From positions 1-61,324 of IMG/VR virus record IMGVR_UViG_3300046472_000303: 61,324 bases of DNA, one strand, 5' to 3'. Under the pieces are notes generated by a model, which searched no databases, was not told the origin of the DNA, and was given only the letters and a program-made list of their open reading frames with translations. Positions within the stretch are counted from its first letter, which is position 1. The number at the start of each line of letters is the position of its first letter. This DNA comes from a virus. Positions 1 through 61,324 of this stretch are shown here, one piece after another. Made by a program: the position numbers and the translations under genes.

Positions 1-44
1 CAGGGCCCGACGGAGTTGGTGATGTCGCGGTTCTCTAGGTTCAT
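1..44 (-). CDS. Partial leftward gene, first 14 codons only
   Basis: An ATG at 44-42 overlaps the stop of the nuclease gene upstream (ATGA), the same coupling used throughout this cluster. Only 14 codons (MNLENRDITNSVGP) lie in the window, so no function can be given. Direct joining to the other end of the window would create an immediate stop. Confidence 0.6.
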   Translation of the reverse strand, partial: MNLENRDITNSVGP

Positions 45-709
45 TTCTTGGCCTCGTTGTATTGGCAGGAGGTTACGGGACAGAACCGGCACAGCGGGTT
101 GGGCCGCGCCGGGAATGATTCGCTAGCGTGCGCGTCCTGGTACCGCTGCAAGCGCGGGGCCAGGCCGTTGAACACCTTGGCGATGTCGTCGCGCGTGAGC
201 CGCTCGGGGTCACGCGTGAACTTCTTTGTCTTCGTCCAGAAGTATACCAGCTGAGCTTCCTCGATTTCCTCTGCGAGGAGCATGACGACGGCGCCGGCCA
301 GCCGCAGCTGGAGGAACTCGTCTTTCATCTTGCCGGTCTTCCAATCGAACATGATGGCGCGCTTGCCGTTGATGATGGTCAGGTCGCTGATCACCCGGCA
401 GTAGGCCGCTTTGTCGAACCAGTCGCACCCCTCGTAGTTGGCGTCGATCGCCAGCTTCTGCTCCACGATCAGCTTTCCCGGGGACGCCTTGATCGGCGCC
501 AGGTACTTGGTGAGGTGGCGGATCTGAAGGGGCAGCTGCGTGCCCTGCACCATGAACTGCTTGATGGATTGGTGCACCATGTCACCGTACTGGCTGTGCT
601 CGTTGCCGAGGTCTTTGACCGTCTTGCCGACGCTGAGCGACCAATACTTTTTGGGGCAGTTCTCGAAGCTGTCGAGGCGCGAGTACGAGAAGGCGACTGG
701 TCTGGTCAT
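41..709 (-). CDS. PD-(D/E)XK nuclease, Cas4/RecB-like with cysteine cluster
   Basis: A 222-residue protein with the core of a RecB/Cas4-type nuclease: H46, E84, D109, then the DWK motif (D122, K124). One cysteine near the N-terminus (C18) and three at the C-terminus (C207, C210, C215) match the iron-sulfur-binding pattern of Cas4/AddB-like nucleases. Known of the family: metal-dependent cleavage of DNA ends in recombination or repair. Inferred role: processing of phage DNA ends or degradation of host DNA. Its start overlaps the stop of the next upstream gene by 4 nt. No CRISPR array is present, so a Cas role is not implied. Confidence 0.87.
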   Translation of the reverse strand: MTRPVAFSYSRLDSFENCPKKYWSLSVGKTVKDLGNEHSQYGDMVHQSIKQFMVQGTQLPLQIRHLTKYLAPIKASPGKLIVEQKLAIDANYEGCDWFDKAAYCRVISDLTIINGKRAIMFDWKTGKMKDEFLQLRLAGAVVMLLAEEIEEAQLVYFWTKTKKFTRDPERLTRDDIAKVFNGLAPRLQRYQDAHASESFPARPNPLCRFCPVTSCQYNEAKK

Positions 710-936
710 TTGGGGCTCCGATACTTCGCGAAATTGTACCCCGAACCGTCGTCGTATTTCGGAACCTTGAGCAGCTTGCCGAGACGCTTCTCGTGCAGAT
801 CGTGGCCAGGAGCCTGGCAGCAGGAGCAGCCCTCGCTGCGCATGTAGTCGGCAACGGCACGGCGTACCTCGACGCGCAGCTTGGACACGGCGCGGCGCAG
901 CATCTGGTCGGCGTAGACCATTTCGTCGTGCGTCAT
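706..936 (-). CDS. Small hypothetical protein with a CxCC cluster
   Basis: A 76-residue protein, coupled by 4-nt overlaps on both sides. The N-terminal half is helical and charged; the middle holds C37, C39 and C40 followed by a histidine (HDLHEKRLGKLLKVPKYDD). The cysteines and histidine could bind a metal, but no known fold is recognised. Confidence 0.8.
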   Translation of the reverse strand: MTHDEMVYADQMLRRAVSKLRVEVRRAVADYMRSEGCSCCQAPGHDLHEKRLGKLLKVPKYDDGSGYNFAKYRSPK

Positions 937-1139
937 TCGTCCCTCCAGAAAGCCAGTAGGGCCAGCAAGTTATCCCGGCCCCGGCGCAGATACCAGAGCG
1001 TCTGCGGCTCCTCGTACGCCCAGGCGCGCATCCACATGATACCGAAGAACAGGAAGATCACCGGGAACGTGAGCAGCGCGCACGGCCAGATGAAGCACGC
1101 CCCTAAGAACCGGAACATGAACCGGATCGCGCGCTTCAC
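933..1139 (-). CDS. Small membrane protein, 68 residues
   Basis: The GTG start at 1139 overlaps the TGA of the upstream gene (GTGA), which is preferred over more distant in-frame starts whose upstream extension is a shadow of the neighbouring gene. Residues about 8-35 form one long or two short hydrophobic helices (segment FLGACFIWPCALLTFPVIF), followed by a charged cytoplasmic-type tail. Function unknown; it lies among replication-associated genes. Confidence 0.72.
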   Translation of the reverse strand: MKRAIRFMFRFLGACFIWPCALLTFPVIFLFFGIMWMRAWAYEEPQTLWYLRRGRDNLLALLAFWRDE

Positions 1140-1543
1140 GTCCGCACCACCGCCGACAGGCAGCCCCTCTTGAGCAGCTGCGTCACCGCGCTGCTGAGCC
1201 CGTGGGTGTCCAGCAGGATCTCGATCTCGCGGGTGAGCACGCCGCGGTCGATCTCCTGCGCGGGCTTCAGGTGATCGCGGATGGTGGACCACACCTTGTA
1301 CAGATGCGTGCCGGGCGCGGCGGGCGTCCCGAAGAAGGTCCCGTTGACACGCACGATCGTGCCCTTGGGCCAGCGATGCTGGAAGGGCACGGGTCGCCGG
1401 CGGCGGATAGGCTGGTCCGGCAGCATCGAAGCGCGCGCGGCGGGCTCCGGCTGGTCGGTCAGCTCCGCGCGCACGGCGCCGCGGATCTCCTCTTGGATCG
1501 CCGCCTTGATTTCCTGGCGGATCAGGTCTCGCAGAATGCTCAT
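1136..1543 (-). CDS. Hypothetical protein, 135 residues
   Basis: The start at 1543 is chosen because an AGGAGG ribosome-binding site lies just upstream and the ATG follows the previous stop closely. The N-terminus (MSILRDLIRQEIKAAIQEE) is an amphipathic helix rich in glutamate and isoleucine. The centre is basic (IRRRRPVPF) and the C-terminus helical. It could bind nucleic acid through the arginine patch, but no family is recognised. Confidence 0.78.
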   Translation of the reverse strand: MSILRDLIRQEIKAAIQEEIRGAVRAELTDQPEPAARASMLPDQPIRRRRPVPFQHRWPKGTIVRVNGTFFGTPAAPGTHLYKVWSTIRDHLKPAQEIDRGVLTREIEILLDTHGLSSAVTQLLKRGCLSAVVRT

Positions 1544-1680
1544 GGTCGTGCCTCCTGGGGCTTGAACCCGAGGCGCTGTCGCAGCGCCCCGAGCAGTGTC
1601 GGTCGCGTCGGCTTGGGCTTGCCCAGCTTCGGCGACCATCCGTGGATGGTGCCGGGACCCTTGGGTAGTCGGTAGTTCAT
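1540..1680 (-). CDS. Small basic protein, 46 residues
   Basis: The ATG at 1680 is preceded by GAGGAGG and overlaps the previous gene's stop (ATGA); its own stop overlaps the next start in the same way. The product is basic and proline-rich (RLPKGPGTIHGW, GKPKPTRPT). The two couplings and the strong ribosome-binding site are the main evidence that it is real. Confidence 0.7.
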   Translation of the reverse strand: MNYRLPKGPGTIHGWSPKLGKPKPTRPTLLGALRQRLGFKPQEARP

Positions 1681-1991
1681 TTGCGTCCGTCCTCCTCGTT
1701 GCAGACCTCGATTGCGAACCGCATCGCCATGGCCGCCACCTGGATGGCTTCCTTCTGCATGGCGGCGAGGTCGCGCCGTTTCTGGTTCGTCCACACGTGC
1801 GCCTTCAGCTCGTCGACCTCCTCGAGCAGGACCGCGAAGCCTTCGTGCGCCGAGTTGAACGCGGGCCAGTTGCCCATGGCCGTGGCGAGCTCGTTGCACA
1901 CGGCGTCGAGCACCACCTGGTCCACGTCGCGCTCTGCGTCGCGGGCCCGGCGCTGCTGGCAAGCTGGGCATGTGCATGTATCTCCGGTCAT
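1677..1991 (-). CDS. MazG-like nucleotide pyrophosphohydrolase, zinc-knuckle N-terminus (putative)
   Basis: A 104-residue protein beginning with a short cysteine pair (CTCPACQQR). The later helices carry an LLEEVDELKAHVW segment and a KEAIQVAAMAMRF segment, the spacing of acidic residues seen in the four-helix MazG/all-alpha NTP pyrophosphatase fold. Known of the family: hydrolysis of (d)NTPs to monophosphates. Inferred role: adjusting nucleotide pools or alarmones during infection, with the HD and dATP/dGTP hydrolase-like genes at 57.8-58.9 kb. The start at 1991 overlaps the previous stop (ATGA). Assignment rests on motif appearance only. Confidence 0.72.
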   Translation of the reverse strand: MTGDTCTCPACQQRRARDAERDVDQVVLDAVCNELATAMGNWPAFNSAHEGFAVLLEEVDELKAHVWTNQKRRDLAAMQKEAIQVAAMAMRFAIEVCNEEDGRK

Positions 1992-2431
1992 TGGATCACC
2001 TGTCCGTTCTGCCGCTGCCACTGCCGCACGGCCGCGCGGGCGCGGGTCACGTTGTAAGCGTCGTCGAAGTACATGGCGCTGGAGATGTAGGTGCACCGCG
2101 CGGCGCAGTACATCTTGGCGTATTTTTCGTGCGATATGGGGTCGCGCTCCAGCCTGAGCTCCAGCGCAACGCGCTCACGTTTAAACTTGTAGTTGGCCTC
2201 GTCGGTGAGCTCGCAGCGGATCTTCTCGGCCCGGCGGTCGGCGGCGGAGTACGCCGCGAGGTACTTGCCCTTCAGCAAGTTGCTGATGAACGACACGGGC
2301 ATCGTCTTGGACAGCATCTCGGCCAGCTTCATGGTCGGGGCGACCCCGCGCGGGAACGCCGCCTCGAACTTCTCCAGGCCATGGGTACAGGCGCCGGCCC
2401 GGCGCAGCTGCGCTGCTGTGATCTTCTTCAC
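1988..2431 (-). CDS. Hypothetical protein, 147 residues
   Basis: The GTG start at 2431 overlaps the previous stop (GTGA). The protein is helical and charged, with a basic middle (KFKRERVALELRLERDPISH) and two cysteines (CAARC). The N-terminus resembles a small helix-turn-helix or lysis-protein-like repeat (KLAEMLSKTMPVSFISNLLKG), but no family is confidently recognised. Confidence 0.8.
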   Translation of the reverse strand: MKKITAAQLRRAGACTHGLEKFEAAFPRGVAPTMKLAEMLSKTMPVSFISNLLKGKYLAAYSAADRRAEKIRCELTDEANYKFKRERVALELRLERDPISHEKYAKMYCAARCTYISSAMYFDDAYNVTRARAAVRQWQRQNGQVIQ

Positions 2432-2598
2432 TTTGCCTTCTCCTTCAGATGGTTAACGATCTTCCTGACTGCTTCGGTCAGCATGCCCAGGCTCCAGTCG
2501 ATGCGGGCGCTGCGGGCTTCGTGCACCGCGGCCAGCTTCTCGAGCCGGGCAACCCGGCCCTCCAGGGACTCATTTGCAGTGGCCGTAGGTAGGGCCAT
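2428..2598 (-). CDS. Short coiled-coil protein overlapping the polymerase 3' end
   Basis: A 56-residue ORF whose ATG (2598-2596) lies inside the last codons of the polymerase gene in another frame, overlapping it by 29 nt. Its TGA overlaps the GTG of the next gene (GTGA). The product has a heptad pattern (EGRVARLEKLAAVHEARSA) and a basic C-terminus (KIVNHLKEKAK). It fills the only gap between two tightly coupled genes. Function unknown. Confidence 0.65.
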   Translation of the reverse strand: MALPTATANESLEGRVARLEKLAAVHEARSARIDWSLGMLTEAVRKIVNHLKEKAK

Positions 2599-4459
2599 CG
2601 TGTATCTCCACAGCTATGGGCAGCATGGGTAGGGGCACGAACTTCTCGCACATCGCGCGCTCGATCGCCGGCTTGACCTTCGCCACCCACTCCGTGGGCA
2701 CGACCCAGATCAGCTCGTCGTGCGCCTGGTGCGCGGCGGGCATCCCGGCGCGGGCGATCCGGATCTCGGCCTTCGTGGCCACGATCCTCGCCAGAGCCTG
2801 TGTGACGTTCTCAGTGACGACGCCGCCCCAGAGGCGGCCCTTGGTAGCCTTCTTCCCCTTGCGCTTGCTGTCGTAGATCATGCGGCCGTACATGCCATCG
2901 TCCGGGTCGATGTCGATCCTGATCCCCGGATAGATGATCGGCATGCCATTGGGGAGGATGATCCGCTCGTGCACGAACACGAACGGGCCCCAGCTCACCA
3001 TGGCCTTGGGGCTCATGCAGTTCTGCACCAGCTCCTCAAGCTGGTTCCACAGCGCCGGGATCGCCGGGTACGTGTCGCGGTAGAGGTCCACGATGCGGCG
3101 GGCCTCCTGCTCGGTCATCTTCACCCCGGCCAAGCTCATGACGTTCATGAACTTCTTCCAGCCCATGCCGTAGCCCAGGCCGAGAATGCACATCTTGCCG
3201 ACGAATCTCTCGGTGATGTCGGCCTTGGTGATTGTCCTGCCGTAGACCCTGCTAGCAAACTGGCAGTAGATGTCGACGCCATTCGCGAACGCCGCGACCA
3301 GGTCCCACTGCCCCGCGAGCGTTGCCACGATGCGGGCCTCGATGTTGCTGAAGTCCGCGGCCACGACGCTGTGCCCGGCGGGCGCCTTCATCGAGCGCCG
3401 CAGGGCGCCCTTGCGCGGGTCCTTCTTGTCGGGGCGCGGCAGGTTCTGGAGATTGATCAGCTCCATGCCGCCGAAGCGCCCCGGGTGCGCCGCGTAGTAG
3501 AGCAGCGGGATCGGGAGCAGATGCTCCCCGAACAGATCCAGGTCCCAGATCTTCGTAAACCTGTCCAGGCGCTTCGCCTCGAGCGTGCTGCTAAGGACCC
3601 CACGCGCTTCGACTAGCGCGCGCACCTCGGGGTCGTCGTGCAGCCGCAGGGCTATGAACTCCTCGTCGTCCTTGGCGAAGGCGTAGGTCTCTTTGCCCGT
3701 GGTCTTGCTGAGCTTCTTGGGGGCATCCACCCCCCGCGCTTTCAACAGCTTCACGAACGTCGGCCGGGAGCGCACGTCGTCCTCGCTCACGCCCAGCGCG
3801 CCGATGCCGGCCAGGATGCCGATGTGCTTCTGGTTGAGCGCTTCGCGGGCGACGGCGATCTCCTCCAGGTCGAGCTCGAACTTCGGCCGCAGGTACTTCT
3901 TCAGTGTCAGGTCGAGCAGATCTTGCTCGTCCACCGGCAGCCACTGGCACAGCACGCGCTTGACCCCGGCCGTCAGCTCGGAATCGTTGCAGCAGTAGTT
4001 GCCGTACGAGATAAGCTCCGCCACCGTGAAGTCCGCGCGGTGCTGGCCACGGTGGTTCTCTACCTCGTGGCCCTTCTCGCCCACGCCCAGGTACTTGGCC
4101 ACAGCTGCCAGCGACATGCTCCCCGTGTACGGCACGACGTATGGCCGCGAGGCCATCATCGTGCAGAAGATCTTCGCCGCGCTCGGGATGTTGAAGTGCC
4201 ATTCCAGGATCGCGGCGTCGAACATGGCGTTATGTGCAATGAGGCGCGCACGGCCCCAGTCGACTTCGAGCAGCCGGTGCCGCATCTCGTCGAAGGTGCC
4301 GCTGTACCACTCGGCCGGCGCGTCGCCGATCTTCAAGCTGAACCCGATCACCTCGAAGCGGGGGTCGAGCACGTACTCGATGTTGGTCAGCTTGGTCAGG
4401 GAATAGTCGGTGTCGTAGTAGGTCTCGAAGTCCAGCACGACGTCGGTTAGGTCTGTCAT
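2570..4459 (-). CDS. Family A DNA polymerase with 3'-5' exonuclease
   Basis: A 629-residue replicative polymerase. The start at 4459 overlaps the previous stop (ATGA). The N-terminal exonuclease has ExoI LDFET (D10, E12), ExoII AHNAMFD and an ExoIII-like YGNYCCND. The polymerase has motif A VVAADFSNIEAR (aspartate near 369), an O-helix RFVGKM...GLGYG and motif C HDE (about 580-582). Known: template-directed DNA synthesis with proofreading; no 5' nuclease domain is present, as is usual for phage enzymes. It sits in the left arm while the primase-helicase is at 50.8 kb, so replication genes are split between two leftward blocks. Confidence 0.97.
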   Translation of the reverse strand: MTDLTDVVLDFETYYDTDYSLTKLTNIEYVLDPRFEVIGFSLKIGDAPAEWYSGTFDEMRHRLLEVDWGRARLIAHNAMFDAAILEWHFNIPSAAKIFCTMMASRPYVVPYTGSMSLAAVAKYLGVGEKGHEVENHRGQHRADFTVAELISYGNYCCNDSELTAGVKRVLCQWLPVDEQDLLDLTLKKYLRPKFELDLEEIAVAREALNQKHIGILAGIGALGVSEDDVRSRPTFVKLLKARGVDAPKKLSKTTGKETYAFAKDDEEFIALRLHDDPEVRALVEARGVLSSTLEAKRLDRFTKIWDLDLFGEHLLPIPLLYYAAHPGRFGGMELINLQNLPRPDKKDPRKGALRRSMKAPAGHSVVAADFSNIEARIVATLAGQWDLVAAFANGVDIYCQFASRVYGRTITKADITERFVGKMCILGLGYGMGWKKFMNVMSLAGVKMTEQEARRIVDLYRDTYPAIPALWNQLEELVQNCMSPKAMVSWGPFVFVHERIILPNGMPIIYPGIRIDIDPDDGMYGRMIYDSKRKGKKATKGRLWGGVVTENVTQALARIVATKAEIRIARAGMPAAHQAHDELIWVVPTEWVAKVKPAIERAMCEKFVPLPMLPIAVEIHDGPTYGHCK

Positions 4460-5208
4460 CCCTTCACACTCGCCCACTCGTTGGGTTGGTGCTCGGTGAT
4501 CCGCTTCTGAGCATAGCGATCGTCGCCGCGCGGAATCATCCAGCACTTGGCCATCGTCTCTACCATGCGGTAGACCCTATTGCGCGGGAAGGCACTCCAG
4601 TCGTGCGGCACCGCGCTTGTTCGCGGCTGCATCTCGAGCGCCAACCGCTTCTCCTCTGGCAGATACTGTACCATTTCCGGGCACATCCTGCGCAACTGGC
4701 CGGCGGTGTTGATCATCGCGATCAGCTCCTTGCACGTCTTGATCGCCGACTCGCACTCCCCGACGAGCTGGGCGTAGTTGCGCGCCCAGGACAGCAGGGT
4801 CTTGGCGTGCTCGCCGAAGGCCGCCTCGAAGGCCGCCATCGTCACGAGCGGCCCCTCCGGTGCGGGGGGCAGGTGCATGAAGGCCCGGCCCAGTAGATCG
4901 TCGCGGACCGCCGGGTTGCCCACGTACTCCGAGTTGTCCCCGAGGTGTACGGTAAGATCCTGGGCGCCCACTCCGGCGCATGGCAGGACCATTGTGGCGC
5001 CGCCCGAGAACCACGACGCGCAGCTGTAGCCGCGGCGGGTCATCTCGACGACGACCCTCTGCACCCCCGGCTCGATCAGATTGTTGAACAGCCGGGGCAT
5101 CTCCGCCTGCGCGAGCGGGAACTTCACGACGTCGTAGCAGCGGCCGAACAGCCGCTTGAAATCAAGCTCCAGGTCTTCCTTCGCCCCCATCCCTATCCGA
5201 GTTGACAT
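4456..5208 (-). CDS. Hypothetical protein next to DNA polymerase, 250 residues
   Basis: Start at 5208 chosen for the GGAGGAG site upstream; it overlaps the neighbouring membrane-protein gene by 47 nt. The protein is soluble and mixed alpha/beta, with four cysteines spread over the length and a helical middle (residues about 120-190). Directly upstream of the polymerase and coupled to it by ATGA, so a replication accessory role is possible. No motif is recognised. Confidence 0.8.
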   Translation of the reverse strand: MSTRIGMGAKEDLELDFKRLFGRCYDVVKFPLAQAEMPRLFNNLIEPGVQRVVVEMTRRGYSCASWFSGGATMVLPCAGVGAQDLTVHLGDNSEYVGNPAVRDDLLGRAFMHLPPAPEGPLVTMAAFEAAFGEHAKTLLSWARNYAQLVGECESAIKTCKELIAMINTAGQLRRMCPEMVQYLPEEKRLALEMQPRTSAVPHDWSAFPRNRVYRMVETMAKCWMIPRGDDRYAQKRITEHQPNEWASVKG

Positions 5209-5506
5209 TGCTCTCCTCCGTTACCGGCGGCCGTGCGCCGTCTTGTGGGATCATGTCGAGGTGCACGCCGTACTTCTTGTGCGCGTAGGCCGTGACCTCC
5301 ATGATGAACTGCCGCTCGTTCATTCGGTCCTTGACGAGCTGGTAGCAGCTGTTGACCAACAGGTTCATGCGCCCGGCGTGCCACTGGGCCATGCCGCGGA
5401 AGCGCAGCACGAACTTCTTGGTCATGAGGGCGACGGTGATGTAGTGGCCGACGAACACGCCGGCCACTAGCAACGCCACGCCCACGGTCAGTGGGTCAAG
5501 TTGCAT
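5162..5506 (-). CDS. Membrane-anchored hypothetical protein
   Basis: Start at 5506 (MQLDPLTVG) has a GAGG site six bases upstream, inside the overlapping gene; an ATG at 5518 is the alternative. Residues about 5-28 form one transmembrane helix (VGVALLVAGVFVGHYITVAL), followed by a basic segment and a helical cytoplasmic domain. The C-terminus overlaps the next gene by 47 nt. Function unknown. Confidence 0.75.
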   Translation of the reverse strand: MQLDPLTVGVALLVAGVFVGHYITVALMTKKFVLRFRGMAQWHAGRMNLLVNSCYQLVKDRMNERQFIMEVTAYAHKKYGVHLDMIPQDGARPPVTEESNVNSDRDGGEGRPGA

Positions 5507-5642
5507 GTTCCACCTCATCCGCGACCGCCTGCCAACCGGCGCGCGCCGTGTCGTCGAGCTCGTCCCACTCGGGCTCGCTGCAACCAGCCTCGGCTGAGGC
5601 GTCGGCGAAGATCTGGTACAAGGTCCGTGCTGTGTGCTTCAT
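5496..5642 (-). CDS. Small acidic protein, 48 residues
   Basis: The ATG at 5642 follows a GGAGGAG site. The product (MKHTARTLYQIFADASAEAG then EPEWDELDDTARAGWQAVA) is acidic and helical, with the W-x-E-L ... W-x-A-V pattern common in very small phage proteins. The stop overlaps the downstream start by 11 nt. Function unknown. Confidence 0.7.
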   Translation of the reverse strand: MKHTARTLYQIFADASAEAGCSEPEWDELDDTARAGWQAVADEVEHAT

Positions 5643-5652
5643 AGCTCCTCCA

Positions 5653-5823
5653 TTAGGGCGTGTGATGCCGGTGAACCCGGCCGTAAATGTAGCCGCCTCC
5701 GAACGCGATGATCAGGTCGACCGGGAAGGGCATGCTGTACATGCACCACCCGAAGCCTGCGACAGCGGCCAAGGTGCCGCAGACCAGGATCGTGTGCGAG
5801 ACGGGCGTTGGGATGGGTCTCAT
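5653..5823 (-). CDS. Small membrane protein, 56 residues
   Basis: The ATG at 5823 has an AGAGG site upstream and the stop lies 10 nt before the next gene. The product has two hydrophobic stretches (TILVCGTLAAVAGFGW and VDLIIAFGGGYIYG) separated by a short loop, with a histidine- and arginine-rich tail, so it is probably a two-helix inner-membrane protein. Role unknown; it is outside the lysis cassette. Confidence 0.65.
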   Translation of the reverse strand: MRPIPTPVSHTILVCGTLAAVAGFGWCMYSMPFPVDLIIAFGGGYIYGRVHRHHTP

Positions 5824-5850
5824 AGGAACCTCTTGTTGTGGGGACTCGGC

Positions 5851-7020
5851 TCAATCCTCCGACATCGGGACGTGCAGGGTCAAGCCGAACGGCGCGGTGC
5901 AGCCCTCGTTGCCGGCGATGCACCAGATCACGGGGTACCCCGGGTCCTCACCGAACGGCGTGTAGCCGTCCGTCAGGATCACCACGAAGTCCGCATCGAT
6001 GCCGCGCTTCTCGATCTCCCGGAAGATCACCGTCATGTCCGTGCCACCACCCCCGCCGCACTTGGCCTTGAGGTCGAGCAGCTCGTTCACGTCGTGGATC
6101 TCGTGGAGCTCGTCGTTGAACAGGTCTGCGTCCACGAACCCGACGTGCAGGGTCTCGGGGTTGCAGTCCGTCATGATGCCGTGCATCTCGCCGAACCAGG
6201 TCTTGATGAACGCCGGGCTGATAGACCCCGACGTGTCCACCTCGATCACGCCGACGCCGGCCTTGGACCCGGTGCGCCCCGGCATGTAGACGTGCGGGGC
6301 GATGCAGAGCTTGCGCTTGTTCGGACGGCGCCAGGTGTACTCCTCGTTGCCGATCACGTTCTGCAACGTGCGCAGGATGTGATCGGTCCATGTAACCTTT
6401 GGTTCACAGATATCGTCCACCAGCCGTTGCAACCCACCCGGCAGCGAGCCCGCGGCCTTGGCCGCCGACGCCGCCATCTTGACCGCGCGCTGGATGGTCG
6501 CCGGGTCCGGCAGCGTCGCCGGGTCCTGCGCCGGGATGTGCGTGTCCCAGTTGTCGTCGTCCTCGGGCGGGTCGGGGATCTTGGTGTAGACCTCGTCCCA
6601 CACGTCCGCCGCCGTGATCTGCGGGTTGAATAGCGAGCCCAGCGGCAGCTTGAAGCCGCCGTCGGCCAGCATCTGGTTGATGATGTAGTCCTGCGCGTGG
6701 TTGGCCTTCTTCATGTTGAAGGGCTTCATGTCGGGGCCAACGCCCAGGTCCATGTAGCCGCGGCTGCGCTCACAGTGCCGCAGCACCACGTGCATGACCT
6801 CGTGGCAGAGCACGCCGATGCGCTCGGGCACCGTGATCTGCTTGAAGAACGCGGGATTCACGTAGATCGCTCGCCCGTCGGTGCACGCCGTGGGTAGCGG
6901 CCTGCCGTGGACGGTCGTCGCCTCGTGGATCTCGAGCAGGTCGAACAGCAGCACCGCATAGAACGGCTGCTGTACCACCAGCGCGCTGATCGCGTCACTG
7001 AGTTCCGTGCTTCTGGTCAT
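5851..7020 (-). CDS. VWA protein with N-terminal metallopeptidase-like domain (DUF2201 type)
   Basis: A 389-residue protein. The start at 7020 lies inside the upstream gene (26-nt overlap). The N-terminal half has a zinc-peptidase motif HEVMH (73-77) followed by H82; the C-terminal third is a von Willebrand A domain with a MIDAS motif DTSGS near residue 260 and a later TDGYTPFG strand. Known: this arrangement (DUF2201 N-terminal plus VWA-like) usually pairs with MoxR-type AAA+ ATPases. The partner ATPase is at 8342-9442. Inferred: the set forms a metal- and ATP-dependent chaperone or remodelling complex; the substrate is unknown. Confidence 0.88.
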   Translation of the reverse strand: MTRSTELSDAISALVVQQPFYAVLLFDLLEIHEATTVHGRPLPTACTDGRAIYVNPAFFKQITVPERIGVLCHEVMHVVLRHCERSRGYMDLGVGPDMKPFNMKKANHAQDYIINQMLADGGFKLPLGSLFNPQITAADVWDEVYTKIPDPPEDDDNWDTHIPAQDPATLPDPATIQRAVKMAASAAKAAGSLPGGLQRLVDDICEPKVTWTDHILRTLQNVIGNEEYTWRRPNKRKLCIAPHVYMPGRTGSKAGVGVIEVDTSGSISPAFIKTWFGEMHGIMTDCNPETLHVGFVDADLFNDELHEIHDVNELLDLKAKCGGGGGTDMTVIFREIEKRGIDADFVVILTDGYTPFGEDPGYPVIWCIAGNEGCTAPFGLTLHVPMSED

Positions 7021-7393
7021 TGGCCAGCTCCTTGTCGAGTTGAAGAAGTAAGTTTCGCAGAGCCACCCACTGGATGTCCCCACCGTAGTACGCGCGGCGC
7101 GGATCGTTGCCGCCGCCGCCGCGGGCTGCGGCCAGCAGACCCGACAGCACTTGGTTCCGCTTCTCCTGCCGCCCCCGCCGCCGCCACGCTATCACCTCTG
7201 CGTCGAGCAGCGCGTAGGCCTTGCTCATGATGCTGTGGAACGTGCGACCGAGCTCGTCGGCTACCTCCTTGGCCGTGGCGCCCTGGCGCAGACGGTTCAT
7301 GAGGTAGACGTGATCCGTCACCAGCCACTCGGCCCGATGGTTCGCCGGCTTGTCGGGCAGCTCCATCTGCGAGGTGAATGGCTTGCGTTTCAC
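6995..7393 (-). CDS. Putative DNA-binding protein, 132 residues
   Basis: GTG at 7393 overlaps the previous stop (GTGA); a second GTG at 7399 is possible. Residues about 30-65 look like a helix-turn-helix (LRQGATAKEVADELGRTFHS), followed by a strongly basic patch (WRRRGRQEKR). Inferred: a small regulator or DNA-binding accessory protein inside the MoxR/VWA unit. The family is not recognised. Confidence 0.72.
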   Translation of the reverse strand: MKRKPFTSQMELPDKPANHRAEWLVTDHVYLMNRLRQGATAKEVADELGRTFHSIMSKAYALLDAEVIAWRRRGRQEKRNQVLSGLLAAARGGGGNDPRRAYYGGDIQWVALRNLLLQLDKELANDQKHGTQ

Positions 7394-8316
7394 GCCCACA
7401 CGTCGGGCAGCTGGGCCTCGGCCAGCAGAGCCCGGGCGTCCTCCGCCGCGGCCTTCGCCCTCATGGGGTCGTCGCGGTAGGACTCGATCGGCTTGGACAG
7501 CAGCCGCTGCTCGATCTTGTCGGCGAACTCCGCCAGCTTCGGGTTCTGGCTGAGGTTCATGTTGCGCGCCATCTGCACGAGGCCCTGCATGTTCGTGACC
7601 AGGGTGCTGTACAGACGGGTCTTCTCGCCGGCGCCGTGCCGCGCAAACTGCTCCGCGACACGCTCGAGCTCCTCCAAGAAGCGCTCCTGCATCTCCTTGA
7701 GGGCGTTGGCCACCTGGATCTCCGCCTGCGACGCGCTGCGCTGACCGAGCGCCTCCGCCAGCTCCGCCGGCACGTTGAGCCGGCTGAAGTCCGCGATGGC
7801 CGGGACAGTCCGCAGGTTCACGTTCACGCTGAACAGGCTGGGGATCTGCGATGCGTCCGGGTAGTCGTTCGCATCCGCGAGGCCGGCGAGATTACGCATC
7901 GCCTCCGCCACCCGCTGAGCCCAGACCGCCTGGAGCGCGAGCACCGACCGATCGTAGTCCTTCTTCAGGCCGTTCAGCTCCACGATGAAGTCCATCGCGG
8001 CGGTGGACGCCAGCAGCCGTTCGCCGCGCCGCGCCCCGTCTGAAGTACTGGACCACGAGAGCGTACGGTTGTACACGAAGCTCCGCAGCGCGTTGCCGAG
8101 CGTGTGCACTTCCTTCAGCTCCTGCTTGGCACCCGACAGCAGGTTCTTCACGAAGACCCCACCGTCATCCGCAGCGCCCTTGTTGGCGAGCACTTCCTTG
8201 GATGCCGTGCGGTCGGTGGACTTTCCCGACCAGGAACGAATTGCAAGATCGACCAACAGGTAGTTGGCGGCCATCGCCTCGTTGAGCGCGGTGGCCTTGT
8301 CCGGTGTGTCGGACAT
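7390..8316 (-). CDS. MoxR/VWA-associated helical protein (DUF3150-like, tentative)
   Basis: A 308-residue, mostly helical protein lying between the MoxR ATPase and the VWA gene. It has an N-terminal SWSGKSTDRTASKEVLANKG segment, a conserved-looking NDYPDASQI region near 150 and long coiled-coil-like helices at 190-250. From memory, DUF3150-type proteins occupy the same place beside phage MoxR/VWA genes; this could not be checked. Context suggests a third component of the complex. Confidence 0.82.
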   Translation of the reverse strand: MSDTPDKATALNEAMAANYLLVDLAIRSWSGKSTDRTASKEVLANKGAADDGGVFVKNLLSGAKQELKEVHTLGNALRSFVYNRTLSWSSTSDGARRGERLLASTAAMDFIVELNGLKKDYDRSVLALQAVWAQRVAEAMRNLAGLADANDYPDASQIPSLFSVNVNLRTVPAIADFSRLNVPAELAEALGQRSASQAEIQVANALKEMQERFLEELERVAEQFARHGAGEKTRLYSTLVTNMQGLVQMARNMNLSQNPKLAEFADKIEQRLLSKPIESYRDDPMRAKAAAEDARALLAEAQLPDVWA

Positions 8317-8341
8317 GGCACTCTCCTTGCCGAGCGGGGTT

Positions 8342-9442
8342 CTACCGCTTGGTGTTGCTGACGTTGATCAGAGCCTTGTTGTTCTTGATCCAGGTGGTCA
8401 TCTTCTGCGAGTTCAGCAGCGTGCCGCCGCCCCGCGCGATGAGGTTCTGGCCCGTCGACACCTGAATCTCACGCGGTAGTCTCTCCGCGTAGGTCCAGAG
8501 AATGTCGATGTTGTCGGGCTTCGCGTAGTGCAAGAGCAGCTGCGCCGCCACGAACGCGATGTGAAGGTCCTCGGCCTTCGGGCACTTCGCGGTCATCGGA
8601 TCCTTCAGGATCTCCTCGATGTCCGGGAGCTTGTCGCCGAGCTTGATGTGCGCGCCCAGCTCCGCCGTCGCGGACTCGCCGATGAAGCCCTGGATCACTT
8701 GCAGGCCGAGAGAATCCAGCTGGATCTTCATCACGACGTTGCCGTTGTCGTCCACGCCAGCCAGGTTGCTGACGTACTCCGCCGCTGCGGTGAACGACCG
8801 GGCCGTGCAGAAAGGCCCCTCGTGCTTGGGCACGCTCTCCGCAAAGACGATGCCGGGACGCTGCTTCGCGAAGGCGATCATCAGCGGGTGCATCTTGCGG
8901 GCCTCGGCCCAGAGCGACCACGAGAGCACGTCCGACTGGAGTTGGATCGAGCATTCCCGATTGGTCATCATCTTCAGGGCCTTGCTCGCACCGGACTGGT
9001 CCTCGACGCGGTTGCTCGCAGACCACACCTGCCAGCCCTCGGGGAGATACTCGTCCCCGAAGCGCTTCGACAGGATGATCGGCGCGCAGGCCTTGTTGAC
9101 CAGGATGTCGGCCGAGTTCCGCTCGTCGATGAAGTAGATGCCTCGCGGGTGCGCCTTGAAGTACTCCTTCGTCGGGAGCAACGCGGGCCGCGTGTAGAAC
9201 GACGACGGCGTGCCGTCGGCGAGCTTGGTCGGCACCAGGAAGCCGCGGATATCGGGCGCGTCGACGGTCGGAGCCAGGAAGCTCCAAAAGCCGAACGGCT
9301 CGCTGAACGCGGCGGAGAGGGTCGCAGTGATATCGTGCTGAATCACGTCCGACTTGCCGATGCCGGGCGGTCCCATCAGATGGACAGCTCGTCCGGTTCG
9401 GTAGATGTCGGGGGCGACCTTGACGAGGTCGATAATGCGCAT
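8342..9442 (-). CDS. MoxR-family AAA+ ATPase
   Basis: A 366-residue ATPase. Walker A GPPGIGKS at 24-31, Walker B IYFIDE at 102-107, sensor 1 SASNR with N144. An AAAGGAG site precedes the ATG at 9442. Known of the family: hexameric MoxR ATPases act with VWA-domain partners to remodel or insert metal into target proteins. The VWA partner lies two genes downstream in the same unit. Inferred role: remodelling a host or phage complex early in infection. Confidence 0.93.
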   Translation of the reverse strand: MRIIDLVKVAPDIYRTGRAVHLMGPPGIGKSDVIQHDITATLSAAFSEPFGFWSFLAPTVDAPDIRGFLVPTKLADGTPSSFYTRPALLPTKEYFKAHPRGIYFIDERNSADILVNKACAPIILSKRFGDEYLPEGWQVWSASNRVEDQSGASKALKMMTNRECSIQLQSDVLSWSLWAEARKMHPLMIAFAKQRPGIVFAESVPKHEGPFCTARSFTAAAEYVSNLAGVDDNGNVVMKIQLDSLGLQVIQGFIGESATAELGAHIKLGDKLPDIEEILKDPMTAKCPKAEDLHIAFVAAQLLLHYAKPDNIDILWTYAERLPREIQVSTGQNLIARGGGTLLNSQKMTTWIKNNKALINVSNTKR

Positions 9443-10116
9443 GCGAAAGTCTCCTTTAGGTTGACTGCGTACGGACTGAAAGTGGCGAGAACACGCTTGG
9501 TGATCTCGTCGTGGAACAGGTCCAGCATGTCGGGCGCTGGGGTCATCTTGCCGTTGTGCTCGCGGGCCAGGGTGCGGGCGCTGCGGCCGCTCAGGGCCGA
9601 CAGGTCGCGTCGGGTCTGCCGCTTGATGGCCACGATCCTGCCAGCAACGTGGCCGGCGCTCAGGGTCGCGGCGAGAAGCAGGTACGGGCCGTGGCGCACC
9701 GATGCGATGTGCGGCGCCGGGCCGCGTTGGTGCGGCGGCCGGGTGTAATACGGCGAGCGAAAGACAGAATGGTTCCCAGGGTATGCGCTCCCGGCGTATG
9801 GGTCCCTCTCGCCGAAGCCGGCCATGCTGCCCCCAGGCAACGAGTCGCCGGCCGCCGTGTCACCGCAACACAGCGCGAGCTCGGGCCAGAACGACTGCCA
9901 CTGCCGCGGCCACTGCTGGAAGCGGGTCATGTTGTAGACCGCCTCGATGTAGCCCAGGTCGGGCTTGTCGTCTTCGATCGGCCACGGGTAAGCGTAGTGC
10001 TCGCCCATGTTGATGCCGGGGTTGTCGGGCCGGCGCTGCTCGATCAGCGAGAACACATGCAACAGCTGCCGGTACTCGCCAGTCGGCAAGCGCACGGCCA
10101 CCCGTGGGTTCGTCAT
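9376..10116 (-). CDS. Hypothetical protein, 246 residues
   Basis: Strong ribosome-binding site (GGGAGGAGCG) before the ATG at 10116. The N-terminal 90 residues are tryptophan- and tyrosine-rich (YAYPWPIEDDKPDLGY); the middle is glycine/proline-rich and probably disordered; the C-terminus is helical and basic. The last 22 codons overlap the MoxR gene in another frame, which is unusually long for this cluster. No family recognised. Confidence 0.75.
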   Translation of the reverse strand: MTNPRVAVRLPTGEYRQLLHVFSLIEQRRPDNPGINMGEHYAYPWPIEDDKPDLGYIEAVYNMTRFQQWPRQWQSFWPELALCCGDTAAGDSLPGGSMAGFGERDPYAGSAYPGNHSVFRSPYYTRPPHQRGPAPHIASVRHGPYLLLAATLSAGHVAGRIVAIKRQTRRDLSALSGRSARTLAREHNGKMTPAPDMLDLFHDEITKRVLATFSPYAVNLKETFACALSTSSRSPPTSTEPDELSI

Positions 10117-10269
10117 CGCTCCTCCCTAGAGTTATGCCAGCACCTACCTCGGCGCCTCTCCCCCTCCACGGGGGTGACTACCGAACCACCCGTCCCTCGC
10201 TGTCCTCCCGCTTTCAGGGCGGGCGACATCGACTGCGCTTCTGTTGACCTCGGCGCTGGCGCGCTGAAC

Positions 10270-10344
10270 TGGTAGCGGAGGTGGGGCTCGAACCCACGAC
10301 ACCCGGACTATGAACCCGGTGCTCTACCACTGAGCTACTCCGCA
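10270..10344 (-). tRNA. tRNA with anticodon CAU (Met, possibly initiator-like)
   Basis: The 75-nt reverse-complement sequence folds as a full cloverleaf: acceptor strands TGCGGAG and CTCCGCT, D-stem GCTC/GAGC, anticodon stem CCGGG/TCCGG with loop TTCATAG (anticodon CAU), T-stem GTGGG/CCCAC with loop TTCGAGC, and an encoded ACCA end. The acceptor has a U1-U72 mismatch and the 5' anticodon strand carries three G residues, both reminiscent of initiator tRNA; however pair 11-24 is C-G as in elongators. Ile(CAU) requiring lysidine is another possibility. Confidence 0.95.
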
Positions 10345-10352
10345 ATCGAAAT

Positions 10353-10390
10353 GGTTCGCGGCCGTTCCTGGTAGGTTGCCGCGACGAACC
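10353..10390 (-). other. Hairpin just upstream of the tRNA
   Basis: GGTTCG/CGAACC arms, extended by GCGGC/GCCGC with a two-base bulge, lie between the stop of the 10399 gene and the tRNA 5' end. There is no U-run. It may act in processing or weak termination of the leftward transcript. Confidence 0.45.
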
Positions 10391-10398
10391 CTGCGAGT

Positions 10399-10827
10399 TT
10401 ACTTCCCGCTTGAAGCCTTGTCATCGAGCCACGCCAGCTTGCGGGTCTCGATCTCCGCCAGGTCCATCTCGTCCGCGCCCTTGCGCGGCGCGCCGAATCT
10501 GTACCCGGGGTTGTGCACGCTCAGCTGCACGAAGTCCATCACGTCGCTCGGCTTGACCATCTCGGTCGGCCTACCCGTCGCGCGCTTCAGCGCCCTCAGC
10601 AGATACCTCGTCGACTTGGCGACGTCCGTGCCGTGCTGCGGGCCGCGGCCGCATCCTAGCAGCTCGAGCGCGGCGTCCGTAAGAGGGTAGCGGAACGCGT
10701 GCGAGCTCGACGTGGTCGTGTTCACAGTCCACGCGAGCTTCACGCACTTGGCATGGAGCTCGGCGTTGCCCATGGCCAGCCGCGCGGCCTGAAGGTCCCA
10801 GAATTCGCGGTGCGCCTGCTTTTTCAT
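10399..10827 (-). CDS. Small protein, paralogue family A (copy 1)
   Basis: A 142-residue helical protein. It shares the pattern W-D-L-x-A-A-x-L-A-M-x-x-x-x-L-H (here FWDLQAARLAMGNAELHAKC) and a second block with DAALELLG with the genes at 10824, 11219 and 15045, so these are diverged duplicates. GGAGGTCGG precedes the ATG, which also overlaps the previous stop (ATGA). Function unknown; the tail is longer than in the other copies. Confidence 0.85.
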   Translation of the reverse strand: MKKQAHREFWDLQAARLAMGNAELHAKCVKLAWTVNTTTSSSHAFRYPLTDAALELLGCGRGPQHGTDVAKSTRYLLRALKRATGRPTEMVKPSDVMDFVQLSVHNPGYRFGAPRKGADEMDLAEIETRKLAWLDDKASSGK

Positions 10828-11222
10828 CCGACCTCCTTCACAAGCTCGCGGTCAACACCCGGGAACGACTTGTCACACAGGATGTCCTGCATATCCTTGA
10901 TCTCGGCCATGGTCAACGACGACCAGTTGTGTGGGGTCGCGGGGAACGCGCGCAAGAACGCCGCGCGCAGCTCGCGCACCATGTCTGCGAGCTCACGCTC
11001 ATGGCTGCCGTCACCCACGAACGGCATCCCGTTCATGTTGCGGTGGATCTCATGGTGGCCAAGCGCCACCAGCGCCGCAGTCAGCAGCCGAACGCGGGTC
11101 GTCTGATTGAGCCACGCGAACTCGCCGCATAGGCTGTTGACTATGGCGCGGTGCAGCTTCGGGTACACCATCGCGAGCTTGGCTGCTTCGAGGTCCCACA
11201 GCTCGTCGGCCGGGGTCGTCAT
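10824..11222 (-). CDS. Small protein, paralogue family A (copy 2)
   Basis: A 132-residue protein; start at 11222 supported by a GAGGAAG site and overlap with the previous stop. It contains LWDLEAAKLAMVYPKLH near the N-terminus and LLTAALVALG further on, matching the family pattern, then an insertion before the closing helix (LRAAFLRAFP). Probably small, soluble and helical. Function unknown. Confidence 0.82.
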   Translation of the reverse strand: MTTPADELWDLEAAKLAMVYPKLHRAIVNSLCGEFAWLNQTTRVRLLTAALVALGHHEIHRNMNGMPFVGDGSHERELADMVRELRAAFLRAFPATPHNWSSLTMAEIKDMQDILCDKSFPGVDRELVKEVG

Positions 11223-11458
11223 GGCTTCTTCCTCAGAGCCCGCGCCAGGTTCGCGTGGTTGTCCCGCCCGATAGGCAGGCCCAGCACGATCAGCGCGTCC
11301 TCCAGTGATTTGTACACCACGTACTCGGTAGCAACCGAACGGGCGATGCGGCTGCATTTATCGTGCAGCTTGGGGTCCACCATCACAAGGCGGGCCACCT
11401 GGAAGTCCCACTCGTCGGTCAGGAGCTTCATCTCCGCGGCGCGTGTCAGCTTCTTCAT
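11219..11458 (-). CDS. Small protein, paralogue family A (copy 3, shortest)
   Basis: A 79-residue minimal version of the family: EWDFQVARLVMVDPKLHDKC followed by LEDALIVLGLPIGRDNHANL and a basic end. The ribosome-binding site is weak (GGGGTT). Its length suggests the two blocks are the core of the fold and the extra segments in copies 1 and 2 are additions. Confidence 0.8.
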   Translation of the reverse strand: MKKLTRAAEMKLLTDEWDFQVARLVMVDPKLHDKCSRIARSVATEYVVYKSLEDALIVLGLPIGRDNHANLARALRKKP

Positions 11459-11621
11459 AAAAACCCCAGCGCTGCGTCGCGCAGCGGTAGCTACCCCTCA
11501 CTCGTTGGCTCAGGGCCTGTCATCAGCTTCACCCTCGGCCAGCCACGGCCTCGGCATCGGGCCTCAAGCACCCGTCTCGCCACGTATTCGAGCGACCACG
11601 CGGGCAGCGCTGGGTGGCGTC

Positions 11622-12074
11622 CTAGAACTTCGCGATCAGAGCCGCCAGCGCCTCGCTGTCCTCGGTGATGAACGCGTCGTCGATGCCCTTGGCCAGCGGC
11701 GCGAACTTGTCGCGGACCTCCTCGCTGCACGCTATCGAGAAGCCCAGCGCGGGGAACTCGATGCACGTACCGTGGCCGCCGGCCGCGGCTTGGGCCTTGA
11801 GGCACGGGTGCTCGTTGCGCAGCTTGCGCAGCGTCTCGCTGGCCAGCTCGCTCACGTCGATGTGCAGCCACTCGCCGAGCTCGAGCTTGAAGAACTTCGC
11901 GGGGTCTTTCTTGACCGCCGCGAAGAACGCCGCACTCACACGCTCGCGGGCCACGGCGCGCGCCGCTCGTCCGCTCTCGACCTCGGATGTGATCCGGTCC
12001 TTGCGGGCTTGCTCGGCCGCATGGATCTTGGCAGATAGACGTGCGCGCAGAACGCGCACAGCGGGTGCTTTCAT
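11622..12074 (-). CDS. Hypothetical protein, 150 residues
   Basis: An excellent AGGAGG site precedes the ATG at 12074. The N-terminal 60 residues are a basic, alanine-rich helix, and the middle carries KFFKLELGEWLHIDVSEL. A glycine turn with one cysteine (GGHGTCIEF) and a beta-like stretch follow before an acidic end. The 163 nt between this gene and 11458 hold only a doubtful 30-codon ORF. No family recognised. Confidence 0.8.
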   Translation of the reverse strand: MKAPAVRVLRARLSAKIHAAEQARKDRITSEVESGRAARAVARERVSAAFFAAVKKDPAKFFKLELGEWLHIDVSELASETLRKLRNEHPCLKAQAAAGGHGTCIEFPALGFSIACSEEVRDKFAPLAKGIDDAFITEDSEALAALIAKF

Positions 12075-12082
12075 GTGTCCTC

Positions 12083-12298
12083 CTAGAGTAGTGAGCTATT
12101 GCCGCCGGCCATGTTGTACGTGGCCAGTTCCTCGTCCGTCAGCTCGCACTCCTTGATGAAGCGCGCTTTGCTGAACCTCGGATTCTCACGCGCCATCGCG
12201 TCGGCTATGCGGGCCACGACACTCAGGCGCGATTGTGTACCGTTACCTACGCCAGCGATGGCCGACGCGATCATGTCGTAGTCGACCTTGGACATCAT
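12083..12298 (-). CDS. Hypothetical protein, 71 residues
   Basis: Start at 12298 overlaps the previous stop (ATGA); a second ATG follows immediately at 12295. The sequence MSKVDYDMIASAIAGV, then ARIADAMARENPRFSKARF, reads as two helices with a terminal acidic helix (CELTDEELATYNMAG). This style of small soluble protein is frequent in phage early regions; function unknown. Confidence 0.77.
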   Translation of the reverse strand: MMSKVDYDMIASAIAGVGNGTQSRLSVVARIADAMARENPRFSKARFIKECELTDEELATYNMAGGNSSLL

Positions 12299-12528
12299 AG
12301 GTCCACCACTGACGGCGCCCGGGCCGCCGTGTTCAGATACCGCGACGCGCGCGCCCAGCGCCCCGAGCCAGGACCACACAGCACACAGTGCCGCGGGATC
12401 TTGCACGTTGCGGCATGCTGCGCGTAGTTGTCGGCGGCCGTTGCCAGGCCCCGCAGCACCGCCGACACGCCGTGCATCAGCACCAGGCGTTCGAGGCGAG
12501 TGATGTCCTCGGGCGGTAGGAACTTCAT
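12295..12528 (-). CDS. Hypothetical protein, 77 residues
   Basis: Start at 12528 has GGAGAAGG upstream and overlaps the stop of the next small gene (ATGA). The N-terminal half is helical (FLPPEDITRLERLVLMHGV); the second half carries C43, C49 and C52 in a basic context, a possible metal-binding knuckle. Function unknown. Confidence 0.75.
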   Translation of the reverse strand: MKFLPPEDITRLERLVLMHGVSAVLRGLATAADNYAQHAATCKIPRHCVLCGPGSGRWARASRYLNTAARAPSVVDL

Positions 12529-12704
12529 GATGCCTTCTCCACCCTCGCGATGCTGTCGTTCGGCAGCACCTTGAACAGGTCGGTGCGCCCCACCGCCCAA
12601 TCGACCACCTCTTGGATCGGCAGGGTGCGCGCTCGGCGACCGCCAGGGCCGAGCCGGTCGTAGATACTCGCCAGCTCGTCGAGGGTCAGCTCTTTGTCCT
12701 TCAT
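12525..12704 (-). CDS. Small hypothetical protein, 59 residues
   Basis: Both ends overlap neighbours by 4 nt (ATGA). A TGAGGACG site lies upstream of the ATG at 12704. The product (MKDKELTLDELASIYDRLG ... LPIQEVVDWAVG) looks like an all-helical domain with an arginine-rich turn. Function unknown. Confidence 0.7.
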   Translation of the reverse strand: MKDKELTLDELASIYDRLGPGGRRARTLPIQEVVDWAVGRTDLFKVLPNDSIARVEKAS

Positions 12705-12916
12705 GGCAGCGTCCTCACCGACATATGCACCGGACCGGGGTCGGTCCTATGCGGATTGATCGTCGTGCTCTTGATCGTCGACGCTTCCCAGCGCCGGAGC
12801 TCGTGCTGGATCATGCTCGCCTTGCAGTACGGCCCCTGCGCGGGCAGCAGGTCATCCGACGGAAGGCGGATCTTCAGCGTCACCCTCAGCTCGACCTCGA
12901 CAAATTGGTGTTTCAT
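12701..12916 (-). CDS. Small hypothetical protein, 71 residues
   Basis: Start at 12916 overlaps the previous stop. The N-terminal segment VEVELRVTLKIRLPSDDLL is an alternating beta-strand pattern, followed by a helix (ASMIQHELRRWEAST) and a beta-like end. It resembles small phage proteins that pair two strands with one helix. Function unknown. Confidence 0.72.
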   Translation of the reverse strand: MKHQFVEVELRVTLKIRLPSDDLLPAQGPYCKASMIQHELRRWEASTIKSTTINPHRTDPGPVHMSVRTLP

Positions 12917-13197
12917 CCTCGTTGCCCCTCTGGTAGTGGTGCGTCGCGCGATGCGGTCGGCGTGGCGACGCCGTGATAGCCGGGCTGTCTCAGTATCGTG
13001 ATCCAAGACTTCAGAGTCTCTTTCTCATTGCCGTTCAGCGGCAGCCAGCGCCCGCCGTTGCCCAGCTCGCCCGACGCAACGGGGCCGCGTGTCACGTACA
13101 GCCACGATGGTGTCGCGGTGTCGGCCACGAAGCCGTACAGATCAAGCAGGTTCGTCTGCGCCTGCGTCAGCGCGGGCTTCGATGCTGGCGGCTTCAT
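12913..13197 (-). CDS. Small protein, paralogue family B (copy 1)
   Basis: A 94-residue protein with an AAGGAG site. It shares the pattern L-x-x-A-Q-x-N-L-L-D-L-Y-G-F-V-A, then a beta stretch (SWLYVTRG), G-x-W-L-P-L and a closing tryptophan helix (LKSWITIL), with the genes at 14737 and 17755. Its 3' end overlaps the next gene (ATGA) and its 5' end overlaps the 13142 gene by 56 nt. Function unknown. Confidence 0.8.
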   Translation of the reverse strand: MKPPASKPALTQAQTNLLDLYGFVADTATPSWLYVTRGPVASGELGNGGRWLPLNGNEKETLKSWITILRQPGYHGVATPTASRDAPLPEGQRG

Positions 13198-13360
13198 CGA
13201 CCGGCTCCTTGGCCAGCGCCACGATGCGAGTCATCGCCTCGTGCCACTCGGCGGCTGTGAGAGTTAGGGACAGGCCGCTGCGCGTGTGAACGCGATAGCG
13301 CCCGTCGTTGTCGCGCGTGACCTCGGCCAGCGAGCCCAGGTTGCCCCAGGGGCTAGTCAC
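13142..13360 (-). CDS. Small hypothetical protein, 72 residues
   Basis: A GTG start at 13360 overlaps the previous gene by 8 nt. The N-terminal half is beta-like (LAEVTRDNDGRYRVHTRSGL), the second half one amphipathic helix with an acidic alanine-rich tail that overlaps the family B gene. The beta hairpin followed by a helix suggests a small globular domain; function unknown. Confidence 0.65.
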   Translation of the reverse strand: MTSPWGNLGSLAEVTRDNDGRYRVHTRSGLSLTLTAAEWHEAMTRIVALAKEPVDEAASIEARADAGADEPA

Positions 13361-13478
13361 GGCCGCACACCTTGGCCAGCGTGACTAGCGAGACCAACAG
13401 CGAGAACTGCAAGTGCAGAACCTGCGCGATGATGGCCAGGATCACGATGTAGAACATGAACTCGATCAGGCCCTTCAT
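13353..13478 (-). CDS. Tiny membrane protein, 41 residues
   Basis: AGGAGAG precedes the ATG at 13478, which overlaps the previous stop. Almost the whole product is one hydrophobic helix (FMFYIVILAIIAQVLHLQF continuing for about ten more residues) with a short polar tail. A single-span peptide of this size may modify the host membrane or another membrane protein; function unknown. Confidence 0.7.
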   Translation of the reverse strand: MKGLIEFMFYIVILAIIAQVLHLQFSLLVSLVTLAKVCGRD

Positions 13479-13723
13479 ACCGGCTCTCCTAGGTACAGCT
13501 TCGCCCATGCGCGGCGCAGCTCGTTGGTGTATCGCTCGAAGAAATACCGCTCGGCCACGGCGGTTTCGTACGGCCGCTGCCGATCGCGCCATGCGTGCAT
13601 ATGGTTTTGTAGCGCGTGCCAGTCGTCGATGCTCAGGTGATTTGCCGGGTTGCTCCCGGTCATGGCCTCCACCGCGTCCCACAGCGCCTCGACCTCGGGA
13701 TCGGCTCCGTCCCAGGTGTTCAC
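13475..13723 (-). CDS. Hypothetical protein, 82 residues
   Basis: GTG at 13723 overlaps the previous stop (GTGA), so translation is probably coupled; there is no clear ribosome-binding site. The protein is helical with many aromatic residues (WDAVEAM, DWHALQNHMHAWRD, YFFERYTNELRRAWAKL). Function unknown. Confidence 0.75.
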   Translation of the reverse strand: MNTWDGADPEVEALWDAVEAMTGSNPANHLSIDDWHALQNHMHAWRDRQRPYETAVAERYFFERYTNELRRAWAKLYLGEPV

Positions 13724-13983
13724 GGCTTGAGCCCGTTGAACGGCCAGGTGTTGAAATCCGGCAGCTCGCGGGCCTTTTGCGCCGTGAGGTGCAGGTCTGC
13801 GAGCGTGCACGAAGACGGCGCGGACAGGTCATTGAGTTGGATCGTCGTCCAGTCCATCTCGCGGGCGACCTCGGCGCGGATCAGCCTACCCACCTCGAGA
13901 GCTTGCTCGCATCTGTGCAGGATGCTGTCAAGAGTCTGCCGTGTGCGCTCGAGCGGGAACGCGACGATATTTGACGCGGTCAT
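13720..13983 (-). CDS. Hypothetical protein, 87 residues
   Basis: The ATG at 13983 (GGAG eight bases upstream, ATGA overlap with the previous stop) is preferred over the in-frame ATG at 13995. The N-terminus carries NIVAFPLERTRQTLDSIL, an amphipathic helix, and a second helix with a basic face follows. Function unknown. Confidence 0.75.
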   Translation of the reverse strand: MTASNIVAFPLERTRQTLDSILHRCEQALEVGRLIRAEVAREMDWTTIQLNDLSAPSSCTLADLHLTAQKARELPDFNTWPFNGLKP

Positions 13984-14315
13984 CGTCTGCTCCATGGATA
14001 AAACCTAAGTGCCAGCTCGGTGCCGGGCTCGCGCGGTTGCGCATATGGCCTGCCGCACCAGGCGTCGCGTTGTTTCACACCGTGCGCCAGGTCCACTTGG
14101 ACGTGTGGCCACACGAACGTGACACCAGCTCCGACCCAGTCGGTCGTCGGCTCGCAGCCAGGTTTGATCTCGGCAAACGGCGGCCCGCGCGTGATATCCG
14201 AGACGTGCGTGTAGCCTAGGAAAGCCCGGATATCCGGGCCGTGCGTGTCTGAGTCCGCGCGGGCAGCGCTCGGGAGCGCCATCGCTAAGCAGATCACTAT
14301 TCGCGCCTTGTTCAC
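13980..14315 (-). CDS. Secreted beta-rich protein with signal peptide
   Basis: GTG at 14315 sits six bases after GGAGGT and overlaps the previous stop; an upstream in-frame GTG has no usable spacing. The first 20 residues are a signal peptide (KARIVICLAMALPSAARA, cleavage after ARA). The mature part alternates strands (AFLGYTHVSDI, GAGVTFVWPHVQVDLAHGV, TELALRFYPW) with two cysteines, like a small periplasmic or outer-membrane beta structure. Inferred: acts in the host envelope, possibly against superinfection. Confidence 0.76.
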   Translation of the reverse strand: MNKARIVICLAMALPSAARADSDTHGPDIRAFLGYTHVSDITRGPPFAEIKPGCEPTTDWVGAGVTFVWPHVQVDLAHGVKQRDAWCGRPYAQPREPGTELALRFYPWSRR

Positions 14316-14515
14316 GGCCACACCTCCCAGTCGCCCCAGCCGGGCTCGCCGACGTCGAAGAAGTCCACGGCGCCCTCGGGCTCGCCGATGTCCAGATCCG
14401 GCCGCAGGAAGTGCGGACCGGGCCTATAAGCTATCAGGTGCTCGAACTCGTCGTCGTTCAAGAACCCCATCAGCTCGGGGTTGACGACGAAGGGCAGCGG
14501 CCCGCCGCTGTTCAT
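14312..14515 (-). CDS. Small acidic protein, about 67 residues
   Basis: The start is uncertain: ATG at 14515 is used here, GTG at 14524 would overlap the previous stop (GTGA). The product is acidic and rich in glycine, proline and aromatic residues (FLNDDEFEHLIAYRPGPHFL, then GEPGWGDWEVWP). The charge suggests a possible DNA-mimic or protein-binding role, but this is only a guess. Confidence 0.62.
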   Translation of the reverse strand: MNSGGPLPFVVNPELMGFLNDDEFEHLIAYRPGPHFLRPDLDIGEPEGAVDFFDVGEPGWGDWEVWP

Positions 14516-14520
14516 GGGCG

Positions 14521-14649
14521 TCACTTCGGCCACAGGCTCACGCCCCAGACCATCCAGATGAAGCCGTCGAACGCGACGATCGCCAAGGCGACGATCACGA
14601 GCTCGAAGACCTCGTCGCGAGTCTGTCCGAACAGGTTGTTGGTACGCAT
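14521..14649 (-). CDS. Tiny membrane protein, 42 residues
   Basis: AGGAG lies eight to nine bases before the ATG at 14649. After a short polar start (MRTNNLFGQTRDEVFE) comes one transmembrane helix (LVIVALAIVAFDGFIWMVW). A second single-span peptide in this early cluster, beside that at 13353. Function unknown. Confidence 0.68.
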   Translation of the reverse strand: MRTNNLFGQTRDEVFELVIVALAIVAFDGFIWMVWGVSLWPK

Positions 14650-14736
14650 GTGTGCACTCCTAAAAAATGGCGGCCCACCGGGGTTCCGGCCGAAGCACGG
14701 CAATCCCTCGGTGCAGCCGCCCAGGCCGCTACGAAA

Positions 14737-15048
14737 CTAGACCGTCGGCACCGGAATGGGGTTGTGTTCGCCCCACGTGTACGCCGGTTGCCGCTTGAAT
14801 CTGTTGATGCGCTCGACCCAGTTGCCGACTGTCTCTTTCATCGGCAGCCACAGGCCCCCCCTCACCCCACCGTCCGTGACGAACACCCAGTGCGGCATCG
14901 GCCCACCAGCAGCGTACTCGCGCAGCCCGGACACATCGCGGGCTACGAAGCCGTAGAGGTGCAGCAGGTTGCGATGCGCTTGCGGAAGCGACTCCATCAG
15001 CTCGCGTTCCTCGGTGACGTCTAGGCCGTGGCTATTCGGGCCGCTCAT
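14737..15048 (-). CDS. Small protein, paralogue family B (copy 2)
   Basis: A 103-residue protein; start overlaps the previous stop (ATGA). LPQAHRNLLHLYGFVARD, then HWVFVTDGG, GGLWLPM and VGNWVERINRFKRQPAY, align with copy 1 at 12913 through most of its length. An insertion (GLREYAAGGPM) separates the first two blocks. Function unknown. Confidence 0.82.
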   Translation of the reverse strand: MSGPNSHGLDVTEERELMESLPQAHRNLLHLYGFVARDVSGLREYAAGGPMPHWVFVTDGGVRGGLWLPMKETVGNWVERINRFKRQPAYTWGEHNPIPVPTV

Positions 15049-15341
15049 AGAGATAACCCGAACGTCCGCCGGCGGTGCGGCGGGTTAAGCCGCATGAACG
15101 CCGCGAACAGGCCGTCGATGTTCTCTCGCGTGTTGGGCAGCTTCAGATCCCGAAGCGCCATGGACATTACCACCTCGCGGGCGCCGTGATCGGCGCTCAC
15201 GCGGTAGCTGCTTGCGATTGCGTATAGCTTGGGATTCGCCATCCCCAGCATGCTGGCACGGATCTCCCACCATTCGTCAGGTGAGCGGCAGCACGAGCTA
15301 GTGCAGTCCGGCCCGTGATTTGATCGGTATTCAGCGCCCAT
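15045..15341 (-). CDS. Small protein, paralogue family A (copy 4)
   Basis: A 98-residue member of the family found at 10.4-11.5 kb. The first block reads EWWEIRASMLGMANPKLYA and the second VVMSMALRDLKLPNTRENID, followed by an AAFMRLNP helix. Extra N-terminal residues carry three cysteines (CTSSCC). Start at 15341 overlaps the previous gene by 11 nt. Separated from the other copies by about 3.6 kb and a family B gene. Confidence 0.78.
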   Translation of the reverse strand: MGAEYRSNHGPDCTSSCCRSPDEWWEIRASMLGMANPKLYAIASSYRVSADHGAREVVMSMALRDLKLPNTRENIDGLFAAFMRLNPPHRRRTFGLSL

Positions 15342-15504
15342 GGCGCACCCACCAGCTCTCGGCGAACTTCTGGTCACAAACCGTGACTCGGCTCGAGACT
15401 TCAATGCAATAGTCCGTCCAGGCGTTCGCGGCTTTGTGAGGAGAGCCCCCACTAGTCGCGAACAGCAGAACCAGGGCTACTAGGCCGCGCTTTCGTATCA
15501 GCAC
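15331..15504 (-). CDS. Small secreted protein, 57 residues
   Basis: GTG at 15504 overlaps the preceding 37-residue gene. A basic start (LIRKRG) and hydrophobic core (LVALVLLFATSGG), then a likely cleavage after HKAANA, form a signal peptide. The mature part has two cysteines (DYCIEVSSRVTVCDQ) that could form a disulphide in the periplasm. Function unknown. Confidence 0.65.
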   Translation of the reverse strand: MLIRKRGLVALVLLFATSGGSPHKAANAWTDYCIEVSSRVTVCDQKFAESWWVRHGR

Positions 15505-15611
15505 GGGAAGTACCCATCGTCCGAGATATCGACCAAGCCAGCCCGGAATTTGTACCGGATCATGTCTTGGATGCCGAACAGCACCCACATCGTATATGGC
15601 GTGAGTTTCAT
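15498..15611 (-). CDS. First small gene of the leftward unit, 37 residues
   Basis: A CCAGGAG site precedes the ATG at 15611. The product (MKLTPYTMWVLFGIQDMIRY ... VDISDDGYFPC) is amphipathic with a hydrophobic first helix. It is the most upstream gene of the long leftward cluster, right beside the control region, and its stop overlaps the next start. Function unknown. Confidence 0.65.
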   Translation of the reverse strand: MKLTPYTMWVLFGIQDMIRYKFRAGLVDISDDGYFPC

Positions 15612-15660
15612 GGCAACACTCCTGGGGACAACATGCCAATGAGTCTATCATGGGCATAGT

Positions 15661-15669
15661 GTCTGTATG
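15661..15669 (-). promoter_or_regulatory. CATACAGAC element, leftward copy
   Basis: The exact nonamer CATACAGAC reads leftward here, about 50 nt before the first leftward gene. The same nonamer is at 17461-17469 and 21548-21556 on the plus strand, each time at the head of a transcription unit. Confidence 0.5.
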
Positions 15670-15917
15670 CGCGGAAGGGCCGAAATACGCTGTCCCTGCG
15701 TGTTTCAGCCCCTGAATACGCCAGGAAACACAGAAGGATCAACTACTTAGATGCGCTGTCCCGGGCGTTTATGCACCATGCGGGCCTCGGGACTATATAA
15801 TACACGGCGGATCATATGCTTAGACGCGCTGTCCCGCTGTCCCAGCGATTACGCCGGTCCGAGCCGGGGACGCGGGCGCCGCCCGCACCCCCCGCGTCCC
15901 ATCCCTAGCTATCCCTT

Positions 15918-15945
15918 ATTATATATCTTTGTTGTTGTTGTTGAA
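15918..15945 (-). promoter_or_regulatory. Leftward sigma70-type promoter candidate
   Basis: Reading leftward: TTCAAC (15945-15940), a 16-base spacer, then a perfect TATAAT (15923-15918). It points to the leftward early cluster that begins at 15611. A second TATAAT on the plus strand at 15796-15801 has no good -35. Confidence 0.5.
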
Positions 15946-16090
15946 AAAGACTGGGACAATAAGGACAAAGCTCCGCAGCCCGCGAAATCTCTCATCGAAA
16001 TTGTCCCGTGTAACTAGGTCAACAACGCGGACAACGTGGGCTAGAACTACGTCTGACTAGGAACCTGCGAACAAGTCCCTAGGCAGACGC

Positions 16091-16149
16091 GGCGGGCAAC
16101 GTGTCGTGGTCGGATGTGCACGACCTAATCGACCATTGCGTTGCCCGCC
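16091..16149. repeat. Nested inverted repeat, possible structured RNA or cruciform
   Basis: Perfect 11-base arms GGCGGGCAACG (16091-16101) and CGTTGCCCGCC (16139-16149) enclose a second hairpin GTCGTG/CACGAC (16103-16108 and 16119-16124). It lies just past the 3' end of the leftward 16165 gene. There is no U-run, so a simple terminator is unlikely. Confidence 0.6.
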
Positions 16150-16164
16150 ACGCCGCGCGGCCCG

Positions 16165-16677
16165 CTAGGCCGCCTTCTGCGCCCGGATGCCGGCGATCAT
16201 CGCCGCTGCGACCTCGGCGACCGCCTCGGGAACCTTGCGGGCTCCGTTCGGCAGCGTGCTCGTGTCGTTGGCGACGCGCTCGATGCTGGCCAGGAACTTG
16301 GCCATGGTGAGCGCCTTCGGCGCGACTTCCTTGGTGAAGTCCGCGTACGTCGTCAGCATCGACTCTGCGACGCGGAAGTCCGCTTCGCGGGTCGCGATCT
16401 CGCCCCGGAGCTGCGCGCCCCAGGCACCGTCCTTGAGCGTCAGCGCGAGCTTGCCCGAGCTGAACTCACGGAACCACGCCGCGACGGCCTGCACGCGCTG
16501 GCCCTTCGGCAAGGCGTTCAGCAAACCGACCGCGCCACGGTAGTCACCGTGCTCGCGGCAATGATCGAGCGTCGAGACCGCGTACTGATGGATGTTGGCT
16601 TCGAGCTCGACCGCGCTCGCGCGCAGAGTCGGAAGCCCGGCCACAACCTGAGCGGGAGTAAGGATTGCGATGGTCAT
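16165..16677 (-). CDS. Hypothetical phage protein, 170 residues
   Basis: Start at 16677 is chosen because AGGTTCTCC on the plus strand gives a GGAGAACC site leftward. The protein is helical; residues 35-75 carry a pattern remembered from several phage proteins of unknown function (HCREHGDYRGAVGLLNALP, then QRVQAVAAWF). Alone in the control region and preceded by a GAGTGTCCC inverted repeat, it may be separately regulated and strongly expressed early. Confidence 0.85.
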   Translation of the reverse strand: MTIAILTPAQVVAGLPTLRASAVELEANIHQYAVSTLDHCREHGDYRGAVGLLNALPKGQRVQAVAAWFREFSSGKLALTLKDGAWGAQLRGEIATREADFRVAESMLTTYADFTKEVAPKALTMAKFLASIERVANDTSTLPNGARKVPEAVAEVAAAMIAGIRAQKAA

Positions 16678-16720
16678 GGTAAGGTTCTCCGTACAGTGAG
16701 ACTGGCGCGGAATTGCGCCC

Positions 16721-16748
16721 GAGTGTCCCCAGTTGCCTAGGGACACTC
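16721..16748. repeat. Perfect inverted repeat GAGTGTCCC, operator candidate
   Basis: Arms GAGTGTCCC (16721-16729) and GGGACACTC (16740-16748) with a 10-base loop, about 45 nt upstream of the leftward 16165 gene. The arms contain two of the nine TGTCCC cores of the region, so the same factor may bind them. Confidence 0.6.
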
Positions 16749-16753
16749 AGTCG

Positions 16754-16951
16754 CTAGCGTGCGTTGTGGCAGACTCGCGCGCGGCCCGCGCAGCGGTCGG
16801 CGGCCGGCCAATTGCTCGCCATGCCGCGATGCGTCCAAGACGCGATGCGGTCGGCCAACCCTTGGGGACGCGGGATCGCTCGCAGAGTGTTGCCGCGACG
16901 ATAGACTTGACGGCCCGCCAGGAACGCGGCCGCCTCTTGCTCGAATGTCAT
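16754..16951 (-). CDS. Hypothetical protein, 65 residues
   Basis: GAGGT lies seven bases before the ATG at 16951. MTFEQEAAAFLAGRQVYRRG, then IPRPQGLADRIASWTHRGM, resembles short phage or helix-turn-helix-like proteins with a DNA-binding type second helix. The start overlaps the stop of the next gene (ATGA). Function unknown; a regulator is possible given the location. Confidence 0.65.
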   Translation of the reverse strand: MTFEQEAAAFLAGRQVYRRGNTLRAIPRPQGLADRIASWTHRGMASNWPAADRCAGRARVCHNAR

Positions 16952-17109
16952 TGTGATACCTCGCATGATGGACACTCAAACACCGCGCGCGGCGATGCTT
17001 GAGAGTCCACCATACGGAGCCCGTAGTTAAAGCCGTGACGTGCGCGGTAGTCCCGCGTCGCTTGCTTCGGTGTCGTGCGAGCGCGATCGGGCGCACGAGC
17101 CGTGGGCAT
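16948..17109 (-). CDS. Small basic protein with terminal CPSC, 53 residues
   Basis: The stop overlaps the next start (ATGA). Start unclear: ATG at 17109 has no strong ribosome-binding site and an in-frame GTG lies at 17136. The N-terminal half is strongly basic (RARTTPKQATRDYRARHG), and the C-terminus ends in FECPSCEVSQ, half of a zinc-knuckle pattern. Plausible but weaker than its neighbours. Confidence 0.45.
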   Translation of the reverse strand: MPTARAPDRARTTPKQATRDYRARHGFNYGLRMVDSQASPRAVFECPSCEVSQ

Positions 17110-17485
17110 GGCGTCTAGGAGGCAGGGCAGCGACACTTACCCGAGGTTCGGGCATGCGGGTTTCTCTCCCGCCACGCTGCGAGTGTTCCCCGTGACTCTG
17201 CTCGGGCCTTATCCGACCGAGACCGACGCGAGCCAAGGGGCGAGCGAGGGCCTAGGTTTCGGGGCGCGTGCCGTCAATGTCACGTCTCTGCACTAGGCTT
17301 CGGGGCCGGGAGCGCCGTTGCGCTGCATGCGGTTGCCGTCTGCAACCATAGGGAGACGGGCCGCATTATGACAAGTCGACCCTGCCTACCTGGACACGCC
17401 CCCCTCCCCCCGCCGGCGTGCTTTATCGCAGCCCGCCATATTTTCCAGTTGACTTTGATACATACAGACGTAATACTCAGCAGCC
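17110..17485. promoter_or_regulatory. Intergenic control region before the rightward unit
   Basis: No convincing gene was found in this 376-nt stretch. It contains a CTCGG/CCGAG hairpin around 17207-17222, a pyrimidine-rich run (about 17398-17412) and an AT-richer end leading into the promoter at 17449. It separates the last leftward gene from the first rightward gene. Confidence 0.6.
17449..17476 (+). promoter_or_regulatory. Rightward promoter candidate with CATACAGAC
   Basis: TTGACT at 17449-17454, then TAATAC at 17471-17476 with a 16-base spacer. An alternative extended -10 (TGATACATA) lies at 17456-17464. The CATACAGAC nonamer is at 17461-17469. The first rightward gene starts at 17486. 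Confidence 0.55.
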
Positions 17486-17758
17486 ATGATCCAGCAGATT
17501 GATCACCCTGCGCTAGAGACCGTCGGCTTCATCGTCGACGAGATCACCGACGCTGAGATGGACGACCTGCGGCTGCTGTGCCAGATGGCCCGGGTGAAGC
17601 TGCGCGCCCACTACGACGCGAACCTATTCGGTATCAGGCTTCGGGTGCTTAGCGCCGACGGCCGCTGCGTGGACACGGTCCACGACGAGGACGACCTGCG
17701 CACGATGGACGGTTTCCGCCGCGCGATCACCGCCGCCCTCGAGGCCTTCCGGAGATGA
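17486..17758 (+). CDS. Small protein, paralogue family C (copy 1)
   Basis: A 90-residue protein, first gene of the rightward unit. DAEMDDLRLLCQMARVKLR, then a beta stretch with GIRLRVLSADG, a DEDDL turn and a closing helix align with the 19038 gene. The leader is only a few tens of bases and lacks a clear ribosome-binding site. Function unknown. Confidence 0.82.
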   Translation: MIQQIDHPALETVGFIVDEITDAEMDDLRLLCQMARVKLRAHYDANLFGIRLRVLSADGRCVDTVHDEDDLRTMDGFRRAITAALEAFRR

Positions 17759-18087
17759 AGAACCCCATCCAGAAGATCCTCGCCCGCAAGCTGTCCCTCG
17801 CGCAGCGGAACCTGCTGGATCTTCACGGCCTGACCTACGAGGTGCGCCTCTCGCGCGGCCCGGGGTTTTATGTCGTGGCGTGGCTCGGCGATCGACGCTA
17901 CCCGGTATCGATGCGGCTGTGCACCTCGATCGAACACTGGATCGACGAGATTCAGCGCGCTAAGGTGTACATGGACACGCCCCTCGAGATCGACCCGTTC
18001 GTCTCCGGCAGGTGGACGAAAGAGCTGATGGAGCACTACACCGGGGCGCTGAAGCTGTCCGACCTAGTCGATAAAGCCACCCAATGA
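17755..18087 (+). CDS. Small protein, paralogue family B (copy 3, opposite strand)
   Basis: A 110-residue protein coupled to the previous gene by ATGA. KLSLAQRNLLDLHGLTYEVR, then FYVVAWLGDRRYPV and SIEHWIDEIQRA, match the two leftward family B genes, although this gene is transcribed rightward. An added C-terminal helix (TKELMEHYTGALKL) is absent from the others. Function unknown. Confidence 0.83.
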   Translation: MKNPIQKILARKLSLAQRNLLDLHGLTYEVRLSRGPGFYVVAWLGDRRYPVSMRLCTSIEHWIDEIQRAKVYMDTPLEIDPFVSGRWTKELMEHYTGALKLSDLVDKATQ

Positions 18088-18234
18088 GGAAAGTCTATGA
18101 CCTCGAAAATCAACCTCACTGCGCCGCGGCCCGGGGGTACCATCAAATCCCCCGGTACGATCGCCGAAGCCGTGCGGTCGTTGCCCGGCCGCTACGGTTT
18201 ATCTGTACCCATGACGCCGAAGAAGGAGATTCCG

Positions 18235-19041
18235 ATGGCGCACGTCCAGGACCTGTCAGCGATCTTTCGAATGGCGGGGCGGCACTTCCTGCCGTCGGAG
18301 GCGGTGGTGATTTCGGAGTACGACCAGCAGCGCAACCGGACGCGGCTCCGGGTCCAGCTGCCGGTCAAGGCGACTAAGCCCGGCGAGCACGACAAGCACT
18401 ACGAGGTGTCGCACGAGCTCGACGACGCGTGGTTCAACCCAAAGATGGGGCCGCGCGAGGTGGCCGAGATTGCCTCGAAGATCATGCAGGACGCGGCCGA
18501 TCAGTTTCAGCAGCAGATCAACGCCGACCGGAGGCCGAACGAAGACGTGCTGGCGCTGCTGGCCATGGCGCGCCTGGACGCCCGCTACGAGCACCGACAG
18601 GACGTGTGGCGCGTGTTCCCGCTGGACCAGGATCCTAGGAACGACAGCCTGGTTCCCGTGGACGCGCAGATCGACTCCGACGCGGACGAGGCCACATGGC
18701 GACACCTGGTCACGAGCATAATCGACATGAAGCGGCTGCGCGACGCGTACCCGCACCTGCGTATGCAGCTCGGGCGCGACTACGCGCCGAAGTCCAAGAT
18801 GCGCGATATCAGCCAGAAGATGGAGTACGTAAACGCCCAGCAGATGAAACAGAAGTGGCCGCCGAGCCCGTACGACATGCCGGATCAGTATGCCCAGGAG
18901 ATGATGCGCCGGCAGATCGAGCAGAAGGAGCGGTACATCCGAGAGCAGATGTCCGTTCGGCCGATGGTGCTAGGGATAGACCAGGGTATCGCCACCGCCC
19001 TGGATGATCCGACCTACTCCGGCAAAGTGTGGAAGGTATGA
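18235..19041 (+). CDS. Hypothetical protein, 268 residues
   Basis: Start at 18235 is preferred for its AAGGAG site with ideal spacing; an in-frame ATG at 18097 would add 46 residues with unusual codons and a strong CCGGGGG/CCCCCGG hairpin (18131-18155). The protein begins with a beta-rich part (VVISEYDQQRNRTRLRVQLP) followed by a helical domain and a charged C-terminus rich in methionine and glutamine. No family is recognised. It sits between two small family C genes. Confidence 0.8.
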   Translation: MAHVQDLSAIFRMAGRHFLPSEAVVISEYDQQRNRTRLRVQLPVKATKPGEHDKHYEVSHELDDAWFNPKMGPREVAEIASKIMQDAADQFQQQINADRRPNEDVLALLAMARLDARYEHRQDVWRVFPLDQDPRNDSLVPVDAQIDSDADEATWRHLVTSIIDMKRLRDAYPHLRMQLGRDYAPKSKMRDISQKMEYVNAQQMKQKWPPSPYDMPDQYAQEMMRRQIEQKERYIREQMSVRPMVLGIDQGIATALDDPTYSGKVWKV

Positions 19042-19325
19042 GCGTCGACAACATGGACGGCGACTATGGGCCACCGGTCTTCACCGACGTGATCCCCTTC
19101 GAGATCGCCGGCTTCACCCGCGACGAGATGGAGGAGCTGCGCGCGTTCTGCCACGTGCTCAAGGTCAGGCTGCGGCTGAACAAGGGGCCGTGGTCTGGCG
19201 CCGGGCACTGGATCACCGTGTATGGCCCGCACGGCCACCGGACCTACACCGAGCGGGACCTCACGCCGCTCAACGTCGACACGATGCGCTCGGCGATCCA
19301 GCACGGCGCCGAGATCCTGGAGTAG
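19038..19325 (+). CDS. Small protein, paralogue family C (copy 2)
   Basis: A 95-residue protein; ATG at 19038 overlaps the previous stop (ATGA). TRDEMEELRAFCHVLKVRLR, then HWITVYGPHGHRTYTERDL and MRSAIQHGAEIL, correspond block by block to copy 1 at 17486. Function unknown. Confidence 0.82.
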   Translation: MSVDNMDGDYGPPVFTDVIPFEIAGFTRDEMEELRAFCHVLKVRLRLNKGPWSGAGHWITVYGPHGHRTYTERDLTPLNVDTMRSAIQHGAEILE

Positions 19326-19331
19326 ACTCGC

Positions 19332-20153
19332 ATGATGCGTACGATCCTCATTGCCCTCCTCGCGCTGTTCGCAGTCGCCGCGCACGCGCAAAGCCTCACT
19401 CCTACGAGCACCGACCGGACCACGCTCACGACCGCGGACGGCACCTGGTCGTTCAGCCTGAGCATCGGGCCGAGCGGCAACGTGATCCTGCTGAACGGGA
19501 GCAACGCCAACGGCGGGCAGGGCGTGCTGCTGGTCGTCTCGGCCGGCAAGATCTACGCGCAGATCCTGGACGGCCGCTGGTGGATCTATTCGAACGTCTC
19601 GGGCTGGAGCCCCTCGGCGTCGCCCGATGGCGAGGCGGCGATGTCCTGCACCGCGCCGACGACGAACACGGACGGCTCGACGATCGCGGGGGCGCAACTG
19701 CCCCTCGCGTTCTACTTCTACGAGGGGATAGCGCATGGGCCGATGTACCGGCAGATCAGCCCGGCGCAGACGACCTGCTCGTACGTGTGGAAGAACCTCG
19801 AGCCGGGGCCGCACTACTTCGCGGCGATCGCCGTCGACGCGCTGGGTGCGTCCAGCGGCGGCAGCAACGAGGCGACGAAGGCGATCAACGTGCCCACGCC
19901 GAACGCGCCGACCGGCCTCACCGCGCCGCTGCAGGTGCTGCACAACGACATCGCGTATCAGATCGTCCAGGCGCCGAACCAGGTCACGCTGCTGGCGTTC
20001 GGCAACGTGCCGGCGGGTACCGTGTGCGATCCCAACCAGAGCATGGGTGATGCTGCACATGGGACGATGTACCTGGTACCGTACACCTCGGTGACAATGC
20101 CAAACGGTACCCCCAACACGACACGCAAATCGGTATTCGCGCCGTGTGGCTGA
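19332..20153 (+). CDS. Secreted fibronectin-III-like protein
   Basis: A 273-residue protein with a clear signal peptide (RTILIALLALFAVAAHA, cut before QSLTP). The exported part contains an N-terminal beta domain with WSFSLSIGPSG and GRWWIYSNVSGW. An FN3-like domain (PLAFYFYEG, NLEPGPHYFAAIAVDALG) and a further beta domain follow. Secretion is odd for a virion component, so an action on the host envelope or surface is inferred. First of four envelope-directed genes. Confidence 0.83.
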   Translation: MMRTILIALLALFAVAAHAQSLTPTSTDRTTLTTADGTWSFSLSIGPSGNVILLNGSNANGGQGVLLVVSAGKIYAQILDGRWWIYSNVSGWSPSASPDGEAAMSCTAPTTNTDGSTIAGAQLPLAFYFYEGIAHGPMYRQISPAQTTCSYVWKNLEPGPHYFAAIAVDALGASSGGSNEATKAINVPTPNAPTGLTAPLQVLHNDIAYQIVQAPNQVTLLAFGNVPAGTVCDPNQSMGDAAHGTMYLVPYTSVTMPNGTPNTTRKSVFAPCG

Positions 20154-20563
20154 TTGTCGCAGCGTTATGGCTTCTGGCTATCTTCGGCCTGGCGCGGCTG
20201 AGGAAGCATCGACGTAAGCGCCCCGGCTCTGTAACCAACCTTCAACTGAGGATCATCGATATGAACATCCAAGCCGACTGGACCCTGCCTTCCGTAGCCG
20301 CCGATCAGCGCGCGCTCGCCTACTCGCTAGTCGAGATGCGCAGTGACCCCGGCCTCCCGTTCCAGGAAGTCTCGCGCCCCGCCGCGCCGCTCGCGACGGT
20401 GACGCTGGCCGACATCGCGCCGGGCACCTACGAGCTTCGCGTCACGGCCGTTGACGTCTCCGGCGCCGCCGGTGTGTCCGCCTCCGCCTCGATCACGCTG
20501 GCCACGGTTCCGGTGTTCCGCGCGCCGGGCGCGATCACGGGCCTGACGTTGACGCAGACCTGA
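20144..20563 (+). CDS. Membrane-anchored FN3-like protein
   Basis: GTG at 20144 overlaps the previous gene by 10 nt and begins a hydrophobic helix (WLIVAALWLLAIFGLARL) followed by a strongly basic RKHRRKR. The rest is a fibronectin-like sandwich (LATVTLADIAPGTYELRVTA). An internal ATG at 20261 (MNIQADWTLP) with GAGG upstream could make a soluble form, and similar starts are remembered from other phages. Probably anchored in the inner membrane. Confidence 0.7.
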   Translation: MWLIVAALWLLAIFGLARLRKHRRKRPGSVTNLQLRIIDMNIQADWTLPSVAADQRALAYSLVEMRSDPGLPFQEVSRPAAPLATVTLADIAPGTYELRVTAVDVSGAAGVSASASITLATVPVFRAPGAITGLTLTQT

Positions 20564-20586
20564 AGTTTTCTTAAGAGGTAGCCGCC

Positions 20587-20943
20587 ATGTTCCACATCCC
20601 CTACGTGATTGCGAAGCTGTTCGTCATCTCGATGGTCCTGTTTCTCGCCGGGATCAAAGCCCGCGAGATGAAAGAGGAAGGTCGGTTGACGTGGTTCTGG
20701 GCGACCGTTGGCTACCCGGTCGCCCTGGCCTTCATCGTCCTCGACGCGGTGATCTTGAACATGATCGTGGGGACATTGGTCTACCGCGAGATCCCGCAGT
20801 GGACGAAGGGCGAATATATGTTCTCGGGGCGCACGCAGCGCCTCTACGACAAGGGCAACCCTGTGGCCAGGTTCTTCGCCATACAGATCGACAAGGTCGC
20901 CCCCGATCACATCCACTTGCGTCCCGAGGATGTTGGCAAGTAA
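20587..20943 (+). CDS. Multi-span membrane protein, 118 residues
   Basis: AAGAGG site upstream. Two clear membrane helices (IAKLFVISMVLFLAGIKA and VGYPVALAFIVLDAVILNMI) precede a polar C-terminal domain. Proteins of this shape are remembered from several phage genomes without known function. It lies among envelope-directed genes and may act with them. Confidence 0.8.
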   Translation: MFHIPYVIAKLFVISMVLFLAGIKAREMKEEGRLTWFWATVGYPVALAFIVLDAVILNMIVGTLVYREIPQWTKGEYMFSGRTQRLYDKGNPVARFFAIQIDKVAPDHIHLRPEDVGK

Positions 20944-21002
20944 TATCGCAGCACGGGCACGCGCGCAATTTCGCCCACCACAACTTTCAGAGGTCCTCAA
21001 AC

Positions 21003-21422
21003 ATGATCCGCAAGATTCGCTCCTCGATCCTCGGCTTCGCGGCCGGTCTTCTGCTCGTCGCCGGCCTCGCCTCGGCGGCGGCCATCGACTACGGCTGGAA
21101 CCCGACGACGGGTCTCGAGGCCTTCCACGGTGCCCTCGTAACGCAGGGCACCGCGCCCGTCGTGTCGGGCTCCTGCGGTACCCGCGGCACGATCACGGCC
21201 GGCCCGAATGCCGGGTCGATCGTCTCCGGTGCCGTCACCACGTGTACCACGACCCTGACGTTCCCGAGCGCGGCTCCGAACGGCTGGAACTGCGTGTTCA
21301 ACAACCGCACGACCCCGGCCGACATCGTCACCGAAGCGTCGACCACGACGACCTCGTGCACCACGGTTGCGGCCACGATCGTCTCCGGCGACGTCCTGCA
21401 GTTCGTCGCTATCGGGTACTAA
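21003..21422 (+). CDS. Secreted fibre-tip-like protein, paralogue family D (copy 1)
   Basis: A 139-residue protein with a signal peptide (ILGFAAGLLLVAGLASA) before YGWNPTTGLEAFHG. The exported part is threonine/serine-rich beta structure with four cysteines and the closing pattern SGDVLQFVAIGY, recalling beta domains at the C-termini of phage fibres. The gene at 50449 is a clear paralogue. The combination of export and fibre-like fold is unusual. Confidence 0.84.
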   Translation: MIRKIRSSILGFAAGLLLVAGLASAAAIDYGWNPTTGLEAFHGALVTQGTAPVVSGSCGTRGTITAGPNAGSIVSGAVTTCTTTLTFPSAAPNGWNCVFNNRTTPADIVTEASTTTTSCTTVAATIVSGDVLQFVAIGY

Positions 21423-21493
21423 GTTCCTCTGCCGCCAGTTCCCCCCTAGCTGGCTCGCCCCTCGAAGAAAAAAAGAAGCTCCTCCCCACTTCT

Positions 21494-21518
21494 CCCCGGC
21501 TCCGGCCGGGGTTTTTTT
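21494..21518 (+). terminator. Intrinsic terminator before the packaging genes
   Basis: CCCCGGC (21494-21500), TCCG loop, GCCGGGG (21505-21511), then seven T. A textbook rho-independent terminator ending the 17.5-21.4 kb unit. Confidence 0.9.
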
Positions 21519-21546
21519 GACAGGGGACTGGGATTTCGTCTACATT
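21517..21546 (+). promoter_or_regulatory. Promoter overlapping the terminator's U-tract
   Basis: TTGACA at 21517-21522 begins inside the terminator T-run; TACATT at 21541-21546 follows an 18-base spacer. The nonamer CATACAGAC occupies 21548-21556 and the next base starts the regulator gene, so its transcript has almost no leader. Confidence 0.7.
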
Positions 21547-21556
21547 ACATACAGAC

Positions 21557-21757
21557 ATGCCACGCCGACCCAACGAGCTGATCCGCCTCAACCTCTACTT
21601 CCAGCCGCAGGTGATGGAAGGGCTGAAGCGTATTGCTCGAGCAAAGGGCACGAACGTGAGCGAGCTGGTACGCCAGGCCTGCCGCGAGTACGTGCTGCGG
21701 GTCGGCGGCGAGCTCGTGCTGGAGAGCACGACCATGAAAGAGCTGACCAAGCCATGA
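21557..21757 (+). CDS. Ribbon-helix-helix DNA-binding regulator
   Basis: A 66-residue Arc/CopG/MetJ-type protein: a basic N-terminus, a strand with alternating residues (IRLNLYF) for DNA contact, then two helices (QVMEGLKRIARAKG and VSELVRQACREYVLRV). Known: dimers bind operator DNA in the major groove. Located directly at a promoter and coupled to the small-terminase-like gene (ATGA), it probably autoregulates and controls the late genes. Confidence 0.88.
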   Translation: MPRRPNELIRLNLYFQPQVMEGLKRIARAKGTNVSELVRQACREYVLRVGGELVLESTTMKELTKP

Positions 21758-22239
21758 ACCAGCTGCCCGCGCCGCCCGCGCTGCCGACCCAGCTGCCGTC
21801 CGCCCTGAGCGGCACGGACGCCCAGCTGATCTGGGAGCTGGTGGCCAACATCTCCCCCTCAGCCGAGGTGTGCGCGCGATACGGGCTGAATGCCACCTCG
21901 CTGCGCGCGAAGATGAAGGACAAGATGTTCCTGACGGCCTACAGAGAGGCCAAGTCGATTTGGAACTCGGACCTGAACGTCGAGGAGCGGGTGCGCGTGA
22001 AGGCCCGCTTCATGGTCGAGGATGGCCTAGCGGACATCTTCGCGATCCTCAAGCAGAACGACCAGATACCGGCGTTGAAGCTTGAGGCCTTCGAGAAGCT
22101 GATGAAGGCCGGCGAGCTCGGCCCGCGCAAGAGCGCGGAGAGCACGACGCGGCCGTTCAGCATCGTGATGCAATTTGCCGACCCAGCCAAAAAGGTGACG
22201 ATCGATGGATCTGTTCTCGAAACTACTCCGTCCGAGTAA
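21754..22239 (+). CDS. Putative terminase small subunit
   Basis: A 161-residue protein starting by ATGA overlap. The N-terminal half resembles a DNA-recognition helix-turn-helix (NISPSAEVCARYGLNATSLR). A helical oligomerisation-type middle (AREAK-like helices, VKARFMVEDGLADIF) and a beta tail (FSIVMQFADPAKKVTI) follow. Position before the large terminase fits. Known role: recognition of packaging sites and regulation of the motor. Assignment is by size, architecture and context. Confidence 0.7.
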   Translation: MNQLPAPPALPTQLPSALSGTDAQLIWELVANISPSAEVCARYGLNATSLRAKMKDKMFLTAYREAKSIWNSDLNVEERVRVKARFMVEDGLADIFAILKQNDQIPALKLEAFEKLMKAGELGPRKSAESTTRPFSIVMQFADPAKKVTIDGSVLETTPSE

Positions 22240-22609
22240 GGTCTCCGGAAATACCGGCTCCTGGCCGCACGTACCGGCCGTGGACGGGCGCTACTACGGC
22301 GTCACGGACAAGCACGGCGCCCAGGTGATCGTCATGTCCAAGGCCACCTGGGAGCAGCTGGGCACGATCATCGAAATGCAGAAGCGCTCGCTGGAGGCCC
22401 AGGACAAGGCCATCAAGCAGCAGAGCGCACATATTCAGCAGCTGACGGCAGATCGCGACGATTGCCTGATGAAGCTGACCAACCTCCGCGGCAACCACCG
22501 GGAGCTGCTGAGGGAGCGCGTCGAGGCGGGTCTTGTCGACCCGACCACGGAGGCGCAGTCTCCACCCGGGATCTCGTTCATTCCACAACCGAAGGACCTA
22601 CTGAAATGA
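22205..22609 (+). CDS. Coiled-coil hypothetical protein, 134 residues
   Basis: Overlaps the previous gene by 35 nt. Residues about 50-105 form a coiled coil (IIEMQKRSLEAQDKAIKQQS onward) with one cysteine. The N-terminus contains a short globular part (DGRYYGVTDKHGAQVIVMSK). It may be a packaging or head accessory protein; no family recognised. Confidence 0.8.
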   Translation: MDLFSKLLRPSKVSGNTGSWPHVPAVDGRYYGVTDKHGAQVIVMSKATWEQLGTIIEMQKRSLEAQDKAIKQQSAHIQQLTADRDDCLMKLTNLRGNHRELLRERVEAGLVDPTTEAQSPPGISFIPQPKDLLK

Positions 22610-22920
22610 CCATGGCAGAGAGTGCAGCGAAGGTCGGCGAACACCTGAAGACGGTGGTCGGCCACATCGAGAACAACGTGAAGCAAATCGAGAACCAGCT
22701 CATGCAGCTGGGCCAGCAGAAGGGCGTGCTCGAGGAGCAGCTCACCACCGCGAAGTCGCTCCTGGCGACGATCTACCACGCGATGGAGAACGGCCTCGAG
22801 GAGCAGGTGTTCCACCGCCTGGAGCGTCTCGTGAAGGCGCAGGCCGAGGTGGCCAGCTCTCCTTCTCAGCCTGCCGCCGCCGCGAATGATGCCGCGACTG
22901 CAGGCGCTCCCAAAGCATAA
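22606..22920 (+). CDS. Coiled-coil hypothetical protein, 104 residues
   Basis: ATGA coupling with the preceding gene. Most of residues 10-75 is one long coiled coil (VGEHLKTVVGHIENNVKQIE and following heptads); the tail is alanine/proline-rich. Probably forms a rod-like oligomer, perhaps with the previous gene product. Function unknown. Confidence 0.8.
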   Translation: MTMAESAAKVGEHLKTVVGHIENNVKQIENQLMQLGQQKGVLEEQLTTAKSLLATIYHAMENGLEEQVFHRLERLVKAQAEVASSPSQPAAAANDAATAGAPKA

Positions 22921-22971
22921 GCGAGAAAAGTATCACCGCATCCTTCGGGACGCGGGGATGCTACGCTAGAC

Positions 22972-22991
22972 AGGGGCCCTCCGGGGCCCCT
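22972..22991 (+). terminator. GC hairpin before the large terminase, weak terminator
   Basis: AGGGGCCC (22972-22979), TCCG loop, GGGCCCCT (22984-22991), followed by ACTTT rather than a long U-run. It uses the same TCCG tetraloop as the terminator at 21494. Probably attenuates transcription. Confidence 0.55.
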
Positions 22992-23023
22992 ACTTTCCGC
23001 AGCCGATTTAACATAAAAAGAAC

Positions 23024-24433
23024 ATGGCTGACCTGATCTTCAAGCCGCCTGCGACGATCGAGAGCTTCATGTTCTCGGACAAGCGCTTTCGCGTCGTGCG
23101 CGGCCCGGTCGGCTCCGGCAAGTCGTCCGGCATGGTCATGGAGCTGCTCCGGCGCGCGAGCATGCAGGCCCCCGACCCGAACGACGGCATCCGCCGGTCC
23201 CGCGGCGTCATCGTCCGCAACACCCTGCCCCAGCTCAAGGCCACGTCGCTGAAGACGGTGCGCGAGCTGCTGGGCCCGATAATCGACTGGCGCCCTAGCG
23301 ACAACACGATCTGGATTCGCCAGGGCGACATCGAGGCCGAGTGGATCCTGATGCCCCTCGATACCCCGGACAACGTCCAGCGGCTTCTGTCGCTCGACCT
23401 GACCTACGCCTGGCTGTCGGAGCTGCGCGAGCTCCAGCCGCAGATCATGATGGATGTGTTCTCGCGGTGTGGCCGCTACCCCTCGATGATGCACGGCGGC
23501 CCGAGCTGGTACGGCGTGATCGGCGAGACCAACTCGTTCGATGAGGACTCCCCCTGGAACAAGATCCTCGAGGAGAAAGAGCTCGACGGGCGCGAGCTGC
23601 CCGAGGCGACGTGGGGCTACTGGGTGCAGCCCGGCGCGCGCGAGCCCGGCGCCGAGAACCGAGAGAACCTCGTACCCGGCTACTACGAAGACCTGATCGA
23701 GTCGAACAGCCCGGCCTGGGTCGAGCAGTACGTCGACAACATTATCGCCCCATCGCTGTCCGGCGAGGCGGTGTTCCGCTCCAGCTTCCGGCGCAAGTTT
23801 CACGTCGCGTCCCACGACCTGCTGCCGATTCCTAGCACGATGCTGGTGATAGGTATGGACTTCGGGCGCAACCCCGCGGCGGTCCTCACGCAGATGGACC
23901 CGCACGGCCGGCTGATAGTTCTGTACGAGGTGTACGCTGAGAACATGGGTGTTGAGCAGTTCTGCAACACGCTCCTGCGACCACTCCTGGCACAACCTCA
24001 CCTGCAGCGGTTGCCGGTTGGCGTCGTCGGCGACCCGAGCGGAATCGCGCGATCGCAGATCGGCGAGGAGTCCGTGTTCCAGGCCTTGAAGCGCCTGGGC
24101 TTCGCCGCGCAGCAGGCCCAGACCAACTCGATCGACCCGCGCTTGCGCGCCGTGGAGAAGTGGTTCCTGCAGCAGCGCGAGGGCGGCGCCGCGATCCTGA
24201 TCAGCCCAGCCTGCACGATGCTCGTGCGCGCGCTGCAGTCGAAGTATCGCTACGCCAAGAAGAAGGACGGCGAGCTTCAGCCGCAGCCCGAGAAGTCGCA
24301 TCCGTGGTCGGACCTCGCGGACGCGTTCCAATACGGTGTTCTTGGACATTCGGGCAACGTCCTTGCTAGACTCGTGCGCACAAGAGGCGCCGCTGTGAAG
24401 CGCCCACCCCCGTCAGCCGCAGGTTGGACCTGA
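23024..24433 (+). CDS. Terminase large subunit
   Basis: A 469-residue packaging motor. Walker A GPVGSGKS (27-34), a Walker B-like LTYAWLSE with E133, and nuclease aspartates D279 (GMDFGRNP), D337 (GDPSG) and D430/D433 (WSDLADAF). Known: ATP-driven DNA translocation and cleavage of concatemers. The stop overlaps the portal start (TGATG). Some members with this spacing use headful packaging, which cannot be decided here. Confidence 0.96.
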   Translation: MADLIFKPPATIESFMFSDKRFRVVRGPVGSGKSSGMVMELLRRASMQAPDPNDGIRRSRGVIVRNTLPQLKATSLKTVRELLGPIIDWRPSDNTIWIRQGDIEAEWILMPLDTPDNVQRLLSLDLTYAWLSELRELQPQIMMDVFSRCGRYPSMMHGGPSWYGVIGETNSFDEDSPWNKILEEKELDGRELPEATWGYWVQPGAREPGAENRENLVPGYYEDLIESNSPAWVEQYVDNIIAPSLSGEAVFRSSFRRKFHVASHDLLPIPSTMLVIGMDFGRNPAAVLTQMDPHGRLIVLYEVYAENMGVEQFCNTLLRPLLAQPHLQRLPVGVVGDPSGIARSQIGEESVFQALKRLGFAAQQAQTNSIDPRLRAVEKWFLQQREGGAAILISPACTMLVRALQSKYRYAKKKDGELQPQPEKSHPWSDLADAFQYGVLGHSGNVLARLVRTRGAAVKRPPPSAAGWT

Positions 24434-26805
24434 TGCCCGTCATTCCGAACAAGCCTAGCTCGACCTTAGACACCGGCACGGGGTCGCCCCGTACACCAGG
24501 CACGGCGCCCGGCGCAGGAGCCGGTGGCAGCGGCCTGTTGGGCAGCTCGGCGCGACAGGGCTCGGCCGTCCCCGGGACCGGGGGCGCGGTATCGAAGCCC
24601 GTCAAGAAGAAGGGCAGCAAGCTCGAGCTGCGCGCGCAGAGTCCGCATGGCCTGCTGCGCGTCGTGACGAACGACGAGCTCGTGGCCGCAGAGAAGGCCT
24701 CCCAGGATCTGTCCGCCGCGCCCGAGCGCGTGCTGTCGGACCTCGCGCGACACATCCGCGACCGCTTCGAGAAGGCCGTACGTCACCGGCGTACGATCGG
24801 CATCGACGACGAGCTGATCCGCGACATGCGCGCGTACAACGGCCAGTACGATCCGCAGAAGATGCAGGAGATCCAGAAGTTCGGCGGCAGCGGCGTCTAT
24901 TCCCGCATGATGGCGATGAAGTGCCGCGGCGCGACCGCGCTGCTGCGCGGCGTCTACATGAACAGCGACCGGCCGTGGATCCTCGAGCCCACGCCGGACC
25001 CCGTCATACCGCAGACCCTGAAGGACCACGCGCACACGCTGGTCAACGCAGAGGTCACCAAGGCCAACCAGGCCGGGCAGATAGTCGACCAGAACGCGAT
25101 CAAGGACCGCGTGGAAATGCTCTACTGGGCGATCAAGCTCGCCGAGCGCCGCAAGGCGGAGGTCGAGGCCAAGGAAGCCCAGCGCAAGATCGACGACATC
25201 CTCGAGGAGGGCATGTTCTATAAGGCCCTCAGCGACTTCCTGAACGACCTGCCGATCTACAAGTACGCCGTGATCAAGGGCCCCATCGTGCGCAACGACG
25301 CCACCCTGAAGTGGAGCCGCGGCGGCAAGATCGAGCGGCACCACGAGGCGAAGTTCTTCTGGAACCGCGTGTCCCCGTGGGACATATGGTTCAGCCCGGG
25401 CGCTACGGACATCACGAACACCGAGACGTTCGAGCGCCAGCGTCTGACGACGATGGACCTCTACAACCTGAAGGGTCTGCCCGGCTACCGCGACGAGGAG
25501 ATCGACGAGATCATCGCCGACTACGAGAACCGCGGGTACAAGGAGTGGATCCAGATCTTCGACACGGAGCGCGCCTACATGGAAGGCCGCAACAACGTGC
25601 TCGACGACACCTACATCAACGCCATCGAGTATCACGGCTACATCCTCGGGAAGTACCTCAAGGAATACGGCGTGAAGGGCGCGGACGAAGACACCAAGCC
25701 GTACTTCGTGACGGCGTGGATGGTCGACCGGCGAATCTTCAAGGTCATGCTGAACCCGAGCCCGCGCGTGCGTGTGCCCTACTACGTGACGAGCTTCGAC
25801 AAGCAGCCCGGCACGCTCTACGGCAACGGCATTCCGTCGCTGGCGAACGACCTCACCGACGTGATCAACGCGGTGCTGCGCGCCCTCGTGAACAACATGA
25901 GCATCGCGTCCGGCCCGCAGGTGGTCTACGACGAGGAGATGCTGTCCCCGAACCAGGACGACGGACTCTACCCCTGGAAGAAGTGGAAATTCGTCGGCGA
26001 CCCGGCCAATCCGAATCGCAAGGCGGTCGAGTTCTTCTCGCCGCAGGACAACTCGCAGTCGTTGATCCAGGTGCTCGACAAGTTCAGCACCATGCTCGAC
26101 GACGTCAGCACGATCCCGCGCTACCTGACCGGCAGCGGCGGCGCCGCCGGCGCCGGCCGCACGGCTTCGGGCCTCTCGATGCTGATCAACAACGCGAACA
26201 AGACGCTGCAGAACGTGGCGGACAACATCGACACCGACATCTTCGGGCCGCTGCTGCACGAGCTCTACGACTACATCATGCTCACGGACCCGACGGAAAT
26301 GCTCCGCGGCGACGAGAACATCATGGTCGATGGCGTGCGCCAGGCCGCCAAGCAAGAGCAGGACCTGAGCCGCCAGCTCGAGTTCCTGAACCTGATCAAC
26401 AACCCGAACTATCAGACAATGCTCGGCCCAGGCGAGGTCGGACGGATCTTGCAGAAGATCGCGGACAACATCGGCATGGAGATCAAGGTCAAGAATCCGG
26501 ACGACGTGCCCGGCGCGAAGCCGCCCGGCATGCCGGATCCTCCGCCGCAGCCGCCGCCCCCGCCGCCCCCGAAGGTCACGATCGCGCTCAAGGGCGATCT
26601 ACCCTCGCAGGATGCGGAGAAGCTGGCCGGGCTGCCGCCGAGCATGCCCGCGCCGCCCGCCGGTGGCGGTGGTGGTTTCAACCCCTCGGGCGGTACGGCG
26701 TCGGTGAATCCAGCGTCCGCGCAGCCTGGCGCCGGCGGCGTACCGGGCCTGAAGCCCGCGCCGCAGGTGGCCGCGGCGACCGGACCGAACAATCAGCAGG
26801 CGTGA
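24433..26805 (+). CDS. Portal protein
   Basis: A 790-residue podovirus-type portal. The first 90 residues are glycine/serine-rich. The core contains long helices, a stem-like region, PWDIWFSPGATDI and NGIPSLANDLTDVINAVLRA typical of these portals, and a putative tunnel-loop region ending near TIPRYLTGSGGAAGAGRTAS. The C-terminal 130 residues are proline- and glycine-rich. Known: dodecamer at the capsid vertex for DNA entry and exit. Start TGATG-coupled to the terminase. Confidence 0.93.
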   Translation: MPVIPNKPSSTLDTGTGSPRTPGTAPGAGAGGSGLLGSSARQGSAVPGTGGAVSKPVKKKGSKLELRAQSPHGLLRVVTNDELVAAEKASQDLSAAPERVLSDLARHIRDRFEKAVRHRRTIGIDDELIRDMRAYNGQYDPQKMQEIQKFGGSGVYSRMMAMKCRGATALLRGVYMNSDRPWILEPTPDPVIPQTLKDHAHTLVNAEVTKANQAGQIVDQNAIKDRVEMLYWAIKLAERRKAEVEAKEAQRKIDDILEEGMFYKALSDFLNDLPIYKYAVIKGPIVRNDATLKWSRGGKIERHHEAKFFWNRVSPWDIWFSPGATDITNTETFERQRLTTMDLYNLKGLPGYRDEEIDEIIADYENRGYKEWIQIFDTERAYMEGRNNVLDDTYINAIEYHGYILGKYLKEYGVKGADEDTKPYFVTAWMVDRRIFKVMLNPSPRVRVPYYVTSFDKQPGTLYGNGIPSLANDLTDVINAVLRALVNNMSIASGPQVVYDEEMLSPNQDDGLYPWKKWKFVGDPANPNRKAVEFFSPQDNSQSLIQVLDKFSTMLDDVSTIPRYLTGSGGAAGAGRTASGLSMLINNANKTLQNVADNIDTDIFGPLLHELYDYIMLTDPTEMLRGDENIMVDGVRQAAKQEQDLSRQLEFLNLINNPNYQTMLGPGEVGRILQKIADNIGMEIKVKNPDDVPGAKPPGMPDPPPQPPPPPPPKVTIALKGDLPSQDAEKLAGLPPSMPAPPAGGGGGFNPSGGTASVNPASAQPGAGGVPGLKPAPQVAAATGPNNQQA

Positions 26806-26807
26806 TG

Positions 26808-26836
26808 TTGCTACAACCCTCGCAGCTGCGTATTAT
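26808..26836 (+). promoter_or_regulatory. Sigma70-type promoter before the head genes
   Basis: TTGCTA (26808-26813), 17-base spacer, TATTAT (26831-26836), in the only sizeable gap after the portal gene. Likely boosts expression of the scaffold and capsid genes. Confidence 0.65.
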
Positions 26837-26881
26837 GTAAACACCGCCACAAGAAGCGGTTCCTCACAGAGGTCTAAGAAG

Positions 26882-27232
26882 ATGGTGGACAAGACAAAGA
26901 CGGGCGTCGTGAAATCCGGTTCCTACGGAGACGCGACTCTCAAGACCCCGGGCACGCCGATCGATCAGAACGGCACCAGCAAGACGAAGACGTCTGGCAA
27001 GACGAAGTCGAATGGGGTCCTTTGTGGCCCGTCCGGCGTGACCTTCCAGGCCGGCGATCATCCTGCTCCGCATGGCTTCAATGCCACCTCGGCCGCGCGC
27101 GAAGCGCTGGGCAACCTCGGCGGCAAGTCGAAGGTGATCACGTCCAAGTCGGGCAAGAGCTTCCGTCAGGGCAAGGGCAACACCGGCACGAGCGCGGCAG
27201 GCGCCCCGCTCGCGGTGAAGACCCACTACTAA
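26882..27232 (+). CDS. Basic Gly/Lys/Thr-rich virion-associated protein (putative)
   Basis: A 116-residue low-complexity basic protein (KTKTSGKTKSNG) with a central short motif GPSGVTFQAGDHPAPHG. AGAGG upstream of the ATG. Small basic proteins between portal and scaffold are often minor head components. No enzyme motif. Confidence 0.75.
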   Translation: MVDKTKTGVVKSGSYGDATLKTPGTPIDQNGTSKTKTSGKTKSNGVLCGPSGVTFQAGDHPAPHGFNATSAAREALGNLGGKSKVITSKSGKSFRQGKGNTGTSAAGAPLAVKTHY

Positions 27233-27233
27233 C

Positions 27234-27443
27234 ATGCGCAAGACTGGCGCGCATACGGAGATGGCCCAGACGGCCGGATCCAAACAGCAAGGGGCGCAGC
27301 ATCTGCGCCTCGGCCAGCCGTCGACGCTCAGCTGGGCGCCGCCGTCGCGCATCTACACGCGCGACTATCGCGTCCCCGATGAGGACGACGCGACCAACAA
27401 AGATACCGTCTCCCCGTTCGTCGGGAACCCGCTCCAGTATTGA
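27234..27443 (+). CDS. Small hypothetical protein, 69 residues
   Basis: Follows the previous stop by one base. It is polar and glutamine-rich with an acidic end (VPDEDDATNKDTVSP). No ribosome-binding site is clear for the ATG at 27234; ATG at 27261 is the alternative. Probably a minor structural or assembly protein by location. Confidence 0.65.
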   Translation: MRKTGAHTEMAQTAGSKQQGAQHLRLGQPSTLSWAPPSRIYTRDYRVPDEDDATNKDTVSPFVGNPLQY

Positions 27444-27446
27444 CCC

Positions 27447-27674
27447 ATGGCCACCCGCACAGAGCTAGCCCTAGTGATTGGGCAGCTGAACGAAAGTTCG
27501 GCCTATTTCGGGCGTTATGTGAAGATGTTAGAGAGCCGCCGCGACGACACCATGGCCAAGATCCTCCTCGAGTCGACGCCCGAGGCCCAGATCCCCTCTC
27601 TGCGTGGTGAGGCTCGCGCCTACGACACGCTCCTCCATGAAATCGCAACCGCCATCAAGGACAAACAAAAATGA
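27447..27674 (+). CDS. Small helical protein, 75 residues
   Basis: All-helical (ELALVIGQLNESSAYFGRYV and RAYDTLLHEIATAIKDKQK). The stop overlaps the scaffold start (ATGA), so the two may be co-translated. Inferred head assembly accessory; function unknown. Confidence 0.75.
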   Translation: MATRTELALVIGQLNESSAYFGRYVKMLESRRDDTMAKILLESTPEAQIPSLRGEARAYDTLLHEIATAIKDKQK

Positions 27675-28726
27675 CAACCGCAGCCCCCGTCGTGAATTCG
27701 AATCTCCCCGCCGCCGCCCGTAGGCAGGTGAAGGAGGCGAACAAATTGCTCGCCGAGCTGAACGCGAAGCCGGTCGCTACCGCGCCGCCCGCCGCCGCGC
27801 CGGCCCCCGACGCGCCCGCCGCCGACCCGAAGTTTCCGACCGTAGACCTCGCCTCCGGTCACGTCGAGACCTCTGATGTGCCGGCCGGCACTACCCAGGT
27901 GCCCGAGCTCGAGCAGGCCAACCAGCGCTACAAGTCGCTGCAGGGCAAGTTCAACAAGGGCGAACGCGACCGCATCGAACTAGAGGCGAGGCTCGCGGCC
28001 GCGCAGGACACGAACCGCGTGCTGCTCGAAGCCGCGCAAGCGCGCCCCGCCGCGCCCGTCGCGCCGCCGAAGCCGGAGGATCAATTTCTCGCGCTGGGCG
28101 TGACGCAGCAGGAGATCACGGACTACGGTCCGGAGCTTATGAGCATCGTCGCGCGCGTCGCGCGCAACATGAGCGCCGGCGAGCTGCAGGGCCTCAAGAC
28201 GGAGGTCGCCGAGCTCAAGCGCGGCATGAGCAACGTGGGCACGGTCGTGGCCCAGAATGCTCAGCAAAAGGTCTACGACGCCCTCAACGCCGCCTTCGGC
28301 GAGAAGTGGCCGGTCGTGAACAACAGCGAGGAGTTTCTTGCATGGTGCCAGGAAGCTGATGTATTCTCTGGCCAACAGAGGCTCATTGGCCTCCAAGACG
28401 CCTTCAGGCGCGCCGACGCAGCACGAGTCGTAGCGATCTTCAGGGCGTATATCGAAGGGAACACTTCCCAGGGACCAACCTCCCGGCAACCCCAGGTTGC
28501 TCGAGAGACACTGGTCGCCCCGGCCCAAGGCCGAGGTGGTGCTGGAGAAACTCCCGGGTCCACTGGTGGCAAGGTCTGGTCTGACAAAGAGATCGAAGAC
28601 TTCTACCAGCGTGCACGGAAGGGCAAGATCCCCAAGGACGAGTACGAGGCGACGCAGGCCGAGATCTATCGCGCCGCCGCCGAAGGACGAGTCCGGAGTT
28701 CTGGCCACAATCTCAACCAGCATTAA
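27671..28726 (+). CDS. Capsid scaffolding protein (putative)
   Basis: A 351-residue protein immediately before the capsid gene. The first 80 residues are alanine/proline-rich and disordered, residues 80-125 a coiled coil (LEQANQRYKSLQGKFNKGER), the middle helical, and the C-terminus carries a charged helix (WSDKEIEDFYQRARKGKIP) suited to capsid binding. Known: scaffolds are acidic, helical and leave the head before packaging. Assigned by position and composition. Confidence 0.8.
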   Translation: MTTAAPVVNSNLPAAARRQVKEANKLLAELNAKPVATAPPAAAPAPDAPAADPKFPTVDLASGHVETSDVPAGTTQVPELEQANQRYKSLQGKFNKGERDRIELEARLAAAQDTNRVLLEAAQARPAAPVAPPKPEDQFLALGVTQQEITDYGPELMSIVARVARNMSAGELQGLKTEVAELKRGMSNVGTVVAQNAQQKVYDALNAAFGEKWPVVNNSEEFLAWCQEADVFSGQQRLIGLQDAFRRADAARVVAIFRAYIEGNTSQGPTSRQPQVARETLVAPAQGRGGAGETPGSTGGKVWSDKEIEDFYQRARKGKIPKDEYEATQAEIYRAAAEGRVRSSGHNLNQH

Positions 28727-28759
28727 CAATAACGGGGCAACACCCCGAGGAAGTGTGTC

Positions 28760-29947
28760 ATGGCCAACGCAGGTCAATATCCGGTCGGTACTCCGTATCT
28801 CGGCTCGACGCCGAGCCCGGCGTATAGCGGCATTTTCATCCCGGCCATCTGGGCGGGAAAGTTCGTCGAGAAGTTCTACGACGCCACGGTCCTCGGCGCG
28901 ATCGCGTCGACCGACTACGAGGGCGAGATCAAGAGCTACGGCGACACGGTCTTCATCCGGACCCATCCGGCGATCAACATCAACGCCTACTCGACTGACC
29001 AGGCGTTGACGGTGCAGCGTCCGAGCTCGAACCTCGTCACGCTGTCGATCAACCAGGGCGCCTACTTCAACACGGTCTTGGACGACGTGATGGAGATCCA
29101 GGCGGACGTGGACCTTCTGAGCGTGTGGGCGGACAACGCCACCGAGCAGATGAAGGTGTACGTCGACACGGCGATCCTCGCGGTTGCGAGCATCGGCAAC
29201 AAGGTCTCGGGCTTCGATACCTTCATCGTGACCCCGGGCGCGACCCAGAACATGGGTTACCCGGCTGGCCGCCTGTCGGCGAGCTTGAACCTTGGTGCCT
29301 CGACGAACAGCTCCGTGTTCGTGTCGAGCGTCAAGTACTTCGGCGCGCCCCTATGGCTCGGCCGCGCGGCTTCCACCACGGCGCCGGGCGCCACGGTGTA
29401 CGGCCTGGCGACGGGCACGGGTGCGAACGTGGCGGGTGCGGGCTTCACGGCCGCTGCCTACCGCGGCATCCTCGACTTCATCATCGACTGCGGCCTGGTG
29501 CTCGACGAACAACGCTGCCCGGAGACGGGTCGCTGGATCGTCCTCCCGGCTTGGGCGGCCGCGCTGATCAAGCGCAGCGCGTTCCAGCAGGCGTACTTGA
29601 CCGGCGACTCGGTCAGCATCGCGCGCAACGGCCGGCTCGGCATGATCGACCGCTTCACGGTCTACGTGTCGAACCTTCTGCCGGTGGGCTCGGGCGCTGG
29701 CGCGGGCACGGCAGGTGCGGCGAGCGGCGCGACGGCGGGCCTGGCGACGACGCTGGCGGCCGGCGAATACGGCGTGTACTTCGGCCATGCAATGGGCCTC
29801 AGCTTCGCGAGCCAGCTCACGAAGGTCGAGACCCTGCGCTCCGAGAGCACGTTCGGCACGCTCATGCGCGGTCTGCAGGTCTGGGGCTTCCAGGTCATCA
29901 ATCCGACGCTCGTCGGGTTCGCGGTGGTCTCGAACTCCGGGTTCTAA
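28760..29947 (+). CDS. Major capsid protein
   Basis: A 395-residue protein with features of the N4 gp56/P22-like capsid group (HK97 fold): N-terminal AYSGIFIPAIWAGKFVEKFY, a DYEGEIKSYGDTVFI beta region, a long spine-type helix (DVDLLSVWADNATEQMKVYV) and a C-terminal FGTLMRGLQVWGFQVI strand. GAGGAAG site upstream; a strong terminator follows. It is the only gene here with such balanced composition and isolated expression. Confidence 0.93.
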   Translation: MANAGQYPVGTPYLGSTPSPAYSGIFIPAIWAGKFVEKFYDATVLGAIASTDYEGEIKSYGDTVFIRTHPAININAYSTDQALTVQRPSSNLVTLSINQGAYFNTVLDDVMEIQADVDLLSVWADNATEQMKVYVDTAILAVASIGNKVSGFDTFIVTPGATQNMGYPAGRLSASLNLGASTNSSVFVSSVKYFGAPLWLGRAASTTAPGATVYGLATGTGANVAGAGFTAAAYRGILDFIIDCGLVLDEQRCPETGRWIVLPAWAAALIKRSAFQQAYLTGDSVSIARNGRLGMIDRFTVYVSNLLPVGSGAGAGTAGAASGATAGLATTLAAGEYGVYFGHAMGLSFASQLTKVETLRSESTFGTLMRGLQVWGFQVINPTLVGFAVVSNSGF

Positions 29948-29967
29948 TCCCCCTCTGGGGTGAGTAC

Positions 29968-30003
29968 AGGGGGGTCTCCTTCGCGGGTGACCCCCCTCTC
30001 TTT
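29968..30003 (+). terminator. Terminator after the capsid gene
   Basis: AGGGGGGTC (29968-29976) pairs perfectly with GACCCCCCT (29989-29997), followed by CTCTTT. Loop of 12 bases. It reduces read-through into the tail genes, as is common after capsid genes. Confidence 0.82.
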
Positions 30004-30017
30004 CTGAGGATCCGGAA

Positions 30018-30413
30018 ATGCCTTCCACGACCACACCCAAGACGATCGACGACGTTCTCACCGAGGTCCGGTACCTCCTGAACGACGTGGGCGTGGCCGG
30101 CTCCCCCTTCCGCTTCTCGCAGGCGGTTCTCCTTCAGCTGCTCAACACGGCGCTCCGCGAGGTCTATACCCTGCGGCCCGACGCGGTGATCGGCAACTTC
30201 ACTCAGGGCATCCTGACTTACAGCAGCACTACGACCTACCTGCTGGCCGACCTCGGCACGAACATCGCTTTCCCGTTCGACGAGCGGCACTTCTTCGCCC
30301 CTGTCGTGGCGTACGTGGCCGGCAAGGCCGAGCTCGCCGACGACGAGTTCGTGGACACCAACCGCGCGATGACGCTACTGCAAGCGTTCCGCGTACAGCT
30401 GCGAGGTTCCTAA
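30018..30413 (+). CDS. Head-tail connector (adaptor) protein, putative
   Basis: A 131-residue mostly helical protein. DVLTEVRYLLNDVG at the N-terminus and helices with LQLLNTALREVYTLRPDAV match adaptor proteins of the gp6-like type that bind beneath the portal. Position just after the capsid fits. The stop codon and next start share a base. Confidence 0.75.
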   Translation: MPSTTTPKTIDDVLTEVRYLLNDVGVAGSPFRFSQAVLLQLLNTALREVYTLRPDAVIGNFTQGILTYSSTTTYLLADLGTNIAFPFDERHFFAPVVAYVAGKAELADDEFVDTNRAMTLLQAFRVQLRGS

Positions 30414-31138
30414 TGGCTATCGTTACCCAGAGCGCGCAATCGCAGAGCTCGAGCGCGCTTAACGGCCAGAGCACGACCTACATCAAGGGTCTGTGCCTGA
30501 TGCAGCTCTCCGGCGCGCCGGACACCCTCGTAGACACCATCCTCCAGCAGGTGATCAGGGAGTTCTACACCCTGTCCGGCAGCTGGCGCGACATCATCGG
30601 GCCATACAACGTCGTCGTGAACGTCGACGAGATCCAGTTCAACCCGATCGACCAATTCACCTCGCTGCTGAACGTCTACAGCGCGTTCCTGTTCCCGAGC
30701 CCCGGCTCGAGCAATACGCGGCAGTGGCTGTACCTGTCCCCGGATAAGGTCGTGGGTGTGGACCGCGGCCCGGTCAGCACGCTCTGGATGCGCACGCCAG
30801 ACATCGGCGTGCTCTACCCGAAGCCCGACATCAGCTATGGCGCGTCGCTGTACCTCTTGGCGGCGCTGAAGCCTGTGATCAACACCACGCAGCTGCCGAA
30901 TATCTCCACCGAGCAGCACCTGGACGGCCTCGTCTCCGGCGTGCTCTCGCGCATGTACGCGATCCCGAAGCGCCCCTGGTCGGACGCCGCGGCCGCGGCC
31001 ATGCACAGCAAGACGTACCGCCGGGAGATCCTTCTCGCCCGCGATCAGGCCAACCGCTCGTACTCGAGCGCGGACTCCCGCCGCGTGTTCCCTCCCTTCG
31101 CAGGACGTGGGTCTCAGAGGCTCTCGCGCGTGTTCTGA
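30413..31138 (+). CDS. Neck/tail tubular protein, putative
   Basis: A 241-residue protein with GSWRDIIGPYNVVVNVDEIQ, a beta-strand pattern, and RTPDIGVLYPKPDISYGASL, then a helical C-terminus. The arrangement and position between adaptor and spike resemble the tail tubular A / head completion proteins of podoviruses. Stop and next start overlap by one base. Confidence 0.7.
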   Translation: MAIVTQSAQSQSSSALNGQSTTYIKGLCLMQLSGAPDTLVDTILQQVIREFYTLSGSWRDIIGPYNVVVNVDEIQFNPIDQFTSLLNVYSAFLFPSPGSSNTRQWLYLSPDKVVGVDRGPVSTLWMRTPDIGVLYPKPDISYGASLYLLAALKPVINTTQLPNISTEQHLDGLVSGVLSRMYAIPKRPWSDAAAAAMHSKTYRREILLARDQANRSYSSADSRRVFPPFAGRGSQRLSRVF

Positions 31139-32787
31139 TGCCGACCCTGCTATACGATGGGGCGGTTGCGAAACTAGCGACGGGGGCGATGGTGTGGTCT
31201 TCCACGCCGATCAATGCTGCCCTCGTCGATGCCAACTACCTGCCGCGCACCACCGACGTGTTCCTCAGCGCAATCCCGTCTGCCGCCTTCGTGCGCCGGG
31301 ATCTGGCGCTCACGGGGCTGGGGGAGACCGGCGACGGCGTGAAGTACGGCAAGCTGCCGCGCATTCTGGCGCTCGCGTGGCCGTATCCGATCGTCGCCCT
31401 CGTGCTCTACAACAAGACCGGAAACGACGCGACCTCCGACCTGATCTATTACTCCTCGGACGCCGTCGGGATGCCCTTCAATCCGCGCGGCCTCAATTGG
31501 GAAGTGCAGTTCAACCAGGTGCGGCGGGGCTTCTTCCGGATCACCTCGCTAGCCGCACCGAGCACGCCAACCCTTTCCGGCAATCTCGTGCTGAACGACA
31601 TGGGCCTATCGTGGACGGCGTCTACTCCTGCCAGCGGCGATTCGATTTCGCAGTATCAGATTTTCAGGCAGGTGGACGGCGGTGGTTACACGTTGCTCAC
31701 GACTGTGCCCGTCGCGTCCCCGCGCACGTACACCGATGCTGGCCTGGCTGGCGGCCATACCTACAACTACTACGTGGTCGCCGACGCCATGGTCGCCGGG
31801 CCGTCCGGCAACTCCAACGTCGTGACGGCGTCCCCCTCCGTGGCCGAGTTCTTCATCATCATGGGCGTCACGAACTCCGCTTACAGCGGGGATGGCGTCA
31901 CCTGGACCGCCGGGGGTAGCTTCTCCTCCTCCGCGATTTTCAGGACGCAGGTCGCCTACGAGCCTAGCTCGGGCCGCTGGCTCGGAGTCGGCGGCGCCGG
32001 CGCCGGCGACACGGTGTATTCGGACAACAACGGGGTGAGTTGGACGCCGCAGACGTCGGGCACGGGTGTGAATCAGGAAGGACTAGCCACCGCCTACAGC
32101 GCGTTCTTCATGGGGTCCAACAACGCTACCCTGGAAAAGAGCACCACCGCCCTCGCTGGCTCGTGGACAAACAAGATCACCAATCGCTGCTACGACGTGC
32201 AGTCCGTCCCGTCGCTGGGGATGGTAATCGCCTGCGGCACTCCCATCGGTACTGGGGTGGCCACGGCGTATTCGACGGACGGCAATACGTTCAGCCAAGG
32301 ATCGGTGACCGGCCTGACCAGCAATACCCTACACGATAGGGGCGTGGCCGTGGGCTATGACGCTACGCGCGGCAAGTTCTTCCTGGCGGTGTACAACGAT
32401 TCCACCCTCGCCACGACGATCTACACGACTACCGACTTCGTCAGCGGCACGTGGACCTCGGTGGGCACTATCGCGGCTTCCGCGCAGGATGGCTTCAGCG
32501 GCTGTCGCTTCGCATTCAAGTCCGGCGGCAACGGGCAGCCGATCTGTCTGTCGACCGGCGGTACCAAGTTCTGGGTGAGCACAGACAACGGCGCCAATTG
32601 GTCGTGGCCGTCCGACACCAGTCCGGCCACCATCTCGGCTAGCGGCGTGATCTGGTCCGACTATGTGGCCTTGTTCATAGCTGTCCGGGGCACGATCCTG
32701 GTGACAAGCCCCGACGCCGTCACCTGGACCCGTCGCACGGTACCCGGTATCAATATCTACTCCTGTATCGGCAAGAGGACACTCTGA
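31138..32787 (+). CDS. Tail spike or fibre with FN3 and Asp-box beta-propeller
   Basis: A 549-residue protein. The N-terminal 140 residues are a virion-binding-type beta domain. A fibronectin-III-like domain follows (about 145-235; SWTASTPASGDSISQYQIFR, YNYYVVADAM), then repeats with Asp-box-like S-x-D-x-G-x-x-W motifs (SDNNGVSW near 296, STDGNTF near 380, STDNGANW near 481, SPDAVTW near 524), the mark of a sialidase-type propeller. Inferred: receptor or polysaccharide binding. No catalytic residues can be assigned. Confidence 0.85.
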   Translation: MPTLLYDGAVAKLATGAMVWSSTPINAALVDANYLPRTTDVFLSAIPSAAFVRRDLALTGLGETGDGVKYGKLPRILALAWPYPIVALVLYNKTGNDATSDLIYYSSDAVGMPFNPRGLNWEVQFNQVRRGFFRITSLAAPSTPTLSGNLVLNDMGLSWTASTPASGDSISQYQIFRQVDGGGYTLLTTVPVASPRTYTDAGLAGGHTYNYYVVADAMVAGPSGNSNVVTASPSVAEFFIIMGVTNSAYSGDGVTWTAGGSFSSSAIFRTQVAYEPSSGRWLGVGGAGAGDTVYSDNNGVSWTPQTSGTGVNQEGLATAYSAFFMGSNNATLEKSTTALAGSWTNKITNRCYDVQSVPSLGMVIACGTPIGTGVATAYSTDGNTFSQGSVTGLTSNTLHDRGVAVGYDATRGKFFLAVYNDSTLATTIYTTTDFVSGTWTSVGTIAASAQDGFSGCRFAFKSGGNGQPICLSTGGTKFWVSTDNGANWSWPSDTSPATISASGVIWSDYVALFIAVRGTILVTSPDAVTWTRRTVPGINIYSCIGKRTL

Positions 32788-32912
32788 TGCTCATTATCGA
32801 GGTTTGGCCGCCGGTGCTATTATCCGACCTCGTCGGGGCGATCCCACGCGTGTGGCCGCTCGAAGACGACGTCGTCGCCATTTCGAAGAATAACAACACG
32901 GTGCTCCCATGA
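32787..32912 (+). CDS. Tiny protein between fibre genes, 41 residues
   Basis: ATG overlaps the previous stop (TGATG), and its TGA overlaps the next start (ATGA). The product (MLIIEVWPPVLLSDLVGAIP then RVWPLEDDVVAISK) is hydrophobic and acidic. The double coupling is the main evidence. Confidence 0.6.
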   Translation: MLIIEVWPPVLLSDLVGAIPRVWPLEDDVVAISKNNNTVLP

Positions 32913-33211
32913 AGTTGTCCGCACGGTTCAAGCAGGGTCTCCTCGAGGTCCGTCGGTACGTCGTCGACTGGACCTTGCAGATGTCCCCCGGCGAGGTCAT
33001 CGTCACAGCCGTCCCCACCATCTCCTCGCCGTCCGGCGGCACCGGCCTTGTGGTCGGGTCGCTGGCGATCGCGAGCAACGGCCTCACCGCGGCGTTCTAT
33101 GTGAGCGGCGGCCAAGACGGGCAGTTCTATGAGATCGACATCCTCAGCACGACCTCGATTGGCCAGACGTTCGAAGACGTCGTCGGTGTCGACGTCTCCA
33201 CCAAGGTGTAA
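32909..33211 (+). CDS. Small beta-sandwich virion protein (putative)
   Basis: A 100-residue protein. A basic helix (RFKQGLLEVRRYVVDW) precedes beta strands (LQMSPGEVIVTAVP, GLTAAFYVSGGQDGQFYEI). This pattern is remembered from fibre-associated phage proteins. Inferred: baseplate or fibre-attachment component. Confidence 0.75.
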   Translation: MKLSARFKQGLLEVRRYVVDWTLQMSPGEVIVTAVPTISSPSGGTGLVVGSLAIASNGLTAAFYVSGGQDGQFYEIDILSTTSIGQTFEDVVGVDVSTKV

Positions 33212-33214
33212 GCC

Positions 33215-34261
33215 ATGAGCAATTTGATGCTGTTCACGAACAACCCCTCGTCGCTGCTGGCGTCGGGTATCAATAACGTCGCGACCACCCTCTCGCTGAC
33301 GCCGGGCACGGGCGCCCTGTTTCCGACGCCCGGAGCCAGCCAGATCGCCGTGGTGACCTTGGAGGACACCTCGGGCAACATCGAGATCTGTTGGTGCACC
33401 GGACGCTCTGGTGACAATCTTACGGTCACACGCGCGCAGGAGGGCACCACGGCCCTCTCGTTCTCGTCCGGGTCTCGCGTCGAGCTACGCGTCACGGCCG
33501 GAGTTCTTGGCGCGTTGCTGCAGAAGAACGGCGGCGACACGCTGGCGGGCACCACGAATCTGAGTGGCGTGATCGCGATGGGCTCGAGCGGCAGCCTTCA
33601 GGGCGGCGAGTTCACAGGCTTTGTCCGCAAGGCTGCTGGCGACACTGCCGGTCAGATGTACGTCGACAACACCGGCGTCCCCAAGTCGGGCACGTCGACG
33701 ATCCTGACGAACACCAACCTCGTGGCGAACATGCCGTCCGGATTCGGCCTGATTTCCACGGGCATGATCGTGATGTGGTACGGCTCGAGCGGCTCGGTGC
33801 CGTCGGGCTATCATCTCTGCGACGGCACCAGCGGCACGCCTGACCTGCGCGACAAGTTCATCGTTGGCGCCGGCGGCACGTATGCGCCGACCTTCGGCAA
33901 CACCGGCGGCAGCGGCTCGGTCAATCTGGCCGGTGGCTCGTTGTCCGGCTCGACGTCCTCGTACACCCTCACTCCGGCCGACATACCCTCGCACCGACAC
34001 CGCCTGCGCGCCTCGAGCGGCGGCGGCATCACGGGGTCGGCGACGATCACCAACTCCTCGGCGTTCGGTTTGCTCGCGGACTCGAGCGGCGGCCACGCGG
34101 ATGGCGCCTTCGACGACACGACGCATCCGGCCAGCAATCCCTGGGTCGAGAACACTGGCGGCGGCGGCGGCCATAGCCACTCCTTGGCTGGTGGCACGCT
34201 GTCGGGAACAGTGGCCTACGTGCCCCCGTTCACCGGCCTGTTCTTCATCATGAAGACCTGA
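33215..34261 (+). CDS. Tail fibre with collar-like domain
   Basis: A 348-residue protein. The N-terminal part matches tail-fibre anchors. Residues about 180-235 carry the phage tail collar pattern (MIVMWYGSSGSVPSGYHLCD followed by GTPDLRDKFIVGAG). The C-terminus is histidine-, glycine- and serine-rich (IPSHRHRLRASSGGG; GGGHSHSLAGG), as in metal-binding fibre tips. Inferred: receptor-binding fibre. Confidence 0.87.
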   Translation: MSNLMLFTNNPSSLLASGINNVATTLSLTPGTGALFPTPGASQIAVVTLEDTSGNIEICWCTGRSGDNLTVTRAQEGTTALSFSSGSRVELRVTAGVLGALLQKNGGDTLAGTTNLSGVIAMGSSGSLQGGEFTGFVRKAAGDTAGQMYVDNTGVPKSGTSTILTNTNLVANMPSGFGLISTGMIVMWYGSSGSVPSGYHLCDGTSGTPDLRDKFIVGAGGTYAPTFGNTGGSGSVNLAGGSLSGSTSSYTLTPADIPSHRHRLRASSGGGITGSATITNSSAFGLLADSSGGHADGAFDDTTHPASNPWVENTGGGGGHSHSLAGGTLSGTVAYVPPFTGLFFIMKT

Positions 34262-34268
34262 TGACACG

Positions 34269-35021
34269 GTGGTCACCAAGACGGCAATCAAGGGTACGGC
34301 GGTCGAGTCCCCACGCGCGGACCCGAGCACTCATCTACCCGTCCTACAGCAGCTGAAGGAGGTCGTTGAGATAGGTCAGCGCCTCCGCGGCGACCCGGCC
34401 GACTCCTTCGTTCGCGTTTCGGAGCTCGTGAAACTAGGCCTGGCGCGGCTGGTCAACGGCACGCTGCAGCCGTATCCGTCTAGCGGCGTACCCACGGCGC
34501 CCGTCTCGAGCTCGCGCAACATTTTCACGATTGGCTCCCTCGTTGGTGGCGGCAATCTCTCCCATGATCTGACCCTAGCCCTCGATGGCGATCAGACCAG
34601 CCCGGGCGCCAACATGCTCTACGGCACGAACGGCTCCGGCGCGAAGGGCTGGCAGCCGCCTGCGGCGGATTCCCTGGGCGCGAACTGGGTGGCGTCCACC
34701 GGCGCGGTGATCGTGCCGGCTAACGATGTTGTGAGGATCGTGCCACGAGGGTGCACGCTCAAAGAAGTGCTGATCCTAACGACCGGCGGCCCCGGCAGCT
34801 GCACGATCGACATCCGCAAATCCAACTTCGCCGGCTTTCCGCCCGGCGCCGGTGGCACGATTTGCGGCGGCACCCCGCCTGCAATCGCGGCCGGGAACAC
34901 GTATAGTAATAGCACGCTGGCAGGATGGACGACGGCGTTTGCCCAGGATGACTGCCTGTTGTTCAAGATCACAGCGTCGACGACATTTACACAGGTCGCG
35001 ATCTATCTGAGGTTCACATGA
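34269..35021 (+). CDS. Putative tail fibre subunit, 250 residues
   Basis: GTG start at 34269. The N-terminal 70 residues are helical; then a fibre-like repeat (NIFTIGSLVGGGNLSHDLTL, DGDQTSPGANMLYGTNG) leads to a beta-rich C-terminal domain with two cysteines (GSCTIDIRK, GGTICGG). The next gene starts inside its last codon (ATGA). Probably part of the adsorption apparatus. Confidence 0.75.
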   Translation: MVTKTAIKGTAVESPRADPSTHLPVLQQLKEVVEIGQRLRGDPADSFVRVSELVKLGLARLVNGTLQPYPSSGVPTAPVSSSRNIFTIGSLVGGGNLSHDLTLALDGDQTSPGANMLYGTNGSGAKGWQPPAADSLGANWVASTGAVIVPANDVVRIVPRGCTLKEVLILTTGGPGSCTIDIRKSNFAGFPPGAGGTICGGTPPAIAAGNTYSNSTLAGWTTAFAQDDCLLFKITASTTFTQVAIYLRFT

Positions 35022-36226
35022 CTACCGCAACCACGACCACTGTCATCGACCAGTCGACCGACGCTGCGTTCCGCACCTGGGTCGCTGAGTTCATAGCGCA
35101 GATGGCCGTGGTGGGCCTCGCGATTACGACGGACACTGGGCAGATCAACACGGGGTCGGCCACGCGCGCGGGTGCGAACACGGCCGCCGGCTACAGCATC
35201 TTCCGGTTCACCGATACGCTGGCGAAGGCCGGCATCACGACCGTCAACGCCATCGTCGGCGGCGCCTCGTACACCAACGGCACGTACACGAACGTCCCGC
35301 TGACCGGCGGCACGGGTTCCGGCGCGCAGGCGACCATAGTTGTGGCCGGCAACGTCGTCACCACGGTCACGATCACGACCGCGGGTACTGGCTACCTGGC
35401 TTGCGACCAGATTTCGGCCGCGGCCGCGAACATCGGCGGTACCGGCTCGGGCTTCACCGCGCAGGTCAATGGCCTGGCCGGCACCGCATTCCCCATCGTG
35501 ATCAAGATCGAGTACGGTAGCGCCGGCGTCAATACGCAGCCGCAGATGTGGATCACCTGTGGGCAGAGCACGAACGGTGCTGGCACGATCGCGGGTGCCA
35601 ATCAGACCCCGCGTTCCGTCTGCCTCAGCGGCAACACCATCCTTAGCACGTCGACGGCTTACGTGTCCCGCTGGTGCTATAACGCCACGGCCGGCTTCCT
35701 CGGCTTTGTCTTCAAGACCGGTGGCCTGACCAACTCGAATACGTCCATGGGTGCCATCGTCATCCACCGGTCGCATGACAACACCGGCGCGCCGACGAGC
35801 GACTCGTACCTGGTTTTGACAAACTCGTTCAACACCGCGGCGCAGACGACCGCGGGGCAAATGACCAACGCGTCGTTCTTGACGAACACGCAGTATCCCA
35901 TCTCGCCCGCCATCGCCTCCGCCTCCGCGTGGATGGCTGCCCCCACGAACAACACGACGACGCTGCCGTTCGGCCTTACGAGCTCGAGCTTCGCCGGCAA
36001 CACTTACGTCGTGCCGTGCTACTACATGACGCCCAACATCTGCATGTCCAACTGGATGTGCATCGCGCAGAATACCGAGATCCCGCTGGGCAACACGTTC
36101 TCGACCACGATCGTGGGTAGCTCCTCGCACACCTACATCTCGTGCGGCCTCTGCTTCGGTAACGCCGCGCAGCTCGGCGCCTCGCAGCCCAGCGCGACTG
36201 GCACGTTCTGCATGCTCTGGGAGTAA
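35018..36226 (+). CDS. Putative tail fibre protein, 402 residues
   Basis: The N-terminal 50 residues are helical; residues about 85-150 include a repeat-type motif common in phage fibres (YTNGTYTNVPLTGGTGSGA, then a second TITTAGTGY strand). The rest is a long beta-rich domain with paired cysteines and many asparagine and threonine residues. ATGA coupling to the previous gene suggests fixed stoichiometry. Receptor contact is likely but not shown. Confidence 0.78.
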   Translation: MTTATTTTVIDQSTDAAFRTWVAEFIAQMAVVGLAITTDTGQINTGSATRAGANTAAGYSIFRFTDTLAKAGITTVNAIVGGASYTNGTYTNVPLTGGTGSGAQATIVVAGNVVTTVTITTAGTGYLACDQISAAAANIGGTGSGFTAQVNGLAGTAFPIVIKIEYGSAGVNTQPQMWITCGQSTNGAGTIAGANQTPRSVCLSGNTILSTSTAYVSRWCYNATAGFLGFVFKTGGLTNSNTSMGAIVIHRSHDNTGAPTSDSYLVLTNSFNTAAQTTAGQMTNASFLTNTQYPISPAIASASAWMAAPTNNTTTLPFGLTSSSFAGNTYVVPCYYMTPNICMSNWMCIAQNTEIPLGNTFSTTIVGSSSHTYISCGLCFGNAAQLGASQPSATGTFCMLWE

Positions 36227-36229
36227 GCC

Positions 36230-36490
36230 ATGGCGGTCCTCGTTACATCGGGCTATCTGGCCAATGCACAGAAGGTGCCAATCCCGCGCGAGACCGGGCT
36301 AGGCAACGCGCTGCTGCCGGGCCCGTATCACATTCCGGAGGGCTGGATCACGCAGCGCGTGCCCATCCCGCATACGGCTAATTCGAGCATCCAGCAGTTC
36401 TCGCCGTCCAACCTTGGGGTGATTCCGCCGAAGCCGCTGCCTGGTAGTGGCGGTGGCGGCGGCCCGACGACGATCGGATACGCCGTATGA
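36230..36490 (+). CDS. Small proline-rich virion protein, 86 residues
   Basis: Follows three bases after the previous stop. Proline-rich with a glycine run at the end (PKPLPGSGGGGGPTTIGYAV) and no clear fold. Its location between fibre and nozzle genes suggests a linker or fibre-attachment protein. Confidence 0.7.
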   Translation: MAVLVTSGYLANAQKVPIPRETGLGNALLPGPYHIPEGWITQRVPIPHTANSSIQQFSPSNLGVIPPKPLPGSGGGGGPTTIGYAV

Positions 36491-38394
36491 GCGTCATCAA
36501 GATTGAAAACTTCGGCGGCATCTCGCCGCGCACCTCGGCCCGGCTGCAGAAGCCGAACGAGGCCACGCGCGCGGACAACTGCAAGCTGCTGTCCGGCGAG
36601 CTCCGCGGCCTCCATGAGACGCAGGTGCTCGTCGACCTGAACCCCTCGTTCCCGTCGTCGGTGGTGCAGCGCGCGTTCCGCCTGCCGCTGAACGTCGGCG
36701 CCCCGCTGCCGATCGGCGTGTCTGATACGTGGCTGGGCTTCAAGGACGCCAACGTCGACTTCGTGCGCACGCCTGTGCAGGCAGACAGCTTCGAGCGCTA
36801 CTACTGGACCGGCGACAGCTTCAATCTCGGCGGCGCGCCGCAGTACAACACGCGCGCCCGCATCAACGCCGGCAACACTGGCGGCAACGCGCCGTTCATC
36901 CTGGGCCTGCCCTCGCCGGCGAATGCCGTGACCTTCGGGACGATCCCCAGCGGCACGGACTCGGTGCGCGTTTACGTCTACACCTTCATCACCGCGTACG
37001 GCGAGGAGAGCGCCCCGTCGCCCCCGTCGGCCGCCACCAGCGGTACCGCCGGCACGTGGAACGTCGTCCTTCCGGACACCCTCGCGGTCGGCGCGCTGAG
37101 CAACGCGCCGTATGTTGGCAACATCAACGTCACCACGAAGCGGCTCTACCGTACGATCACCGGCCTGACGTCGACGGAGTTCTACAAGGTCGCGGATATC
37201 GCGATCGGTACGACGACGTACGCCGATGCAGCCACCGACACCACGGTCGTGGCGAACACGATCCTACCCTCGACTACGTGGACGCCCCCGCCCGCGACGT
37301 TGAAAGGCATCGTCGCACACCCGGGTGGTTTCCTCGTCGGCTTCAGCGGCCGCGACCTTTACATGAGCGAGCCCTTCCGGCCGCACGCCTGGCCTGTGCA
37401 GTACATCCAGACGATGCAGACCGAGATCGTCGGTGTCGCGATCTACAACGACACGATCGTGGTCACGACTACTTCGCACCCGTACACCGGCCAGGGCTTG
37501 AATCCGCTGACGATCACGATGCAGAAGATCGACTCGGTCGACCCCTGCCTGAGCAGGCGGTCCATGGTGACGACGATCGACGGGGTCTACTATTCGTCCC
37601 CCCAAGGTGTTATCCGCGCTACCAGCGGCCGCACAGAGCTCGTGACGCAGTCCCTGTTCACGCGCGAGGAGTGGCAGACGTTCTTCAGCCCGACCACGGT
37701 CTACGCTGCGCCGTATGGCCTGCAGTACATCGCGTTCTACACTCAGGCCGCCGGCTTCATCTATAGCCCGTCCGAGGAGCTTGCGCCGCTCACGACCCTC
37801 GATCGTTTCAGCGGCGTCGTGGCGATCCAGCAGGACCAGTACTCGGGCGACGTTTATCTGATACAGAACAACCAGGTACGGCTCTGGGATCCGACTGCGT
37901 CGTCGCCGCTCACCTACACCTGGGTGTCGAAAGAATTCGACATGCCGAAGCCGATTAACATGGGCGCCTTCCGGCTCAAGTTCAAAGGCAACGCGCAGCA
38001 GATTTCTGCCTCGCAGCTGGCCGACTACACGACCTTCAACAACGGCCGCATCGCGAAGCCGCTGAACTGCATCAACCTGGCGATGATCAACGGTGTGCGC
38101 GCGGAGACCGTGGCCGGCTACTACCAGCTGCAGATCAAGAACCCCATTGGCGGCAGCCCGCTGTTCAACATCGCGGCGTACCTGAATGTGAACTCCGCGG
38201 TGCAGGTAACAATTCTTGCCAGGGATCTTGCTCAGAGCTGGAATACCATCTACTCTTTCTCGGTCTCGAGTGAGAACATTTACCGCCTCCCGACGGGTCT
38301 CAAGGCCGACGGTTGGCAGATCCAGTTCGTCGGCAACGTGCCGATCTACGATTTCGTAATGGCCGAAACAGCCAAAGAGCTTGTGGCGGGATGA
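36487..38394 (+). CDS. Tail nozzle / tail tubular B-like protein
   Basis: A 635-residue beta-rich protein that begins VIKIENFGGISPRTSARL, a remembered start of podovirus nozzle or DNA-stabilisation proteins. It continues with repeated strands (LKGIVAHPGGFLVGFSGRDL, MSEPFRPHAWP) in a propeller-like arrangement and ends in a beta domain. Known role of such proteins: closing the tail tube below the tubular A ring. Confidence 0.82.
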   Translation: MSVIKIENFGGISPRTSARLQKPNEATRADNCKLLSGELRGLHETQVLVDLNPSFPSSVVQRAFRLPLNVGAPLPIGVSDTWLGFKDANVDFVRTPVQADSFERYYWTGDSFNLGGAPQYNTRARINAGNTGGNAPFILGLPSPANAVTFGTIPSGTDSVRVYVYTFITAYGEESAPSPPSAATSGTAGTWNVVLPDTLAVGALSNAPYVGNINVTTKRLYRTITGLTSTEFYKVADIAIGTTTYADAATDTTVVANTILPSTTWTPPPATLKGIVAHPGGFLVGFSGRDLYMSEPFRPHAWPVQYIQTMQTEIVGVAIYNDTIVVTTTSHPYTGQGLNPLTITMQKIDSVDPCLSRRSMVTTIDGVYYSSPQGVIRATSGRTELVTQSLFTREEWQTFFSPTTVYAAPYGLQYIAFYTQAAGFIYSPSEELAPLTTLDRFSGVVAIQQDQYSGDVYLIQNNQVRLWDPTASSPLTYTWVSKEFDMPKPINMGAFRLKFKGNAQQISASQLADYTTFNNGRIAKPLNCINLAMINGVRAETVAGYYQLQIKNPIGGSPLFNIAAYLNVNSAVQVTILARDLAQSWNTIYSFSVSSENIYRLPTGLKADGWQIQFVGNVPIYDFVMAETAKELVAG

Positions 38395-38615
38395 TGGCCC
38401 CAGATATCTACTACTACGTGATGCTCGGCTCCCTCGTCGGCAGTGGCGGCGTGGCATGGGGCACCGCGCGTACCACGGTTGCGCGCAACGAGCGCACCCT
38501 CGACAAACATATAGACGACGACAACAAGGTCCACAAGGACTCCATCGATCGTCTCGCCCGCATCGAGACCAAGCTGGATATTCTCATGGAGCGCCGTGAT
38601 GACGGCCTTCGATGA
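38391..38615 (+). CDS. Membrane plus coiled-coil protein, lysis-associated (XhlA-like)
   Basis: A 74-residue protein starting by ATGA overlap. The hydrophobic helix (YYYVMLGSLVGSGGVAWG) is followed by a charged coiled coil (NERTLDKHIDDDNKVHKDSI). It precedes the endolysin and holin, so an antiholin or holin-accessory role is inferred. The order of helix and coil is opposite to classical XhlA. Confidence 0.7.
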   Translation: MMAPDIYYYVMLGSLVGSGGVAWGTARTTVARNERTLDKHIDDDNKVHKDSIDRLARIETKLDILMERRDDGLR

Positions 38616-39108
38616 TAGTTTCGCCGAGCTTCACGGAGAGGAAGGTGATCTTTCTACCGACCCCAACGATCCTGGCAACTGGACAGGCGGCGCGGTTGGT
38701 GTCGGCGAGAATCGTGGTACCAACTTTGGTATCAGCGCCGCCGCGTATCCTACCCTCGACATTGCCCATCTCACGCTAGAGCAGGCCAAGGCGATCGCGA
38801 AGCGCGACTTCTGGGACCCCCTGCACTGCGACGATCTGCCCTTCGGCGTGGCCCACGCGCTATTCGATACCGCGTTCAATCAAGGTGTTGGCGCCGCAGC
38901 GCGGCTATTTCAACATGCGGTCGGCGTCGCGGAAGACGGGATCGTCGGGTCCGGCACCATGGCGGCGTTCAGGCGGGCGGGCCCGCGGTTGTTCGCCCGG
39001 CGCTTCACGGTTGCTAGAATCGTCAGATACTCCCATACTCGTGGCTGGGAACTATATGCCGATGGATGGGTCGGCAGAGCTCTGGACTCCTACGGCGACA
39101 TGCTATGA
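38599..39108 (+). CDS. Endolysin, GH108-type muramidase
   Basis: A 169-residue endolysin; GGAG lies seven bases before the ATG at 38599. The N-terminal AELHGEEGDLSTDPNDPGNW and GTNFGISAAAYP match the GH108 pattern with a catalytic glutamate near 14-15. The later AFNQGVGAAARLFQHAVG and EDGIVGSGTMAAF match the C-terminal peptidoglycan-binding part. No signal peptide or SAR helix, so a holin is needed for release. Confidence 0.9.
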   Translation: MTAFDDSFAELHGEEGDLSTDPNDPGNWTGGAVGVGENRGTNFGISAAAYPTLDIAHLTLEQAKAIAKRDFWDPLHCDDLPFGVAHALFDTAFNQGVGAAARLFQHAVGVAEDGIVGSGTMAAFRRAGPRLFARRFTVARIVRYSHTRGWELYADGWVGRALDSYGDML

Positions 39109-39368
39109 ACAAGCTCAAGCAATTCTACGCCGAGGCCCACAAGACGCTGACGGCCTGGCTGGCCGCCGCGATCGTATTCGTGGCCGCGGTCGACAACAAC
39201 ATTGAGACGCTCTACGTCCAGGTCCCGCTGCTGCAGCAGTACCTGCCGACTAGCCAGCATACGAGCACGATCCTGCACGGGATCATGACGGTGCTGGGCA
39301 TCGGCGTGGCGATCGCCCGCGTGCGCAAGATCCTCTGGCCGCCCAAGCCGCCGGAGGTGAAGCCGTGA
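39105..39368 (+). CDS. Holin, two membrane helices
   Basis: An 87-residue protein by ATGA overlap. Helix 1 (TAWLAAAIVFVAAVDNN) and helix 2 (ILHGIMTVLGIGVAIA) are separated by a polar loop, and the C-terminus is basic (RVRKILWPPKPP). Position directly between endolysin and Rz fits a class II holin. Known role: timed holes in the inner membrane that release the endolysin. Confidence 0.82.
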   Translation: MNKLKQFYAEAHKTLTAWLAAAIVFVAAVDNNIETLYVQVPLLQQYLPTSQHTSTILHGIMTVLGIGVAIARVRKILWPPKPPEVKP

Positions 39369-39877
39369 GCGTGCTAGGCCTGATCCCGCTGCGCTACCGG
39401 ATCGCTGCCGTGCTGCTCGGGCTGACGTCGCTACTCGGCGCTGGCACCGCGTTTTACTTTCATATCGAGGCTCTTGGAGAGAAGAAGGTCGAGGCCGCCG
39501 TGGCCGAGGCCGTCTCCGCCCAGAAGGCCCGCGACCAGAAGGATATCGACCATGCTCAAGCATCTCTCACCGCACTTCAGGGTCAGCTTGATGGCGCTCT
39601 TGCTGCCACTCCTGCTCCTGACACTGATTATTCTGTCCGGGTGTGCGGCCATCCCGTACGTCCCGACGCCCCGCGCGCGGATGCCGGCGCCCGCCCCCGA
39701 GGCGATGATGCCGTACGACCCGCTCCAGCTGTGGCGGAAAGCGCTGAGCCAGCCCGCGACGTGACCGCGATCACCGAGAAGATCCTTGCCGACGCCGGCG
39801 CCCGCATCTCGTATCTGCAGGGCTACATCCGTACCTGCCAAGCACAGGGATTCTGCGATGCCAGTCCACCCCGTTAA
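39365..39877 (+). CDS. Rz-like inner-membrane spanin
   Basis: A 170-residue protein; GTG overlaps the previous stop (GTGA). One N-terminal membrane helix (IAAVLLGLTSLLGAGTAFYF) and a long periplasmic coiled coil (EAVSAQKARDQKDIDHAQAS), with two cysteines near the C-terminus. Known: i-spanins pair with o-spanins to fuse inner and outer membranes. It carries the whole Rz1 gene inside it. Confidence 0.85.
   Translation: MSVLGLIPLRYRIAAVLLGLTSLLGAGTAFYFHIEALGEKKVEAAVAEAVSAQKARDQKDIDHAQASLTALQGQLDGALAATPAPDTDYSVRVCGHPVRPDAPRADAGARPRGDDAVRPAPAVAESAEPARDVTAITEKILADAGARISYLQGYIRTCQAQGFCDASPPR
39552..39764 (+). CDS. Rz1-like outer-membrane lipoprotein, embedded
   Basis: A 70-residue protein in a different frame within the Rz gene. 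A signal with a lipobox (LLLTLIILSGC, cysteine acylated) is followed by a proline-rich mature part (AAIPYVPTPRARMPAPAPE). Known: o-spanin lipoprotein in the outer membrane. Presence of the pair shows a Gram-negative host. Confidence 0.86.
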   Translation: MLKHLSPHFRVSLMALLLPLLLLTLIILSGCAAIPYVPTPRARMPAPAPEAMMPYDPLQLWRKALSQPAT

Positions 39878-40010
39878 GGGCGGCGGCTACCAGTGGGGCG
39901 GCCACGGTAAGGTCTACCACGGTGCCGGCGCGGCGAAGAAGGCTGCGGCCCAGGGCCGCGCGGCCTACGCCAATGGCTACCGCGGCGCTGGCAAGAAGCG
40001 CGGCCGGTAG
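39858..40010 (+). CDS. Small basic Gly/Lys-rich protein, 50 residues
   Basis: ATG at 39858 lies inside the last codons of Rz. The product (MPVHPVKGGGYQWGGHGKVY then GAGKKRGR) matches a recurring small phage protein of unknown function placed after lysis genes. Possibly DNA-binding or virion-associated by charge. Confidence 0.72.
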   Translation: MPVHPVKGGGYQWGGHGKVYHGAGAAKKAAAQGRAAYANGYRGAGKKRGR

Positions 40011-40055
40011 GCTACACTTGGCGTAAATGCGGCCAAGAAGTCGCGGAGAACAAGA

Positions 40056-41261
40056 ATGAGCTTCGGTCTAGGTTCGCTTATGGGCGGCGGTGGCGGTAGT
40101 GTCCCCGGCGCTCCGGATCTCAGCGGCAACGTGTCGAAGTCGAACGCGATCTCGAACACCGCTACGGACCAGGCCAGCCAGACCTACAATACTGCGAAGG
40201 CCTACAATCAGAACGCGCAGGACACCCTTCAGCAGATCACCGGCACACAGCTGCCGGTATCGTCTCAGCTCGCCCAGACCACGATGGGCAACCTGCAGAA
40301 CTACGGCAGCACGTTCGTGCCGCTGCAGCAGAAGCAGGCCCAGGACGCTCTCAGCTACGGCAGCGACGCGAACATCGAGCGCATGAAGGGTTCGGCGATG
40401 GCCGACCAGGCCTCCGCCGCCGACGCCGCCCGCAGGAACTCCGCCGACGCGCTCCAGAGCGAGGGCGTCGATCCGGCCAGCATTCACGGCGGCGCGCTCG
40501 ATGCGCAGGCCCGCCTCGAGGCCGCCAAGGGCGTCGCCGGTGCCGGCACGCAGTCGGTGCTCAACACTCAGAACACAGCCCGCCAGATGGTGAATAGCGC
40601 CAATCAGCTCGGCTTGCAGGTCGACCAGGCCGGCACGGCCGGCGTCACGGCTGGAGCCAATGCCGCCGCGACGACGCAGGGCGCGGTGAACCAGACCAAC
40701 CAGACCGGCGTGAACAACCTCACGGCCAACGACACTCTCCTGAATACCGGCGTGAACGCGAACAAGTCGAGCGCCGACATCGCGAGCGAGGGTTTCAAGA
40801 ATGAGATGGACGCCTACAACGCGCAGCAGGCTCAAGCCTCACAGGGCATGGGCGCCCTCGGCGGTATTGCCGGCGCGGTGGGTGGCCTCGAGGGTGGCAG
40901 CAATGGCCTCAGCCAGTTTGCCGGCCTCGCCGCGAGCGTGGCGCCCTTGTTCATGGACGACGGTGGTGCGATCCCGGCATACGGCAGCGGCGGCGTGATC
41001 CCGGGTGACACCCAGGGCGCGATGCACGGCACCTACGCGCGCGGCGGCGTGGTCTCGGGCAAGGGCGTTCTGCCGGCCCCACCTGATCCGAATCATCCGA
41101 CCGACACGAAGGTCGCCCTGGTGACCCCGGGCGAGTACGTGATTCCGAAGGACGTGGCGCTGCACAAGGGCCATGAGTTCTTCCACAAGATGGTCGACAA
41201 GGCCCGCATCGACATGCGCAATCGTCAGGCGATTCCCCACTCGCCGGCAGTAGGAGCCTGA
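40056..41261 (+). CDS. Internal virion protein, 401 residues
   Basis: Alanine/glutamine/asparagine-rich helical protein with glycine-rich N-terminus. The C-terminal part has a G/A-rich stretch (GALGGIAGAVGGLEGG), then VALVTPGEYVIPKDVALHKG and FFHKMVDKARIDM, a pattern of internal core or DNA-ejection proteins of podoviruses. First of three such genes. Inferred: enters the host envelope during ejection. Confidence 0.78.
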   Translation: MSFGLGSLMGGGGGSVPGAPDLSGNVSKSNAISNTATDQASQTYNTAKAYNQNAQDTLQQITGTQLPVSSQLAQTTMGNLQNYGSTFVPLQQKQAQDALSYGSDANIERMKGSAMADQASAADAARRNSADALQSEGVDPASIHGGALDAQARLEAAKGVAGAGTQSVLNTQNTARQMVNSANQLGLQVDQAGTAGVTAGANAAATTQGAVNQTNQTGVNNLTANDTLLNTGVNANKSSADIASEGFKNEMDAYNAQQAQASQGMGALGGIAGAVGGLEGGSNGLSQFAGLAASVAPLFMDDGGAIPAYGSGGVIPGDTQGAMHGTYARGGVVSGKGVLPAPPDPNHPTDTKVALVTPGEYVIPKDVALHKGHEFFHKMVDKARIDMRNRQAIPHSPAVGA

Positions 41262-41262
41262 G

Positions 41263-43413
41263 ATGGGCGACAGCTTCATTCCCGCCGCCCCCGCAGTCAC
41301 TGGCCTGCAGCGGCGTAATCGCGTCGACGACATCGTAGATTCCATGCAGAGTGGGCGCCCGCCGGCGACTCCGCAGGCTGGCGCACCTCCGCCCGCTGCG
41401 GCGCCGCAGCCCGCGAATGTGCATCCGGGCGTACTCCAGGCGATCCAGAACGGGATCGCAAACTTGTTCGGCATGGGCGCTCCGCAGCCCGCCGCGGCCC
41501 CGCCTGCCATGGCGGACGGTGGCGTGGTGACTGCGCGGCCTAACCCGAACCTAGGGTCCACCGGCGTGACCTACGAGCCCCGCGCCGGTGGCGTACTCCC
41601 GACGTGGGAGGGGAAGCCCAATGCACGTGCAGGTGACGGCGGCGCCCTCGCTGCGCCCGGCGATCAGAGCCATCCGCCTGGCGACTCGCCCGCCGCGCAG
41701 AAGATCCTGACGATGGACGGCGGCGGCGCCGTGCCGAGCATGGGCCAGCCTGATTCCGCTCAGCCGCCCCCGCGCTCCGTCGCGCCGCTGCCGACGACTC
41801 CTGGCTGGGGCACTGCGGCGCTCGCCGGGTATCAGGCGGCCCAGAACATGAACATCCAGCGCGATGAAGCGCAACGCTACAAAGAGCAGTACAAGAGCAC
41901 CCAGGACGCTCATGATGCGATCGAGAGCTACGCTGGCCATCTGAACGATGCCTCGCTACCCGATGGCGCTGGCCCGCAGCCTGCGCAGGGCATTCCCACG
42001 GATCCCGGTGCGACGCAGGTCGCGCAGCAGGCCGCCGGTGGCGATGCCTCGCCCGCGGATACAACCTCGGTGGGCGCAGTTGCGGCCGCCGCCAAGAGCC
42101 CGGGTGCGCAGGCCGGCAAGGCCCAGCAGTCCCCGGAGGAGAGCGGCAAGACGCACTCCCTCACCAACGAGTGGTGGGACGAATCGAACAACCGAATGAT
42201 GACTGCGATGCGCAAGGCGGTGCACGCCGGCTACGACCCGAACAAGGTCATGGAGTCGCTCACCGCGATGCGCAACGGCTTCCTGCAGTCGAACATCCTC
42301 AAGAACCTCAGCGCTGCGAACAAGGCTGTGCTCTCCGGCGACAACGATGAAGTCGAGAAGGCGATGCACAACCTGTACTACTACTTCCCGGACGGCCGCG
42401 ATCTGAAGGTCAAGCGCGGTGAGAACGGCGAGGTGCAGTATCAGGACCCGGTGTATCCGTTCCTCGATCAGGACGGCAATCCGACGGCCTCCTCGAAGTT
42501 TCACGGTGAGCAGAACAAGCCGAACTTCACGGCCGTGACGCCGGAGCATCTGTCGCTGCTCGCGACCGCTGCTATGGATCCTACCAAGCTCGCGGGCGCC
42601 ATCACCAACACGCGCTCTGCTGCGGCGAAGGCCGCGCTCGAGGCGCAAGAGGGTGAGGCCAAGCTCGAGACCGCCCAGGGTGCGAGGATGACCGGAGAGG
42701 GCCGCAAGCTCGCCGGCGAGGCTCGCTTCGGCGAGATGGCCAGCACGAACGTCAAGAACCTGTCCGCGGCTCAGCTCGACCAGGCCCGCGCGGTCACGTC
42801 CGGATGGGCGCTCCGCCGGCTGCAACTGCAGGCCCAGTCTCAGAAGCTCGATCCCTCGATACTCAAGGGCGCGGACGCCGCGGCGAACGCCGTCGACGAG
42901 CAGTTCATGGGTCGCAAGATCACCGCGCCGCTCACCGACCAGGCTGGCGAGCCGAGCCTGTCGCCCGCTGCCGGCAAGGTTGTGCACGACCCCGGGTCCG
43001 TGCCAAAGGAGCTGCAGGGCGCGACGTCGATCGACGTGGCGAACGCCAAGGGTATGGCCGCCGAGCTGTACGCCGCTGGCGCCCGCACGGGCATGACGCC
43101 GCAGCAGGCCGCTCAGCTCTCGCTGCGCGCGCACATGGGCAAGAGCCGCATGCACAAGGTGCCGGCCGGCAGCAAGAACGATGACGGCCACGACGTGCAG
43201 GTCCATCCCGAGCTCGGGCGGATCTTCCTCTGGGACGGGGCCAAGAAGAAGTTCGACTCGTATCCGATCAACCCCGAGGCCGCCCAAGGTATCGCTGCAG
43301 GTGGCGTTTCCTCCTCGGAACTTGCTACCATGGCATCTGGAGGCCAGGGCGCACCCCAGCAGGGCGCGATCCCGAACCCCGCCGATCAGGATTTAGACAA
43401 CTCAGGACCATAA
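41263..43413 (+). CDS. Internal virion protein, 716 residues
   Basis: Starts with VTGLQRRNRVDDIVDSMQSG, then long alanine/proline linkers (to about 250), a helical domain (WWDESNNRMMTAMRKAVHAG at about 305) and an alanine-rich helical middle. A smaller beta-like end (RMHKVPAGSKNDDG, LGRIFLWDG) closes the protein. It lacks a membrane segment and lies between two other core proteins. Inferred: DNA-ejection complex component. Confidence 0.75.
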   Translation: MGDSFIPAAPAVTGLQRRNRVDDIVDSMQSGRPPATPQAGAPPPAAAPQPANVHPGVLQAIQNGIANLFGMGAPQPAAAPPAMADGGVVTARPNPNLGSTGVTYEPRAGGVLPTWEGKPNARAGDGGALAAPGDQSHPPGDSPAAQKILTMDGGGAVPSMGQPDSAQPPPRSVAPLPTTPGWGTAALAGYQAAQNMNIQRDEAQRYKEQYKSTQDAHDAIESYAGHLNDASLPDGAGPQPAQGIPTDPGATQVAQQAAGGDASPADTTSVGAVAAAAKSPGAQAGKAQQSPEESGKTHSLTNEWWDESNNRMMTAMRKAVHAGYDPNKVMESLTAMRNGFLQSNILKNLSAANKAVLSGDNDEVEKAMHNLYYYFPDGRDLKVKRGENGEVQYQDPVYPFLDQDGNPTASSKFHGEQNKPNFTAVTPEHLSLLATAAMDPTKLAGAITNTRSAAAKAALEAQEGEAKLETAQGARMTGEGRKLAGEARFGEMASTNVKNLSAAQLDQARAVTSGWALRRLQLQAQSQKLDPSILKGADAAANAVDEQFMGRKITAPLTDQAGEPSLSPAAGKVVHDPGSVPKELQGATSIDVANAKGMAAELYAAGARTGMTPQQAAQLSLRAHMGKSRMHKVPAGSKNDDGHDVQVHPELGRIFLWDGAKKKFDSYPINPEAAQGIAAGGVSSSELATMASGGQGAPQQGAIPNPADQDLDNSGP

Positions 43414-43417
43414 AGCT

Positions 43418-46400
43418 ATGCCCGCCCCGCCGATTCCCGACCAGGGCACGCAGCAGCTCCTCGAACAGGCTTACGCCGACGCGCGTTCGTCTCTGAAGGG
43501 CCAGGTTCCGGATTCCCTCCTTCACTCCGTCCCGCGTAACGCGGGGCCGGATTCTGACGCGTCCTCGCTGAGTCTCCGACAAGCGCCCGGCGGTATCGAA
43601 AACGGTACGGCTGAGCAGGTGGACGAGCCGCCGCCCGGTGCGATCCCCTACGGCGCGAACGATTACAAAGAAGTCGCCGAGCCGCCCAAGGGCGCGGAGC
43701 CGATCGAGGAGCCCAGCGTTGGCGGCTTCCTCAAAGAGGAGTTCAGGGGCACCGGCGACGAGCTGCTGAAGGCCGTCCCGCGCTTCCTCCTGAGCCTCGG
43801 CAAGTCCGTCGCGTTCCTCGGCGGCGGCGCTGCTGGCGCGACCGCAGATACCATCAAGTCCGCCGTCACCGGCAAGGACAGCCACGAGTACGCCGACGCG
43901 GCGTTCGACTACATCCGCGATGAGATCGACTCCGCTGCCAACAACATGCTCGGCACCAAGTCCGACACGGGTGGCGCGGCGCAGGTCATCGGCGGCGTGG
44001 CGCAGATCGTACCGGCCCTGGCGCTTGGCGGCGCCGGTGGCGCAGTCGTGTTCGCCACCCAGGCTGGCAGCGAAGCCGCGCAGCGGAGCATCGACGCCGG
44101 CGCAGACGCGAAGACCGCCGCCGCGATCGCGGTGATCGCCGCCGGTACGGCTGCCGGACAGATGAAGATGGCTTGGGCGAACCCGAGCATCGTGAAGCGC
44201 ATCGCCGCGGCAGCGGGCGCCAACGTCGCGCTGACGGAGGGGTCGCGCTGGCTCGCGAGCCAGATCCTGAAGTCGCGTGGTTTCCAGAAAGCTGCCAAGG
44301 AGTACGACCCGACGGATCCGGACAGCCTGAAGGAGAGCGGCCTGATGGGCGCGATCTTCGGCGCGCTGGCCGGCAAGGGCGTGAAGCCCGAGGCCGCTCC
44401 CAAGCCCGCCGAGACTCCTCCGGCCGCTGCTCCGCCGCCTGGACCCCCGGGTGCCGGTCCTGCGCCGCCCCCGCCGCCGACGTGGGCCGGCAAGGGCGTT
44501 ACGTCCGAGGGCGCGCCGGTCACGCCGATCGACCCCTCGCGCTTGGGCACCGGTGTCGGTGCGATGCGCATCGGCGTCAAGGGCGAGAATCTAAGCGCTA
44601 CGCCGCCGAGTGATCTGCAGGGTGCTGGCCATGCGCCGCCCGCCCCGGAGGCTGTCCCGCCCGTAAAGATTCCCGACCACCCGAGCCAGGAGCCTCTCAA
44701 AGACATCCAGGCGCAGCGTGCCGAGCTCGACAAGGGTACCCGCAAGGGTGTGTACCTGACGGCCGATAACGTCAAGGCGCTCGGTAAAGAGGGCGTGAAG
44801 GCCCTTGCTGGCGACAAGCCGGCCACGATGAACTTCGACGGGAAGGGCGGGGCGATGATCTTCACCTCCGTCGGCGACCGCATGCGCGCGGGCAAGGCCA
44901 AGGCCAAGCTCGGCGCTGAGGGCGACATGCAGGCCCTGATCGGCGAGCTCACCGGCGCCGGCAAGGGCAAGACCGCGGACCAGACCGCCGTCGTCCAGGG
45001 TCACACGCCCGATGGCGCGGTGGCCAGCGAGAGCATGGTCAAGCCGTCCGAGGTCGCTGCCAAGGTCGAGGAGGTCAAAGCTGCTGGCCACGAGCCTGTG
45101 GTGACGACCCCGCAGGAGGCAGTTGCGCGCCGTGAAGAAGTCATCGCCCAGGAGGCCAAGACCCCCGAGGCGGATCACAATACGCCGCCACCCGCCGCCG
45201 AAGCCCCGAAGGCCGAGGTGATCAAGCGCAAGGCTAAGACCCGCATCAACGTAAAAGACCTCAAGCCCGCCGAGGGCGTCACCCAGGAAGCGGCCACCGA
45301 AGCGGCCAAGCCTGCGGAGATTACGGCGCCAAAGTCCGCAGAATCTGCGGAGAAAGCACCCGCTGCGGAAGCGGCCAAAGAGCCGGCCACTGTCCAAGAA
45401 AAGCCCGTGTCCACGAATAATGGACAGGCTGAGAAAGTGGACACCGTCCAGACTCGCGGCGAGGCAATCCCCGATCTTGAGAAGGCCGCCGGCAACCTGC
45501 GCTCCAGCGAGGGCAAGAAGGGCAAGCTCGCCGACCGTGCGCAGAACGTCTCGGCGTTTGCGCACGTGCTCAAGGCCGCGGCCGCAAAAGCATTCGAAGG
45601 CAAGACCGCCGACGAAGCCGCCATAAATCGCGCCAACGAAGCGGCCAACGCCGCGGTGCGCATGGGCGAGAAGTCGACCGAGGAAGTCGCCAAAGGACAG
45701 GGTATTGGGCACGCCGAGCTGGCTGCTCACGCGCAGGAGATGCTTGCCGCGGCTGACCAGCTGCAGGGCAAGTCCGCCGCTGTGAAGGCGCCGGTGAGCG
45801 CGGTGCGCGCGGCGAAGCTGAAGGCCCGGGCCGAGAAGGCCAAGGCCGCAGTCGAAACCCAGCGCGCCGAGGGCGCGAAGGCCGCCGCCGCGACGCCGGA
45901 CGAGACGGTCATGGTCCGCGGCCAGCCGAAGTCCATGAAGGAAGTTGTCGCCGACGCGCGTAGTCGCGGCACCAAGCCCACGTTCAAAGACATCGGCGCC
46001 GAGCTCGAGGTGGACGCGAAGGATCGTCGCAGGGTTGCGGACGCCATCAAGGCGGCCAAGAAGACCCGCGTCTCGAAGGCTGAAGCTGATGTCGGCAAGG
46101 TGAAGTCCGCCATCGCGGACACCGAGGACGAGGTCAAGGCGGCGAAGAAGGCCGCTGCCGAGAAGGGCCCGCTACGGGAGCTGTCGAAGGACGAGCACCG
46201 CGACCTCGACAAGAAGATGGAGGCCTACAAGATCGCTGGCGAGGGTGCGGCGATGTATCACCGCGGCCGGCTCGAGCAGGCGCTGCATGAGCTGTTCAAG
46301 CCCAACAGCGCGGCCGAGCACGAGGCCATCACCAACCTGATGACCAGCGCCGAGCACCTGCGGGCTGACTGGCACGGCACGGCGCCGCGCGACCTGGAAG

Positions 46401-49400
46401 GCGAAGTCGAGAAGGAAGTCGGCGACACGGGCGGGATTGACTACTCGGACCCGGACGCCGGTGCGCACATCGGCGGCGACAACGGCCGCGGGTCCAGCGA
46501 AAACCTGGACATGCCGGCACACGCGGCAGTACGCGCCGCGTACAATCATTGGTATCGGCTGCACGACAAGCTCGATCACGAGCTGATGTACGCGATGATG
46601 CAGATCAATCGGCACAACGAGGTGCCGACCACCGCGCACGACAACTACAGCACACACTGGCTGCTAGATAAGATGATCAGGGCCGGCGGCCCGGATAACC
46701 CGGTCACGCAGCTGCTGCAGACGCTCCGTAAGAACGTGCCGGACATGCCGGTCTACCCGATGGCCTCGGTGCGCAACCCGATCACGGGCGCGGTCATGCC
46801 TGGCGTCTCCGGTCTCCATAACCCCTCGCACGGCATTCAGATTCGCCTGCGCCTGGGCGACGAGGCCAACCCGTTCACCTCGGTGACGCTGGTCCACGAG
46901 ATGCTGCACGCGGCGACGCAGCACTTCATTGATGCGAACCCGAAGCATCCGCTGGTCACCGAGCTCAAGCGTATGCGCAAGATCGCCGAGGTCCGTCTCC
47001 GCGCGATGCACGGCGACGAGAAGGTCTCCACCTACCTCGACACGATCAGGGGCAAGATGAAGGCCAACGATGCCCGCGAGCTCAACAGCGCGCGGCGCTT
47101 CTACGGCTTGACGAACATCCATGAGTTCATCACCGAGACGCTGACCAACCCGGACTTCGCTCGCATGCTGGAGGAGTCGGAGAAATTCGCGCAGCCGGGC
47201 GAGAACATCCCTCACGGCAGCATCTTGAGCCGGATTTTCAACGTGCTCTCGCGCATGCTCGGCATCAAGGATCCGGAGCAGGCCCGGCTCTTGGCTGCAA
47301 CCGCGAATATCTCGCAGCGGATCATGGAGGCGCAGAAGGCCCAGGAGCACAAGCTGTTCACCAGCGTGCCCATGGGCGAGGAGGTCGCCGCCGATCCGAC
47401 GCACGAGTCTTTGGCCTCGCTCGAGCACAACCTCAGCGACCCCGAGCAGGACCGCCGCCTCGTCAACGAACCCCGCATCGCGGCATCGATCGGTCGGGCC
47501 GCCACCAACGTGGCGCGCAGGTTCTACAGCGCCGTGCGCACCGGCGACATCGGCAAGGCGCGCCGCGTGGTCGAGCCGTTCAAGGGCTTCGATCAGATCG
47601 TGCGCGACGGCCTGCAGTGGTTCGGCGGTCGCGGCGACGCGAACAATCCCCTGCGTCAGTATCACGAGGCGACCGTCGCCGGCGAGGCCCGCTCCAATGC
47701 GATCACGGAGCGCGCGCAGCCGCTGGTCGAGCGCGCTACCAAGCTGTCGTCTAAGGACTCCAAGCAGCTCGGCGAGCTCATGCACGACGCGACGATCTGG
47801 GGCATCGACCCGACGACGCCGAAGGACGAGCACTCGAAGTCGACCCAGAACGCGCCGAAGTTCGAGCAGCGCTACAAGGATTTCACGGACCGTTGGGAGA
47901 ACCTGACGCCGGAGCAGCAGGGCCTATTCAAGGACGTGCGCGATTTCAATCACTGGGCCGCGGCGAAGAACCGCGAGTCGGCGATCGACGCCGCGCTGCG
48001 CACGTTCACCGACAAGGAAGTCCCGCCGGCCGAGCGCGCCAAGCTCTACGGTGTCCGCAGCGGCAAGCAGTTCGAGAGCATGATCGGCCCCGGCAAGGGC
48101 ATCGACGCCGGCGACCGCAACCCGGCGATGGTCCGCGCGCTGGAGACTCTCGCCGGCGGCAACCGCATCGAGGGCCCGTACTTCCACCTCGGCCGCAACG
48201 GCGAGTATGTGGTGCAGATCACCCCCGAAGGCTCCAAGCAGTTCGGCACCCGCGACGAGGCCGAGACCTTCGCGCGGAACATCCGCGACCTCAGCCCGGA
48301 ATCCGACGCGATCATCTCGGAGAACCCCGACGGCACACACGGCGTGGACTACTCGGCCGACTATGTCTCGATGCACGAGACCCCGGCGCACGCCGAGGAG
48401 GAAGCCGCGGGCCTGCGCGCCAAGGGCTTCGAAGTCGGCAACGTCACGCACAAGATCCAGAGCCGGGAATCGGCGCCGCTGTCGCAGGGTGCGGAGCAGC
48501 TGATCTCCGAGGCCACGCGCAAACTGAACCGATCCATGGGCGGCGAGCAGGCGCAGCCTCTCGTCGACGCGCTACGGACCTCGTTCGTCCAGATGATGGC
48601 GCAGCGCTCGGCCTACGCGGGCTCGAGGCTGATGCGCAAGGGCACGGGCGGTGTGAAGGGTGAGGAGTGGCTGCGGAACTTCGCGGACCACACCCAGTCG
48701 TTGGCGTGGCACACGGGGCAGATGCACTCGGTGTTCGCCAAGGGTGAAGCCCTCGGCAAGGTGCGGGCGGCGGTGAAAGACCCCAGCCTGACGATGAAGA
48801 CCGCGCGCGGGCGCGACATCGGCCAGCACGCTACGTACATGCGCGGCGAAGTGCTGAACGAGCTCAACCACCGGCTGCAGCAGGAGACTGCGCAGTACGG
48901 CAAGCGGTCCGGGTTCAACGCCGCGATCGCCAAGCTGGGCTTCGCCAACTACCTGGCGTCGCCGAGCCACGCGTTCATCTGGATGACGCAGAACTTCACG
49001 ACCACGATCCCCGTGGCGATGTCCCGCTGGGGCGGGCGCGCGGCTGGGTCGATGGGTGCGTCGATGGGATTGGTGGCTGGGCCGGCGTTCCGCGAGGCGA
49101 TCCTCGCGCACCTGAAGCCGGGCACGCACGGCGCCACTGACATCACCAAGGCGGTGATCCAGGCGGTGCGCAAGAGCGAGCGGTTTGGGAAGTGGGCACA
49201 GGGCGAGAACTCGCCGCTGCGGCAGCTGATGGATCGCGGCGCGATCTCGACGAGCTTCTCGAACGAGCTCGCCACGGTGGGTCGCGGCGACAACCGGCTG
49301 GTCAATCGCGTCTTCGAATACGCGCGCCTCCTGCCGCACATGGCCGACACGTTCAACCGGATCAGCACGGCGCTCACGGCGCTGGAGATGACCAAGGGTG

Positions 49401-50446
49401 ACGTCTACCAGGCGGCGGACTTCGTGCGCGAGACGCACATGGATTACAGCGGCGGCAACAAGCCCCGCGCGTTCAAGGCGGTGAGCAGGATCCCGGGGTT
49501 CAACTCGGTGACGATGTTCCGCACGTACACGCAGGGCATGGCGCACCTGCTCTACTCGAACATCAAGAACATGACGACGATGGATTTGCCGCCGGGCGCG
49601 AAGACGCGGGCGGAGTCGGCGAAGACGGTGGCGGGCGTGATGCTCGCGACCGCCGTGCTGGCGGGGGTCTCGAAGGGTATGATCCTCGAGCCCGCTCGGC
49701 TGGCGTATTACGCCTGGAACAAGATGTTCAGCGACGATGATGAATACCACGATATCAACCACGCGATCGACGCCTTCATGGCGGAGCACCTCGGAAAGTC
49801 GGTGGGTGAGATGGTGTCGCGCGGCGTCCCGCGCGCCCTCGGCTTCGACCTGTCCGGTCGTATGGGCCTCGCGGACTTGTTCTTCCACGAACCGCCGGAC
49901 CTCCTCGGCTCCTCGTGGGAGAAGCGTGCGGAGTTCCTAGCGTCTCTCCTTGGGCCGATGCCGAAGTACGTCTCGGACCAGATCACGGGCTTCCAGAAGC
50001 GCATGCAGGAGGGCGAGATTTTCGAGGCGATCGCCGGCATCGTCCCGATCAAGATGGTTCAGGACGGGCTGAAGGCTGGGCACTTGCTGGTGGGGAAGAC
50101 GGATTCGCACGGCGCGCGCGTCGTGGATCCTTCGGTGGGTGCGGCGGCCACTCGGTTCATCGGCTTCAAGCCGTCGTCCGAGGCACGCTCGCAGGAGAAG
50201 CAGGGTGTGTCGATCGAGTATCACGAGAAGGTCACCACCGCCCGCAAGGCGCTGGTCGACCGCTGGGTGAAGGGCGGGTACGCGGGTGTCTCGGCGGACA
50301 TCGCGTCGTTCAACCATCGCAACCCGGCCTACGCGATCTCGGCCAAGGACTTCGTGCGTGAGCGCAAGATGAACGTCCGGACCGAAGCTGAGGTCCGCGG
50401 CAAGGTGCCGAGGGATCCCAAGTTGCAGAAGATGCTAGACTACTGA
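43418..50446 (+). CDS. Giant internal virion protein with metallopeptidase motif, 2,342 residues
   Basis: The largest gene here. Hydrophobic segments at about 122-150, 187-220 and 233-255; proline-rich and alanine/lysine-rich linkers to about 900; a zinc-peptidase motif HEMLH at 1160-1164; a helical region (NPLRQYHEATVAGEARSNAI and onward); and a C-terminal part with another hydrophobic segment near 2070 (VAGVMLATAVLAGVS) and IPGFNSVTMFRTYTQGMAHL. This layout fits the large polyvalent (PLxRFG-type) phage proteins and T7 gp16-like core proteins. Inferred: enters the cell with DNA, crosses envelope layers and cleaves a target. Confidence 0.85.
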   Translation: MPAPPIPDQGTQQLLEQAYADARSSLKGQVPDSLLHSVPRNAGPDSDASSLSLRQAPGGIENGTAEQVDEPPPGAIPYGANDYKEVAEPPKGAEPIEEPSVGGFLKEEFRGTGDELLKAVPRFLLSLGKSVAFLGGGAAGATADTIKSAVTGKDSHEYADAAFDYIRDEIDSAANNMLGTKSDTGGAAQVIGGVAQIVPALALGGAGGAVVFATQAGSEAAQRSIDAGADAKTAAAIAVIAAGTAAGQMKMAWANPSIVKRIAAAAGANVALTEGSRWLASQILKSRGFQKAAKEYDPTDPDSLKESGLMGAIFGALAGKGVKPEAAPKPAETPPAAAPPPGPPGAGPAPPPPPTWAGKGVTSEGAPVTPIDPSRLGTGVGAMRIGVKGENLSATPPSDLQGAGHAPPAPEAVPPVKIPDHPSQEPLKDIQAQRAELDKGTRKGVYLTADNVKALGKEGVKALAGDKPATMNFDGKGGAMIFTSVGDRMRAGKAKAKLGAEGDMQALIGELTGAGKGKTADQTAVVQGHTPDGAVASESMVKPSEVAAKVEEVKAAGHEPVVTTPQEAVARREEVIAQEAKTPEADHNTPPPAAEAPKAEVIKRKAKTRINVKDLKPAEGVTQEAATEAAKPAEITAPKSAESAEKAPAAEAAKEPATVQEKPVSTNNGQAEKVDTVQTRGEAIPDLEKAAGNLRSSEGKKGKLADRAQNVSAFAHVLKAAAAKAFEGKTADEAAINRANEAANAAVRMGEKSTEEVAKGQGIGHAELAAHAQEMLAAADQLQGKSAAVKAPVSAVRAAKLKARAEKAKAAVETQRAEGAKAAAATPDETVMVRGQPKSMKEVVADARSRGTKPTFKDIGAELEVDAKDRRRVADAIKAAKKTRVSKAEADVGKVKSAIADTEDEVKAAKKAAAEKGPLRELSKDEHRDLDKKMEAYKIAGEGAAMYHRGRLEQALHELFKPNSAAEHEAITNLMTSAEHLRADWHGTAPRDLEGEVEKEVGDTGGIDYSDPDAGAHIGGDNGRGSSENLDMPAHAAVRAAYNHWYRLHDKLDHELMYAMMQINRHNEVPTTAHDNYSTHWLLDKMIRAGGPDNPVTQLLQTLRKNVPDMPVYPMASVRNPITGAVMPGVSGLHNPSHGIQIRLRLGDEANPFTSVTLVHEMLHAATQHFIDANPKHPLVTELKRMRKIAEVRLRAMHGDEKVSTYLDTIRGKMKANDARELNSARRFYGLTNIHEFITETLTNPDFARMLEESEKFAQPGENIPHGSILSRIFNVLSRMLGIKDPEQARLLAATANISQRIMEAQKAQEHKLFTSVPMGEEVAADPTHESLASLEHNLSDPEQDRRLVNEPRIAASIGRAATNVARRFYSAVRTGDIGKARRVVEPFKGFDQIVRDGLQWFGGRGDANNPLRQYHEATVAGEARSNAITERAQPLVERATKLSSKDSKQLGELMHDATIWGIDPTTPKDEHSKSTQNAPKFEQRYKDFTDRWENLTPEQQGLFKDVRDFNHWAAAKNRESAIDAALRTFTDKEVPPAERAKLYGVRSGKQFESMIGPGKGIDAGDRNPAMVRALETLAGGNRIEGPYFHLGRNGEYVVQITPEGSKQFGTRDEAETFARNIRDLSPESDAIISENPDGTHGVDYSADYVSMHETPAHAEEEAAGLRAKGFEVGNVTHKIQSRESAPLSQGAEQLISEATRKLNRSMGGEQAQPLVDALRTSFVQMMAQRSAYAGSRLMRKGTGGVKGEEWLRNFADHTQSLAWHTGQMHSVFAKGEALGKVRAAVKDPSLTMKTARGRDIGQHATYMRGEVLNELNHRLQQETAQYGKRSGFNAAIAKLGFANYLASPSHAFIWMTQNFTTTIPVAMSRWGGRAAGSMGASMGLVAGPAFREAILAHLKPGTHGATDITKAVIQAVRKSERFGKWAQGENSPLRQLMDRGAISTSFSNELATVGRGDNRLVNRVFEYARLLPHMADTFNRISTALTALEMTKGDVYQAADFVRETHMDYSGGNKPRAFKAVSRIPGFNSVTMFRTYTQGMAHLLYSNIKNMTTMDLPPGAKTRAESAKTVAGVMLATAVLAGVSKGMILEPARLAYYAWNKMFSDDDEYHDINHAIDAFMAEHLGKSVGEMVSRGVPRALGFDLSGRMGLADLFFHEPPDLLGSSWEKRAEFLASLLGPMPKYVSDQITGFQKRMQEGEIFEAIAGIVPIKMVQDGLKAGHLLVGKTDSHGARVVDPSVGAAATRFIGFKPSSEARSQEKQGVSIEYHEKVTTARKALVDRWVKGGYAGVSADIASFNHRNPAYAISAKDFVRERKMNVRTEAEVRGKVPRDPKLQKMLDY

Positions 50447-50448
50447 GC

Positions 50449-50856
50449 ATGAGACTGCTGGCAGGAATATTGCTGGGAATTGTCGGCGCGGTGGTGATGT
50501 CCGCCAGCGCCGCTGTCTACTACGGCTACAACCCGTCGACCGGCCTCGAGACCATACACGGCCAGCTCGTCGACGGTAGCCCGGTGCAGTCGATCACCAG
50601 CGGCAACTGCACGATCGCGAACATCAAGGGTGGTAGCACGGCGGGGCAGTTCACGGTCAACACCACGGCCACGTGCAACATCACGCTTACCGAGGGATCC
50701 CCGGCGCCGAACGGCTACACCTGCCTTGTCATGGACGCGACGGCCGCGAGCTTCGCCCAGGTGCTGAGGCAGACGTCTCAGACCACCACGAGCTGCACGC
50801 TCTCCGGCGCGATTAACTCCGGTGACATCGTCATCTTCATAATGATCGGCTACTAG
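50449..50856 (+). CDS. Secreted fibre-tip-like protein, paralogue family D (copy 2)
   Basis: A 135-residue protein right after the giant gene. The signal peptide (AGILLGIVGAVVMSASA) precedes YYGYNPSTGLETIHGQLVD. Blocks such as APNGYTCLVMD, TTTSCTLSGAI and SGDIVIF then match the 21003 gene in order. Its stop overlaps the stop of the convergent primase-helicase gene. Inferred: envelope-located; function unknown. Confidence 0.84.
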   Translation: MRLLAGILLGIVGAVVMSASAAVYYGYNPSTGLETIHGQLVDGSPVQSITSGNCTIANIKGGSTAGQFTVNTTATCNITLTEGSPAPNGYTCLVMDATAASFAQVLRQTSQTTTSCTLSGAINSGDIVIFIMIGY

Positions 50857-53180
50857 ACCTTGCGCCCGCCGGCCGCGGCGGTCGCGAACACCGCCGCCAC
50901 CTGCGTCGCGTACTCGGCCCGGATCTCGGGCAGCGACGGGTTCCAGTGCGGCGACAGCGTGTAGGTTCTCGTGCGCAGCCCGCCGGACACCAGCCGCGGG
51001 CGCCCGCCGATCTCCCTGATCTGCAGCCCGTCGTGCCGCAGCCACTGCCCGACCAGGGCTGTGGAGCAATCCTTGATCCCGCTGGCCGAGAGCACCGTGC
51101 GCGCCTGCTCGAGCGTGAACAGCTTGGGCGATAGCTCGCCGTTGCTGAAGGCGTCGAGCAGCGTCTGTATCGGCGTCGGGAAGGACGCGTTGATCAGCCG
51201 CTTGTGGGCCGTCGTGCGGACCGGCTCCACGGGATCGAACTTGCTGACGTTGAGCGACAGGAAGTACCCGAGCAGGATGCCGGGGGCGCTCTTGTGATTG
51301 AGGAAGCTGCCGTAATACCTGCTCCGTTCGGCGTCGGTGAACTTCGGCACGTCGCAGTGGTGGACGAACCAGCGGCGGTCGCCGATCTGCAGGCTCACCG
51401 CCGCACGGTAGTTGCTGGTCGCGAACAGCGTCATCCGGTTCGGCTGCGAGAAGCCCGGCAGCCCCTTGGGGATGATCCGCAGCCGAGGTGAGGTGATGTG
51501 CGACTTCATCCGGTTGGACTGACCCTCGGCGTCGCGGCGGTTGGCGAGGTGGAGCTCCGCCAGGCTGACGATGCGGGCGCGCTGCAGCCAGTCCGTGAAC
51601 GTGCTCTCGACCTCCTGTGGCGTGGGCGTCGAGACATTGCTCGTGCCGAACACCAGTTGGGGGATGATCTCGAACAGCGTCGACTTGCCGCAGCCCGGCG
51701 TGCCCGTGAGCAGCGAGGCGAACGGCAGCCGCCCCGTCGGGTTGTGACACAGCCAGGCCATGCACATCCGGAGGTACTCGGCCACCGCCGGGTCATCGAC
51801 GACGCGGAGATAGAGCGCTTCGATCAGGGCCGTCTGGTCCGCGTCGGGAGTGACCGGCGCGATATGCGGGTCCCGCCACGTATTCAGGCACAGCTCTCCG
51901 TCTTCGACCACGGTCTCGTTCGAGCCGGGCGCGTAGGTCAGGCTGCCGCAGCGGATAGCCTTCTTGGATTCCCGCAGCACTTTCACGGGGTCCAGCGGGT
52001 TCTTCTTCACCTGGGGCATATTGCTTGTCTCCAGGTCTCGCAGTGCTTCCCGCGAGACGGGCTTGAGCTCGCCGCGGACGAAGTAGCGGTCTAGCTCGCG
52101 GACGAACACGTACTTAGCGACCAGGGCGTTCTCAGCGGCGACGTCCTCAGAGACCGTGCCGTTGCCGCCCAGGGCGTTCTTGGCCACCTGCTGCATCTGC
52201 TGCTTCAGCGGTGCGTTCGCCGATGGCTTCGGGGGCGCGGCGGGCTTCGCGGCCTTCGCGGCCGGCGGAGCTGCAGCTGGCTGCGCTGGTGCCACGTTCA
52301 TGGATGCCATGGCGATGATAGTTGCGAGCCCGACCGACATGGCCTTGCCCGTCTTGAACGACGCCCACTGCTGGTTGTGCACCCCCTCGTGATACTTGGC
52401 GCTCTGCTTCCCGAAGTCTTTCCAGAGGTCCAGCCCCTGCGCGCTGCCGTTGGTCACCTTGTGCAGCGCCATGCCGAGTTTGACCCAGCTCTCGCGCGGG
52501 TCGGCATCGGCCGCCGGAATCGACATGACCAGCGAACGCAGCTCGCCGATCGTCGGCGGCGGTATCTCCAACCCGCCGATGGACATCTGCGCGAGCACCG
52601 CCGGGTCGACAGCACCCTGCGGTGTGGGGTCCAGGAAACTAGCCCCGCCCGGGTATACCAGGGTAGCGGGTGGGGGTGCGATCGTAGGTCTTGTGGCAAC
52701 CTGCGCGGCCGCCGGCATTGGATTCATGTCCAAAAGCGGCACGGTGTCGCCCGTACCGCCGAACCACCAGATCCCCTCGCGGGCGTTGGTGTCAGCGCCG
52801 AACTCTGCGATCAGCGCTCTGCTGTCCTGTTTGCTGCGACGCTCCTCGTCGCAGATAACCCTCAGCCCGCCGGAGCGGGAGTAAGACGCCCAAGCGTTTG
52901 GCCATCGCTCGAGCAGTCGCGCCTTGATCTCGGCTGTCATCGGGCAATCCCGATCGTAGTCGAGAACCAGCGCGGTCCGGTCTACGTTGCTCTGCCCCGC
53001 AAGCGGCTTGGAGATGTCGTAGTCGAGAGCGGACCAGCCGCCGCCGACTTGGGGTGTGGCACCCTTCGCCGGCGGCGGACTGTACTGCTCTGCAAACCAC
53101 TGAGGAACATCGTCCCAGGCGACGTCGTGCTGGGCTTTGGCCTTCCAGCCCGGCGTCGCGGCGATTTTTGTTAGTCGCAC
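50853..53180 (-). CDS. SF3 primase-helicase, D5-like
   Basis: A 775-residue replication protein. The N-terminal part resembles an archaeo-eukaryotic primase: LVLDYDRD gives the acidic motif, and SYSRSGGLRVI stands where SxH is usual, so the catalytic site may be altered. A PriCT-like helical linker (RESWVKLGMALHKV, SAKYHEGVHNQQWASF) follows, then the SF3 ATPase with LLTGTPGCGKST, a Walker B-like ARIVSLAEL and an arginine region (SNYRAAV ... DRRW). Known role: primer synthesis and fork opening. It ends convergently with the 50449 gene. Confidence 0.9.
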   Translation of the reverse strand: MRLTKIAATPGWKAKAQHDVAWDDVPQWFAEQYSPPPAKGATPQVGGGWSALDYDISKPLAGQSNVDRTALVLDYDRDCPMTAEIKARLLERWPNAWASYSRSGGLRVICDEERRSKQDSRALIAEFGADTNAREGIWWFGGTGDTVPLLDMNPMPAAAQVATRPTIAPPPATLVYPGGASFLDPTPQGAVDPAVLAQMSIGGLEIPPPTIGELRSLVMSIPAADADPRESWVKLGMALHKVTNGSAQGLDLWKDFGKQSAKYHEGVHNQQWASFKTGKAMSVGLATIIAMASMNVAPAQPAAAPPAAKAAKPAAPPKPSANAPLKQQMQQVAKNALGGNGTVSEDVAAENALVAKYVFVRELDRYFVRGELKPVSREALRDLETSNMPQVKKNPLDPVKVLRESKKAIRCGSLTYAPGSNETVVEDGELCLNTWRDPHIAPVTPDADQTALIEALYLRVVDDPAVAEYLRMCMAWLCHNPTGRLPFASLLTGTPGCGKSTLFEIIPQLVFGTSNVSTPTPQEVESTFTDWLQRARIVSLAELHLANRRDAEGQSNRMKSHITSPRLRIIPKGLPGFSQPNRMTLFATSNYRAAVSLQIGDRRWFVHHCDVPKFTDAERSRYYGSFLNHKSAPGILLGYFLSLNVSKFDPVEPVRTTAHKRLINASFPTPIQTLLDAFSNGELSPKLFTLEQARTVLSASGIKDCSTALVGQWLRHDGLQIREIGGRPRLVSGGLRTRTYTLSPHWNPSLPEIRAEYATQVAAVFATAAAGGRKV

Positions 53181-53189
53181 TGTTGGCCT

Positions 53190-54386
53190 TTAGCCTGCGA
53201 CCTGACCGAGCTCCGCGAGGATGCTCTCGATGTCCGCGTCCGCGTTCGGCGGGGACGGCTCCTCGGTAGCTTCCTCGACCACGGTAGCCACGACCGGCGC
53301 CGGCGCAGCGGCGGGGGCCGCGGCCTTACGGGCCGCACGCGGCTTGGCGGGCTGTGCGGGCGCAGGAGCCGCCGGAGCGGCCGGGGCCTGTGCCACCTTC
53401 GCCTTACCGAACGTCGCGCCCTGGACGGGCACCTGCGCAGCCGGAGGGGCTGTGCTCGCGGCGGGCGCCGGAGCGGCGGCCGGCTTCCCGAACACGACCT
53501 TGGCAGCAGGTGCCGTGGCCGGAGCGGGCTGCGGGGCGGGTGCCGGGGCCGGAGCGGGCGGCGCGGCGCGCGACTCGGCCTCCGCGGCGGCGTCTTCGAA
53601 AGCGGGACCGTCCACCACGGCCGGCACCGGAGCGCCGGTCGAACCGTCATGGTCGTTCAGGATCTTCTCGACCATCGGGGTGTGCATGACTTCGAGGACC
53701 TTCTGGGCCTCGTCGGAGCGCAGCGGGCGGATCGCCGTGAAGGTCGGCTTCGGGTAGCTCGCCGCGAGGTCCATGCCGATACGGACGCCGATGGCGTTGT
53801 ACGGATAGCCGCGGGCCTTCCACGCCGCGCCGAACTGGGCCAGGTCGCTGAGCGCCGTCGGCGGGACGCGGAACAGCATCGGGCCGCCGAACGCCTCGTT
53901 GGCGAGGTCGTCGAGGGGAAGGATCGCCAGCTTGCGGTTGTCCTGGCAGGCCTTGCCCTTGGACGCGACGCCGTTGCGCGGGGGCGCGCTGCCGAACACG
54001 TTCTTGGGGCAGACCGCGCAGGTCCTGGCCTGCGGGGACGGGGCGTTCGCCACCGGGGTGACGCCATCGAGGGACATGCAGTCCGGCGCGGCCGCGTCGC
54101 CTTCGTCGTACGGCTTGCTAAAGAACTGCTTGGTGATGTGGGCGTTGGCGCGCACCAGCACCACGTCGATCGAGCCGACGGGGTCGCCGCGGTCGTTCGT
54201 GATCGGGAACTCGTTCCCCTTGTGCTTGACGCGGAACTTGCCGGCGCGGATCGACACGACGGCATAGCCGCCGCCGACGCCTTCGCTGAGGTCGTTGGCC
54301 AGGCCGTCCTGGACCATGGGCATGAACTCGGGAGCCAGTGCGGCGCCGTCGTTCTCTTGGAAGGTAACCATTTGATTGTTGGACAT
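53190..54386 (-). CDS. SSB-like replication protein with cysteine cluster (putative)
   Basis: A 398-residue protein; AGAGGATC before the ATG. The N-terminal half is an OB-like beta domain (AVVSIRAGKFRVKHKGNEFP), with a cysteine knuckle (CAVCPKNVFGS, later GKACQ) and LAILPLDDLANEAFGGP. The second half is proline/alanine-rich and ends in a short acidic tail (NADADIESILAEL). Similar proteins are remembered beside phage primases. An SSB role is inferred, not proved. Confidence 0.74.
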   Translation of the reverse strand: MSNNQMVTFQENDGAALAPEFMPMVQDGLANDLSEGVGGGYAVVSIRAGKFRVKHKGNEFPITNDRGDPVGSIDVVLVRANAHITKQFFSKPYDEGDAAAPDCMSLDGVTPVANAPSPQARTCAVCPKNVFGSAPPRNGVASKGKACQDNRKLAILPLDDLANEAFGGPMLFRVPPTALSDLAQFGAAWKARGYPYNAIGVRIGMDLAASYPKPTFTAIRPLRSDEAQKVLEVMHTPMVEKILNDHDGSTGAPVPAVVDGPAFEDAAAEAESRAAPPAPAPAPAPQPAPATAPAAKVVFGKPAAAPAPAASTAPPAAQVPVQGATFGKAKVAQAPAAPAAPAPAQPAKPRAARKAAAPAAAPAPVVATVVEEATEEPSPPNADADIESILAELGQVAG

Positions 54387-54395
54387 ATGATCCTC

Positions 54396-54686
54396 TTACT
54401 GTGGTTTGAGCATTTCGAGCAGAGCAATGAAACCATCGGGGTAGTGGCCCCGAAGTTCGGGGATGGTGATCAGGCCTAGACTGATCGCCGTGATTGGATC
54501 GAAGGTGTGCGCGATGACGGCGCTGCTATACGCCTGCCGGTCGTTGACCGCCGAGCCGAAGCTGCTGTGAGTGCGCCGGTCGCCGAGTACGCCGCCGCTG
54601 ACCGTCCAAGACCAGCACGTACCGTACTGCCGCGGGGCCAGGATGTACGTGTCCGTGAGCGTCGCCGACATGGATATGCTGGACAT
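54396..54686 (-). CDS. Hypothetical protein, 96 residues
   Basis: The ATG at 54686 overlaps the previous stop (TGATG). The first 25 residues are threonine/serine-rich and beta-like, then a WSWTVSGG segment and a helical end (AISLGLITIPELRG). No known fold. It separates the SSB-like gene from the coiled-coil protein at 54686. Confidence 0.72.
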   Translation of the reverse strand: MSSISMSATLTDTYILAPRQYGTCWSWTVSGGVLGDRRTHSSFGSAVNDRQAYSSAVIAHTFDPITAISLGLITIPELRGHYPDGFIALLEMLKPQ

Positions 54687-55075
54687 CAGGACTTCCTCAC
54701 GCGGCACACGATCTCTCGCTCGACCGCGATGCCGGGCGGCACCTCGCGGTGCGCCTCGATGTAGTCCTTCACGACGCCCTTCGAGACGCGGCGCTCCAGG
54801 AATTCCCAAGCGTTGGTCTCTTGTATCCACGCGAGCACCGCGCTCCAGTCCGCGACCTTCGCCTCGACACGGGTCTCGAGGAACGCCGTGCCGATCTCCT
54901 TGTCGCCGACGCTGGTCAGCCCGGACGTCTGGAGATACGCCCGCAGGTAGTTCTCGAGCTTGTCGAGCTTCTTGGTCAGCGGGGCGATTTCCTCTTTCTG
55001 TTTGCGGGCCAGCTCCTCTTTCTGGTTCCGCAGGGCCAGGTAGCCCTCGATGATGCGATTGATCTCTACTGCCAT
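54686..55075 (-). CDS. Coiled-coil phage protein, Gp157/Gam-like in shape
   Basis: A 129-residue protein. Residues 1-50 form a coiled coil (LRNQKEELARKQKEEIAPLT and onward), followed by a small alpha/beta domain (WSAVLAWIQETNAWEFLERR) and a basic end (CRVRKS). Families of this architecture bind DNA ends or inhibit host nucleases; no direct motif supports that here. An AGGAGG site precedes the ATG. Confidence 0.8.
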   Translation of the reverse strand: MAVEINRIIEGYLALRNQKEELARKQKEEIAPLTKKLDKLENYLRAYLQTSGLTSVGDKEIGTAFLETRVEAKVADWSAVLAWIQETNAWEFLERRVSKGVVKDYIEAHREVPPGIAVEREIVCRVRKS

Positions 55076-55135
55076 GATCTCCTCCTACACGTTGAGAGTC
55101 GGTTAACGCCGCGCCGGCGTCGCCGGCGTCGGCGG

Positions 55136-55213
55136 CTAGGTCATCCACTCGGAGGCGCCCGTAGGCAAAGCAGACCCTAACTGGCGCGGTTTTCTATGCA
55201 CCGGGGCACTCAC
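55136..55213 (-). CDS. Possible 25-residue ORF
   Basis: A GTG at 55213 overlaps the helicase stop (GTGA), and the ORF ends at 55136 (RKPRQLGSALPTG in the middle). The remaining 60 nt to the next gene hold CGCCGGCGT direct repeats and the next ribosome-binding site. Evidence is only coupling and composition. Confidence 0.35.
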   Translation of the reverse strand: MSAPVHRKPRQLGSALPTGASEWMT

Positions 55214-56811
55214 GCCTGATCCCCGTCTCGACTGTGACCGCTGGGGTCGCCCTCGAGCTGGGCCGTGTCCTGCTGGAATAACTCCAACAGGGCACCCTGC
55301 ACTTTCGCTTTCCTCTTGAGACGAGAGTAGACGTGGCGCTCTGCCGCGCTGCTCTCGATGTTGACTATGTACGTCTGATGCCTCTGCCCCGCGCGCGTGA
55401 TCCGAGCATTCGCCTGCTCGTAGATTTCAAGTGAAGTGATCGGCGCGGCCCAAATGATCGTGTCCGCCGCGGTCAGAGTCAAGCCATGCGACATGCACCC
55501 TGGGTGTGCCACAATCACGCGAGGCTCCAGAGACTTCTGGAACAATTGAAACGTGATGTCGCGCTCCACTTTGGGGACGCCTCCGTGCACCATGGCCGCG
55601 GGAAACTTCTTGGCCAGGGCTTTGAATAGCAACTGCACATAGAACGTGAACGGCGCGAAGACGATCACCTTGTTCGAGGACTGCTCGACCAGGTTGAAGA
55701 TCTCTCTGATCCGCCCGGCGCCGCCGACGTACTGCGCCTTGCCGTCCGCGTCATAGACGAACCCCGCCGAGATTTGCAGCAGCTTCGAGAGCTTGACGCC
55801 CTCGTTCGCCGCGGTGACTTGCTTGCTCTGCACCAGCACCGAGAGGTCATCGAGCATCTTCTTGTACGGCGCGGCCGCGCGCGGGTCCATCGGAACGGAC
55901 CGCGTGCTGTACGTCGTCTCAGGCAGATCGAAGCACTCCTTGCGGACGAAGCGCACCTGGGGCTGCATCGCTGCCTTGACCGCGTCGTTGGCGTTGGCGC
56001 GCGGGATCCACCTGAACGTCGACACCTGCTGCATGGTCAGCTCACGGAACGCCTTGAAGCTGTACGAGACGCGCTCCGGGGTCAGGAGCCGGACCTGCCC
56101 ATAGGCATCGGTCGGTTCGTTCGGTGTAGGCGCTCCTGTGAGGCCCCAAGCGAACTTGGCGGGGCGGACGATGGGCATCACCGACTTCCACCGCCGGCTC
56201 TGCTTGTTGCGGTAGGCGGCGAGCTCGTCGAGCGCGATCACGTTGATGTCCTTGCGGGCGAGCAGCTCTTGCTGCACAACGGCGACACCCTCGTGGTTGA
56301 TCACGTAGATGTCGGCGTTGTGGGCCAGCAGCTTGCGGCGCTTGCGTGCGTCCCCCCAGACGGCGACGGGCTCGAGGTGGGGGAAGACCTCGAAGACCTC
56401 GTTCATCCAGACCCCGACGAGCGTCGACAGTGGGGCAACGATCAGCATGCGCTGGACCACGCCCATCTGCCGCAGGAAGTCGTATGCGTACAGCACGGCG
56501 CGCGTCTTCCCGACGCCCATCTCACTGAGCACATAGGCTCTTGCCGAGGTGCTGAGCATATCCGCCGTGATGATCTGCGACTCGAACGGCGCGGGCCCCG
56601 GCCAATTGTAGTAATGCCGGATCGGAGAGTCGACGGTCTCCCCGTGGTTGCGCAGCAGGCGCACGACGTCGAGGTCGTGCGGCAGCGCCAGCCACCACTT
56701 GCCCTTCACCTCGAACCGCTTAGCCGTGCTGGGGCCGAGCAGGTTCTCGATGTCGGGGCGGAACGGCAGCACGACGGAGCGCTGCCGCGGGAAGACCGTC
56801 GCGGTGTTCAT
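55210..56811 (-). CDS. SF2/SNF2-type helicase
   Basis: A 533-residue helicase. The N-terminus has a HARP-like segment (KGKWWLALPHDLDVVRLLRN). Motif I is SEMGVGKT (G101, K102), motif II LDEL (D195, E196), motif III LTGAPTPN (about 224-231) and motif VI YEQANARITRAGQ near 480. Known: ATP-dependent remodelling or branch migration of DNA. Lies among replication nucleases, so a recombination or fork-repair role is inferred. Confidence 0.92.
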   Translation of the reverse strand: MNTATVFPRQRSVVLPFRPDIENLLGPSTAKRFEVKGKWWLALPHDLDVVRLLRNHGETVDSPIRHYYNWPGPAPFESQIITADMLSTSARAYVLSEMGVGKTRAVLYAYDFLRQMGVVQRMLIVAPLSTLVGVWMNEVFEVFPHLEPVAVWGDARKRRKLLAHNADIYVINHEGVAVVQQELLARKDINVIALDELAAYRNKQSRRWKSVMPIVRPAKFAWGLTGAPTPNEPTDAYGQVRLLTPERVSYSFKAFRELTMQQVSTFRWIPRANANDAVKAAMQPQVRFVRKECFDLPETTYSTRSVPMDPRAAAPYKKMLDDLSVLVQSKQVTAANEGVKLSKLLQISAGFVYDADGKAQYVGGAGRIREIFNLVEQSSNKVIVFAPFTFYVQLLFKALAKKFPAAMVHGGVPKVERDITFQLFQKSLEPRVIVAHPGCMSHGLTLTAADTIIWAAPITSLEIYEQANARITRAGQRHQTYIVNIESSAAERHVYSRLKRKAKVQGALLELFQQDTAQLEGDPSGHSRDGDQA

Positions 56812-56812
56812 G

Positions 56813-56998
56813 TCACACCACCGGCCTGTCTACAATACTAATACCCTCGGCAGCATCGGCGCGATGTTTGGCGCCATAGTAGATCTCGCGGACGCGCCCC
56901 ATCGATATCTTGTACTTCAGCGCCAGCGAAACAAACGTCGCCCCCCCGTCGCGGTCGGCGACCAGTGAAGCATTGCGCTCAGGCTTGGCGGTTTTCAT
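56813..56998 (-). CDS. Small helix-turn-helix protein, 61 residues
   Basis: The start overlaps the previous stop (ATGA). A basic start (MKTAKPERNASLVADRDGG) leads to a helix-turn-helix (TFVSLALKYKISMGRVREIY) and a short tail. Possibly a regulator of the helicase unit or a DNA-binding accessory. Confidence 0.7.
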   Translation of the reverse strand: MKTAKPERNASLVADRDGGATFVSLALKYKISMGRVREIYYGAKHRADAAEGISIVDRPVV

Positions 56999-57594
56999 GC
57001 CAGACCCGCCGCCGCCGGTGCGTACGTCATCTCGTGCAGCTCGGTCATGATCTTCAGAACCGCTCGAGCCTGGTTGCACGCGTCGTCGATGGCACGGTGC
57101 GCGGCACCGCCGCCCCAGCATGCCGACGTGTCGATGCTGAAGTCGCGGCCGATGGCGAACACCGTCCGGCAGTCGCGCTCGTTGCGGTAGATCACCGGGA
57201 AGTCGCCAAGGTTGCCGGCGCGAAACCAGTTGCGCAGGATCACCAGGTCGAAGCTCGGGCTGTTCGCCCATACCAGCGCCTTGTCGCCGCCGTTGCGTTC
57301 GACGAACGCGCGCAGCTGCTGCGCCGCGACCAAGTTGCTAACCCTCGACTCCAGCGGGCCGCCGAAGGTAGCCTCGCGGGCCTCAGGGCCGGGGGCGTTC
57401 TTGCCGAGACCCATCCACCAGGCGACGGTCTCCGGGTTGATGTGCCCGGCGAGCTGCTTCAGGTCGATCAGGATCTCCTGGGTATCGGTCACTCCCTTCT
57501 CGAGCTCGAACGCCGCGAGCCCGATGCTCACTACTGCTGCGTCACTCCTCTGACTCAGGGTCTCGATGTCGATCATCACGTTGCGATCTGTCAT
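56995..57594 (-). CDS. DEDDh 3'-5' exonuclease
   Basis: A 199-residue enzyme: DIE in VMIDIETLSQ (D9, E11), an intermediate SPSFDLVILRNWF with aspartate, and the HxxxxD motif (H166, D171). The lack of a polymerase domain and the sequence style resemble DexA- or RNase T/Rv2179c-type proteins. Known: hydrolysis of single-stranded DNA or RNA from 3' ends. Its start overlaps the VRR-NUC gene by 53 nt. Confidence 0.9.
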   Translation of the reverse strand: MTDRNVMIDIETLSQRSDAAVVSIGLAAFELEKGVTDTQEILIDLKQLAGHINPETVAWWMGLGKNAPGPEAREATFGGPLESRVSNLVAAQQLRAFVERNGGDKALVWANSPSFDLVILRNWFRAGNLGDFPVIYRNERDCRTVFAIGRDFSIDTSACWGGGAAHRAIDDACNQARAVLKIMTELHEMTYAPAAAGLA

Positions 57595-57904
57595 AGGTCG
57601 GTTCCCATTCCTCTAGCTGTGTGGTGTCCCCGTCGATCAGGAACGTCTTCCCGCCAGCTGCCGCGATCTCTGCCATCGTGTTCAGCTGGCGGGGTGTCGG
57701 TTGGCCCCCGGGCGCCTTGGCCTCGACGCCTACGTACAGGCCGATCGTCTGCCCGACCATCTCGGGCGTGATCTCGACCGGTACGCAGACGTGGAAATCA
57801 AGCGCGGGGCTTCCCATCCCGTTTTGCACGGGCATGTGCCAGTACGCCGCTCGCCGTTTGAGTGCCTCGCGGATGCGAGTCTTCACCTTCCCCTCGGGCG
57901 TCAT
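57542..57904 (-). CDS. VRR-NUC domain nuclease
   Basis: A 120-residue protein. The core has D36 (ALDFHVCVP), E61 and K63 (VGVEAKAPG) and Q73, the pattern of the VRR-NUC branch of PD-(D/E)XK enzymes. The C-terminus is acidic and overlaps the exonuclease gene. Known: structure-specific nucleases, including Holliday-junction or flap processing in phages. Inferred: resolution of branched intermediates before packaging. Confidence 0.87.
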   Translation of the reverse strand: MTPEGKVKTRIREALKRRAAYWHMPVQNGMGSPALDFHVCVPVEITPEMVGQTIGLYVGVEAKAPGGQPTPRQLNTMAEIAAAGGKTFLIDGDTTQLEEWEPTYDRSQRDDRHRDPESEE

Positions 57905-58250
57905 TGAAGTGGATCCTCTTGGGCCGGTTGTCGTTCAGATACTCGGTGCCCATTGTATCCAAGACCAGGGCAAGACAGGCGGCCGCGTGGCCGAGGTGGT
58001 GGACGCCGCTATCGGGCGCGATGTCCTCACCCTCCCACCATGCGTGGAGGTGGCGCAGCGCCGCGGCGTAGTAGACGCTGGAGCTGATCTTGGCGTCGCG
58101 CCAGTTGTACGGGCCGTACTTGCTGGCGCCGTTCTTGAAGGCCTCGGCCGCCGCGCGCATCAGCGCCGTCGGGACGAGGTCGAGCGGCGTCTTCGCGGCG
58201 CCGTGGGCGGTCTTCGGATTGTTGTCGGGGTACTTGGTCTTTGTGGTCAT
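57798..58250 (-). CDS. dATP/dGTP diphosphohydrolase-like protein (DUF5664 type)
   Basis: A 150-residue protein; AGGAGGAG before the ATG. The core pattern KYGPYNWRDAKISSSVYYAA, RHLHAWWEGEDIAPDSGVHH, LGHAAACLALVLD matches the small phage family annotated as dATP/dGTP diphosphohydrolases. The last 35 codons overlap the nuclease gene. Known of relatives: removal of purine dNTPs, in some phages as part of non-canonical nucleotide synthesis. The reaction here is not proved. Confidence 0.82.
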   Translation of the reverse strand: MTTKTKYPDNNPKTAHGAAKTPLDLVPTALMRAAAEAFKNGASKYGPYNWRDAKISSSVYYAAALRHLHAWWEGEDIAPDSGVHHLGHAAACLALVLDTMGTEYLNDNRPKRIHFNDARGEGEDSHPRGTQTASGVLAHARAKRDGKPRA

Positions 58251-58259
58251 GGCTCCTCC

Positions 58260-58871
58260 TCAGAGCTTGCGTTGAAGGGACAGTGAATCGAACAGCGCGA
58301 GGAACTCCTCGCGGGCCTTGGGCGGGGACCATTGAAAGGTCTTCACGTCGGTGGCCAGGGCGCGCTCGCCCCACTCGGCGAAGCCGACCCAGGGACGGCA
58401 GATGGCGATGTCGTCCACGAGCAGGTCGCGGGCCTCGATCCAGAGGAGCATCCAATCGGCGTCGCGGACGATCTTCGGCATCGACTCAGCGATCCTGTAC
58501 CGACGCATCAGCCGCGCAGTGATAAGGCCTTCCTTCTCGTAGTAGGCGCCGAGCTCACGCTTGAATGGTGCCGCGATGTCGGCCAGGTAGGCCTCGCTCG
58601 CGTCGTGCATCAGCGCCGCGAATTGGTCTTCCACGGACCCGCCCATCGTCTTGACCAGGCGGGCGACGAGCACGCAGTGCTCCGCCACGCTATACCAGCA
58701 GTCGCCCTTCAAGTGGCCCATCCAGCGGACCTGCTTCGAGATTGCGTTGGCCACGTCAAGGATGTTGATCTCGTCGATGTCCTCCAGGTTGTAGAGGTGA
58801 AACCGCCGGCCGTCGCGGTTCACGCAGATGAAACAATTGTCCCCGTCGAAACGGTCTTTCTCACTTGGCAC
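58260..58871 (-). CDS. HD-domain nucleotide phosphohydrolase (YfbR/DatZ-like)
   Basis: A 203-residue enzyme from GTG at 58871. The HD signature includes R49 (QVRWMGH), H65 (YSVAEH), H89-D90 (LMHDASE) and a later aspartate (DADWML). Known: YfbR-like 5'-nucleotidases and phage dATP triphosphohydrolases share this pattern. Adjacent to the dATP/dGTP hydrolase-like gene, it probably shapes dNTP pools. Substrate unknown. Confidence 0.85.
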   Translation of the reverse strand: MPSEKDRFDGDNCFICVNRDGRRFHLYNLEDIDEINILDVANAISKQVRWMGHLKGDCWYSVAEHCVLVARLVKTMGGSVEDQFAALMHDASEAYLADIAAPFKRELGAYYEKEGLITARLMRRYRIAESMPKIVRDADWMLLWIEARDLLVDDIAICRPWVGFAEWGERALATDVKTFQWSPPKAREEFLALFDSLSLQRKL

Positions 58872-59139
58872 TAGAGCGCTCCTTGCGTGTGTAGTAGATG
58901 ATCTGGAGCAGCCAAAGGGTGTTGGTCGTGACGATGCCAACGCCGCCCCAAAACGACAGCCACTGATGCAGGCCCGGGTAGTAGAACAGGTTCCAGTAGC
59001 CCCACGCGGCGAAGAAGCCGCTGTGCAGCCAGCTTACGCCGCGGACCATCTTGTCCCTGCGCAGCTTCAGCACCGACTGGAAAATGAAGAACGCCCCCGC
59101 CCCCTCGAACAAACCGTTGACCGTATCCCCAAAGGTCAT
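58861..59139 (-). CDS. Three-helix membrane protein, 92 residues
   Basis: ATG at 59139 overlaps the previous stop. Hydrophobic segments about 10-25, 38-55 and 62-82 (LSFWGGVGIVTTNTLWLLQI) with a basic loop between the first two. Small membrane proteins of this type occur in other phages without known role. Confidence 0.78.
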   Translation of the reverse strand: MTFGDTVNGLFEGAGAFFIFQSVLKLRRDKMVRGVSWLHSGFFAAWGYWNLFYYPGLHQWLSFWGGVGIVTTNTLWLLQIIYYTRKERSSAK

Positions 59140-60722
59140 AGGCGCCACTCTCCATTGATGATGGTGATCAGCTGCCGCTTCCCGTTCGCGTGAAGCAGGC
59201 AGTGCGTGTTGAGCCAGCCGCTCGGCCCGAGGTTGTACTCGAGCTTCAGCGCCGTGCTGGTCCCGACTTGGTAGCAGCCCTCCTCGATGCAGGGGCTGTG
59301 CGAGTGTCCGATAACGGACTTCACGCCGATGCGCCGCAGGTTCTTGGCCGAGCCGCGCGCGCCGTTCGGGCCGAGGTCGCCGTGCATGCTGAGCTCGATG
59401 CCGGCGAGGGCGAAGGACTGCCCGGCCAGGTACTTGACGCCGGGCTTCGCCCACTGCCCGCACCAGTAGCCGAAGGGGCTCGGGTAGCTGGTGCCATGGT
59501 TGTCGAGAAGAATCCGTCGGGCCATCTCGAGCGCGGTGCGAAGGTAGAACTCGGCGTTCGTCGGGTCGTTGCGCCAGTCGGTGTCGCGCACCCAGCGGGC
59601 GAGCATGTCGTCATGGTTGGACGAGACGATCACCGACTGCCGCGTCTTCGACGTGTGCTTGTTGACGAACTCGATCGCGCGCAGCACCTCGTCGCGGGCG
59701 TTGTCCCGCCCGTGGGCGCGCTTCGCCATCGATATGAACGGGTTCCCGCGGTGGTGCGGGTTGACGGCGTAGGAGTCCAGCAGGTCATGCCACACCAGAA
59801 CCTCGGGGTCCATCACCTCGATGATGCCGCCCCTGCCGAAGGTGGCCTCCTCGACTTGCTTGTCGATGAAGTCCACGTGCGTGTCGCCCATGATCAGCGC
59901 CAGCGGGCGGCGGCCCGCCTTCGAGTAGCCGGGGCCGTATTCGCGGCCGAGGTCGGTGAACTCCCCGGTCTCTTTGGATCCGTTCAGGTGGCGCAGGTGG
60001 AACGTCTTCGGGCTCGCCACCTCGACGACGACGGCGCCCAGCGTGTGGTGGAACTCGCCTAGCTTGCCGGACTTGCTGTCCGTGTAGTTGGGCATGGTGC
60101 ACGCGCCGGTCGTGGTCATCATCTTCGGGAACTTGTGGTGCGGCGTCGGCACGACCTTCATCTGGAGCTTCGTGTGGCCCAGCACGCACGACTCGCCGTG
60201 GCTCAGGCCTTCGTATCCGGTCAACGGCGAGCTCGCCGTCGGCTGCGTCTTGATGTCCGCGAGCAGCACGACGTTCTCGTTGAGCGCCTTGCGGGCGTTG
60301 TACAGGAACGGCGTCGTCTCGGCCGACCAGGATTCCTCGTTCTCCTGGCTCGCCGTCCACGCGCTCGTGGGGTTCTTGTAGCGCAGCGGGATCACGATCA
60401 GCTCGGCATCGTTGACGTCGGCGTAGTGCTTGAGCGCTGTGAAGAACTTGGCGTGCACCGGCGTCGCGTTCTGCGCCGCGGTGATGACGAAAGTCTTGGA
60501 GTTCAGCTTGCGCGTGAACACCTTCGGGGCCGCGCCCTCGTGGCGGTTGCCGCGCTGATCGCGCACCGCGGGCACGGTCGGGTTGGTGGTCCCGTAGCAG
60601 TCGGCGCGCTGGCCGCCCTCGCGGCGGTCGCAGATCCAGCGTTGCTTGCCGGTCGGCGTCTTGCCATTCTTGCGCATCATCCCCGTCTTACAACGCGGGC
60701 ATAGGTACTTCTTGGTGGTCAC
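59136..60722 (-). CDS. Zinc-ribbon metallophosphoesterase
   Basis: A 528-residue protein. The N-terminal zinc ribbon (C8, C11, C31, C42; YLCPRCKTGMMRKNG) resembles transposase or transcription-factor ribbons. The C-terminal half is a calcineurin-like phosphoesterase: GDTHVDF (D280, H282), SSNHDD, HGDLGPNGA and GHSHSP. Known: metal-dependent phosphodiesterases acting on DNA, RNA or nucleotides. Inferred: nucleic-acid processing, possibly host DNA breakdown. GTG start overlaps the previous stop. Confidence 0.88.
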   Translation of the reverse strand: MTTKKYLCPRCKTGMMRKNGKTPTGKQRWICDRREGGQRADCYGTTNPTVPAVRDQRGNRHEGAAPKVFTRKLNSKTFVITAAQNATPVHAKFFTALKHYADVNDAELIVIPLRYKNPTSAWTASQENEESWSAETTPFLYNARKALNENVVLLADIKTQPTASSPLTGYEGLSHGESCVLGHTKLQMKVVPTPHHKFPKMMTTTGACTMPNYTDSKSGKLGEFHHTLGAVVVEVASPKTFHLRHLNGSKETGEFTDLGREYGPGYSKAGRRPLALIMGDTHVDFIDKQVEEATFGRGGIIEVMDPEVLVWHDLLDSYAVNPHHRGNPFISMAKRAHGRDNARDEVLRAIEFVNKHTSKTRQSVIVSSNHDDMLARWVRDTDWRNDPTNAEFYLRTALEMARRILLDNHGTSYPSPFGYWCGQWAKPGVKYLAGQSFALAGIELSMHGDLGPNGARGSAKNLRRIGVKSVIGHSHSPCIEEGCYQVGTSTALKLEYNLGPSGWLNTHCLLHANGKRQLITIINGEWRL

Positions 60723-60880
60723 AGATCCTCCAGCGGCTCTCGCCGCCTATTGGCGTGCTGCCGGCCCCGTGAGCAGCGCTCGCAGCGGCCGCCGTGGCGG
60801 CACGCACGCGAGACCGCGCGGGCACCGTGGAACGGCGACCGCTTGTCCTTGCGGTTTGGGTAGTCCTTGTCGAGGCTCAC
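60719..60880 (-). CDS. Small basic Cys-containing protein, 53 residues
   Basis: GTG at 60880 overlaps the previous stop and the TGA overlaps the next start (both GTGA). The middle carries CRHGGRCERCSRGRQHANRR, a pattern remembered from short phage proteins with a possible zinc site and RNA/DNA-binding charge. Function unknown. Confidence 0.72.
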   Translation of the reverse strand: MSLDKDYPNRKDKRSPFHGARAVSRACRHGGRCERCSRGRQHANRRREPLEDL

Positions 60881-61158
60881 AGATCCTCCAAGGCCTGCGC
60901 GAGTAACCCGCCGACGGCGTCGACGAACTGCTCGTCGTTGATCAGCTTGTTGGAGCCGATCGTGAAGCCGATCGCGTGCATCAGCTCGTGACAGAACGTG
61001 TGCTCGAGCTCGGCGGCCGAGTGGTTGTGCGCCAAGTTCAGCTTGATGGTGCAGCGCGCGCCGTCCGTCTGGCCCAGCCAGCGCTTCTTGTACTTCCGCC
61101 GCTTGACGGTCCAGGTACGCCCGGCGAGCTTGAATCGCCGGGGTATCTTGAGGCCCAT
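60877..61158 (-). CDS. SprT-like zinc metallopeptidase (putative)
   Basis: A 93-residue protein; ATG overlaps the previous stop (TAATG). A basic N-terminal strand region (RTWTVKRRKYKKRWLGQTDG) precedes HELMH (57-61) and a third-ligand-type acidic segment (NDEQFVDAVG). Known: SprT-like proteins have this minimal arrangement; substrates are usually proteins bound to DNA. Confidence 0.8.
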   Translation of the reverse strand: MGLKIPRRFKLAGRTWTVKRRKYKKRWLGQTDGARCTIKLNLAHNHSAAELEHTFCHELMHAIGFTIGSNKLINDEQFVDAVGGLLAQALEDL

Positions 61159-61324
61159 TAGCTGGTCGGGATGTTCGGGTCGGCGACCTCGGGGAGCTTC
61201 ACGGCACCCGGGTCCAACGGCGCCTCGACCTCCACCACGTCCTGCGGATACAGATGCGTGGTGTTGACGGCGCTCGGACGGCCGGGACCCATGGGGTTCA
61301 CGGCGCCACAGAACGGGCAACGCT
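61158..61324 (-). CDS. Partial leftward gene with zinc-ribbon start
   Basis: Only the C-terminal part is in the window. It holds RCPFCGAVNPMGPGRPSAVN and an acidic tail ending PNIPTS. The CxxC pair suggests a zinc ribbon. Upstream extent unknown. Confidence 0.6.
   Translation of the reverse strand, partial: RCPFCGAVNPMGPGRPSAVNTTHLYPQDVVEVEAPLDPGAVKLPEVADPNIPTS

Follow-up and report, generated by a model that had tools for sequence, protein, structure and literature searches.

A mechanical precedent for machines built from a MoxR ATPase and a VWA protein is given by NorQ-NorD (PMC13036017). In phages, exactly the kind of VWA-metallopeptidase fusion considered here was described by Iyer et al. 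(2021). This work and the gp24/gp25 pair of phage N4 both precede the present analysis, so that the MoxR-VWA pair cannot be regarded as new in phages. About 480-510 phage records were found to match each of the ATPase and the VWA protein, and the pair is one of those that are common in lytic phages yet unexplained. In these records the VWA half often carries the wrong label 'HNH endonuclease'. The pair being already known, the novel part of the locus is P3, a DUF3150-like protein encoded between its two genes. No mention of DUF3150 was found in the open-access papers searched, and P3 appears to be a previously undescribed third subunit.

The locus was analysed in a window of 61,324 nt (the whole stretch of DNA considered), IMGVR_UViG_3300046472_000303. 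All four ORFs predicted between positions 5851 and 9442 were confirmed on the minus strand (Table 1), in the order MoxR-type AAA+ ATPase, P3, small HTH-like protein and HExxH-x4-H/VWA protein. None of the expected ATPase, zinc-site and MIDAS residues is missing from the window proteins. The VWA gene likely starts at the ATG at 7020, which is preceded by aaggag, and not at the GTG at 7083; with this start, the VWA gene and the end of the HTH gene overlap.

Table 1. Features of the MoxR-P3-VWA locus and its neighbourhood in the window.
Feature	Position	Strand	Basis or remark
MoxR-type AAA+ ATPase, 366 aa	8342..9442	-	ATG, RBS aaaggaga; PHROG 1297
Walker A GPPGIGKS	9350..9373	-	alignment of relatives
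P3, 308-aa DUF3150-like protein	7390..8316	-	ATG, RBS aaggaga; iterated HMM, AF2, hhalign
Small HTH-like protein, 134 aa	6995..7399	-	PHROG 323 E 8e-5; operon member in window
N-terminal zincin-like metallopeptidase + C-terminal VWA, 389 aa	5851..7020	-	PF13203, PF09967, PHROG 1314
HEVMHVVLRH, putative zinc site HExxH-x4-H	6775..6804	-	alignment of relatives
MIDAS DTSGS	6223..6237	-	plus T at 6042-6040, D at 5970-5968
p250, between VWA and PolA genes	4456..5208	-	phmmer matches in 6 loci
Family A DNA polymerase (PolA)	2570..4459	-	PF00476 E 5e-27
RecB-like PD-(D/E)XK exonuclease	41..709	-	PF12705 E 4e-14

The ATPase matched PHROG 1297 ('ATPase', E 1.8e-55) and displays Walker A/B, sensor 1 and the Arg finger, features by which it was counted with the ATPases of the phage pairs. 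Alignment with 66 relatives showed that the residues of Walker A, Walker B, sensor 1, Arg and sensor 2 are kept in 65-66 of them, the acidic residue of Walker B being Glu in 57 and Asp in nine. Sequence-profile comparison gave Midasin as the nearest solved structure.

The VWA protein matched PHROG 1314 (E 2.1e-74) and consists of an N-terminal DUF2201_N metallopeptidase domain (PF13203, E 2.3e-39) and a C-terminal VWA-like DUF2201 domain (PF09967, E 2.9e-16). These were the only Pfam domains detected, the CobT N-terminal and CobT_C domains being absent. Its AF2 model (pLDDT 86.5) gave VWA fold matches with Z up to 11.9, and the VWA domain of NorD was among the Foldseek matches. The motif HEVMH had been read correctly and extends to HEVMHVVLRH. 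The complete H/E/H/H quartet of the HExxH-x4-H site was found in 66/68 aligned relatives, the single residues being kept in 67, 66, 68 and 68 of the 68 gap-free sequences, respectively. In two relatives the catalytic Glu is absent and the rest kept (E->Q in L063; HE->AT in plasmid L070). The MIDAS residues D-S-S-T-D are present in all 69 relatives. With a complete MIDAS and an N-terminal metallopeptidase domain bearing HExxH, the protein was counted with the VWA half of the phage pairs. The profile matches of both proteins confirm the MoxR-VWA pair and its zinc-peptidase-like domain.

The small HTH-like protein, in contrast, is the non-conserved part of the locus. Its assignment as HTH-type stands on weak profile matches. 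No homologue was found among 65 related loci, where the corresponding slot is occupied by unrelated ORFs or HNH genes. The gene occurs in this phage alone; neither its place as a conserved component nor the proposed four-gene unit could be retained.

P3 was predicted to be mostly helical with an alpha/beta fold (AF2 pLDDT 93.5). Searches against Pfam with P3 itself gave nothing below E 0.03 and no match to PF11348 (DUF3150) at E<=0.1. Sequence searches of phages and genomes with queries from the window or its close clade found no P3 either, and these empty searches first suggested an orphan gene, a view that was overturned by profile iteration. In the resulting family, 5/25 members match PF11348 (best 4e-4); the nearest annotated plasmid homologue stays below the gathering cut-off (22.1 vs 24.9 bits). 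Profile-profile alignment of the family with PF11348 members by hhalign reached a probability of 97.9% (E 3.8e-13, 248 columns), and the control with reversed sequences gave no match. The P3 model also matched the viral model BFVD A0A6J7WV52, a 'DUF3150 domain-containing protein' (E 8.9e-14, TM 0.78/0.82). The original description as DUF3150-like is upheld at the family level, and P3 is a distant DUF3150 relative. Among solved structures, Foldseek gave no match at E <= 0.001 (best 0.34). VIA matches reached Z of at most 9.0, chiefly across helical-bundle regions of a common kind, and do not prove a new fold.

The linkage of P3 with the MoxR-VWA pair was investigated by iterated HMM searches of 7,888 ORFs from 65 loci. 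All P3 matches lay in the immediate neighbourhood of a MoxR-VWA pair and none elsewhere, and two loci picked up by P3 alone proved to carry the pair. P3 was found beside the pair in 25 viral contigs, in cyanophage MinM2 and in 4/4 plasmids opened from 41 plasmid records with P3, all four showing MoxR-P3-VWA. The order in the 25 viral loci was MoxR-P3-VWA in 20, P3-MoxR-VWA in four and MoxR-VWA-P3 in one. An order not conserved in related phages had been named beforehand as grounds for refuting the proposal; the order is indeed not strictly conserved, whereas the linkage survives in all three arrangements, and the genes often overlap. P3 was not found in 35/69 loci with a VWA gene, some of these contigs being incomplete, and is therefore not obligatory. 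In loci lacking P3 (L026, L055, L056, L060, L061, L029, L024, L033), the large ORFs next to MoxR were rejected as P3 by hhalign. In Schitoviridae, proteins of about 270 aa are encoded upstream of MoxR (N4 gp20, P121 gp60, D491 gp45). As diverged P3 they were rejected at an hhalign probability of 0.1; hmmsearch with filters off matched gp20 and gp45 at E of about 0.1 and gp60 not at all.

Outside viruses and plasmids, bona fide DUF3150 genes have a CbbQ/NorQ-type MoxR and/or a CobT-type VWA gene nearby in 4/5 bacterial loci. Among 299 evenly drawn Pseudomonadota genomes, the P3 family was matched once, in the Burkholderia genome that had served as centre, and PF11348 in six genomes, indicating that both are rare. 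A specifically phage origin, as proposed originally, does not hold, the same three genes occurring on plasmids and DUF3150 accompanying MoxR and/or CobT-type VWA genes in bacteria. Mirror-tree correlations within the set (r 0.90-0.94) were equalled or exceeded by the PolA control (0.93-0.96), and co-evolution hence provides no independent support. The confinement of P3 to MoxR-VWA loci, together with the bacterial neighbourhoods, suggests that DUF3150 is probably the third subunit of a MoxR-VWA machine family, to which the zinc domain is probably a lineage-specific attachment.

PolA, primase, helicase and the RecB-like exonuclease are encoded, like the set, on the minus strand; the plus strand carries the genes for terminase, portal, capsid and internal virion proteins. 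The position beside the DNA polymerase was thus correctly recognized: with the window phage's own proteins as queries, homologues of PolA and of the exonuclease were found near the set in 15 and 13 loci, respectively, and in relatives both lie 2.5-9 kb downstream of it. p250 is conserved in close relatives. This location and the presence on plasmids favour a role in replication or takeover over virion assembly. It is considered about an even call that the three genes encode one ATP-powered protein-remodelling complex acting in that phase on a host or phage assembly.

The most serious alternative is a chaperone-protease for virion assembly, by which structural proteins would be remodelled and trimmed as heads or tails mature. 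This role was proposed by Iyer et al. (2021) for jumbo phages of group 2.2, the analogy being p618/p892 of Acidianus two-tailed virus. The pair lies near structural genes in jumbo phages 121Q and S-TIM66, the PA5oct record marks the ATPase of the pair as detected by MS, and a size-matched ATPase, identified by product name and size only, is listed in the phAPEC6 virion proteome. All of this speaks against the replication-phase reading. The phAPEC6 list also includes thymidylate synthase, however, so that detection there is non-specific. The N4 pair is placed between the RNAP1/RNAP2 genes and rIIA (the CRISPRi-ART paper makes no mention of a gp24/gp25 phenotype), the set described here lies in the replication module opposite to the structural genes, and conjugative plasmids carrying the set make no virions. 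More generally, a third subunit found on plasmids and in bacteria speaks against virion assembly as the only role, and this alternative is judged unlikely.

A counter-defence or host-takeover protease, with a defence or regulatory complex of the host as the specific target to be taken apart or cleaved, would agree with the early/replication position and with a set common to phages and plasmids, both of which face the same host defences. It is improbable: the neighbours are replication genes and not known anti-defence genes, nothing links the set directly to a defence target, and PADLOC models gave no match except a weak 57-residue PglZ hit on MoxR (E 0.0095). About as improbable is a NorQD/CobST-like metal-insertion chaperone that opens a metalloenzyme and in which HExxH-x4-H binds or delivers metal without peptide cutting, for while bona fide DUF3150 adjoins CobT-type VWA and CbbQ/NorQ-type MoxR genes, NorD works in this way and L063 and L070 lack the catalytic Glu, the annotated window ORFs include no evident metalloenzyme gene and the HExxH Glu, not required by a pure metal site, is kept in 66/68 relatives.

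In the preferred reading of a remodelling complex, the set would most likely act like NorQ-NorD, by analogy. A MoxR hexamer would serve as motor, the VWA domain would dock on its ring with the MIDAS presenting the substrate, and the fused zincin domain, if it binds zinc, may clip what the motor opens. The DUF3150-like protein would be a dedicated third subunit, most likely a substrate adaptor or scaffold. Such a complex would act in the replication/takeover phase, on a protein assembly of host or phage, and not primarily in virion assembly; on some plasmids the set could serve to assemble the mating apparatus. As a tentative extension, phages, large plasmids and bacteria may share a previously undescribed class of MoxR-VWA machines in which DUF3150 is generally the third subunit. 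With a peptidase on the phage and plasmid VWA protein, this would give an ATP-driven 'remodel-and-cut' machine that carries its protease on the adaptor, not the ring, and takes over or reprograms a host complex during replication. The third component recurs next to MoxR and VWA genes in phages that are not related to one another, on large plasmids and in the genomes of bacteria. A third subunit common to plasmids and CobT-type bacterial loci makes the complex testable, and pull-down of P3 is a possible route to its client.

Several described systems share parts of this architecture. The ternary MoxR-vWA conflict systems described by Kaur et al. (2020) likewise combine MoxR, vWA and a third protein, given there as VMAP, iSTAND or another protein and not as DUF3150; they include effector domains and are found chiefly in multicellular bacteria. 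P3 did not match VMAP, iSTAND or the other listed third components, compared via Pfam and NCBIfam families only. NorQ-NorD and CbbQ-CbbO have the same MoxR motor and VWA-MIDAS partner, without zinc domain and DUF3150, and their client enzymes are known. The pairs of N4, Schitoviridae, Vequintavirinae and jumbo phages agree with the present one in both proteins, all motifs, the domain fusion and usual gene order, whereas identity is only about 18-34% and no DUF3150-like gene was found in those examined. Bacterial loci with CbbQ/NorQ-type MoxR, DUF3150 and CobT-type VWA follow the same three-part logic; their CobT-like VWA protein is devoid of the DUF2201_N zinc domain and their DUF3150 resembles P3 only distantly. 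Burkholderiales plasmids and cyanophage MinM2 carry all three components in the same order with a DUF2201_N/DUF2201 VWA protein, the plasmids differing in context, where PRTRC or conjugation genes take the place of the phage replication module.

The 61,324 bases of the window contained no exact terminal repeats. Between 23 and 50 kb, the plus strand carried the genes for terminase, head-tail adaptor/portal, major head protein and internal virion protein. On the minus strand, primase, helicase, dNMP phosphatase and a 'DNA transfer protein' were encoded at 50.8-60.7 kb, and a RecB-like exonuclease, PolA and the MoxR-P3-HTH-VWA set at 0-10 kb. The set shares its strand with the replication genes and is therefore part of the replication block. 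Its genes overlapped or were separated by short gaps, save for 332 bp 3' of the VWA gene, which was followed in reading order by the ORFs p118 and p250 and by PolA. The 'DNA transfer protein' gene (59136-60722, minus strand), inside the replication block, matched PHROG 1745 (E 7e-150), and homologues were present near the MoxR/VWA set in four relatives' loci (L015, L018, L020, L051). A 2,342-aa ORF 3' of the structural genes (43418-50446, plus strand) matched only PHROGs 37402 and 14422, both unknown.

Coordinates of the set in the window and of small genes in the clusters of relatives (L-numbers denote relatives' loci)
Feature	Position	Strand	Remark
MoxR	9442-8342	minus	first in reading order
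P3	8316-7390	minus	second in reading order
small HTH-like gene	7399-6995	minus	third in reading order
metallopeptidase-VWA gene	7020-5851	minus	likely ATG 7020, with aaggag
VNEGNI-motif protein	L015:3835-4122
VNEGNI-motif protein	L018:8709-9044
VNEGNI-motif protein	L020:8686-8961
VNEGNI-motif protein	L050:11138-11404
HNH-type gene	L015:2476-2937		between MoxR and P3
HNH-type gene	L020:7112-7552		between MoxR and P3

P3, used as query alone or with its close clade, matched no phage or genome sequence. A profile of three close relatives, iterated to convergence, was searched against 7,888 ORFs of 65 loci. It picked 30 ORFs, all immediately near MoxR and VWA; the best ORF below these (E 0.024) was truncated and adjoined a VWA gene. 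The order in 25 non-redundant viral loci was MoxR-P3-VWA (20), P3-MoxR-VWA (4) or MoxR-VWA-P3 (1). The persistence of linkage through these changes of order is good evidence that P3 is a functional partner of MoxR/VWA. On Burkholderia plasmid pBVIE02, the profile also matched (E 1.6e-64) the 309-aa middle gene between MoxR and VWA; a search from this gene gave 41 plasmid records. All four plasmids opened, Cupriavidus and Variovorax plasmids among them, carried MoxR-P3-VWA, as did cyanophage MinM2. A PRTRC-system ThiF or ThiF-type gene was located about 5 kb upstream of MoxR-DUF3150-VWA on Cupriavidus and Burkholderia plasmids (L069:1-252, L066:1-557).

The original prediction had called P3 DUF3150-like. 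This was upheld for the family, though in the Pfam search the window's P3 stayed below recognition for PF11348 (DUF3150). PF11348 was matched by 5 of 25 family members (E down to 4e-4), and alignment of families linked P3 to bona fide DUF3150 proteins (probability 97.9%, E 3.8e-13), with zero matches in the reversed-sequence control. The AF2 model of P3 (pLDDT 93.5) resembled a viral 'DUF3150 domain-containing protein' (TM 0.78/0.82). Five bacterial DUF3150 loci (L085-L089) were sampled for context: one contained a CobT-type VWA gene as well as an AAA_5/CbbQ_C MoxR (L085), one the MoxR (L087) and two a VWA gene (L086, L089); neither was found in L088. Taken with the phage and plasmid sets, these loci indicate that DUF3150 accompanies MoxR-VWA machinery having two different VWA partners, to one of which, that of the phage/plasmid branch, the zinc domain is attached.

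The HTH gene, which had been counted as a component of a four-gene unit, was excluded, with zero homologues in other loci. Its position in relatives was empty or held a different protein of about 90 aa with a VNEGNI motif; members of this small family occupy the interval from P3 to VWA in close relatives. The HNH-type genes (C-x2-C ... DHNH / DHDH) look like mobile insertions into the cluster.

The VWA protein matched DUF2201_N and DUF2201. Of 68 gap-free relatives, 66 had a complete HExxH-x4-H; the MIDAS was complete in 69 of 69. Two proteins retaining domain and MIDAS are apparent pseudo-peptidases: L063:4845-6209 has Q for the catalytic Glu, and L070:7956-9254 (Variovorax plasmid) AT for the HE dipeptide. 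In the AF2 model (pLDDT 86.5) the VWA fold was canonical, with Z up to 11.9, and the Foldseek matches included NorD of NorQD. In PHROG 1314, with members such as L005:5968-7092 and L009:5926-7152, and in many phage records this protein is named 'HNH endonuclease'. Scanned PHROG 1314 members contained DUF2201_N/DUF2201 and no HNH, and the records probably inherited the name from this PHROG.

In MoxR, GPPGIGKS, Walker B, sensor 1, Arg and sensor 2 residues were kept in nearly all of 66 relatives. By profile, Midasin was nearest among solved structures, as expected of the dynein/MoxR clade. In Pseudoalteromonas phage pYD6-A (L006:1-1625) the MoxR gene is in two parts (annotated as a join of 2) that enclose another ORF; an HNH gene adjoins MoxR, and the VWA gene lies 4 kb away.

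A role in replication or takeover is favoured for the set, given its neighbours and its occurrence on plasmids, which lack virions. With this phage's own proteins as queries, a biased choice, PolA was a neighbour in 15 loci and the exonuclease in 13, versus structural genes within reach in two only, on the opposite strand. Iyer et al. (2021, PMC7824862), who reported the same MoxR/vWA-metallopeptidase pair from jumbo phages of group 2.2, proposed a role in virion assembly. Structural genes near the pair in jumbo phages 121Q and S-TIM66 and detection of an ATPase by MS in PA5oct and phAPEC6 virions argue for assembly and count against the replication/takeover role; the plasmids and neighbour counts argue the other way.

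The MoxR/VWA pair itself is ordinary and already known. Searches of phage records by tblastn matched the VWA protein in 483 of them and MoxR in 507, including N4 (gp24/gp25), Vibrio, Pseudomonas and roseophage N4-like phages, Vequintavirinae, PA5oct, 121Q and cyanophage S-TIM66. Close linkage is not universal: in Vequintavirus navn (L013) MoxR (822-2282) and the metallopeptidase-VWA gene (5929-7113) lie on opposite strands, 3.6 kb apart. In Rhizobium phage RHph_TM3_14A, MoxR is accompanied by three small genes, VWA and PolA, but P3 is absent. The three-component architecture, spread over phages, plasmids and bacterial genomes, appears undescribed in the open-access papers searched. Conserved linkage and the swapping of VWA type around P3 suggest that P3 is an adaptor; a scaffold or regulator would present the same appearance. 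Cryo-EM of NorQD placed a VWA finger inside the MoxR pore with a linker twisted by ATP, the client being thought to be held by the VWA MIDAS (PMC13036017). By analogy, the MIDAS and/or P3 would hold a client while MoxR twists the VWA-zincin protein against it, and this twist could open the client for remodelling or cleavage.

Follow-up and report, generated by a model that had tools for sequence, protein, structure and literature searches.

The repeat array and its surroundings

The locus that we study lies in the left part of a viral genome, where a cluster of short repeats surrounds an AT-rich core, between the gene of protein family phrog_1448 and the next leftward gene. The window, that is, the whole stretch of DNA analysed here, is an entire IMG/VR virus record of 61,324 bases with podophage-like gene content. 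It encodes a major head protein, an internal virion protein and a SNF2-type helicase in addition to the products listed below. Among the window proteins scanned, no phage RNA polymerase, repressor, integrase, DNA-binding regulator or partition protein was recognised. Comparison of the window DNA with named phages gave no match, and our scans found no close relatives of single left-arm proteins. The main features are as follows.

2570-4546: DNA polymerase; the copy in a distant relative is annotated DNA polymerase I
15625..16007, both strands: iteron array, seven GGGACA/TGTCCC
15625-, 15691+, 15757+, 15830+, 15838+, 15953-, 16002+, 16724+, 16740-: individual TGTCCC/GGGACA copies, with strand
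15736..15763, + strand: box-iteron module 1, GGATCAACTACTTAGATGCGCTGTCCCG, consisting of the box ATCAACTACTTAG and then an iteron
15809..15836, + strand: box-iteron module 2, GGATCATATGCTTAGACGCGCTGTCCCG, adjoining a small TATATAATA stretch at 15793-15804
15828..15843, + strand: tandem iteron GCTGTCCCGCTGTCCC, an exact 8-bp repeat
15905..15965: AT-rich core containing GTTGTTGTTGTT, a candidate unwinding element
15918..15947, - strand: promoter-like TTTTCA-18-TATAAT, sigma-70-like, inside the core and reading leftward
16165..16677, - strand: phrog_1448 gene, 170 aa, the locus marker in all ten phages discussed here
16721..16748, - strand: GAGTGTCCC palindrome, first of two hairpins in the phrog_1448 5' leader
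23024-24433: large terminase
24424-26805: head-tail adaptor/portal
50853..53180, - strand: primase-helicase, PriCT_2 plus DUF5906/VapE-like, SF3-type, candidate initiator

A sequence-only reading of this DNA had placed the array between the two main divergent transcription units. The boundary between those units is in fact near 17.0-17.5 kb, and the array sits about 1 kb inside the leftward unit, with two leftward genes (16753-16952 and 16165-16677) to its right. The same reading had counted nine TGTCCC/GGGACA hexamers in about 1.1 kb, and we find all nine, within 15625-16745, although two of them (16724+ and 16740-) are the arms of the palindrome at 16721-16748. Over the whole window TGTCCC occurs 33 times against 32.0 expected, so that the hexamer is not enriched overall and only its clustering is unusual. 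That clustering is the strongest shown by any hexamer of the window when 1139-bp windows are scanned (p 1.9e-8); across 60 Markov-shuffled control windows, the most extreme cluster had p 8.1e-8.

Three of the copies do share a longer context, with start-to-start spacings of 66 and 73, and two of these three belong to a 28-bp repeat of 86% identity (15736-15763 and 15809-15836). The exact 8-bp tandem at 15828-15843 had escaped the sequence-only reading.

Each 28-bp module has two halves: the left half resembles ATCAA-N4-TTAG, exactly so in module 1, and the right half is the iteron. The string ATCAANNNNTTAG occurs once in the window and in 0 of 100 shuffles. As a sequence match only, ATCAACTACTTAG fits the IHF consensus WATCAANNNNTTR with one mismatch, and by this analogy we infer that the ATCAA-N4-TTAG box is a putative site of IHF or a similar bending protein. 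The TGAC between the box halves is conserved beyond what IHF alone would need, and another binder of the box is therefore possible. A literature search for the box sequence returned nothing relevant.

The AT-rich stretch was correctly described as flanked by repeats: the seven hexamers at 15625-16007 surround the least stable DNA of the record. Nearest-neighbour stability over the 61-kb record reaches its minimum in the core, at 15915, whether computed over 30, 50, 80 or 150 bp. GC skew shows no switch at the array, and Rfam yielded nothing.

The GAGTGTCCC palindrome reported near the 16165 gene exists, but we reject it as a member of the array, since it lies in the 5' leader of phrog_1448 and the hairpins found there in relatives have unrelated sequence. 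The 75 bases before the phrog_1448 start (16678-16752, - strand) fold into two consecutive hairpins with z -4.9. Leader folding is seen in nine of the ten phages, with z from -1.9 to -4.9, and their stems are unrelated in sequence; the loop of the second hairpin often resembles AAGUUC. These hairpins are a separate, RNA-level feature; judged by predicted folding, they look like a conserved RNA element for processing, stability or translation control.

One layout, different words

Using phrog_1448 as a marker, we found nine relatives (L019, L020, L021, L022, L023, L027, L028, L032 and L033). A three-sequence alignment of phrog_1448 led to G001, G005, L019, L020 and L022, and a six-sequence alignment to L027, L028, L032 and L033; G001 (L002/L021) and G005 (L009/L023) had first been reached through the portal protein. 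Near phrog_1448, each of the nine carries a cluster of its own short word, on both strands:

L019: GTAACAG
L020: TGGCCA
L021: GTAACT
L022: CTTACAG
L023: ATAACAG
L027: GTCTCA
L028: TTTGTCC
L032: ACTTGTC
L033: GCCTTA

The words thus differ across the phages (GCTGTCCC, TTTGTCCC, CTGTTACA, CTGTTATC, CTGTAAGA, CTGTCTCA and others; a further example from the relatives is CTGTTACACTGTTACA). In one register many of them read CTGTNNNN, namely CTGTCCCG, CTGTTACA, CTGTTATC, CTGTAAGA and CTGTCTCA. The word of L028 shares GGGACA with the window, and that locus is nearly superimposable on module 2.

Relative to the remainder of each locus, the iteron word is enriched 5- to 549-fold in the array; these words were picked after inspection, and of the tests made, the period and melting tests alone do not depend on that choice. 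The period test, which requires no motif, asks for 6-mers repeated 8 bp apart. Both the window and eight relatives out of nine score positive (p 0.003-0.033), and the combined Fisher value is 9e-13; the remaining phage, L032, has p 0.086 at 8 bp and instead shows repeats spaced 9 and 18 bp. We first saw the 8-bp period in L019-L023, and L027, L028 and L033, which were fetched afterwards, confirm it. In the melting test, no other 50 bp of the locus are less stable than the core in eight relatives; in the remaining one the core comes second.

Other elements of the layout recur as well. Most relatives have one box ATCAATGACTTAGC that matches the IHF consensus; it is absent or degenerate in L020 and L022. 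The string TCAATNNCTTA occurs exactly once, within the array, in seven of the nine relative loci. On alignment, the order iteron, box, TATATA is common to the window and most relatives, and it is module 2 of the window that aligns with this order. The main core lies some 90-170 bp from the boxes in the window, compared with 15-30 bp in the relatives. The array is found on one side of the phrog_1448 gene in some relatives and on the other side in others, and its position within the records varies (15.6 of 61.3 kb, about 45 of 60.8, 62 of 64.7 and 32 of 62.7).

Conservation in relatives therefore has a double outcome: the hexamer itself is not kept, and the architecture is kept with a lineage-specific word. 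A layout that persists while its word changes is the pattern expected of iteron/initiator pairs. We read the words as initiator sites because an initiator and its site drift together while the remaining machinery stays as it is.

In one relative (L020:4640-5560), words of the GTGGCCAAGTGG type also build intergenic hairpins, so that iteron and hairpin sequences overlap.

A candidate replication origin

The sequence-only reading had proposed a replication origin or a master control region. The comparison lends good support to the first of these, given that iterons and a melting-prone core occur at the same locus in ten phages, most of which also have an IHF-type box there. We conclude that 15.62-16.01 kb is probably the replication origin of this podophage, of the iteron type, and we assign this reading, which is drawn from sequence comparison, a probability of roughly 0.78. 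By analogy with characterised systems, the best reading would liken it to P4 ori or to R6K gamma ori, its iterons being particular to the lineage.

The most likely initiator, and thus the candidate iteron binder, would be the primase-helicase, as suggested by analogy with P4 alpha and the NrS-1 polymerase. Its gene is far from the array. The helicase part of the enzyme has a match (6k9c, E 5e-10) to the SF3-type ring of NrS-1 polymerase. A PriCT_2/DUF5906 primase-helicase is encoded by the window and by each of the three full-size relatives, whose enzymes are 23-27% identical to that of the window. For TIGR01613, the C-terminal model of P4-family primases, there is no window match, and L025 scores 19.4 bits against a cut-off of 108.7. 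Elements predicted at the C-terminus in a poor model of mean pLDDT 36 (helix 690-699, helix 705-717, strand 719-724, strand 727-732) hint at a possible winged helix there. In the G001 phage (L024, G001:C1:18441-20177), two TAG codons were counted in the primase match, yet the frame is open and encodes 810 aa (locus 1519-3951).

The proposed mechanism has four steps. An initiator, most likely the primase-helicase acting through a putative C-terminal DNA-binding domain, would bind the iterons. IHF or a similar bending protein would bind the ATCAA-N4-TTAG box and wrap the array. The AT core would then melt, and the helicase ring would assemble on the open strands. Finally, the primase half, with NrS-1-like sequence recognition, would lay the first primers for the phage DNA polymerase.

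Several known systems resemble parts of this scheme. The origins of SV40, opened by T-antigen, and of papillomaviruses, opened by E1, place short words in both orientations beside AT-rich DNA and are opened by SF3 helicases; the likeness to our array, whose words also run in both orientations next to AT-rich DNA, is one of layout, and these are viruses of eukaryotes. The lambda origin likewise has phage iterons adjoining an AT-rich stretch, but its iterons are 19-bp inverted repeats within the O gene, served by the O and P proteins, whereas the window has 8-bp words in non-coding DNA. R6K gamma ori and pSC101 share iterons, an AT-rich core and an adjacent box of the IHF type (a putative one in the window) with the window, although the iterons of the plasmids are longer and in phase with the helix. 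Origins of iteron plasmids make use of IHF or HU (PMC5043065). Neither a Rep-type initiator nor a DnaA site was identified in the window. In P4, as we propose here, short origin repeats are bound by a primase-helicase of the SF3/D5 kind, an enzyme that the window also encodes, and P4 alpha binds its repeats via a winged helix (PMC4234260). The P4 origin differs in repeat sequence and layout, with an IHF-like box present in the window; alpha has a Toprim-type primase (PMC4234260), compared with the PriCT_2-linked one of the window; and, unlike P4, the window phage has its own DNA polymerase. The NrS-1 primase-polymerase, with its SF3-like ring, matches the window enzyme in its helicase part and must recognise an 8-nt sequence in order to prime (PMC7102993), but only two copies of that site exist in its genome and no array is reported.

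It is important to weigh this origin reading against other explanations of the same features. The main rival is that the array is a set of operators with an early promoter region, at which a phage regulator bound to the repeated sites controls leftward early transcription. The sigma-70-like TTTTCA-18-TATAAT in the core fits this account, as does the location of the sites upstream of leftward genes. In the relatives, however, the promoter-like sites are weak and have no constant direction, while the iterons, the core and the box persist; no conserved promoter of fixed orientation emerges. The array, moreover, lies on either side of phrog_1448 among them, and the proteins scanned included no recognisable repressor or DNA-binding regulator. 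A promoter-like site is present in the core of the window, but its strength and direction are not conserved, and as the main reading a "master control region" lacks support. We regard an operator array as unlikely; an initiator that also regulates its own locus would unite it with the origin reading.

The remaining alternatives seem to us far less probable. The cosB site of lambda combines repeated protein sites with an IHF site, and P1 parS has boxes on both sides of an IHF site, so the IHF-like box and the repeats that flank it on both sides could recall either. A packaging site (cos or pac), at which terminase sites would flank the IHF site, is very improbable, given that the large terminase gene is 7 kb away, that the arrays occupy differing internal positions and not the ends of records, and that packaging has no need of a melting core. 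A partition centromere with ParB boxes is the least probable of all, since none of the proteins scanned was recognised as a partition protein and the conserved TATATA core is no feature of parS. A chance cluster of hexamers in one intergenic region, an account consistent with the lack of hexamer enrichment in the window overall, deserves hardly more credence, as it conflicts with the all-hexamer scan, the melting minimum and the independent recurrence of the layout in nine relatives.

What is new here is one layout with private iteron words. A bolder proposal, which we offer tentatively and consider rather less than even odds, is that primase-SF3 phages may possess a distinct class of origin. 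Its layout would be fixed (bending box, 8-bp tandem iterons, TATATA core) with the word swapped in each lineage, and each initiator, paired with its word, might act as a private recognition code by which co-infecting phages are kept apart. Of the lytic phages known only from metagenomes, most have unmapped origins; a layout recognisable without sequence conservation would permit origin prediction across the whole phage group. Such a layout would also supply pairs of initiator and site ready for binding tests, and a set of natural variants in which to trace how an initiator shifts from one recognition word to another in origins that remain functional.

Wider occurrences and control phages

We also searched for the elements of the layout outside the nine relatives. 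An IMG/VR scan for ATCAATGACTTAGCCCGC returned eight loci, including the contigs of L019 and L027 and those of an otherwise different phage (L036, L039, L042). The latter carries the box, GGTGAG iterons and a TATATATTATATA core with TATATA; no relative of phrog_1448 was found in the contig DNA examined for these three, and a weak match to DUF5906 is present in the L036 record. The distant Rhizobium phage RHph_TM3_14A carries ATCAATGGCTTAG at a similar point of its gene order, within an extended AT-rich non-coding region. In Rhodobacter phage RcDurkin the box adjoins TTGCAATC repeats, with weak statistics.

In bacterial genomes the 18-mer of the box has 15 matches against about 7 expected by chance, a figure estimated from the size of the collection. 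These matches lack clear iterons, and some adjoin apparent tRNA 3' ends. The box alone is therefore rejected as a marker of origins; only the combination of features is informative. In the Acidovorax plasmid pACP3.1 (L045:2440-2660), four 63-bp tandem units hold CGCTAAGTCATTGATTTCATTGGG (or a GTTG variant), between a recombinase gene and a ParB-like gene, and the box itself is thereby present in tandem copies.

As controls we took five phages of other groups that possess phrog_1448: Vibrio VPp1, Burkholderia JG068, Pseudomonas KBC54, Acinetobacter APK127v and Brevundimonas BC. Neither 8-bp arrays nor the exact box was found in them. The presence of the gene without arrays in these five disfavours its product as the iteron binder. 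Most of the controls have a small gene ahead of phrog_1448, close to where the early region begins, which suggests that phrog_1448 is a marker of an early locus and, taken alone, does not account for the arrays.

The window gene adjoining phrog_1448 (16753-16952, - strand) encodes a small, mostly basic protein of 66 aa. A comparable small gene stands beside phrog_1448 in the relatives, and several autographiviruses have a small gene ahead of it; the two may therefore be early genes common to several phage groups. Finally, the sequence CAGCCCGCCATA(T/C)TTTC is common to window 17427-17441 and L002:3150-3165, in both cases just upstream of the rightward unit, and in the window it adjoins a promoter-like TTGACT-17-AATACT.
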